From: Elusimicrobiota bacterium
GTDB lineage: Bacteria; Elusimicrobiota; Elusimicrobia; UBA1565; UBA9628
Length of the DNA stretch: 32,663 nt
NCBI GenBank assembly: GCA_027451985.1
Contig: DAIDHS010000024.1
Location: forward strand, 1-32,663
Direction of reading: 5' to 3'
The notes beneath the pieces were generated by a model that did not search any database, had not been told where the DNA came from, and was given only the letters and a program-made list of their open reading frames with translations. The position numbers and the translations under genes were made by a program. The first letter of the stretch is position 1, and each line of letters starts with the position of its first letter. Of the stretch, positions 1-32,663 are shown in pieces.

Positions 1-1695
1 CTTTTGGATGCGGGAGCCGATCCCAACTCTCAAACGGAAGACGGCCGACCCGCTCTCTTTCTGGCTGTTGCCGGGCGCCGCTTGGACATTCTGGAGGCCA
101 TGCTGGCGCGCGGCGCCCGCGCCGACGCGCACGAAGAAGCCACCGGCGCGACGGCCCTTTTCCGCGCCGCGGAATCCGGATGGTGCGCGGCCGTGGAATT
201 GCTTGTCGAATTCGGGGCGAATCCGAATCTTCCCGACAAATCGGGGAAAACCCCGCTGTCGGCGGCGATCAGAAAAGGCCACGCCGAGCTGGCGGAGATG
301 CTCGTCGCCAGGGGAGCAGACGTCAACGCCCGGACGCACGCGGGCTGGACGCCCCTCATCTATGCCGCCGATGAGCGCCGAAGCGCTCTGGCACAAACGC
401 TGTTGAAGGCCGGCGCCGATCCGAATGCCGCGACGTCCTCCGGCATCACCGCCCTCCAGCGCGCGGCTTTTTGGGGAGACACCTCTCTCATGCGCCTGCT
501 GCTCTCTCACGGAGCCCGTCCAGATGCCCACGCTCCCAGAGGACAAACCCCGCTGTTGAAAGCCATCGCAAACGGCCACTCGGAAGCGGCCGAGCTTTTG
601 CTTTCCCAGGGAGCCGATCCGAATCTCGGCACCAAGGGCTACGATGGACGCACCCCTTTGGCGGAAGCCGCCTCATGGGGGAATTCCGCCGTCGTGCGGG
701 CTCTTCTTAAAAGCGGCGCCAAGACCGCGCCTCGGGACAATCATCAGCAGACCGCATTAATGATGGCCGCGCGCATCGGCGAAACCTCTTGCATTTCCGC
801 CTTGTTGGACGCGGACGGCTCAATCGTCAATTTTCAAGATGGCCAAGGCCAATCGGCCCTCATGATTGCTGCTTATCACGATCGCGCCTCCGCCGTCAAA
901 CTGCTCCTGGAGTCGGCAGCCGATCCCAATCTCAGGGACTATCATGGCCGCACAGCCTTAGATATAGCGTCTGGACTCGGCCACGCCGAAGTCGTTAGGA
1001 ATTTAATGCAATGGGCGGACAGGGCAGGCCCGCCGCTGGCAAAGACTGTGGACGCTTTAGCCCTCAAGGCCGAGCGACAAATTAAAAACCGCCTCAAACT
1101 TCTGAATTGGGCCGCATACTTTGGGCACACGCCTACCATCATCCGCTTGATACAAGAAGGCATCGGCGTCAATGAAGCTCTTCCCTTAAAGCCCGCCGCC
1201 CTATTTACGGCTTCCTTCTGCGGCCATGTGGAAGCAGTGAAGCTCCTTCTTGCACATGGCGCGGATGTGGAGGCACAATCCGCGAAATGGACTCCGCTCG
1301 GCATCGCCGCCTTCCGCGGCCATGCGCGCGTAGTCAAGGCATTGTTGCAACATGGCGCCGATATCCGCTCCAATCCGCTCGGCGACTCCGCGTGGACGCC
1401 TTTGCTTCTCGCCTCCTCGCAATCCCACCACCACACCGCCGCAGTTTTACTGGAACATGGCGACGATCCGAACGCCAGCACCAGAAGGCAGCAAATGCCC
1501 CAAACGACGTCGCTCATGTGGGCCGCCTATTACGGCAACGCCGCCCTCGCCGAACTCCTCCTTGATTATGGCAGTCTCGTCGCCACCCAGGATCGCCGCG
1601 GGCGGACGGCGCTGGACTACGCGCTCAGTGGCGGCAGGTCCGAGGTCGCGAAACTCCTTTTGCGCCGCGGCGCCAAACCTTCGCGCGCTTACTGA
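1..1695 (+). CDS. Ankyrin-repeat protein, 5'-truncated by the window edge
   Basis: The reading frame is open at the first base: the first codons read LLDAGADPN, the end of an ankyrin repeat, so the true start lies upstream. About 16 ankyrin repeats of roughly 33 residues follow, with recurring G-x-TPL-x-x-A, LLL-x-x-GADPN and GH-x-x-x-V signatures. The array is broken once, around residues 335-365, by a charged linker without ankyrin signatures (LAKTVDALALKAERQIKNRL), after which repeats resume to the C-terminus. No signal peptide, membrane segment or enzymatic domain is visible in this part. Ankyrin arrays are protein-binding scaffolds. The partner cannot be inferred, and any N-terminal export signal would lie outside the window. 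The stop is TGA at 1693-1695. Confidence 0.93.
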   Translation, partial: LLDAGADPNSQTEDGRPALFLAVAGRRLDILEAMLARGARADAHEEATGATALFRAAESGWCAAVELLVEFGANPNLPDKSGKTPLSAAIRKGHAELAEMLVARGADVNARTHAGWTPLIYAADERRSALAQTLLKAGADPNAATSSGITALQRAAFWGDTSLMRLLLSHGARPDAHAPRGQTPLLKAIANGHSEAAELLLSQGADPNLGTKGYDGRTPLAEAASWGNSAVVRALLKSGAKTAPRDNHQQTALMMAARIGETSCISALLDADGSIVNFQDGQGQSALMIAAYHDRASAVKLLLESAADPNLRDYHGRTALDIASGLGHAEVVRNLMQWADRAGPPLAKTVDALALKAERQIKNRLKLLNWAAYFGHTPTIIRLIQEGIGVNEALPLKPAALFTASFCGHVEAVKLLLAHGADVEAQSAKWTPLGIAAFRGHARVVKALLQHGADIRSNPLGDSAWTPLLLASSQSHHHTAAVLLEHGDDPNASTRRQQMPQTTSLMWAAYYGNAALAELLLDYGSLVATQDRRGRTALDYALSGGRSEVAKLLLRRGAKPSRAY

Positions 1696-1746
1696 TCCTA
1701 CGCCTTCGGCATTATTTGATCGCATATACTTGTAACAGGCTACCCC

Positions 1747-1775
1747 TTGAAAAGTTTTTGAAAAGCTGTTATTTG
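1747..1775 (+). promoter_or_regulatory. Predicted sigma70-type promoter of the first coiled-coil gene
   Basis: TTGAAA at 1747-1752, a 17-base spacer and TATTTG at 1770-1775, preceded by an extended -10 TGT at 1767-1769. The predicted start of transcription is near 1782, giving a leader of about 30 bases that carries the GGAG at 1801-1804. The -35, spacer length and CTGTTAT around the -10 match the promoter at 3706-3734. Confidence 0.6.
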
Positions 1776-1811
1776 TAAGAGAAGCCAAGCCGGCCAGAAA
1801 GGAGAATTCCA

Positions 1812-2714
1812 ATGGAACCCGTGGAAAACGTGCGCGTGCAATTGGGAGACGTTTGGAAACGGCTCTCCGAAGTTTGCGCTAAGTTGTGGACTGAAAATTC
1901 TCCAAGCGCCGTAGCCATGCAAGCCATCATCGAGGAATTCAAGTCTGAAGTCAGCCACGCGGACCAGATGCTGCTTTCAAGCCAGAAGGCGCTCATCTCA
2001 GAGCGGCAGACCGTGGAGAAAAATCTCAATGCCGTCTATTCCGAGCGCCTGTCGTTTCTGGAGCGGCAAATAAAGGATATGAGCGCTCGCAGCGCCAGCC
2101 TTGAGAAGGCTCTCTCCGAAAAGGAAAAACACGCGCAGGCCCTGATTCAGGAGCTTTCCGAGAAGGAGCGGCAGAATCGCGAGTTTTACGACCAATATCT
2201 CAAGACCGCTGCAGAGCGCGATGAAGTCCAGGCCCGCAAGATGGAAGGCTTTTATAAGGAGTTGCGCGGGAAAGAAGACTCTCTTGAAGCCGCTTGGAAC
2301 GCGCGGCATAAGACTCTCGAGGCGGAATACCAAACCCGGCAGCAGGCGCTGGAAAAACGCCAAGAAGAGGCTGTCTCCGAGGCCAAGAGGCGACTCCAGG
2401 AAGCGGAAAGCCAGCACGCCAAGAGAGAGAAGGACCTCGACGCCGCGCACGAAAAGCTGCTCAAGGAAATCGACGGCTGGGAGTCGCGCCGCCTCGCAGA
2501 GGAACAGAAACTGCATGAGGAGCGCGAGAGGCTCCTGGCCCGCGAACAAGAACTCGCCGCGGAGTACAAGAAAAAGCAAGGCGAACTGCAATCAATCAAA
2601 GAAGGCCTGCAGAGGGAAATCGCCGAACTGGTCCGGCAGTACCAAGCGAAGCTTAAGGAAGGATCGTCCGCGGCGCGTCCGGTGAACTATCAGGACGTGC
2701 GGACCGTTGTTTAG
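1812..2714 (+). CDS. Coiled-coil protein, paralogue of the protein at 5163-6041
   Basis: A 300-residue protein with no recognised enzymatic domain. Residues 1-50 form a compact N-terminal segment (W at 15, then LWTENS and AIIEEF). From about residue 55 to 290 it is continuous charged coiled coil rich in E, K, Q, R and A, ending in KKKQGELQSIKEGLQREI and a VRQYQ tail. There is no signal peptide or membrane segment, so it should be cytoplasmic. Both the N-terminal segment and the C-terminal KKK...VRxYQ segment recur in the same order in the protein at 5163-6041, with colinear similarity between. The ATG is chosen because AAAGGAG lies 7 bases upstream. It ends one base before the convergent mltG stop. 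Function unknown; a structural or scaffolding role is an inference from the coiled coil only. Confidence 0.88.
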   Translation: MEPVENVRVQLGDVWKRLSEVCAKLWTENSPSAVAMQAIIEEFKSEVSHADQMLLSSQKALISERQTVEKNLNAVYSERLSFLERQIKDMSARSASLEKALSEKEKHAQALIQELSEKERQNREFYDQYLKTAAERDEVQARKMEGFYKELRGKEDSLEAAWNARHKTLEAEYQTRQQALEKRQEEAVSEAKRRLQEAESQHAKREKDLDAAHEKLLKEIDGWESRRLAEEQKLHEERERLLAREQELAAEYKKKQGELQSIKEGLQREIAELVRQYQAKLKEGSSAARPVNYQDVRTVV

Positions 2715-2715
2715 G

Positions 2716-3699
2716 TTAGCGGAACTTCGCTCTCCCTTCAGCCCTGTCCCGCTCTTCGCTTTTCCGAACCTCCTCTTTGGCCGCGTTCTGTTCGGCGTTG
2801 GTCTCGGAGAAGATGTGCCCGCCCTTGTCGTTGGCCACGAAATACAAATCTTTCGTGTCGGCTGGATGCAACACGGCCGCGAGAGCGTTTGCTCCGGGAT
2901 TGCAGATGGGGCCCGGCGGCAAGCCATAGTGAACGTAGGTGTTGTAGGGCGAATCGATTTTTAGGTCCTGAGCCGTGAGTTCCTGCTTCCAGTATCCCAA
3001 GGCGTACTGTACGGTGGGATCGGCCTGCAGGCGCATCCTTAACTTGAGCCGATTCAAATAAACTCCCGCGATCATCGGCCCCTCCGATTTCAGGTAGGCC
3101 TCCCTTTGCACGATGGAGGCAAGGATGATCGCCTGCGCCAAGGACAAGGACGGCTTGGGCGAGGCGTTCTCGTACAGGGGGGCCATCCTGGCTTGAAACT
3201 CCTGCGTCATGCGCGTCGCCACCTCGGCTGGGGCCTCGTTCGCGTCAAAATAGTAGGTTGAGGGGAAGAGATAGCCCTCCAAGCGGTTCTTCTCCGCGTA
3301 GCGTAGGAAATCACGCGCTGGGCACACCCCGTTGGCCTGCAGGCGCTCCGCGATTTGCCTGGCCGAAAAGCCCTCCGGCACCAGGACGCGGATGCCATCC
3401 GATCCCTTTTCAAGGCGCCTGAGAACCTCAAAGAGAGGCATGGAGGCGTGAAAATAATAAAGCCCGGGCTTTAGGCTTCTGTCGGCCCGCAGAAGCTTCG
3501 AAGCGATCCGAAATAAGGTTGTCGATCCAATGACGCCGTCCTTCTTAAGCAGGACGGCCGTCTGGGCGGCGGAAAGTCCGGGAGGAATCTCGACTTTGAC
3601 CGGTTTGCCGGGCTTTTTGAGCGCGGCCGCCGCCGCGAAAAGAACCGCCGCTCCGACGAGAAAATAGAGGCCCTTTCTCACTGGAATCCAGTTTATCAT
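2716..3699 (-). CDS. mltG: Endolytic murein transglycosylase MltG (YceG family)
   Basis: A 327-residue membrane-anchored enzyme expected to cleave nascent glycan strands in the periplasm and so set strand length. An N-terminal membrane anchor (about residues 10-27) is followed by a LysM-like part (VEIPPGLSAAQTAVLLKKDG, VPEGFSARQIAERL) and then the YceG catalytic domain. That domain has EGYLFPSTYYF, ASIVQREA, AGVYLNRLKLRMRLQADPTV, SPYNTYVHYGLPPGPICNPG and YFVANDKGGHIF. Glu200 in QREA matches the catalytic Glu of E. coli MltG as I recall that sequence; the preceding residue pair, usually EK/ER, is QR here. The start is set at the ATG before INWIPVRKG because it directly precedes the anchor; a 22-residue upstream extension would run into the divergent gene. 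No Shine-Dalgarno is seen. It is divergent from the coiled-coil gene at 3742 with 42 bases between. Confidence 0.95.
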   Translation of the reverse strand: MINWIPVRKGLYFLVGAAVLFAAAAALKKPGKPVKVEIPPGLSAAQTAVLLKKDGVIGSTTLFRIASKLLRADRSLKPGLYYFHASMPLFEVLRRLEKGSDGIRVLVPEGFSARQIAERLQANGVCPARDFLRYAEKNRLEGYLFPSTYYFDANEAPAEVATRMTQEFQARMAPLYENASPKPSLSLAQAIILASIVQREAYLKSEGPMIAGVYLNRLKLRMRLQADPTVQYALGYWKQELTAQDLKIDSPYNTYVHYGLPPGPICNPGANALAAVLHPADTKDLYFVANDKGGHIFSETNAEQNAAKEEVRKSEERDRAEGRAKFR

Positions 3700-3705
3700 T
3701 TTGTA

Positions 3706-3734
3706 TTGAAAATTTAATAGGGGCCTGTTATAAC
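3706..3734 (+). promoter_or_regulatory. Predicted promoter of the 3742 gene, leaderless arrangement
   Basis: TTGAAA at 3706-3711, a 17-base spacer, extended -10 TGT and TATAAC at 3729-3734. The hexamer ends 7 bases before the ATG at 3742, so transcription should begin about one base before the start codon. There is no Shine-Dalgarno sequence between. Confidence 0.65.
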
Positions 3735-3741
3735 TATCTCC

Positions 3742-5166
3742 ATGGAAGCGCCCAGACCGCCCCAAGAGCCGACGCTCGGAAACATCGAGGCCATCAACAA
3801 CATCGACACGGCGCGCATGGCTCTGCGCTGGGCATTAGAACGCCTACACGCGCTGGAGAAATCAAAATCCGAAGCGGCGCAAAAGCACGCCGAGGAGACC
3901 AAGGAGTTGCGCGAGGCCATGGCCCTGCGTGCCCAGGAAAACCTGGAGCGGGAGGCCTATTATAGGAAGATAGAGGAGTATCTCTCCCAGCATCTGGCCG
4001 GCGAAATTGACGCGACGGCGTTGGCTAAGCGCGAAATCGGGCTCTCGCAAAGGGAAGATCTGCTCCAGCGCCGTCAGGAGGAGTTGGAGCGGGACTTTTT
4101 GAGCCGCAAGGAGGCGCTCGAGACCGCGGCCCGGCGCCATAAGGATGAGGCCGAGCAGGCGGCGCAGATGAAAATCCAGCAAGCCGCCATGGCCGAGTCC
4201 GAGCGCCGCAAGCGCTTCGACAAGGCCTATGCGGACAAAATCGTGGAACTCTCGGAGAAGGAAGTGCAGCTCAAAGGTTCCTCCGACGCCCTGGAGTCTC
4301 GCCGTCTGCAGTTCGAGCAGTTCTACCAGTCGCAAAAGGCAGAGCTCGAGTCCCAAATCAAGGCTTTCCACGACTCCGTTGAGGACCAGGTGCGTTTCCG
4401 CCTAAAACACGCGGAGAATTTTATCACCGCCCGCTACGAGGCTCTGCAGGCCACCTGGACCCAGGAAAAAACCGTGCTCCTGGGCGAAATCGCTCAGTGG
4501 CGGCGCAAGGCCGAGGATCAGCTGCCGCGCCTCTTGGAGCTTGAGAAAACGCTTGTCAGTAAGGAGGAGGCCATCAATTCTCTCGAAACCTCCATCAAGC
4601 GCGCCGGTGAAAAAGAGGCCATTTGGGAAAAGGAAAAATCACTGTTGCTGGCCGAAATCGCCGAGGGGCGCCGCAAGGCCCAGCAGGGCCTGGAGCGCAC
4701 TCTGGAGCTCGAGCGCGGCTTGGCCGAAGCGGAAATCGCGTCGCGCCGGGCGAGAGAAGTCGCCGAGCTCGAAGGCCGACGCCGCGAAGAACTCGAAGCC
4801 CGTCTCGACGCCGCCGAGGAGGATATCACGCGGCGCAAAGTTCTCCTGGAGGAGGAGTACGCCTCCCTCTCCCGAGGCTTGGCTAAACGCCAAGCGGAAT
4901 TGGACGCCCTTGAGAGCCTCCTTTTCGCCCGTCTCTCCGAGTTCGAGGAGCGCAATCACGCCCGCGACCTGGACTGGCGCAAACGCGAGGACGGCCTGCG
5001 CGCTCGCGACCAGGATTGGCACCAGCGTCTGGCCCAGTGGCAGGCGCACCTCAATGAAGAAGCCGACCGCATCGAGAAGCTTAAGCACGAGCTCCTCGAA
5101 TCCATCCAGACCTACCGCCTGCGGCAGGGTCCAGAAACGATGGGCCCTAAGGACCTTCAAGCATGA
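3742..5166 (+). CDS. Long coiled-coil protein of unknown function
   Basis: A 474-residue protein that is almost entirely coiled coil after a short N-terminal segment (LGNIEAINNIDTARMALRWA). It has no signal peptide, membrane segment or known catalytic motif. An internal repeat is visible: a segment starting at W239 (WTQEKTVLLGEIAQWRRKA) recurs 56 residues later at W295 (WEKEKSLLLAEIAEGRRKA), each followed by an LELE motif; 56 equals eight heptads. The start ATG sits 7 bases after a strong -10 hexamer, which suggests a leaderless message; no Shine-Dalgarno is present. The stop overlaps the ATG of the next coiled-coil gene (ATGA), so the two are almost certainly co-transcribed and translationally coupled. 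Role unknown; the context (mltG, two sister coiled-coil proteins) hints at cell-envelope or cytoskeletal structure, which is inference. Confidence 0.87.
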   Translation: MEAPRPPQEPTLGNIEAINNIDTARMALRWALERLHALEKSKSEAAQKHAEETKELREAMALRAQENLEREAYYRKIEEYLSQHLAGEIDATALAKREIGLSQREDLLQRRQEELERDFLSRKEALETAARRHKDEAEQAAQMKIQQAAMAESERRKRFDKAYADKIVELSEKEVQLKGSSDALESRRLQFEQFYQSQKAELESQIKAFHDSVEDQVRFRLKHAENFITARYEALQATWTQEKTVLLGEIAQWRRKAEDQLPRLLELEKTLVSKEEAINSLETSIKRAGEKEAIWEKEKSLLLAEIAEGRRKAQQGLERTLELERGLAEAEIASRRAREVAELEGRRREELEARLDAAEEDITRRKVLLEEEYASLSRGLAKRQAELDALESLLFARLSEFEERNHARDLDWRKREDGLRARDQDWHQRLAQWQAHLNEEADRIEKLKHELLESIQTYRLRQGPETMGPKDLQA

Positions 5167-6041
5167 GTTCGCCTCTGAGCGCGCGCCCGCCCGATCCGGA
5201 GCTGGAGAATTCCCATCTAAAGGAGATTTGGAGCCGTTTCGAAGCGGTCGCGCGCAATCTTTGGCGGGAAAACTCCTCGGCCGCCGTGGGCCTGCAGAGC
5301 CTCATCGAGGAGTTCCGCGCCGAGTTCGCCCAAGTTGAAGAAACGCTCTCGTCTTACCGCCGCAACTATCTAGAGCAGAAGGATCTCATCGAGAAAACCT
5401 ATTTCGCGGAAACCACCGCGAAGCTCGAGTCCGCCCTGACCAAGGCTCGGGATAAGATTTCGGCGCTGGAAGGCGAGCTCTCCACGAAAAAGGCCAGGGT
5501 CAAGGACTTGGAGGGCCTCATCTCGGCCAAGGAAGAGGAGCTCGCTCGGGTGCATGATCGCCACATCAAGTCCACCCTGGCCAACAGCGAGGAGTTCAAT
5601 CAGAAGATCGAGACGCTCTATCAGGAAGTGATGGCCAAGGAAAGCGCGCTCCTGCCTCTCTGGGGCAAGCGTCTCAAGGAGCTCGAAGATCAGTACCGCG
5701 CCCGCTCCGAGGAGTTGGAACACAAGCACGAAGTCGCACTGGCCGAGCATAAGAAGCGGGAAGCTGCGCTGGAAAAAAACTACCAGGAAAAACTTGCGGA
5801 ATTGCGCGCCTCGCAGCAAAAGGCCCTCGACGACATCACGGACTGGAGTTCGAAAAAACTCAAGGAAGAGCAGGAGCTTCTGCGGCGCACGCAGGACTTG
5901 GAGCTTCGGACCCAGGAACTCGAGCACGAAATCAAGAAGAAGGAAGTAGAACTGGAGGCTTTGAAGGAAAGCCTGCGCCAGGAAGTGACCCAGGTCGTGC
6001 GCCGCTATCAAAACCCAAGCGGCGCGCCTCAGGGCGCCTAA
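5163..6041 (+). CDS. Coiled-coil protein, paralogue of the protein at 1812-2714
   Basis: A 292-residue protein. Residues 17-55 carry IWSRFEAVARNLWRENSSAA and SLIEEFRAEF, matching VWKRLSEVCAKLWTENSPSA and AIIEEFKSEV of the 1812 protein. The remainder is coiled coil, with a C-terminal KKKEVELEALKESLRQEV and VVRRYQ segment that again matches its paralogue. The ATG overlaps the TGA of the preceding gene by four bases, so expression should be coupled to it. No signal peptide or membrane span is seen. It ends 3 bases before the convergent mutase gene, with no visible terminator between. Function unknown. Confidence 0.88.
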   Translation: MSSPLSARPPDPELENSHLKEIWSRFEAVARNLWRENSSAAVGLQSLIEEFRAEFAQVEETLSSYRRNYLEQKDLIEKTYFAETTAKLESALTKARDKISALEGELSTKKARVKDLEGLISAKEEELARVHDRHIKSTLANSEEFNQKIETLYQEVMAKESALLPLWGKRLKELEDQYRARSEELEHKHEVALAEHKKREAALEKNYQEKLAELRASQQKALDDITDWSSKKLKEEQELLRRTQDLELRTQELEHEIKKKEVELEALKESLRQEVTQVVRRYQNPSGAPQGA

Positions 6042-6044
6042 CGC

Positions 6045-7679
6045 CTAGCCGGAAAACGCCGGATATTCGCCGAAAACTCCCTTCAGAGACGCCGTAATTT
6101 CGCCGATGGTGGCATATGCCTCGACGCACTCTAGGATGACCGGCATGACGTTGGTTGGAGTCCGCGCGCAGTCGGCCAGACGGGCCAAAGCGGCCTTCGT
6201 CTTGGCGTCGTCGCGGTCCTTGCGCAACTTCTTGAGCGCCCTGATCTGCTTTTGCTCAACCGAGCCGTGGATCTTCAGGATAGGCACGGCTTTGTCGTCC
6301 TTCGCGCGATTAACGTTGACGCCAACAATTTTTCGCCGGCCGGCGTGGAGTGCCTGCTCGTGCCGATAGGCGGTCTCCGCGATTTCACGGTGAAAAAATC
6401 CCTGTTCCAGGGCCGGCACGACCCCGCCCATCTCCTTTATGCGATCCATGATGGCCGTGGCGCGCTTGGCGACTTCGGCGGTCAAGGACTCCAGGTAATA
6501 GGATCCGCCGAAAGGATCGGGCGTGTCCGTCACCCCGGACTCGCAGGCGATGATCTGCTGCGTGCGCAGGGCCAGCATCACGGCCTCGTCGCTTGGCAGA
6601 GCCAGCGCCTCGTCATAGGAGTTGGTATGCAGGCTCTGCGTGCCTCCTAAGACCGCGGCCAGGGCCTGATAAGACACGCGGGCTAAGTTGTTGAGCGGCT
6701 GCTGGGCCGTCAAGCTCACGCCGGCCGTCTGGCAGTGCATGGGCAGCATCCAGGATATCTCGCGCTTGGCGCCGAAGGTCTCCTTCATGAGCTTGGCCCA
6801 GATCTGCCGCGCGGCGCGCAGCTTGGCGATTTCCTCGAAGAAGCTGTTGTGCACGTCAAAGAAGAAGGAAAGCTGCGGCGCGAAGTCGTCCACATCCAGG
6901 CCGCGCTTGACCAAGCGCTCGGCGTACTCGCGCCCGTCGGCCAGCGTAAAAGCCAACTCCTGCACGGCGTCGGCCCCAGCCTCACGAATGTGGTAGCCGG
7001 AAATCGAAATGGGGTAGAAACGGGGGACTTCCTTGACGCAGTACTCGATGACGTCAAGAACCAGGCGCAACGAAGGCTCGGGGGGATAGAGGTACTCGTT
7101 CTGCGCGATATACTCTTTCAGGATGTCCGTTTGGCAGGTGCCGCGCACGCGTTTGAAGGGCACGCCCTGCTTCTTGGCCAGGGCCAGATACATCGCCAGC
7201 ATCGCGGGCGCCGGCAAATTAATGGTCATCGAGGTCGAGACCTTGGCCAAGTCGATGCCGGAAAAAAGAGCCTCGAAATCGGCTAGGGAATCAATGGCCA
7301 CGCCCTCGCGTCCGACCTCGCCGGCGGAACGCGGATCGTCGGAGTCGAGGCCCATGAGCGTCGGCAGATCGAAGGCGGTCGAAAGGCCCGTCTCGCCGTG
7401 CGAGAGCAGGTACTTGAAGCGCTCGTTGGTGTCCTTGGCGGTCTTGTGCCCCGCGAACTGGCGCATGGTCCAATGGTTGACGCGGTAGCCGGAGCCCTTA
7501 AGCCCGCGGGTAAAGGGATACTGCCCCGGGCGTCCCGTTTCGGCAAGAAGATCGCGGCCCGCTAGAGACTCCGGGCCGTAAGTCAAATCGACGGGGATGC
7601 CGGAAAGCGTCTCCGGCGGCCGAGGCGCTTCGGGCGTCTGCTGTTTTACAAAGGAGGCTTTTTTTTCGGCGATTTTCAT
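6045..7679 (-). CDS. Adenosylcobalamin-dependent acyl-CoA mutase, large (catalytic) subunit
   Basis: A 544-residue methylmalonyl-CoA mutase-family TIM-barrel subunit. It interconverts branched and linear acyl-CoA skeletons and lacks the fused C-terminal B12-binding domain, so it needs a separate small subunit; none is encoded in this window. Family motifs include YPFTRG, WTMRQFAG, GLSTAFDLPT, TCQTDILKEY, SISGYHIREAGADAVQE, LGGTQSLHTNSYDEA and DPFGGSYYLE. The two residues that discriminate substrate in the family are Phe75 (Tyr89 in methylmalonyl-CoA mutase) and Gln193 (Arg207). They keep the same 118-residue separation and give the Phe/Gln pair known for isobutyryl-CoA mutase. I therefore favour an IcmA-like activity over a true methylmalonyl-CoA mutase. 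The ATG overlaps the tyrS stop (ATGA). Confidence 0.9.
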   Translation of the reverse strand: MKIAEKKASFVKQQTPEAPRPPETLSGIPVDLTYGPESLAGRDLLAETGRPGQYPFTRGLKGSGYRVNHWTMRQFAGHKTAKDTNERFKYLLSHGETGLSTAFDLPTLMGLDSDDPRSAGEVGREGVAIDSLADFEALFSGIDLAKVSTSMTINLPAPAMLAMYLALAKKQGVPFKRVRGTCQTDILKEYIAQNEYLYPPEPSLRLVLDVIEYCVKEVPRFYPISISGYHIREAGADAVQELAFTLADGREYAERLVKRGLDVDDFAPQLSFFFDVHNSFFEEIAKLRAARQIWAKLMKETFGAKREISWMLPMHCQTAGVSLTAQQPLNNLARVSYQALAAVLGGTQSLHTNSYDEALALPSDEAVMLALRTQQIIACESGVTDTPDPFGGSYYLESLTAEVAKRATAIMDRIKEMGGVVPALEQGFFHREIAETAYRHEQALHAGRRKIVGVNVNRAKDDKAVPILKIHGSVEQKQIRALKKLRKDRDDAKTKAALARLADCARTPTNVMPVILECVEAYATIGEITASLKGVFGEYPAFSG

Positions 7680-8866
7680 GATGGGGAGATGTTCACTTTC
7701 ACGAATTGGTGCTTACCGATTTGCAGGACGAAACTGGGCGGCGCGGTGACGCTCTCGTCCGCCGTCATTTTGCGGCTCTCGATTTTGACGCCGCCTTGGG
7801 TGATGAGCCGACGCGCTTCGTTGCGGGACTTCACGCGGCCCGAGCGCAGGATGATCTCGCTCAAGGCCAGGCCCGCGGGCATCGACACCTGCTCGATGTC
7901 CGTGGGCAGCTCCTTCTTGGAGAAGGTATCTTCAAAAAACTTGCGCGCCGCCGCGCCCGCGGCCGCGCCATGGAAGCGCTCGACCAGGATGCTGGCAAGC
8001 TCTTTCTTGGCCGTCATTGGGTGCTTTTCCTTGAACTTGACCAAATCCTCATCGGTCAGAAGCTCGTAATACATGTGCATCAAATCGTCAGAGATGCTCA
8101 TGATCTTGCCGAACATGTCGTTGGGCTGGTCCGTGACGGAAACGGCGTTGCCGTAGGATTTGGACATTTTCTTGACGCCGTCCAAGCCCACCAGGAGGGG
8201 GACGGTCAGCACCACCTGCTGTTCCTGGCCGGCGTCCTGCTGCATCTTGCGGCCGGTCAGAAGGTTGGTCAGCTGGTCGTTGCCGCCCAATTCCACGTCG
8301 GCCTTGACTGCGATGGAGTCGTAGCCCTGTAAAAGGGGATAGAGAATCTCGAGCATGGTCAGCGGCGAGTTCTCTCTTAAGCGCAGCTTGAAGTCCTCGC
8401 GCGCGAGCACCTGCTGCACGGTGTGGCGCTTCATCGTATCCAGTAGCTTCTCACCCACGAAGCCTTTGAGCCATTCCGAGTTCCGCCGCAGTTCGGTCTT
8501 GCTTTTATCCAAAATCTTGAAGGCTTGGTCCTGGTAGGTGCGCGCGTTCGCCTCGATCTCCTCGAGCGAAAGCTGGGGCCGCGTGGAGTCGCGGCCGGAG
8601 GGGTCGCCCACCATGGCGGTGTAGTCGCCGATGATGAGCACGGCGATGTGTCCTAAATCCTGGAAGGCTCGCAGCTTGGTCAGCACCACGCTGTGGCCCA
8701 GGTGCAGATCGGGCGAGGTGGGGTCGACGCCGAGCTTAACGCGCAGCGGGCGCCCGAGCGAGAGCTTCTTTTTAAGCTCGTCCTCGCTTACCAGCGAGAC
8801 GCAGCCGCGCTTTAAAATCTTAACTAGCCGCTCTATTTTTTCAGACAACGGATCAATGGGACTCAT
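7676..8866 (-). CDS. tyrS: Tyrosyl-tRNA synthetase
   Basis: A 396-residue class I aminoacyl-tRNA synthetase that charges tRNA-Tyr in the cytoplasm. Visible are KLGVDPTSPDLHLGH (HIGH signature HLGH at 55-58), GDYTAMVGDPSGR, ELGGNDQLTNLL (tyrosine/ATP pocket) and KMSKS at 233-237. A C-terminal S4-type RNA-binding domain has SGRVKSRNEARRLITQGGV. Length and the spacing of the signature motifs fit the TyrZ-like bacterial type. It starts 19 bases after the SDR gene stop; a TAAAAT element in that gap could be an internal promoter but has no clear -35. The stop overlaps the mutase start. Confidence 0.97.
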   Translation of the reverse strand: MSPIDPLSEKIERLVKILKRGCVSLVSEDELKKKLSLGRPLRVKLGVDPTSPDLHLGHSVVLTKLRAFQDLGHIAVLIIGDYTAMVGDPSGRDSTRPQLSLEEIEANARTYQDQAFKILDKSKTELRRNSEWLKGFVGEKLLDTMKRHTVQQVLAREDFKLRLRENSPLTMLEILYPLLQGYDSIAVKADVELGGNDQLTNLLTGRKMQQDAGQEQQVVLTVPLLVGLDGVKKMSKSYGNAVSVTDQPNDMFGKIMSISDDLMHMYYELLTDEDLVKFKEKHPMTAKKELASILVERFHGAAAGAAARKFFEDTFSKKELPTDIEQVSMPAGLALSEIILRSGRVKSRNEARRLITQGGVKIESRKMTADESVTAPPSFVLQIGKHQFVKVNISPS

Positions 8867-8885
8867 AACCTAGTGACTCATTTTA

Positions 8886-9671
8886 TCAAATGGAGCGCAG
8901 GAGTCCGCCGTCCACCGTAAAAACCGCGCCGGTCACGTAGGACGCGCGCTCCGAACACAGAAACGCCGCCACGTCGCCTATTTCGCGCGGCGTGCCCATG
9001 CGCCCCATGGGCACGGTTTCGGCCTTTTTCTTCAGAAACGCCTCCTCGCTGATGCCCAAGGTCTTCGAACGCTCCGCCGCGAGCTCGCGCGTGCGCTCGG
9101 TCAGGATGGAGCCCGGCAGAATCGAGTTGATGAGCACGTTCTGCGCCGCCAACTCGCGCGCGACGGTCTTGGAAAACCCCAGCACGCCCGGGCGCAGGGA
9201 GCTCGAGAGCAAAAGCCCGTCGATGGGCTCCCTGACCGACGTGGACACGATATTAACCACGCGGCCCCAGCCGCGCTCGGCCATTCCCGGCGCCACGGCC
9301 TTGGTCCAGCGCACCACCTGCATTAGGCAGCGCTCGAAGGCTTCGGCCCAATCTGCGTCCGAAAGGGCGCTCGCGAAGGATCCGGGCTTTGGTCCGCTGC
9401 AGTTGTTGATCAAGATGTCGACACGGCCGAATCGCTTCTGCGCCGCGGCCAAAAAGCGCGCCATGTCGGTCGAATCGGTCACGTCGCACGCCTCGGTCAA
9501 AACCCGGGTCTTCTTGGAAAATTCCGCGCCCGCGCGCTCGATTTCGGCCCGCCGCCGCCCGCACACGGCCAGAAGCGCTCCTTCCTCGGCCAATGCCTCG
9601 GCGCAGCCTCGCCCGATGCCGGCGCTGGCACCCAAGACGACCGCGACTTTCCCTTTCAACCCCAAGTCCAT
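8886..9671 (-). CDS. SDR-family oxidoreductase with a non-canonical active site
   Basis: A 261-residue short-chain dehydrogenase/reductase fold. The dinucleotide-binding GASAGIG is at 14-20, NNCSG at 89-93 takes the place of NNAG, and the C-terminus has VTGAVFTVDGGL. The usual catalytic Ser-Tyr-Lys is not intact: taking S143 as the serine, the Tyr position (13 further on) is Ser156 and the Lys position (17 further on) is Arg160, in LLLSSSLRPG. Sequences with an LSN-x-x-R pattern here exist as a distinct SDR group in my memory, so this is likely a real subfamily trait rather than damage. Substrate unknown. The ATG follows a strong AAGGAGGT, 30 bases after priA. Confidence 0.88.
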   Translation of the reverse strand: MDLGLKGKVAVVLGASAGIGRGCAEALAEEGALLAVCGRRRAEIERAGAEFSKKTRVLTEACDVTDSTDMARFLAAAQKRFGRVDILINNCSGPKPGSFASALSDADWAEAFERCLMQVVRWTKAVAPGMAERGWGRVVNIVSTSVREPIDGLLLSSSLRPGVLGFSKTVARELAAQNVLINSILPGSILTERTRELAAERSKTLGISEEAFLKKKAETVPMGRMGTPREIGDVAAFLCSERASYVTGAVFTVDGGLLRSI

Positions 9672-9701
9672 GCCCGACCTCCTTCGCCGGCGCGCGCCGG
9701 C

Positions 9702-11693
9702 CTAAAATAAATCGTAGGGATCGACGTTGATGGTGCGCTTGACGCCCGAAGGCACCGCGCAGGCGCGCACGGCTGAGACGGCGCGCTCGATTTCGCCCAG
9801 TTCCGGAATCTTGATGAGCAGATGGAAGCGCGGCTTGCCTTCGGTCATGCGCACCACCGCGGGCGCCGGCCCCGTGATCTCGTGCCCCGCTTGGCTCAGC
9901 TTGGCGCGCAGCTCTTCCGCGGTCTTCTCCGCGGCGCCCAAGACCGTCTCCTCCGATTTTCCGCTCCAAACAAGACGAATCAAGGTCGTGTGGGGGGGGT
10001 AGCCGAGATGCCGGCGGGAGGACAGTTCCGCGTCCGCGAAGGCGGCGTAATCTCCATCGATGGTCTTGGCCACCGCCTCGTGTTCGGGCTTGAGGCTCTG
10101 CAGCACCACCTCGCCTTCCTTGCCCGCGCGGCCCGAGCGGCCGCTGACCTGGGCTAAAAGCTGCATCGCGCGCTCAGACGCGCGAAAGTCAGGCATGTGA
10201 AGCATGGAGTCCGCGTCGATAACGCCAACCAAAGTAACGTTCGGAAAATGAAAGCTCTTGGCCACGAGCTTGGTGCCGATAAGGATGTCCGCTTCGCCGG
10301 CCAAAAAGCGATCGTATATTCTTTCTTCTTTCGCGCGCAGCGTATCCTGATCCATGCGCAGAACCCTCGCGCCAGGAAGGACACGCCGCAATTCGGCCAT
10401 GACCTTCTGCGTTCCAACTCCGGCTGCGCGCAGACCCTGGGTCTTGCAGCGGGGGCAGAGCGCCGGAGAGCTCTCGCGGTGGGAGCAATGATGGCAACGC
10501 AGCTCAAAGAGCGCACCAGAATCTTGGGCGGCCTCATGCTGGATCTGCGCGACGCCGCAAGAGGGACAGCGCGCGACCCATCCGCACTTTGGGCACAAGA
10601 GCACGGTCGAGAAACCCCGGCGGTTAACGAGCAAAATCGACTGCTCGCGCCGGGCCAGCCGGATTTTAATCCGTTCTATGAGCTCCTGGGACAGCGCTTG
10701 GCCCGCGGGGATAGGCGCGACGGAGACCTTGGGACGCGCCGAGGAGGACACGCGCTCGGGCATGTCCAGGAAATCGACGGCGCCTTGGCGCGCCATCCGC
10801 CAAGCCTCCAGGGACGGCGTGGCCGATCCCAGGACCGCAAGCGCGCCCCAGGACTGCGCGCGATGAAAGGCCAATTCCCGCGCGTGATAGTAGGGCGACT
10901 GGCCCTCTTGCTTGAAGGACTCGTCCTGCTCCTCGTCCAAAACCGCCAAGCGCAAGTCTTTGAAAGGCAGAAGCGCGGCAGAGCGAGCGCCGACCACCAC
11001 TTTGACCTCGCCCGAGGCCATCCCAAGCCACGCCTCGCGGCGCTGGCGCGGGGTCAGACGGCTATGCCAAAGGGCCACCGGCGCACCCAAGGAGGCGGAA
11101 AACTCCTCGAAGAAAGGCAGCGTCAACGAGATTTCCGGCAGAAGGAACAGGGCCTGCCCGCCGCCCGCAATCGCTCGGCGGATGAGCCGGAGGTAAACCT
11201 CGGTCTTGCCCGAGGCCGGCACGCCGTAGAGCAGCACGCCGGAAAATTTTCTTTGCGTGAGGCGCTCGCCTAGCACTTTGATCGCGCGGTCTTGCCCCGA
11301 AGTGAGCACGAAGGGCGCCACCGGATCCGAGGCGCGCGCGACTGCCGAGACAGGCGCCGAAACCCGATGCGCCGCTCGGGCGCCGGGCTTGACGAAGGCG
11401 GGAAGCACCGCCTTAATGCACTCGCCGATGGGCGCGGCGTAGCGCCGCGACATCCAGACGGCGCACTCCAAGAGTTCGTGCGGCAGCACGGGTTCTGGAT
11501 CGACAAGCGAGCCCAGGGCTTTTAACGGCCGGTGCGGCTCGCCGTCAAAAAGAGAGACGACCGTACCTACCGCAATCCGCGGCCCGAAGGGCGCGCGTAC
11601 GCGGCATCCAGCCGAAACCGGCATGCTCTCGGGAACGAGATAGTGGAATCCCTGGGGCAGCGGAACCGGAAAGGCGACTTCAGCTATTTTCAC
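9702..11693 (-). CDS. priA: Primosomal protein N' (replication restart helicase PriA)
   Basis: A 663-residue superfamily-2 3'-5' DNA helicase that reloads the replisome at collapsed forks. It shows an N-terminal DNA-binding domain (VAFPVPLPQGFHYLVP), Walker A GVPASGKT at 157-164 and Walker B DEEQ at 253-256, where most PriA have DEEH. Next come GSATPSLEAW, a two-zinc cysteine cluster (C367, C370, C376, C379, C400, C403, C413, C416) and helicase motifs V/VI (GTKLVAKSFHFP, QVSGRSGRAG). The GTG start overlaps the glycosylase gene by 14 bases, so the two should be coupled. Placement after gmk-rpoZ agrees with a widespread bacterial gene order. Confidence 0.96.
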   Translation of the reverse strand: MKIAEVAFPVPLPQGFHYLVPESMPVSAGCRVRAPFGPRIAVGTVVSLFDGEPHRPLKALGSLVDPEPVLPHELLECAVWMSRRYAAPIGECIKAVLPAFVKPGARAAHRVSAPVSAVARASDPVAPFVLTSGQDRAIKVLGERLTQRKFSGVLLYGVPASGKTEVYLRLIRRAIAGGGQALFLLPEISLTLPFFEEFSASLGAPVALWHSRLTPRQRREAWLGMASGEVKVVVGARSAALLPFKDLRLAVLDEEQDESFKQEGQSPYYHARELAFHRAQSWGALAVLGSATPSLEAWRMARQGAVDFLDMPERVSSSARPKVSVAPIPAGQALSQELIERIKIRLARREQSILLVNRRGFSTVLLCPKCGWVARCPSCGVAQIQHEAAQDSGALFELRCHHCSHRESSPALCPRCKTQGLRAAGVGTQKVMAELRRVLPGARVLRMDQDTLRAKEERIYDRFLAGEADILIGTKLVAKSFHFPNVTLVGVIDADSMLHMPDFRASERAMQLLAQVSGRSGRAGKEGEVVLQSLKPEHEAVAKTIDGDYAAFADAELSSRRHLGYPPHTTLIRLVWSGKSEETVLGAAEKTAEELRAKLSQAGHEITGPAPAVVRMTEGKPRFHLLIKIPELGEIERAVSAVRACAVPSGVKRTINVDPYDLF

Positions 11694-12507
11694 GCAGACC
11701 CAACTCCTGCCGCAGCGCCTTCATATCGGTCCAGACGTCCTTCTTCCAGTTTGGATTGCGCAATAGGGCGGCGGGGTGGTAGGTGGGCAGCAGCTTAAAA
11801 GTTTTTCCATCCGGCAACGAGTAGCTCATCCACGTGCCGCGCACCTTGGTCAGACCCGCAACCTGCGGAGCCAGGGCGCGCAAAGCCGAGGCGCCCAAGG
11901 CCACGATGATCTCCGGGGAAATGACGGCGAGCTGGCGCTGCAAGAACGGCATGCAGGCTGCGGCTTCCTCGGGAAGCGGCGGCCGGTCGTTGCCTCGCAA
12001 GTCGGGATTCGAGGGGTCCTTCATGGGGTGGCACTTGACTACGTTGGCGATATAGACGGTCTGACGCGAAAGTCCGATGGAGGCCAGAATCTTGTCAAGC
12101 AATTGGCCCGCTGGGCCAACGAACGGCTCGCCTTTGCGATCCTCCTGGTAGCCGGGTCCCTCGCCGACGAAAACAACCCGCGCGTCGGGAAAGCCCACGC
12201 CGGGAACCGCTTGGAGGCGCGTTTGACCAAGCGGACAGCGACGGCAGGCCCGGATCTCGGCGGAGAGCGCCTCCAGGGCCGTCTTCTTATCCATCGGAGC
12301 GGATGCAGGGCGGGGGGAAGCCGCGCGCGCGGGCCGGGCGTTCTCAACCTGCTGCGACGCCGAAGAAATAGACCTGGGACACGACGCTTGGTCCAAAGCC
12401 GGAACGCTTCGGAAGCTGGCTTCAGCTTCGCCGGGGATTTCCAGCCTGACCCGCAGATCGCGGGCCAGTTTCAACAATTCGCGGGCGGCGTTTCGAGATT
12501 CGGCCAC
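11680..12507 (-). CDS. udg: Family-4 uracil-DNA glycosylase (iron-sulfur type)
   Basis: A 275-residue repair enzyme predicted to excise uracil from DNA. The catalytic core starts near residue 72: CRRCPLGQTR (C88 and C91), GEGPGYQED at 115-123 (most members have GEAPG), PFVGPAGQLLDKIL, NVVKCHP, then EEAAAC, and the leucine-loop motif HPAALLRNP. The four cysteines fit a 4Fe-4S ligand set. I set the start at the GTG at 12507, just after the rpoZ stop, because it gives the short helical N-terminus (NAARELLKLARDL) typical of the family. An ATG at 12294 would begin right at the core, and a longer frame upstream would run inside rpoZ. Residues 30-70 are a low-complexity A/P/S linker. Confidence 0.9.
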   Translation of the reverse strand: MAESRNAARELLKLARDLRVRLEIPGEAEASFRSVPALDQASCPRSISSASQQVENARPARAASPRPASAPMDKKTALEALSAEIRACRRCPLGQTRLQAVPGVGFPDARVVFVGEGPGYQEDRKGEPFVGPAGQLLDKILASIGLSRQTVYIANVVKCHPMKDPSNPDLRGNDRPPLPEEAAACMPFLQRQLAVISPEIIVALGASALRALAPQVAGLTKVRGTWMSYSLPDGKTFKLLPTYHPAALLRNPNWKKDVWTDMKALRQELGLRENS

Positions 12508-12524
12508 GGCGGAAGGGCCGGGGC

Positions 12525-12836
12525 TTAGGCCGTCCCGTTCTTTTCCGGGGTCCCGCCGGATACTGAAAGGATGTCCGGTGTTTGAGCCACGGCTTTGTTG
12601 ACGTCCTTCCAGGTCACCTCGCCCGTCAGAACGTCTTTCAAGGCCATCTCCAGAAGCTGGTTGGCGGTCAGGTGCCGGTTCTCTTCTTTGCGGCGAAGCA
12701 CCTTGGCCCACGCCGAAGCGACCGGAACCACCGCGTATTTCTCGCCGCGATAGTCTAGAATGAGCTCCTCAAGACTCTTGGACTTGGCCGACTCCCCATT
12801 TTCTGCCGCGTCTTCCTTCGCCGCTTTCTTGCTCAT
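12525..12836 (-). CDS. rpoZ: RNA polymerase omega subunit, divergent
   Basis: A 103-residue protein. The central region LEELILDYRGEKYAVVPVAS, then AWAKVLRR and LLEMALKDVLTGEVTWKDV, follows the omega pattern (KY-x-LV-x-x-A-x-x-RA...AL-x-E-x-x-G-x-V). The charged N-terminus and the tail after residue 88 have no clear match. The position directly behind gmk is the classical place for rpoZ and supports the call more than the sequence alone. The ATG is preceded by AGGAGG at good spacing, 16 bases after gmk. Omega assists assembly and stability of RNA polymerase. Confidence 0.75.
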   Translation of the reverse strand: MSKKAAKEDAAENGESAKSKSLEELILDYRGEKYAVVPVASAWAKVLRRKEENRHLTANQLLEMALKDVLTGEVTWKDVNKAVAQTPDILSVSGGTPEKNGTA

Positions 12837-12852
12837 TCCGCCCTCCTGAATT

Positions 12853-13449
12853 TTAAAGAGAAACCAAATCCGCGGTCCGCGCCCGCACGGCCTTAAGGCT
12901 CTCCGCCGTGATGATGCTCTCCACCTGCTCGACGGCTTTGCCCAAATCGTCGTTGACTACGATATAGTCGTAATTCTCCGCGGCCTCCATCTCGGCCCTG
13001 GCCGCGGCCAGCCGCTTTTTGATGGAAGCCGGCGCTTCCCTCCGAGCGGATAGCCGCTTCTTAAGCGAATCCCAAGACGGCGGCTGGATGAAAATCAAAA
13101 CCGCATCCGAAATCCGCCGCCGCACCGAAAAAGCCCCCTGCACGTCAATAGCCAAAAGGACGTTAACGCCCGCCCCTGTCCGCTCCTCGATGAAGCGCCG
13201 CGGCGTTCCGTAATACTCTCCATGGACCATGGCCCACTCCAGAAACTCGCCACGGTGAATCTTCTTCTTAAAATCCTCGCGACTTAGGAAAAAATAGTGC
13301 CGTCCGTCCTTTTCGTCCTTCCGGGGCAGGCGCGTCGTGCACGAGACCGACGCGACGCAGTCCCGACGCTTATGCAGAATCTCCCGGCAGATCGTGGATT
13401 TCCCTGTCCCGGAGGGGGCGGACAAGATGACGACCATGCCTTTTCGCAT
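12853..13449 (-). CDS. gmk: Guanylate kinase
   Basis: A 198-residue enzyme converting GMP plus ATP to GDP plus ADP. P-loop SAPSGTGKST at residues 10-19, then the GMP-binding part SCTTRLPRKDEKDGRHYFFL, GEFLEWAMVHGEYYGTP and VLLAIDVQGAFSVRR, and YDYIVVNDDL near the C-terminus. Length is normal for the bacterial enzyme. ATG 13449 is used, but the methionine at residue 5 (13437) is also possible and has a weak AAAGG upstream. First gene of the seven-gene - strand operon; its promoter is at 13464-13493. Confidence 0.96.
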   Translation of the reverse strand: MRKGMVVILSAPSGTGKSTICREILHKRRDCVASVSCTTRLPRKDEKDGRHYFFLSREDFKKKIHRGEFLEWAMVHGEYYGTPRRFIEERTGAGVNVLLAIDVQGAFSVRRRISDAVLIFIQPPSWDSLKKRLSARREAPASIKKRLAAARAEMEAAENYDYIVVNDDLGKAVEQVESIITAESLKAVRARTADLVSL

Positions 13450-13463
13450 TGCTCGGTCCGGTC

Positions 13464-13493
13464 ATTATAAGATATACAGTCGCGCGAAGGCAA
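13464..13493 (-). promoter_or_regulatory. Predicted promoter of the gmk operon
   Basis: Read on the - strand: TTGCCT (13493-13488), an 18-base spacer and a perfect TATAAT (13469-13464). Transcription should start near 13458, leaving a leader of about 9 bases before the ATG at 13449 and no room for a normal Shine-Dalgarno sequence. Confidence 0.65.
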
Positions 13494-13505
13494 GTTGGGC
13501 GGGCG

Positions 13506-13538
13506 CACTTTGCCATTGAGCCCAAAGTGTTGTTAAAT
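13506..13538 (+). promoter_or_regulatory. Promoter of the two-component operon with overlapping inverted repeat
   Basis: TTGCCA at 13510-13515, a 17-base spacer and TTAAAT at 13533-13538. A 7-base inverted repeat, CACTTTG at 13506-13512 and CAAAGTG at 13523-13529, covers the -35 and part of the spacer. It could be an operator, for example for autoregulation, or for a repressor acting on both this promoter and the divergent gmk promoter. The predicted transcript start is about 6 bases before the response-regulator ATG. Confidence 0.5.
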
Positions 13539-13550
13539 CAGATCGCTGAC

Positions 13551-14225
13551 ATGCGCATACTCGTTGTTGAAGACGATCCGAAAATTGCGGCGTTCATCGG
13601 CCGCGGCCTCAAGGAATCCGGCTTCGTAGTCGATCACGCCGCAGACGGGGAGACGGCCTGCCGCCGCCTGTTAGGCGAAGCCTACGCGGCCTCCGTCATG
13701 GACGTCATGCTCCCGAAATTGGACGGCCTTTCCGTCATCGAGAAAATCCGCAAGGAAAACGTGGGGCTGCCTGTCCTCATCTTGAGCGCGAAACGCTCGG
13801 TGGACGACCGCGTCAAGGGCCTGCGCACCGGAGGTGACGACTACCTCACCAAACCATTCTCCTTCTCCGAACTCCTGGCCCGCATCGAGGCTCTCCTGCG
13901 CAGACCCCGCCCCGTCGCAGACGCCGCTCCCATCATGATCGCCGATCTCACGGTAGATCCGGTATCAAGGGAAGTTATTCGCAACGGGAAGAAGATCGAT
14001 TTACCTGCGAAGGAATTCCTCCTGCTTGAATACCTCGCGCGCAACGCCGATCGGCCGGTCACCAAGGCCATGATCCTGGAAAACGTGTGGAACTATGACT
14101 TTGATCCGCAGACCAATGTGGTGGACGTACTCGTCTGCCGCCTGCGGGACAAGATCGACAAGCCCTTCGATAAAAAGCTCATCCACACCATTCGGGGAGT
14201 TGGATACGTCATCAAGGGCGCCTAA
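13551..14225 (+). CDS. OmpR/PhoB-family response regulator
   Basis: A 224-residue two-component regulator. The receiver domain (1-120) has the acidic pair EDD at 7-9, the phospho-acceptor Asp51 in VMDVMLP, the Thr/Ser position in LILSAK and Lys in LTKPF. The C-terminal winged helix (about 125-224) has RNGKKIDLPAKEFLLLEYLA, VDVLVCRLRDKID and HTIRGVGYVIKG, typical of DNA-binding OmpR relatives (CusR/QseB-like). The start is the ATG directly before RILVVEDD; longer frames add an implausible extension. No Shine-Dalgarno is visible. The kinase gene overlaps its 3' end. Likely targets are the two repeated sites at 15643 and 16341. Confidence 0.95.
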   Translation: MRILVVEDDPKIAAFIGRGLKESGFVVDHAADGETACRRLLGEAYAASVMDVMLPKLDGLSVIEKIRKENVGLPVLILSAKRSVDDRVKGLRTGGDDYLTKPFSFSELLARIEALLRRPRPVADAAPIMIADLTVDPVSREVIRNGKKIDLPAKEFLLLEYLARNADRPVTKAMILENVWNYDFDPQTNVVDVLVCRLRDKIDKPFDKKLIHTIRGVGYVIKGA

Positions 14226-15618
14226 AGCGCTCTGGCGCCGGCGGAGTTCCCTGAGCTTCCGTCTGGCCGCGTGGTTTACTGCGCTGTTCCTCCTAGGCAA
14301 TGCGGCTGTCATGATCTCGGCCTATTTCATACTCGCGTCTTCTCTTAAGCATCGGGACCGTGCCGCCATCATCTCCTCTCTGACCCATATGCGGGATGCA
14401 TATAAGGACGAAGGTCAACGCGGACTCGAACGCGAGGCGGCCGTTCAAATCAGCCGACAAGGCAAGGACGCCCACGTCATTCGCCTCCTGTCTAGGGATG
14501 GACGGAAACTCCTCGAGATGCGGACCGCAACGTGGAATGGATTTAATTTAAACAGAGCCGTTCCCATTGTTCCCCCAAAAACGCTGCGCTGGACCGTCAT
14601 CCCTGGAATTCGGGATGAACAAGTCATGGAACTAGCCTCCCGGCGGCTATCCAACGGGGATATTCTTCAAGTAGGCAATAGTGACGCGGCTCGCGAAGAT
14701 GTGCTTGAACGCTTCCGCTGGATATTGGCCGCGATTTTCCTGCCGGCGATCTTGCTGGGATTTATCGGTGGTTTTTTCATCGCCCGGCGAGCGCTTAGGC
14801 CCGTGCGGGATCTAATTCAGACGCTGGAGGCCGTCAAGTCCGGAGCCATAGGCGCCCGCGCGCCGGACCGTCCCGCCAGCGGTGAGTTGGCCGAGTTGGC
14901 CGGTATCTTTAACACCATGATGGAGCGCATCGAGTCTTTGGTGCGCGGCATGAAGAGCGCCTTGGACAACGTCGCGCATGATCTGCGCACGCCAATGACA
15001 CGACTGCGCGCCATCGCAGAGCTTCCACTCAGATCCGAGCCGGGCGTGTTCGACTACCGTGAAGTCTTGGCCGACTGCGTGGAGGAATCGGACAATGTCC
15101 TAGCAATGCTGGACACTCTCATGGACATTTCCGAGGCCGAAACCGGCACGATGACGCTTAAGCTGGAATCCGTAGATATGCATGAGCTCCTGGGTCAGGC
15201 TGTAGAAGCTTACCGCTATGCTGCGGAGGAAAAAGGCATCCGAATTAACGCCGATGATGCGGCCGCAAACGTCCGCGTCCTCTGCGACCGCGGTCGCATG
15301 CGCCGCGTTGTCGCCAACCTACTGGACAACGCCGTGAAATACACGCCCGCTGGCGGCCTCATCACCGTTGACGTGGCGGAAAAAAACGGCTTCGCGATCT
15401 TTCGCGTCAGCGACACTGGAATTGGCATACCGGCGGACGATCTACCGAAAATATGGGATCGCCTCTATAGAGGCGGCACGAGTCGTTCTCAACGAGGCCT
15501 GGGCCTCGGCTTGAGCTTGGTCAAAGCCATTGTCGATGCGCATGGCGGCGACGTATCCGTCGCAAGCACCTCCGGTTCGGGGTCCTGCTTCACCCTGCGG
15601 CTGAAAATCACCTCCTAG
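14200..15618 (+). CDS. Membrane sensor histidine kinase
   Basis: The partner kinase of the upstream regulator, about 472 residues from the proposed TTG at 14200. The true start is uncertain, since upstream ATGs at 14095 and 14116 lie deep in the regulator gene and give an unlikely extension. TM1 (FTALFLLGNAAVMISAYFIL) and TM2 (ILAAIFLPAILLGFIGGFFI) bracket a periplasmic domain of about 130 residues. HAMP follows, then HisKA with VAHDLRTPMTRLRA (phospho-acceptor His near residue 260). The ATPase domain has NLLDNAVKYTPAGG, SDTGIGIPADDLPKIWDRLY and GLGLGLSLVKAIV. The HDLRTP variant and domain layout resemble the CusS/heavy-metal-sensor group, but the signal is unknown. Confidence 0.93.
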   Translation: MDTSSRAPKALWRRRSSLSFRLAAWFTALFLLGNAAVMISAYFILASSLKHRDRAAIISSLTHMRDAYKDEGQRGLEREAAVQISRQGKDAHVIRLLSRDGRKLLEMRTATWNGFNLNRAVPIVPPKTLRWTVIPGIRDEQVMELASRRLSNGDILQVGNSDAAREDVLERFRWILAAIFLPAILLGFIGGFFIARRALRPVRDLIQTLEAVKSGAIGARAPDRPASGELAELAGIFNTMMERIESLVRGMKSALDNVAHDLRTPMTRLRAIAELPLRSEPGVFDYREVLADCVEESDNVLAMLDTLMDISEAETGTMTLKLESVDMHELLGQAVEAYRYAAEEKGIRINADDAAANVRVLCDRGRMRRVVANLLDNAVKYTPAGGLITVDVAEKNGFAIFRVSDTGIGIPADDLPKIWDRLYRGGTSRSQRGLGLGLSLVKAIVDAHGGDVSVASTSGSGSCFTLRLKITS

Positions 15619-15642
15619 CACCAAACATTATCATCGCGTGCA

Positions 15643-15697
15643 CATTGCGCGAATGTAATGTTCCGGAAAGTTTCCAGTAATGCTCATCCGCTACCAT
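15643..15697 (+). promoter_or_regulatory. Predicted response-regulator site plus activator-dependent promoter (copy A)
   Basis: A 39-base block at 15643-15681 matches the block at 16341-16379 at 33 of 39 positions, including an identical GAATGTAATGTTCC. It holds two half-sites 11 bases apart of the form TTCC-n-G-n-AA (from 15661 and 15672), the spacing typical of OmpR/PhoB-family binding. A -10-like TACCAT lies at 15692-15697 with no -35 consensus, as expected for an activator-dependent promoter. The start codon of the exported protein follows 58 bases after the block. Confidence 0.6.
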
Positions 15698-15739
15698 CTA
15701 AGGGCTGGAAACAGCAAAACAATCAAACTGGAGACGAAC

Positions 15740-16180
15740 ATGAATAACAAAACGAAGTCGCTGCTGGCAACTACGGGGATAGCCCTGTTGCTTCCCGCCG
15801 CCGCGATGGCTCAGAATAATATGGGGAGGCCAAGCACGCAGAACCAGCCTGCCCAGATGCAGCCCGGGCAAGCGCCAGTTCCGGCCAGCCATGCCCCCAC
15901 CGCCAGAAAAATCATCCCGGCGGCCCATCCCCGCTTGGATTCCTTGCTTAAGAGCATCGTGGCCGCACGAGCCAACATTCAGGCACAAGAGAGTGCTAAG
16001 AAAATTGACGGCGCCACGGCGAACAAGATAGACGCGCAACTCGCCGGCATCAAGGCGAATGTGCGAGAAGAAGCGGCCGAGGAGGCGAAAGGCCAAGATC
16101 TCGGCCCGAAAGAATACGAGCATCTCCGCGACGAACTGCAGTCCCTTTATTCCAAGTACAAAGTAGCCGCCAGCCTTTAA
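15740..16180 (+). CDS. Small exported helical protein of unknown function
   Basis: A 146-residue protein with a clear Sec signal peptide (NKTKSLLATTGIALLLPAAA, cleavage expected after AMA before QNN). A Q/P/M-rich linker runs to about residue 50, followed by a helical domain (RLDSLLKSIVAARANIQ...LRDELQSLYSKYK). I do not recognise the family. The pattern of a short periplasmic helical protein next to a two-component system recalls CpxP/Spy-type accessory proteins in context only; I see no LTxxQ motif. The ATG is supported by GGAG 7 bases upstream. The gene follows regulatory copy A and is followed by a strong hairpin terminator. Confidence 0.87.
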   Translation: MNNKTKSLLATTGIALLLPAAAMAQNNMGRPSTQNQPAQMQPGQAPVPASHAPTARKIIPAAHPRLDSLLKSIVAARANIQAQESAKKIDGATANKIDAQLAGIKANVREEAAEEAKGQDLGPKEYEHLRDELQSLYSKYKVAASL

Positions 16181-16210
16181 GCCCTAGGAGCTTCTTAAGG
16201 GAAACGGCCA

Positions 16211-16238
16211 CCCCCGCCGTCTTAACGGACGGCGGGGG
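16211..16238 (+). terminator. Hairpin terminator after the small exported gene
   Basis: A perfect 11-base stem (CCCCCGCCGTC at 16211-16221, complement at 16228-16238) with a 6-base loop, followed by ATTTCTTC. The stem is very stable but the T-run is short. It lies 30 bases after the stop codon. Confidence 0.8.
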
Positions 16239-16340
16239 ATTTCTTCAAATAAAAACTGGAGACGCATTCACACCACAAGGACGGATTGCTTTGAATGGCG
16301 CAAGGGCGTCAATGTACTAATTGGAAAGCACTTCTTGGGG

Positions 16341-16395
16341 CATTGCAGGAATGTAATGTTCCTGAAAGGTCCCAGCAATATGACCTATGTATGAT
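16341..16395 (+). promoter_or_regulatory. Predicted response-regulator site plus activator-dependent promoter (copy B)
   Basis: The 39-base block at 16341-16379 is the second copy of the block at 15643. Its half-sites begin at 16359 (TTCCTGAAA) and 16370 (TCCCAGCAA), again 11 bases apart. The -10-like TATGAT at 16390-16395 begins 49 bases after the block start, the same offset as in copy A. No -35 consensus is present. The PepSY gene starts 59 bases after the block. Confidence 0.6.
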
Positions 16396-16438
16396 GGGTG
16401 GAAGGTCATTTGCATCATATACATATTAGGAGGACGCA

Positions 16439-16846
16439 ATGAAACAAACTGTAGTTTCCATCGCCTTGCTGCTGGCCGCAGCTTCGGCGTTCGCCGCCGC
16501 GCCGGTTAAGCACAAAAAGAAAACCCATGCGGCCCTGCTGACCAGAAGGCAGGCCTATGCCGCGCTCGCGGCGCACGTCAAAGGAGCCAAAATCCTCGAA
16601 GCCGAACTTGAGAGGGAGTCCGGCCGGCTCATCTGGTCCTTCGACGTCGAAACAGCGTCGGAGCTTAGGGAAATCTGGCTCAATCCCGTCACCGGCGCCC
16701 TCATCAAGAGCCAGGTGGAATCCGCCCGGAAGGAAGCGCAAGAGCAGCGGCAGGAGATGAAAGAGCGGGCCGCGGCCAAGAATGACGAACAGGCGGAAAT
16801 CAAAAATGATGTCAAAGAGGATCGGAAGGCACCCGCAGGCCATTAA
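16439..16846 (+). CDS. Exported PepSY-domain protein
   Basis: A 135-residue protein with a signal peptide (MKQTVVSIALLLAAASAFAA) and a single PepSY-like domain at about 35-95. The domain shows RRQAYAALAAHVKGAKILEA, then ELERESGRLIWSFDVET and IWLNPVTGALI, the last being the usual D/NPxTG turn with Asn. The C-terminal 40 residues are highly charged (KEAQEQRQEMKERAAAKND). PepSY domains are periplasmic or extracytoplasmic modules often linked to protease inhibition or to two-component signalling genes. Here the link to the upstream kinase is by position and by the shared promoter block. The ATG has a near-perfect AGGAGG five bases upstream. Confidence 0.85.
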   Translation: MKQTVVSIALLLAAASAFAAAPVKHKKKTHAALLTRRQAYAALAAHVKGAKILEAELERESGRLIWSFDVETASELREIWLNPVTGALIKSQVESARKEAQEQRQEMKERAAAKNDEQAEIKNDVKEDRKAPAGH

Positions 16847-16883
16847 GCCGGGCGCAGGCGCCGATGGACTTCTTGAAATCATC

Positions 16884-16928
16884 GGGGGCGGCTCTTATGG
16901 GCCGCCCCCTGGGCGGAGTTAAGCCGCC
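16884..16928 (+). terminator. Tandem GC-rich hairpins after the PepSY gene
   Basis: Stem GGGGGCGGC (16884-16892) pairs with GCCGCCCCC (16901-16909). A second small hairpin follows, GGCGG (16912-16916) with CCGCC (16924-16928). There is no T-run, so this is a weak intrinsic terminator or an mRNA 3'-end stabiliser. Confidence 0.5.
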
Positions 16929-17039
16929 GGAACGTCTTACTGACCCGTCGCAAGTTGTTTTGAAAGGTCCTGAAAATTTCATCGCAACCCATATTAAAAC
17001 CATGCTCTGCACGCTCCCCGGCGTCAATGGGAATTTCTG

Positions 17040-17069
17040 TTGCCAGTTGTCTCGCAAGTGTTTTAAAAT
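17040..17069 (+). promoter_or_regulatory. Predicted promoter of the efflux operon, leaderless arrangement
   Basis: TTGCCA at 17040-17045, an 18-base spacer and TAAAAT at 17064-17069. The hexamer ends 7 bases before the ATG at 17077, so the transcript should begin at or one base before the start codon. No Shine-Dalgarno is present. Confidence 0.55.
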
Positions 17070-17076
17070 TTTGCCT

Positions 17077-18363
17077 ATGAAGTTTCCGCGGAGGAGAGGC
17101 TTCGCGCCGCTCTTGATTTTCCTGCTCGCCACACCGCTCTCGCCGCTCTTAGCCCAGACGCAGGAGTTCACCTTGCCCCAGTGTCTGAGCATGGCCGAGA
17201 GCAAATCCCCGCAGACCATAAAAGCCGAGCTTCAAGCGCTTTTAGCCCGGCAGCAAAAGCAAGAAGCGCTGCGCAATCTCCTGCCCGTCGTTTACGCTAT
17301 AGGGGGGTATACAGAAACTAACAGCCCGCTTTACGCGCCCATTCTGGATAACTCGGAAAATGGAGCGGTTGGGGTCAGCTATGACGGCTTCCCTTTTTCG
17401 CCAAAGTGGTACGAGCGCGAGCGCCTTGCCGCGCTTTCGCGCGCCGCCCAATACGCCAAAATCCAGACCAAACAGGACGTCGCGCTTACGGTCGAAAGTC
17501 TCTATTTCTCCATCCTCAACAATCAGGACGCCGTGGCGGACTTGGACAAAGTGGAAAATCGGTTCAATCGCTTAAGGCTGACCGTTATCCCTCGCTACAC
17601 CATGGGCCGCGCGCCGCCTTTTGATTTGATCCAAGTTAAATCCAGCCTGGCGGATCTGGCCCGATTGCGCGATCTACTCTCCGTCCAGTTGGAGACGGAT
17701 GAGACGCAGCTTGCCTTAATCCTGGGACTCTCTCCGAATAAAGGATTGACGATCAAACCCATCTCGGCTTTGCCCGCCATCCCCAGATTTTCCTACAGCC
17801 AGGTAGAGGGAAGTCCGGCTCTGGCCTCACTCAAAGCTCAAGCAGACGCCGCAAAAATGGGCTTGAAGGAAGCCCGCGGCCAACGCTATCCCCAGTTGGT
17901 CGCCAACTATCAATATGGCTACGGCGGCCCGACCATGAATGACACCATCGTAGGCCATGTCCTCAGTGTCGGCTTAAGGCTCAATATTTTTGACTGGGGA
18001 CAAATCTCCTCACGCATCCGCCAAAATCGGACCTCCGTATCTCTGGCAGACAACGCGCTGACGGTAAAAGATCAGGCGCTAACAGTCGCTTTTGATCGAG
18101 CGAACGCTCAAGCCCAAGCGGACTTGGCCGAAATGAAGCGCCTTGAGGCGCTTCTGCCCGAGAGCCGACGCTCGGCCCAGTCAACCGTGGAGCGCTATCG
18201 CCGAGGCGCCACAACTATTTTGGAAGCCACAGGAGCCATGCAGATTTGGCTCAACGCTTTGCTGGGAGAGCGCGCCGCCTATTATTCCTACCTTCAAGAT
18301 TTAGCGACAATGCAGGATTTGACCGGACAAGGCGGCCCCGCCGCGGCCAATATTTATGAATAG
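17077..18363 (+). CDS. TolC-family outer-membrane efflux protein
   Basis: A 428-residue outer-membrane channel component of a tripartite pump. The signal peptide (GFAPLLIFLLATPLSPLLAQ) precedes the first outer-membrane-efflux-protein domain (FTLPQCLSMAESKSPQ, RLRLTVIPRYTMGRAPPFDL). The second repeat (SPALASLKAQADAAKMGLKE, ARGQRYPQLVANYQYGYGG, GLRLNIFDWGQISSRIRQNR) shows the usual two-fold organisation. Length is typical. An upstream in-frame extension is possible on paper but would precede the signal peptide and cover the promoter. Its stop overlaps the adaptor start (ATGAATAG), so the two are coupled. No dedicated terminator is seen before the RND gene. Confidence 0.93.
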   Translation: MKFPRRRGFAPLLIFLLATPLSPLLAQTQEFTLPQCLSMAESKSPQTIKAELQALLARQQKQEALRNLLPVVYAIGGYTETNSPLYAPILDNSENGAVGVSYDGFPFSPKWYERERLAALSRAAQYAKIQTKQDVALTVESLYFSILNNQDAVADLDKVENRFNRLRLTVIPRYTMGRAPPFDLIQVKSSLADLARLRDLLSVQLETDETQLALILGLSPNKGLTIKPISALPAIPRFSYSQVEGSPALASLKAQADAAKMGLKEARGQRYPQLVANYQYGYGGPTMNDTIVGHVLSVGLRLNIFDWGQISSRIRQNRTSVSLADNALTVKDQALTVAFDRANAQAQADLAEMKRLEALLPESRRSAQSTVERYRRGATTILEATGAMQIWLNALLGERAAYYSYLQDLATMQDLTGQGGPAAANIYE

Positions 18364-19015
18364 CGCGGTACGCGCGGCCCCCGCATTGGCGGCGGCCCTT
18401 CTCTGCCTTGCAGGCTGCTCCCGAAAACGCGCGGCGGCGCTTCCCGCCCTTCAGGACCAACCCACCATAATGCAGGCGCGATTGCAAGATCTCAAGGAAT
18501 ACGTGCCTGGTTATGGCATTTCGACCGAAGAAACCGGACGGCTTGAGTTCGCGGTCAATATCGAGGCAGCGGATACTCCCAAAGTTTCCAGAGGCGAAAG
18601 CGCCACGGCCTACGTGGCTCCGTCGACCGCGCCCATTCATTGCAGCGTGGCGCGGGTCCTACGCGCCGTCAGCGCCGAAACCGGGCAGTCCATCGCCTGG
18701 CTGAGGCCCATCGGCAAGGTGGACGTCCCTGTGGGCAATTTCGTCGATGCGCGCATCATAACCCGGGTGCGCCACCATGTCCTTGCCGTTCCGCCCGCGG
18801 CGGTGCTCTTCAAGAGCGGGCAGGCCTGGGTCATCCGCGCCAAGCCGCCGCAAACTCCATCGGGACAAACGAACTACGTTCCGACGGCGGTGATTTTGGG
18901 GGAAGTCACGGATGAGGCGGTGGAAATAAAATCCGGTTTAAAGCCAGGAGACAAGATCGTGGTCCAAGGCGGCATCGGATACTTGTATCCTGATTTCAAA
19001 GCGGAGGCAGACTAG
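18356..19015 (+). CDS. Short RND periplasmic adaptor-like lipoprotein
   Basis: A 219-residue lipoprotein: signal with lipobox LAGC (Cys near residue 21). It then shows only the C-terminal half of an RND adaptor: a beta-barrel-like part (EFAVNIEAADTPKVSRGESA), ARIITRVRHHVLAVPPAAVL (the usual membrane-proximal strand) and VEIKSGLKPGDKIVVQGGIG. The N-terminal alpha-hairpin and lipoyl/barrel-sandwich halves of a normal adaptor of 350-400 residues are absent, and I see no frameshift that would restore them. It lies between tolC and the RND gene and starts inside the tolC stop. It should be the pump's periplasmic linker, but how it bridges to the channel without a hairpin is unclear. Confidence 0.8.
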   Translation: MNSAVRAAPALAAALLCLAGCSRKRAAALPALQDQPTIMQARLQDLKEYVPGYGISTEETGRLEFAVNIEAADTPKVSRGESATAYVAPSTAPIHCSVARVLRAVSAETGQSIAWLRPIGKVDVPVGNFVDARIITRVRHHVLAVPPAAVLFKSGQAWVIRAKPPQTPSGQTNYVPTAVILGEVTDEAVEIKSGLKPGDKIVVQGGIGYLYPDFKAEAD

Positions 19016-19021
19016 GACCCC

Positions 19022-22000
19022 ATGTTCAAAAAATTGCTCTCCGAACTGCTCGAAGCCCCGAAAATGGTCGCGATGGCCGTGGTCCTGGTTTTTACGGCCG
19101 GTTTCGCATCTTACAAAGGTTTGCAGGTAGGGCTATTCCCCTCGCTCAATTTCCCGATCCTGAGCGTGGTCACGCAGATGCCCAGCTATTCTTCGTTGGA
19201 AATGGAGCGACAGATTACCGTGCCTCTCGAAAGCGCCTTCAGCGGCGTTTTAGGCGTGCATAAAGTTCGCTCTGCCTCAGCCACAGGCATCTCCATGGTC
19301 TCCATCCAGTTCGCTTGGGGCACCGACATGCTCCAGGCCCGCGAGCTTATTCTCCAGGCGCTGTCCTCTATCCGCGGCCAACTACCGCCCAACGCCGAGC
19401 CCAGCGTGGAAACCTTGGGCGCCACGCTAGCCATGATCCAGGGCTACAGCTTGAGCGGCGGCCCGAACACGAGCCCGGTAGAATTGCGCGACATCGCGGC
19501 TTATCAGCTGCGGCCTCAACTCCAGCGCATCATGGGCGTTTACAAAGTCCTGATCATCGGCGGCAAAGCGCTTGAGTATTCCGTACGCCTAAACCCCTAC
19601 CTCATGATCAAGTACGGCGTGACTTTGGAACAAGTGCGCGCAGCCTTAGCGAACAATAACATCTTGGCCAATCCCGGCACCGTGGTCCACCACAGCCAGG
19701 AGCTTGTCCTTCACTCTGACGGACAGTTCAGCAGCGCCGCGGAAATCGGCGAAGTTGTCATCGCGGTCAAGGATGGCATTCCCGTCCGAGTTAAGGACGT
19801 CGCGCGCGTCACGGAAACCTACCAATATGAGCGCGGCGACACTTCTGAGGACGGGCACCCGGCCGTGCTTATCCAAATATTTAAGCAGCCCTCCTTCGGC
19901 ACGCTTGACGTGGCCAGCCGCACCGATGCGGAAATCAAGACGTTTTCGAAGAACCTGCCCGTTGGAGTGACCATTCACAATTACTACGACCAAGCTCAGC
20001 TGGTCTCGGACTCCATCGAAAACGTCAAGGAGAACGTCTGGATCGGCGGGCTTCTGGTCATCTTCGTTCTGGCCCTGGCGCTACGCAGCGCCAAGACCAC
20101 GCTCATCGCCACCATCAGCATCCCCATTTCCGTGGTGGCCGCCCTGGTCCTAATGCGTCTATTGGGCATCGGCTTGAACGTCATGTCCCTCGGAGGCTTG
20201 GCCATCGGCACGGCCATTATCGTTGATGACGCCATCGTCGTTCTGGAGAATATCTTCCGCTGGCTCTCCACGCCGGCTTTACGCGGGAACCTCAGCCACA
20301 AGGATCTCGTCATCTCCGCGACCCAGGAAGTGATCAAGCCCGTCGTCGTCTCGACCTTCACCAACATCGGCATCTTTCTTCCCATGGTATTCGTGGCTGG
20401 CTTCGCCGGCCGGCTCTTCGCGCCGGTGAGCTTCACCGTCACCTTCACTATTCTCGCCTCCCTCATCGTCGCCGTGACCGTCATTCCCACTCTGGCCCTC
20501 TACTGGCTCACGGCGAAGGATGCGCCGCCCGAAGAGACCGACGGTCCCCTGAAGCACGGCTACTCTAAAATCCTCAGGGCCTCGATGAAGCGCCCCGTTG
20601 CGGCCATCATCATAGGATTATTGCCGGCGGTGGCCGCCCTGGGATTTTTCCGCAAGCTCAACGTGGAATTCCTACCGAGCCTGGATGAAGGCGCGGTTTT
20701 ATTATCAACCCTTATGCCGCCCGGTGTTTCCTTGACCGAAGCCGAGCGGGTCAATCGAAAAATCGAGCTGTGGGCGCAGAGCCTGCCGGGCGTAGTGACC
20801 GTAGCTCGGCTCACGGGGCATGCCGCGGGCGCGGAGGATACGGACAACATCAACCACAGCGACATCATGATCAAGCTCGTGCCCAAAACCAAGCGCCCCA
20901 TCCCGCTTAAGCAATTCATCGCCGAGATGAGCGCCAAGACCGATAATCTCCCCAGCATTTCGGCCGAGTATCTCATGCCCCTGGCGGATAAAATCAACGA
21001 CGCCATGGGCGGCGTGCCGGCGGATTTGGGCGTCAACATTTTCGGTCCCGACTTAGGGAAGCTAAATTCCTACGCGCAGGAGCTCGTCAAATCCATGAAG
21101 CCCATCCCGGGCATCGTCAACCTGATGCCTCCCGCCACCATCCCGGTGCCATCGCTTCAGGTGACTCTCAATAAAAAAGAAGCCGGCCGCCTCGGAATCT
21201 CAGAAAGGACTATCTACGACACTTTAGACGCCTACTCGGTGGGCCTGGTGGCCACTACCATCCACCAGGTTCTCAAGCGCATCAACGTGACCCTGCACTA
21301 CGCGACGCCCGGCCAAAACATTGATTTTGAAGCGATGGACAGCCTGCCCTTGAGGACCGCGGGGGGGAACATCGTGCCCCTGGAACAGGTGGCGAACCTA
21401 AGCTACAGCGAAATTCCCAGCGAAATCGATCATGAGCACTTAAGCCGCATGGTCACCGTGACTGCGAACGTCCGCGGCCGCAACGCCCGTAACGTCGCCG
21501 CGGACGTGCAGAAAGCGGTCGAGGCCCTGCACCTGCCCCCGGGCTACTCCTGGGCTTTCACCGGCAAATACGCAGCCCAGCAAAAATCTTTCTCTAATCT
21601 GCTCATGGTGCTGGGATTCGCGGTCATCGTAGTGGCCCTTATCATGTGGCTTGAATTCCGATCATGGATGCAGGTCTTCATCATCCTTCTGACCGTCCCC
21701 TTGGCCGGCGTGGGCGCCATCTTCAGCCTTTGGCTCTGCCATCAGACCGTCAACGTATCCTCTATGATCGGCGCCGTGCTCTTGGTCGGCATCGTGGTCC
21801 GCAATGGCATCCTGCTCCTAGACTACATGAACGCCCAGCTCGCGGAAGGAACGCCCTTGAAGGAAGCCATCTCCTCCGCGGCCCTAAAGCGCGTGCGGCC
21901 CATCCTGATGACCGCCTCGGTCATGGTCCTGGGCTTGGTGCCCCTAGCCACGGGCTGGGGGACGGGATCCGAACTCGAACAGCCCATGGCCATCGCCGTC

Positions 22001-22084
22001 ATCGGCGGCATCCTTACCTCGACCATCCTAACCTTGGTCGTTCTGCCCGCCGCCGCGGCGTTGTTCCTTAAAGAGAAAAAATAA
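19022..22084 (+). CDS. RND-superfamily inner-membrane efflux transporter
   Basis: A 1020-residue proton-driven transporter of the AcrB/CusA type: 12 membrane segments in two halves, each with a large periplasmic loop. Helix 4 carries GTAIIVDDAIVVLENIF with Asp402-Asp403, the double Asp typical of drug-type (HAE) pumps. In contrast LPSLDEGAVLLSTLMPPGVS and GVPADLGVNIFGPDLGKL look like metal-type (HME, CzcA/CusA) pumps. The C-terminal half has MIGAVLLVGIVVRNGILLLD and a PIAxA-like QPMAIAVIGG. The substrate is therefore open. It starts 6 bases after the adaptor stop with AGGA just upstream. Expected complex: this pump, the short adaptor and the TolC-like channel. Confidence 0.94.
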   Translation: MFKKLLSELLEAPKMVAMAVVLVFTAGFASYKGLQVGLFPSLNFPILSVVTQMPSYSSLEMERQITVPLESAFSGVLGVHKVRSASATGISMVSIQFAWGTDMLQARELILQALSSIRGQLPPNAEPSVETLGATLAMIQGYSLSGGPNTSPVELRDIAAYQLRPQLQRIMGVYKVLIIGGKALEYSVRLNPYLMIKYGVTLEQVRAALANNNILANPGTVVHHSQELVLHSDGQFSSAAEIGEVVIAVKDGIPVRVKDVARVTETYQYERGDTSEDGHPAVLIQIFKQPSFGTLDVASRTDAEIKTFSKNLPVGVTIHNYYDQAQLVSDSIENVKENVWIGGLLVIFVLALALRSAKTTLIATISIPISVVAALVLMRLLGIGLNVMSLGGLAIGTAIIVDDAIVVLENIFRWLSTPALRGNLSHKDLVISATQEVIKPVVVSTFTNIGIFLPMVFVAGFAGRLFAPVSFTVTFTILASLIVAVTVIPTLALYWLTAKDAPPEETDGPLKHGYSKILRASMKRPVAAIIIGLLPAVAALGFFRKLNVEFLPSLDEGAVLLSTLMPPGVSLTEAERVNRKIELWAQSLPGVVTVARLTGHAAGAEDTDNINHSDIMIKLVPKTKRPIPLKQFIAEMSAKTDNLPSISAEYLMPLADKINDAMGGVPADLGVNIFGPDLGKLNSYAQELVKSMKPIPGIVNLMPPATIPVPSLQVTLNKKEAGRLGISERTIYDTLDAYSVGLVATTIHQVLKRINVTLHYATPGQNIDFEAMDSLPLRTAGGNIVPLEQVANLSYSEIPSEIDHEHLSRMVTVTANVRGRNARNVAADVQKAVEALHLPPGYSWAFTGKYAAQQKSFSNLLMVLGFAVIVVALIMWLEFRSWMQVFIILLTVPLAGVGAIFSLWLCHQTVNVSSMIGAVLLVGIVVRNGILLLDYMNAQLAEGTPLKEAISSAALKRVRPILMTASVMVLGLVPLATGWGTGSELEQPMAIAVIGGILTSTILTLVVLPAAAALFLKEKK

Positions 22085-22096
22085 TAGACTCGGGGC

Positions 22097-22414
22097 ATGG
22101 AAGAGAAAAAGCCCCCGGTCCAACCGCAACTGCAAATCGAAATCGATGAGCCCACAGCGCGCGGCGTCTACGCGAACCTGGCGCTCATCACGCACAGCGA
22201 AACCGAGTTCGTGCTCGACTTTCTGTTTCTCCAGCCGCAAAACCCCAAGGCCAAGGTGCTGACGCGCATTGTTTCGTCCCCGATGCACGCCAAGCGGCTC
22301 TTGTGGGCCTTGAAGGATAACATCGAGAAATTCGAATCCCGCTTCGGCGTCATCTCGGCCGGCGAGCCCGCGCCTACCGGAGGCCAACAAAAGCCCGTCG
22401 GCTTTTATCAGTGA
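22097..22414 (+). CDS. DUF3467-family protein
   Basis: A 105-residue cytoplasmic protein matching the DUF3467 pattern: LQIEIDEPTARGVYANLALI, THSETEFVLDFLFLQP, AKVLTRIVSSPMHAKRLLWA and LKDNIEKFESRFG. The family is widespread and, to my knowledge, has no defined function. It starts 12 bases after the RND stop and its stop overlaps the cinA start (GTGA). TTGTTC (22061-22066) and TAGACT (22085-22090), with the latter ending 6 bases before the ATG, could form its own promoter, but read-through from the RND gene is equally likely. Confidence 0.9.
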   Translation: MEEKKPPVQPQLQIEIDEPTARGVYANLALITHSETEFVLDFLFLQPQNPKAKVLTRIVSSPMHAKRLLWALKDNIEKFESRFGVISAGEPAPTGGQQKPVGFYQ

Positions 22415-23697
22415 TCCGGGCATCCGCGCCCGGAGCCCGCGTCGAACTCATTTGCGTCGGCAGCGAACTCCTCGGCGGCAAGATTAACACGCACCAAAGC
22501 TATATTTCCCTGGCCCTGGCCCGTCTCGGACTCGCTCTTTCCCGCGAAAGCTCGATCCCGGACGATCTCGAACCGCTCGAGAGCGCCATCGCGGAGGCTT
22601 TTGTCCGCGCGGACGCGCTCATCGTCTGCGGCGGGCTGGGGCCCACGTTTGACGACATCACCCGCGAGGCTGCGGCCTCGGCCCTGGTGCGGCCGCTGGT
22701 CTTCAGACCCGAACTCTTTGCGCAGATCAAGCGCCGATTCAAATGTTTTAGGACCCGCATGCCCGCGGAGAACCGCCGCCAAGCCTACCTCCTCCGCGGC
22801 GCCACCGCCCTTCGGAACGATTTTGGCTCGGCGCCGGGGCAAATGCTCGTGACGCGCGGCACGAATATGGGCAAACCCAGGATGCTGGTTCTGCTGCCCG
22901 GGCCTTTCGCCGAGCTCGCACCCATGTTCGAGCGGGATGTCCTGCCGCGCTTAAAGCGTCTCTATGCGCGCGGCGTCTTTTCGCGCGCGTTGAGTACGCA
23001 CTTGGCCGGAATCTCGGAGTCTTCCGCGGACGAGCGCCTTAAAATCCTGACGCGCAAGCCGCTGCCGGGCGAAACCTTCACCATCCTGGCCGGCCGCGGG
23101 CAGGTGGACTTTCACGCCGCAGCCTCGGCTTCCAGCGCCACCCTGGCGGCGAAAAAAATAACCCGCATTCGCCGCCTCATTCGCCGAGCCGTGGGAGAGC
23201 ACATTTTCGGGGAGGGGGGAACGACCCTGGAGGCGGCCGTAGGCGCTCTTCTGCGCCGCCGCAAGCTGACCCTGGCCGCAGCCGAATCCTGCACCGCCGG
23301 CTTTTTCTCCGGTCGAATCACGGCCGTTCCAGGTAGCTCTGATTATTTCAAGGGCGGCGTCATCTCATATTCCGACGGTCTTAAGAGCGGACTGCTTGGC
23401 GTGCTCCCCAAAACCATTAAGCGCCACGGAGCGGTCTCGGCCCAGTGCGCCCGCGAGATGGCGGAAGGCGCGCGCCGTGCGGCCGGCGCCTCCGTCGGCG
23501 TCTCTATCACTGGCATCGCGGGCCCCGGCGGCGGGACGAAGAAAAAACCGGTGGGCTTGGTCTACATCGGTTTAGCCGGCCCCGGCAAGCGCCAACACGT
23601 TTGGGAAAGCCGTTTCTTAGGCTCGCGACAAACCGTGCGTGAGCGCGCCGCCGCTTCGGCGCTCTACCGTCTCTGGCTGATGCTCTCTCAGCGGTAG
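22411..23697 (+). CDS. cinA: CinA-family protein (MoCF-like domain plus nicotinamide-nucleotide amidase)
   Basis: A 428-residue two-domain protein. The N-terminal COG1058/MoCF-like domain has VELICVGSELLGGKINTHQS, CGGLGPTFDDITREA and LLPGPFAELAPMF. The C-terminal PncC-type domain (about 280-425) has AAAESCTAGFFSGRI with the nucleophile Ser, GSSDYFKGGVISYSD, GAVSAQCAREMAEGAR and SITGIAGPGGGT. It is predicted to act in pyridine-nucleotide recycling, as ADP-ribose pyrophosphatase and NMN deamidase in characterised CinA proteins. The GTG start overlaps the DUF3467 stop. The stop overlaps the convergent membrane-protein gene by 10 bases. Confidence 0.95.
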   Translation: MIRASAPGARVELICVGSELLGGKINTHQSYISLALARLGLALSRESSIPDDLEPLESAIAEAFVRADALIVCGGLGPTFDDITREAAASALVRPLVFRPELFAQIKRRFKCFRTRMPAENRRQAYLLRGATALRNDFGSAPGQMLVTRGTNMGKPRMLVLLPGPFAELAPMFERDVLPRLKRLYARGVFSRALSTHLAGISESSADERLKILTRKPLPGETFTILAGRGQVDFHAAASASSATLAAKKITRIRRLIRRAVGEHIFGEGGTTLEAAVGALLRRRKLTLAAAESCTAGFFSGRITAVPGSSDYFKGGVISYSDGLKSGLLGVLPKTIKRHGAVSAQCAREMAEGARRAAGASVGVSITGIAGPGGGTKKKPVGLVYIGLAGPGKRQHVWESRFLGSRQTVRERAAASALYRLWLMLSQR

Positions 23698-24074
23698 GGG
23701 AAAAGCCCGACCACCCACTGGCCCGGCTCGGACTCCGGGTTAATGCCGAGGCGCTTGAGCCCCAATTCGGCGTCTGCTTGCGTGGGACGGCGCCCGCTAA
23801 TCCACTGCTTGACCGGCGAAGACTCGCCGGGTTTGGTCGGCATGCTGTAGCCCAGGTAAACCGCGACGCCCGCGATGAAGAGCCCCTCCATCGCGACCTT
23901 GGCCAAGCCGGGGCTCCAATTCATGAGCTTGAAGAGAAGATAAAGCCCGCCGGACGCGATGAGAATCGCGGGGAAGCAACTAAACCCCCATGCCGCGCTG
24001 GTCCAATAGGGATATGCGACGAGATAATAGAGGTAGACCAGAACGCCGTAGAAGGCAAATCGGAGAATTGCCAT
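23688..24074 (-). CDS. Small membrane protein of unknown function
   Basis: About 128 residues with three or four hydrophobic segments in the first 80 residues (LRFAFYGVLVYLYYLVAYPY, WGFSCFPAILIASGGLYLLF, LFIAGVAVYLGYS). A soluble tail SGRRPTQADAELGLKRLGIN follows and could face the cytoplasm. ATG 24074 is preferred because it begins directly at the first membrane segment; ATG 24101 would add nine residues. It is the last gene of the TonB-type operon, about 95 bases after the TonB-like gene. Not recognised. Confidence 0.75.
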   Translation of the reverse strand: MAILRFAFYGVLVYLYYLVAYPYWTSAAWGFSCFPAILIASGGLYLLFKLMNWSPGLAKVAMEGLFIAGVAVYLGYSMPTKPGESSPVKQWISGRRPTQADAELGLKRLGINPESEPGQWVVGLFPYR

Positions 24075-24169
24075 TGGATTTTCCGGACCCGCCACCAGCA
24101 TACGCGGGGCGTGTCACGGATTTATTTCGTGCACCTGGAGGCCGCGCGGATCGGTCTGCTGCGCGGCTT

Positions 24170-24868
24170 TTAGGACGACGTCAGGGTGAGGTGGATGGTC
24201 AAAAACGGCTTCTTGAATCCCGTGGGCAGCGGGGGAAACGGCGCCGCATCCTGGACCGCGCCGAGCGCCGTCAAGTCGAAGCCCGCGTCGCCGGAGCTTT
24301 GTTCCGTGCGCAGATCCGTGATGTGGCCGTCGGGCAGGATGGAGAAGACCACCACGCTGCTGCCGTTGCCGCTCGGCATCTGCGCGGACCACTGGCGCCA
24401 CAGCGCCATGCGAATCTGGCTGATGTACCAGGGATAGGGGAAATCCGAGAGCTGCATGCTCACTGAGCCCGGCACGGAAGCACCCGCTGCGGGCGCGGAT
24501 TGCACCTCAGGCGCCGCGGATTCTTGGGCCGGCTTGGAAGCTGAGACATCTTGATATCCCTGCAAAAGGCTCGGCGCCGGCAGAGCCTCGTGCCGGCTTC
24601 GGCGGCTGAACTCCGGCCGCGACTTGTGCTCCTCCATATGGCCGGCAGGCGCTTTGGCGGCGGCTGGCGCGGAGGCTTTGGCGGCCTGGGCGCCCTGGTT
24701 CTCCTGAATGGACGGTGCCGGACCCACGACTTCGATGGTGTAAACGCCGTTCATGGGAGCCTTAGCCCGCATCAGGGCCAGGATGAGAAGCAGGGCCAAG
24801 CCCGCGTGCAGGGCTGCCGAGTAGCGCAGATAAGGCTTGAGGTCGTTTGGAACGAATGTTCTGTTCAC
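24170..24868 (-). CDS. TonB/TolA-like energy transducer
   Basis: About 232 residues from GTG 24868 (a TTG two codons upstream is also possible). An N-terminal membrane anchor (LRYSAALHAGLALLLILALM) is followed by a long A/P/S/E-rich periplasmic spacer (about 50-140). The TonB/TolA-type C-terminal domain has WYISQIRMALWRQWSAQMPS, VVVFSILPDGHITDLRTEQS, SGDAGFDLTALGAVQDAAPF and PPLPTGF. Together with the upstream ExbB- and ExbD-like proteins it should carry proton-motive energy to an outer-membrane partner. Whether it is TonB (receptor energising) or TolA (envelope constriction) cannot be decided: no tolB, pal or TonB-dependent receptor lies in the window. Confidence 0.87.
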   Translation of the reverse strand: MNRTFVPNDLKPYLRYSAALHAGLALLLILALMRAKAPMNGVYTIEVVGPAPSIQENQGAQAAKASAPAAAKAPAGHMEEHKSRPEFSRRSRHEALPAPSLLQGYQDVSASKPAQESAAPEVQSAPAAGASVPGSVSMQLSDFPYPWYISQIRMALWRQWSAQMPSGNGSSVVVFSILPDGHITDLRTEQSSGDAGFDLTALGAVQDAAPFPPLPTGFKKPFLTIHLTLTSS

Positions 24869-24911
24869 GCCCAATCCGGAACCGCGGAATCCGCTAAAAT
24901 GATGGCGGCGC

Positions 24912-25322
24912 CTAGGGCCGCGCCTCTACGCCCACGCCCATCTTGCCCACGCCTAGACGCTTGGCGGCGTCCAAGACCGCCACGACGCGCTCGACCGCCA
25001 CGCTCTTGTCGGCCTGCACCAGAACCGTTTTGCTGCGCGCGCCGCCCAAACGCAAAGAGAGTTCGCGCGTCAAGTCGTCCCAACTTACGGGCCGCCCCTC
25101 GATGAGCAGTGTGCCGTTGCGGGCGATTTCGACGTGGACGGTGGTCGCGGCGGGAACCGGACTGCCGGAAGAGGCCTTGGGGAGTTTCACGGAAAGCTCG
25201 GATTGGACCATCATGGGCGTCAAAACCATGAAGATGATGACCAGGATGAGCGAGACGTCGATGAGCGGGACGAGGTTCATCTCCGCGATGAGGCGCTTTC
25301 GGCCCGGCCGTCGGACGTTCAC
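24912..25322 (-). CDS. ExbD/TolR-family protein
   Basis: A 136-residue component of a proton-driven inner-membrane motor. A single N-terminal membrane segment bears the conserved proton-path aspartate (Asp22 in NLVPLIDVSLILVIIFMVLT). A periplasmic domain follows (VQSELSVKLPKAS, TLLIEGRPVSWDDLTREL, TVLVQADKSVAVERVVAVLD, AKRLGVGKMGVGVE). Its GTG start overlaps the ExbB/TolQ stop (GTGA), so stoichiometric coupling is likely. Confidence 0.95.
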   Translation of the reverse strand: MNVRRPGRKRLIAEMNLVPLIDVSLILVIIFMVLTPMMVQSELSVKLPKASSGSPVPAATTVHVEIARNGTLLIEGRPVSWDDLTRELSLRLGGARSKTVLVQADKSVAVERVVAVLDAAKRLGVGKMGVGVEARP

Positions 25323-25951
25323 GAGGACTTCTGCGCCTTATCCGAAAGACTGTCCAGGATTTCGTCCGAGATCCAGTCCATCTCATCGGAAAAACGCTCC
25401 GTCCTTGAGTTGAAATAGTTGTAGGCGGCGACGGCCGGGATGGCCACGAAGAGCCCGGTGGCCGTGCAGACCAAGGCCTCTGAGATGCCGATAGCGACCA
25501 CGCCCGGACCCGCGCCCGCGACCGAGGCCAGATCCCGGAAGGCGCGCATGACGCCGACCACCGTGCCGAAGAGGCCGATAAAGGGCGCCACGCTGGCGAT
25601 GGTGCCCAAAGTCGAGAGCCGGTTTTGCAGAAGAGCCGCGGCCCGCTCGCTGGCTCGTTCGGCCCCGCGCTTGCGCTCCTCTCGCGCGCTGGCGCCTACC
25701 AAACTCGCCATTACCACGCCCTGCGCCAGGCCCTGATGGCGTCGGCACAGCGACATGGCCTCGGAGAAGTCGCGCGCCGCGATGAATTTGCGGATTTTTT
25801 CCAGGAATTCGGAAGTTCCCTTGATGGATTTATCAAAGTAACGCCAGCGCTCCCAAATAAGCGCCAGGGAATAAACGGAAAGAAAAATCAGGAATATAAG
25901 GGTCACGCCTCCTGAAACGATGATTTCCTTGAGGCCGACGTGCATTTCCAT
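25319..25951 (-). CDS. ExbB/TolQ-family proton channel protein
   Basis: A 210-residue polytopic inner-membrane protein with three membrane segments (VSGGVTLIFLIFLSVYSLAL; TLGTIASVAPFIGLFGTVVG; ISEALVCTATGLFVAIPAVA). The family core APFIGLFGTVVGVMRAF and ALVCTATGLFVAIPAV is intact. It forms the proton channel with the ExbD-like protein. ATG 25951 or the ATG two codons later may be the start; neither has a strong Shine-Dalgarno. It follows the lipoprotein gene by 48 bases in the same operon. Confidence 0.95.
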   Translation of the reverse strand: MEMHVGLKEIIVSGGVTLIFLIFLSVYSLALIWERWRYFDKSIKGTSEFLEKIRKFIAARDFSEAMSLCRRHQGLAQGVVMASLVGASAREERKRGAERASERAAALLQNRLSTLGTIASVAPFIGLFGTVVGVMRAFRDLASVAGAGPGVVAIGISEALVCTATGLFVAIPAVAAYNYFNSRTERFSDEMDWISDEILDSLSDKAQKSS

Positions 25952-25999
25952 GCCGGAATTATCCCAAATCCCGGGGAGGGATTCAATCCGGCGGGCGGC

Positions 26000-26548
26000 T
26001 CAGCGGGAGGGCTTGAAGCTCTGCACCACGTCGCGGAAAACGCTCTCGCTGTCGGCGACGGCGTCGTCTGGGCACATGTAGACCAAAGCGTAGAATCCGT
26101 CTTTGGCCGAGATAAGGTAATCTTCCTCCCGAATCCGCTCCGTCTTACGGGAATTGAGAACGGGCCGCGGAGACTCCATGGAGAAATAATAGGCGCCGCC
26201 GCTCTCTCCCACGTCCTCCTGAATCATGGGGACCGAGCTCGAAGCGGAGATCGTCTCGCGGCGGTAATAGTCCTCGGGATCGGAAAAATCGGTGCTGGCG
26301 TAGCGGTAGATAGCGATGGAAGCCGAGTTGGCGTACGCCCCGTCCGGAGGACCGAAGAAAGAGACCAAGGAGCCGCCCTCGTTTTCAAGGACGCGCCAAT
26401 TGCCCGGAACCGCGCAGGAGAACTTTCCGGTCGGAGAGGTGTAGGTTACCGCGCCTGGGAAACTCGGCGCCTTGCGAGAGCAAGCCGCAGCGGCCAGCGC
26501 CGCCGCCAAGCAGGCCGCCACGGGCCCGGCGCCCCTAATTCTCCGCAT
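26000..26548 (-). CDS. Putative lipoprotein of unknown function
   Basis: A 182-residue protein with an N-terminal signal ending in a lipobox (LAAAAC, Cys23). The mature part has VTYTSPTGKFSCAVPGNWRV, GGSLVSFFGPP, SASIAIYRYASTDFSDPEDY and a terminal FRDVVQSFKP. The start 'P-x-G-x-F-x-x-x-VPxNW' and ending 'F...V.SFK' recall the PsbP/DUF1795-like beta fold, but this is a tentative resemblance. The ATG lies 14 bases inside the end of the upstream HExxH gene. Probably part of the same envelope operon as the ExbB/ExbD/TonB-like genes. Confidence 0.82.
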   Translation of the reverse strand: MRRIRGAGPVAACLAAALAAAACSRKAPSFPGAVTYTSPTGKFSCAVPGNWRVLENEGGSLVSFFGPPDGAYANSASIAIYRYASTDFSDPEDYYRRETISASSSVPMIQEDVGESGGAYYFSMESPRPVLNSRKTERIREEDYLISAKDGFYALVYMCPDDAVADSESVFRDVVQSFKPSR

Positions 26549-28631
26549 CCATCTCGCCTTGAGCGTTCAATTTTTTCAGGACCGCCTCGATCTTGTCCGA
26601 GGCAGCGGAATCGTAGATTTCCTGCGCCAGCGAGTCCGCCAGCCTGAGATTCAGCACGACGGCTCGTCGCGCGCCTTTGCCGGACTTCGCCCCGGCCAGC
26701 GCCTCGCTGATGAAATCGTCGGCAGCCTCCTCGGCTTGTACGATGGCCTGACCGTCTTGTGGAATCGCCGCGAACGCGTAAGCCGCATAGATGTCCGAGT
26801 ACCGGTCCTCTATGCTTTTGGCGCGGCGCAGATCGAAAAGTCGGGCGCGGGCGCGCCCAAGTGCCGCTTGTTGAACTTGCGCAATGATCCGGCTGTCTTT
26901 CGCCCCTAGAATGTTCGCCGATTCCGCCAAGGCCTTGGCTCCGGCTAAATCGTTCAAAGCAGCGTCGGAAGATTCTTTCCGGCTGCGCGCCAAAGCCTGC
27001 GCGGCAATAATCGGGAATCGGGACTTCGCTTCGGACTGCATGGTTTTGTAGCTCCCTGAGAGAAATTTCCTGGTCCGTGCCTGGTAATCCCTCTGGAATC
27101 TGCCCAGCGCGTCGCTGGTCTCGTCAAGCCCCATAATCTTGACGAGTTCTTTGCCTAAAAGCGGCAGAGATTTGAGCCCAAGGGCCAAAGAGCCGCTCTT
27201 TTCGCGCCGCACGATCTCCTCAGCCGTCGGAATGTCCGCGGCCTCAACGCTGTCCCCGCTTAAATACTGCTGATCAATGCCCTGGAGGAACTGGTTATAG
27301 TTAGCCAGCATGGACTGCAGCTGCGGCATCCAATCCTGGTAATTGGAGTTGGCCAGGGAGGCGCGCGGATGAGCCAGGATCTGCGCCATCATGTAGCGCA
27401 TCTGCGTGGTGTAGGCTTCGTGCTCATTCTCCAGAATATCTCCCGGCGTATAGGGACCAGTGGGAACTTCCCGGTCTAGCGCCGCGTGGGTAAGTTCGTG
27501 CGCGATGACAAAGTCGTTGTTGCGGATGAAGCGATTGAACACCGCGGGATGCGCCAGCAGCCAGGCGTTCATCTTATTCGAGTCCTGGTGAAGCGTCCGC
27601 TTCTGCGCGTTGGAGAGCGCGTTGAAGGCCGGATCGTCCAGAATATACTTGCGATTGAATATCACCGTGTCGTTGCCGGGGAAATAGGCCGCGGCGTCGA
27701 AGTCGCCCAAATTGCCGACCAAGAAGGCGGGCAGCCGGATTTCTCCGCCCTTGTCTTCGAAACGCTTCATGAGTTCAGCGCCAACGGGATTTTGCAGAAG
27801 GACGGCCTGGGTCTTGGCCGCGCACAACGCGCCCAGCTTCGCTTCTGTCGAATTAAAGTAGGATTGGGACGCCTTGGCGTTCCATTCTCCAGTGCGTACT
27901 GCGGGGAAATTATTCGCCGCAAGGAAATCCTTGAAGGACTCTTGCCCATCGAAGAAGCGGGTTAGATCCCGATCCGCCCGAAGGAAGTCGCCGCGCAATT
28001 CTCCCGCAGGCAGGCTCGCCCGCAGGCTGATCATCCCCGCCAGGGCTGGCGGCAGAGACTTTTTGCCGGTAATGTTGAGGGACATCCGGGAGATCTCGTC
28101 GCGCGCCGCGGCGCTTAAAGGCCTGCCTGGAGGCTGCGTGGCTAGGAAAGCGGCGACGCGCTCGACCAAATCCTGGGATTTCTGCAGCATATCCTGCTGC
28201 CGGAAGGACGCCTCGTCGAGATAAGTCAGCGCTGAAATCTTGCCGTGTTCATCCCGACAGAGCACGCGGTCGGGCTCGAAGCGGCACCGGTCCTCGGAGT
28301 ACAAATCGCTTTTTTCATCTGGTCCGATGGGATTTTTATCCGTGTCGTACGCGGCCAGGAAGGCGCTCATCTGCCCCTGAGTGAGCACGGCGCCGCCAGG
28401 TCCCAGGACGCGCCCGGTCTTATCGTCGATGCGCCAGCACAAGGACGCCAACTTGCTCCTCTGATCCTTGGTCAGGGAAGGCTTGGCGGAGATCGCGGAA
28501 TACGGCGCTTGCGACGCGCCTGCGGCCAAGGCGCCGGGCGGAGGGTAAATCGGGGCGGCGCAAAAAGAGGCGCCGGCGAAAGCGGCCGGCGCGAAAGCGA
28601 TGAAGAAAATCGCAGTGCGGCAGAAACTCAC
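26535..28631 (-). CDS. Exported protein with HExxH zinc-protease-like motif
   Basis: A 698-residue protein starting with GTG and a signal peptide (CRTAIFFIAFAPAAFAGASF). The only recognisable motif is HELTH at 378-382 in FVIAHELTHAALDRE. It is followed about 20 residues later by ENEHEAYTTQM (401-411), which could supply a gluzincin-type Glu ligand (Glu403 or Glu405). The C-terminal 250 residues are predominantly helical (SRKESSDAALNDLAGAKALA). A calcium-binding-like DTDKNPIGPDE occurs at 96-106. The protein has no overall match I can name, so peptidase activity is a hypothesis from the motif. First gene of the operon leading to ExbB/ExbD/TonB. The GTG is chosen because it follows a consensus promoter by 6 bases and opens the signal peptide. 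Confidence 0.82.
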   Translation of the reverse strand: MSFCRTAIFFIAFAPAAFAGASFCAAPIYPPPGALAAGASQAPYSAISAKPSLTKDQRSKLASLCWRIDDKTGRVLGPGGAVLTQGQMSAFLAAYDTDKNPIGPDEKSDLYSEDRCRFEPDRVLCRDEHGKISALTYLDEASFRQQDMLQKSQDLVERVAAFLATQPPGRPLSAAARDEISRMSLNITGKKSLPPALAGMISLRASLPAGELRGDFLRADRDLTRFFDGQESFKDFLAANNFPAVRTGEWNAKASQSYFNSTEAKLGALCAAKTQAVLLQNPVGAELMKRFEDKGGEIRLPAFLVGNLGDFDAAAYFPGNDTVIFNRKYILDDPAFNALSNAQKRTLHQDSNKMNAWLLAHPAVFNRFIRNNDFVIAHELTHAALDREVPTGPYTPGDILENEHEAYTTQMRYMMAQILAHPRASLANSNYQDWMPQLQSMLANYNQFLQGIDQQYLSGDSVEAADIPTAEEIVRREKSGSLALGLKSLPLLGKELVKIMGLDETSDALGRFQRDYQARTRKFLSGSYKTMQSEAKSRFPIIAAQALARSRKESSDAALNDLAGAKALAESANILGAKDSRIIAQVQQAALGRARARLFDLRRAKSIEDRYSDIYAAYAFAAIPQDGQAIVQAEEAADDFISEALAGAKSGKGARRAVVLNLRLADSLAQEIYDSAASDKIEAVLKKLNAQGEMDAEN

Positions 28632-28637
28632 AAGACG

Positions 28638-28666
28638 AATATAGGCCCTTGCATGGCCTTTGTCAA
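28638..28666 (-). promoter_or_regulatory. Consensus promoter of the HExxH-ExbB-ExbD-TonB operon, leaderless
   Basis: Read on the - strand: a perfect TTGACA (28666-28661), a 17-base spacer and TATATT (28643-28638). Six bases separate the hexamer from the GTG at 28631, so transcription should begin within a base of the start codon. No Shine-Dalgarno is possible. Confidence 0.72.
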
Positions 28667-28678
28667 GGGCCGATCTGG

Positions 28679-28684
28679 TAAAAT
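28679..28684 (+). promoter_or_regulatory. Predicted -10 element of the 28694 gene
   Basis: TAAAAT, ending 9 bases before the ATG at 28694. No convincing -35 is placed at 16-18 bases upstream; the region is shared with the divergent promoter at 28638-28666. Confidence 0.4.
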
Positions 28685-28693
28685 GTCCGGGCT

Positions 28694-29782
28694 ATGTTCG
28701 CAAAAAAATGCAAGAAGGCGGAGGCGATTGCGATCCTGGCCGCGGCGCTCGCGGGCTGCGCGCACCGCGCCCTCGCCCTCTCTCCCATCACCGTGGCCGT
28801 GCCTCCGGGCTGGCAGCAGGTCAAGACCGCCTCGGCCCCCGTGGTTCTGGCCTTGAAAGGCCCCTCGCAGAGTTCCTTCATGCTGGCGGCGGGACCCGCG
28901 GCCATGGACATGACCGACCAGCCGGGCTTAGGCGCCATGCTGGCCGATATCCTTGACGCCTTCAATCGCAAGGACATGGCCGATTTCACCGCGGCGGGAG
29001 ACGTGCAAGATCAGACTTTTCCCAACGGTCTCACCGCTCACTATTTGAAAGCCACGGCTCCGGGCAAGCCTCCGCTCATCCTGGTCGCCCTTCAAATCGG
29101 AAACCAAAATTTCGTCGGAACCCTTATAAGCAACATTCCGGATCTCATGCTTCCCGCCATCGTGGGCTCGCTGAGCGCCCCCGGCGCTCCCAAGGCCGAG
29201 AGCGCGTCCACGGGTCCGGACGCGGGGCAAAGCTCGGACGGGCAGTTGGCTTTCACTCTGGAACCAGAATGGGTTCGAGTCCCGGATGCAACGGCCCAAG
29301 CCGCGGACCCCGACACGGTCTTCGAGATTAAGGCCCTGGGCTCGCAGATGAGCGTGACCAAGGCCAAGGACGCGGAAACCGTGCCCATCGCTGAAGAGCC
29401 GGACGTCGTCCTGCAGATGGCCAAGCAAATCCCGGAAGCCGCCGCGCGGACCGTCCGCGCGGCGCGATTTTTGCATACACCTGCCGGACCCGAGCTCATC
29501 TACGCCGCGGCGCAAAGCAAGTCTGGCGGCGCTCAGTATGTGGTGGGCTACCTGCCCTGGGCGTATCTCGGCTATTCGGTCCTGGCCAGCGGGCCCAACG
29601 CCGAAAAGCTGGTCCGGACCCTCTTTTCCAGCCTGACGCTGGGATCATCGGCCATCCCTGGCTTGGTGGCGGCCACGCCGTCCCTACCCTCCTGGACCTG
29701 GGTCCAAAGCGCAGAAGTCGGCGCGGCGATTCTGGCCGTCCTGGCCGTAGGCTTGTTTTTCGCTCTGCGCCGGCGCAAATAG
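28694..29782 (+). CDS. Exported, membrane-anchored protein with two related domains
   Basis: A 362-residue protein with an N-terminal signal (AIAILAAALAGCAHRALALS). LAGC could be a lipobox, otherwise cleavage falls after ALA. A single C-terminal membrane segment (VGAAILAVLAVGLFFALRRR) ends in a basic stop-transfer tail. The exposed part seems to be a tandem pair: each half opens with a beta-strand pattern ending in Trp (ITVAVPPGWQQV; LAFTLEPEWVRV). Each closes with a helix of the form '...LP.IVGSLS' or '...KLVRTLFSSLT'. A Pro/Ser/Gly linker near residues 160-185 separates them. No family recognised. The ATG has no Shine-Dalgarno and follows a TAAAAT element by 9 bases. Divergent from the HExxH operon. 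Confidence 0.82.
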   Translation: MFAKKCKKAEAIAILAAALAGCAHRALALSPITVAVPPGWQQVKTASAPVVLALKGPSQSSFMLAAGPAAMDMTDQPGLGAMLADILDAFNRKDMADFTAAGDVQDQTFPNGLTAHYLKATAPGKPPLILVALQIGNQNFVGTLISNIPDLMLPAIVGSLSAPGAPKAESASTGPDAGQSSDGQLAFTLEPEWVRVPDATAQAADPDTVFEIKALGSQMSVTKAKDAETVPIAEEPDVVLQMAKQIPEAAARTVRAARFLHTPAGPELIYAAAQSKSGGAQYVVGYLPWAYLGYSVLASGPNAEKLVRTLFSSLTLGSSAIPGLVAATPSLPSWTWVQSAEVGAAILAVLAVGLFFALRRRK

Positions 29783-29799
29783 CTCCGCCCGCTCCGATT

Positions 29800-29808
29800 T
29801 GTTATCAT
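29800..29808 (+). promoter_or_regulatory. Predicted extended -10 promoter of ettA, leaderless
   Basis: TGT followed by TATCAT at 29803-29808, ending 7 bases before the ATG at 29816. There is no clear -35, which an extended -10 can tolerate. No Shine-Dalgarno lies between. Confidence 0.5.
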
Positions 29809-29815
29809 AGCGCCT

Positions 29816-31507
<1,692 letters not shown>

Positions 31508-31520
31508 TGTCTGAATTTGG

Positions 31521-32345
31521 TCATTTAAGCAACTCAACGATATCCGCGATCTCCCACACATGATCCGTTAGTCCCGTTTTCATCGCGGGAGTAACCCGTA
31601 AGCTCTGATGAATCCGGCAGAAGTTGTAATACATGAAGTGAAGCGCGACCGCGTGTTCTAAGTTCTGAATCTTCTTAGAAAACGCGTTAGTCAGCCGCGT
31701 AAACCGACGCATCCCCATCCTCATAGTAAGGTTAGAGCGTTCCACAAAGCTGGTAGAGATATTTTTCTTTAGAGGCTTGCCCTCTATTATGTCCTCCCGA
31801 ACGCCGATACATTCGCCGGGGCTATATTTGCCCTCCGGTCCAACTGTAGGGCCGTAAATCTTCACCAGCTGGCTAAAGTCGATATTACCCCTAAAAGCCT
31901 TCTCCACGGCCCGGATATAGGCTTTATGGCCGTCCGTGGTAAGCTGGACGCGGTTAGCCAAGCGCGGGGCTAGTCCCTTTATAAAGATAGTGGCGTCTGC
32001 CGCGTTGCGGCTTCCAATGTGCCAATGCGCGATTAACTTTGTATCGGCATCCAAGGCCGTCCAAGTCCAAACATCGCCAAAGCCTAGCCGTCCGCGTAAG
32101 AGCTTCGGCACATTCTTTTCCTTGGCGTAGCAGAAGGACCAAATTTCATCGCACTGGATATCCTTGCAAGGGAGATTCTTAAAGGTCCGGTCTTGGTATT
32201 CTTTGCAAGCCGTTCCCACACGGACCAAGAGGCTCATAACAGTGTTCTTGTCCACACCTGTTAGCCGGGCCGTTCCCCGGATAGAATTGCCCTCGACCAA
32301 TGCCGCGATAATTGCAATCTGTTTTTCTTTTGTTAAGTTGTTCAT
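31521..32345 (-). CDS. IS1-type DDE transposase
   Basis: A 274-residue transposase in a single uninterrupted frame, with no programmed frameshift as in classical IS1. The N-terminal helix-turn-helix (IAALVEGNSIRGTARLTGVD, KNTVMSLLVRVG) is followed by the catalytic acids Asp66 (IQCDEIWSF), Asp138 (TTDGHKAY) and Glu202 (FVERSNLTMRM). The C-terminus has FMYYNFCRIHQSLRVTPAMK. All three acids are present, so it may be active. Codon use and GC content are unlike the neighbours, consistent with recent arrival. ATG 32345 follows a consensus promoter by 6 bases. Confidence 0.9.
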   Translation of the reverse strand: MNNLTKEKQIAIIAALVEGNSIRGTARLTGVDKNTVMSLLVRVGTACKEYQDRTFKNLPCKDIQCDEIWSFCYAKEKNVPKLLRGRLGFGDVWTWTALDADTKLIAHWHIGSRNAADATIFIKGLAPRLANRVQLTTDGHKAYIRAVEKAFRGNIDFSQLVKIYGPTVGPEGKYSPGECIGVREDIIEGKPLKKNISTSFVERSNLTMRMGMRRFTRLTNAFSKKIQNLEHAVALHFMYYNFCRIHQSLRVTPAMKTGLTDHVWEIADIVELLK

Positions 32346-32351
32346 ACCTAT

Positions 32352-32383
32352 AGTATACTTGACCGCTCAAGTATTGTCAATAC
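32352..32383 (-). promoter_or_regulatory. Transposase promoter with embedded palindromic operator
   Basis: Read on the - strand: perfect TTGACA (32380-32375), a 17-base spacer and TATACT (32357-32352), then 6 bases to the ATG. The spacer is nearly filled by an inverted repeat with 8-base arms (ATACTTGA at 32355-32362 and TCAAGTAT at 32367-32374) around CCGC. A second palindrome, GTATTGTCAATAC (32371-32383), covers the -35. Both are positioned to block RNA polymerase if bound. Confidence 0.65.
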
Positions 32384-32434
32384 CCAAGACCCTTGCGGGC
32401 CGCGATCTTTTCTGGTATAAGAGACTGGCCGGGG

Positions 32435-32450
32435 AACTAGTTAGCTAGTT
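32435..32450. terminator. AT-rich hairpin next to the small gene
   Basis: AACTAG at 32435-32440 and CTAGTT at 32445-32450 around a TTAG loop, followed on the + strand by TTTTC. The stem is only 6 bases, so a weak terminator at best. It includes the stop codon of the 43-residue gene. Confidence 0.3.
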
Positions 32451-32572
32451 TTTCGGCGCACCCAGAAATGAAAGTATTTAGCCCTTGTAGGGTAAATTAC
32501 TTTCCCGTTCCTGACGATGTACCGGCAGAAGACCTCGACGAATCCACCGTCGGGGTCTTGCTTTTTCCCCAT
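32441..32572 (-). CDS. Small 43-residue protein of unknown function
   Basis: ATG at 32572 with a strong GGAGGTGAT ribosome-binding site upstream, reading 43 codons to TAA at 32441-32443. The protein begins MGKKQDPDGGFVEVFCRYIV and ends YPTRAKYFHFWVRRKTS. It is basic and aromatic-rich with no signal peptide or membrane segment. The strong ribosome-binding site is the main evidence that it is real. It may belong to the mobile region rather than the host chromosome. The 91 bases from it to the window end hold no other gene that I can see. Confidence 0.55.
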   Translation of the reverse strand: MGKKQDPDGGFVEVFCRYIVRNGKVIYPTRAKYFHFWVRRKTS

Positions 32573-32663
32573 ACCTATCACCTCCCTCAATCACAACACT
32601 TCGACCGGGTTGGTGGCAGTCGGTGTTATGTTTGAGGGGAATGGGCAGGAGAAAAACCCCGGC

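Follow-up and report, generated by a model that had tools for sequence, protein, structure and literature searches.

Closest Described Systems

AgrR of Cupriavidus metallidurans recognizes a box composed of a 16-bp inverted repeat, ATKACANNNNTGTMAT, and of in-phase direct half-sites, both of which aid activation; it is a type II activator site, placed at promoters with a good -10 and a poor -35, and the target that AgrR induces most strongly, PrsQ2, is small and predicted to be periplasmic (PMC7380067). The HprR/CusR box of Escherichia coli (hprR-hiuH-msrPQ), CATTACAAAATTGTAATG, contains the inverted pair CATT-N7-TGTAAT with an 11-bp step and another direct half-site, TGTAAG, 11 bp further on, the -10 being located at 39 bp. 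As for the genes surrounding such systems, in DbfQRS of Vibrio cholerae the kinase of a two-component system is controlled by a small PepSY protein, whose gene adjoins those of the system (PMC12714742).

The locus considered in the present work lies in a stretch of 32,663 nucleotides from an Elusimicrobiota bacterium, analysed at its full length and hereafter called the window. An earlier note on this DNA had described two 39-bp blocks upstream of two small exported-protein genes and had attributed them to OmpR-family activation by the regulator encoded directly upstream.

Gene Organization of the Locus

The OmpR-family response regulator (13551..14225, plus strand, as are the other genes of the locus) joins a PF00072 receiver to a PF00486 winged-helix effector domain, the architecture of the OmpR/PhoB family, and is the presumed operator-binding protein. 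Its closest models are CusR/CzcR/CopR and HprR: TIGR01387 (heavy-metal response regulator) is the top one with 246 bits, under the curated cut-off of 279.2, and the DNA-binding domain bears the FDxxTNxxDV..RLR signature of HprR/CusR. In the phylogenetic tree, the regulator falls in its own well-supported branch of 21 rows from several phyla, beside HprR/CusR; this branch belongs, together with HprR, CusR, QseB, and BasR, to a wider group, whose deeper order is unsure owing to the long E. coli branches. Judging from its sequence, the protein is best described as a relative of the heavy-metal subfamily, rather than a certified member of it. The membrane histidine kinase that follows (14233..15618), its presumed cognate, has the heavy-metal sensor kinase TIGR01386 as nearest and top model (246 bits, under the curated cut-off of 292.55).

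The first small exported protein (15740..16180) is 146 residues long, with a signal peptide followed by a stretch of some 85 residues for which three helices are predicted (mean pLDDT 67). The sequence matched no family of Pfam or NCBIfam, and its predicted fold retrieved no solved relative at E ≤ 0.001; a single clear homologue (41%) is harbored by the relative G007, where it is unlinked and preceded by no recognizable box. The second exported protein (16439..16846), of 135 residues, carries a PepSY domain (PF03413) and is encoded two genes after the kinase, that is, within the four genes from a kinase or regulator taken here as a DbfQRS-like arrangement. In both this locus and DbfQRS, a small exported PepSY protein of 135 residues adjoins the two-component genes; in V. 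cholerae, however, the PepSY gene is upstream, in an operon with the regulator and the kinase, whereas in the window it is downstream and has its own promoter. The two exported-protein genes are unrelated to each other.

Further downstream, a TolC gene, a short adaptor gene, and a CusA/CzcA-like RND pump gene (17077..22084) have no operator of their own in the window. The adaptor (18356-19015, 219 residues, with a lipobox) is matched by the adaptor models in their C-terminal half only, and the lipoyl and alpha-hairpin parts, usually reaching TolC, hence appear to be absent; since the adaptors of the loci L038, L041, L042, and L043 are equally short, this is a conserved short adaptor. Near the contig end, a transposase-like ORF is found on the minus strand (31521-32345), with an IS1-type resemblance by eye.

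Structure of the Two Blocks

The pairwise comparison of the 39-mers of the whole window upheld the two blocks of the earlier note, located at 15643..15681 and 16341..16379 of the plus strand: they share 33 of 39 positions and are the top same-strand pair, the runner-up (31/39) lying within a low-complexity coding stretch, and no inverted pair with at least 30 of 39 identities was found. Each block begins with an inverted half-site, CATTGC, from which three direct ones, TGTAAT, kGAAAG, and AGyAAT, follow at 11-bp steps. In block 1 these are CATTGC (15643-15648), TGTAAT (15654-15659), GGAAAG (15665-15670), and AGTAAT (15676-15681); in block 2, CATTGC (16341-16346), TGTAAT (16352-16357), TGAAAG (16363-16368), and AGCAAT (16374-16379). 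The block boundaries are meaningful, the start coinciding with the inverted half-site and the end with that of the third direct half-site, and the alignment of the two upstream regions does not extend beyond them. The description previously given, that is, TTCC-n-G-n-AA half-sites spaced by 11 bases, was largely right, but block 2 has TCCC in place of its second "TTCC", and the upstream inverted half-site CATTGC had been overlooked.

The comparison with ATKACANNNNTGTMAT revealed one mismatch in the core of block 2 (ATTGCA-GGAA-TGTAAT) and two in that of block 1 (ATTGCG-CGAA-TGTAAT). Both blocks contain the 6-4-6 inverted repeat (ATTAC..GTAAT with a 4-bp spacer), the promoter-proximal half being perfect in each, and two extra half-sites at 11-bp steps occur in both and in many relatives. 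The window and AgrR are alike in combining a 6-4-6 inverted repeat and in-phase direct repeats with a -10 accompanied by a poor or missing -35, and in having a small exported or periplasmic protein as a known or presumed target. The inverted pair with its 11-bp step is also that of the HprR/CusR box; compared to the latter, the window has three direct half-sites, an imperfect inverted half (CATTGC), and the -10 at 38 bp, the target genes differ, and HprR and CusR belong to a branch separate from that of the window regulator. The operator is, thus, of an already known type, that of CusR, HprR, and AgrR, in which an inverted pair is combined with in-phase direct half-sites.

Promoters and Transcription Units

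Both blocks are followed by a -10-like hexamer, TACCAT (15692..15697) and TATGAT (16390..16395), respectively, on the plus strand and both 38 bp away, counting from the T of TGTAAT, with predicted transcription starts at about 15704 and 16402; the former hexamer is weak. The geometry reported previously was reproduced in full: each hexamer begins at an offset of 49 bases from the start of its block, the blocks lie 58 and 59 bases before the ATG codons (at 15740 and 16439), and neither promoter has a -35, the corresponding slots being AGTTTC in promoter 1 and AGGTCC in promoter 2. A sigma-70 promoter scan found none at either block promoter. In both cases, the box covers the -35 position, 38 bp from the -10, as in a type II site.

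Between the two exported-protein genes there is a strong intrinsic-terminator-like hairpin (16211..16238, plus strand, z = -4.2), which implies that the second gene requires its own promoter; a second strong hairpin sets the pump genes apart. No operator was found before TolC in the window (best matrix score in the interval, -1.9). A degenerate TGAAAGGTCCTGAAAAT at about 16960, considered as a pump site, fails to score with the matrix, and the sole promoter-like match ahead of the pump (17040-17069) is at chance level. The regulator's own promoter in the window also lacks a box (best score, -4.6). The suggestion that the pump might belong to the regulon finds no backing, therefore, in the window, where no site precedes TolC and two strong hairpins lie between the genes, but in three relatives (G002, G019, and G026) the pump genes are located behind such a box.

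Copies of the Box in the Window and in the Genome

The whole assembly (2,407,815 bases in 107 contigs) was scanned with the 20-base core of the blocks. At up to three mismatches, the only two matches were the blocks themselves, which rules out a dispersed repeat, one of the two findings that the earlier note had named as capable of overturning its reading. The promoter-spaced pattern retrieved both blocks and one further match, at C27:14123. This third match (L160:2124-2167, corresponding to G000:C27:14123-14166) is on the minus strand, 5' of an exported-protein gene; since the matrix does not rank it among the highest scores of its region, it was treated as, and probably is, a chance match.

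A weight matrix was then built from 13 sites of Elusimicrobia relatives only, leaving the window out. With this matrix, block 1 scored 33.6 bits and block 2 scored 26.1 bits, against 12.9 for the next place in the window; in 200 simulated windows, the maxima had a mean of 9.3 and a highest value of 22.7.

Orthologous Loci in Other Elusimicrobia

A small number of other Elusimicrobia genomes encode clear orthologues of the kinase, with 43-48% of the aligned residues identical and E < 1e-90. The gene order is regulator-kinase-PepSY-TolC-adaptor-RND in L042 and L043 and regulator-kinase-PepSY-PepSY in L040, while in L041 TolC-adaptor-RND faces kinase-regulator; in L037 and L039, a PepSY gene is near the regulator-kinase pair. 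The upstream regions of these loci, inspected without a spacing filter, contain TGT(A/C)AT-N6-GnAA(G/T) 5' of the PepSY gene (L037, L039, L040, L042, and L043) or of TolC (L041), and the -10 is always exactly 38 bp downstream. At the genome level, the box adjoins the orthologous regulator/kinase pair in G002, G019, G026, G035, G036, and G130; in G002 and G035 it falls just outside the strict pattern, and in G007 the orthologous system is present with no recognizable box.

The exact promoter pattern was searched for in 147 relatives. Within the same family, it occurs in four out of seven genomes with the orthologous kinase vs. one out of 37 without it (Fisher p = 0.0012). Among the 147 relatives, G036 has seven exact matches, six of which are at its two regulator/kinase loci. 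These loci, L157 (C44) and L158 (C438), have several boxes each, before a PepSY gene, a glycosyltransferase-like ORF, and a DUF2127 gene; the seventh copy is on contig C389, ahead of another DUF2127-type gene.

The Box Beside Related Systems of Other Phyla

The scan of other phyla was carried out on named relatives of the kinase; L050 and L052 duplicate contigs of G036 and G002 and are not independent. The Elusimicrobia-only matrix gave 26.5 in L049 (labelled Deltaproteobacteria), 28.6 in L067 (Spirochaetales), 24.5 in L057 (Prosthecobacter), 22.4 in L068 (Opitutus), and 21.4 in L118 (Roseibium). On E. coli, the Elusimicrobia-only box matrix scored 20.6 bits at the hprR-hiuH operator, the next best value in 10 kb being 2.6, and the site found in this way had been published as the HprR/CusR box (PMC9302797); the same matrix did not retrieve the CusR-cusC operator of this species.

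A box-only matrix, which also takes in the window, L049, and L067, retrieved about 20 matches in 1.23 Mb that exceed 16.5, the highest score reached in simulation. The majority are just 5' of a gene of about 500 codons, and the five such genes inspected encode proteases of the HtrA/DegP type, in which trypsin and PDZ domains are present. In Verrucomicrobia, Spirochaetes, Proteobacteria, and organisms labelled Deltaproteobacteria, the box is found 5' of HtrA/DegP genes that neighbour related regulator/kinase pairs. These systems share with the window the same operator and a related regulator (53-63% identity), but their target is a periplasmic protease, and the window locus has no HtrA gene. 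Two deltaproteobacterial loci (L053:3157 and L054:7908) have a weaker box after the kinase, before a sulfatase-fold membrane protein of about 680 residues, which takes the place of HtrA or PepSY. Searches of the open-access literature retrieved no account of this operator, either for Elusimicrobia or upstream of such HtrA genes.

Fifteen non-Elusimicrobia sites, 13 from these loci and two from E. coli operators, give the consensus a..ttacaaa..TGTAAT.T.CC.GAAAG.T.CC.GT.AGG. Agreement with it reaches 25/30 and 23/30 positions in the two blocks and at most 18/30 elsewhere in the window. The possibility that the TTCC part is peculiar to the window was discarded, as these 15 sites give T.CC before the next half-site, which is also why the half-site of the earlier note may be considered largely right.

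A Probable Mechanism and Its Alternatives

The sharing of the box and of the 38-bp spacing among orthologous loci, together with the recovery of both blocks by a matrix that does not contain them, strongly supports the proposal of OmpR-family activation by the regulator encoded upstream. We estimate a probability of nearly nine in ten that the twin blocks are operators of the adjacent two-component system, used for class II activation of the two exported-protein genes. The most likely course of events is the following: the kinase (14233-15618) would sense an envelope or metal-type signal and activate the regulator (13551-14225), which, phosphorylated or otherwise active, would cover the block in place of the -35 contacts and recruit RNA polymerase to the -10 fixed 38 bp downstream of TGTAAT. 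Two separate transcripts would result, one for the exported helical protein and the other for the exported PepSY protein; by analogy with DbfQRS, the latter might feed back on the kinase. Envelope or metal stress is probably the signal, as suggested by the heavy-metal-sensor-like kinase, the CusA/CzcA-type pump, and the HtrA targets of related systems elsewhere. Weighing against this reading as a whole are the weak -10 of promoter 1, the absence of a box before the regulator gene, the scores of regulator and kinase under the curated cut-offs, the failure of the matrix on CusR-cusC, and the boxless orthologous system of G007.

A different OmpR-family regulator of the same genome might bind the blocks, the local pair being a mere neighbour: other members of this family are encoded in the genome, genomes of the group have dozens of candidate kinase/regulator pairs each, and OmpR-family sites resemble one another. 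We consider this unlikely, since the box tracks the orthologous pair across relatives and several phyla and is nearly missing from the family members without the pair. The closeness of the third half-site to the -10 could, in turn, point to repressor sites, with the promoters shut by the regulator or by another protein; yet these promoters have no -35, and the box occupies the distance expected of an activator, a constant 38 bp in the Elusimicrobia sites, as in type II activation, so that repression seems very improbable.

The presence of both blocks in one locus and their close match are also what would be expected if block 2 were a recent, functionally meaningless duplicate of promoter 1. 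Against this, the similarity ends at the block edges, with unaligned flanks, the downstream genes are unrelated, and each block separately fits the matrix derived from other genomes; of the alternatives considered, this is the one to which we give the least credit, a very small one. Operators activated by the adjacent system remain, therefore, the preferred reading, and the "probable new regulon" of the earlier note can be retained in part: an adjacent system with two targets is supported, but the kind of operator, of the CusR/HprR/AgrR type, is not new.

Biological Significance

The match with the E. coli HprR/CusR box and the HtrA-linked systems of other phyla suggest an old operator, in which the target genes change and the DNA code stays. 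It seems somewhat more probable than the contrary that a deep CusR/HprR-like branch has kept one operator (one inverted half-site with two or three direct ones, spaced at 11-bp steps) in at least five lineages, i.e., Elusimicrobiota, Verrucomicrobiota, Spirochaetota, Pseudomonadota, and "Deltaproteobacteria", for an envelope-quality regulon whose targets have been swapped. If this were true, the targets would be HtrA proteases in most phyla and PepSY and small exported proteins in Elusimicrobiota, in some cases with a hairpin-less RND pump. This cross-phylum conservation is the more interesting finding, and the operator code may be used for predicting such regulons elsewhere. As for the organism itself, an uncultured Elusimicrobia lineage gains, from sequence alone, a testable predicted regulon composed of a regulator, an operator, and two targets, through which an unnamed exported protein and a PepSY protein would be tied to an envelope-stress or metal-type response.
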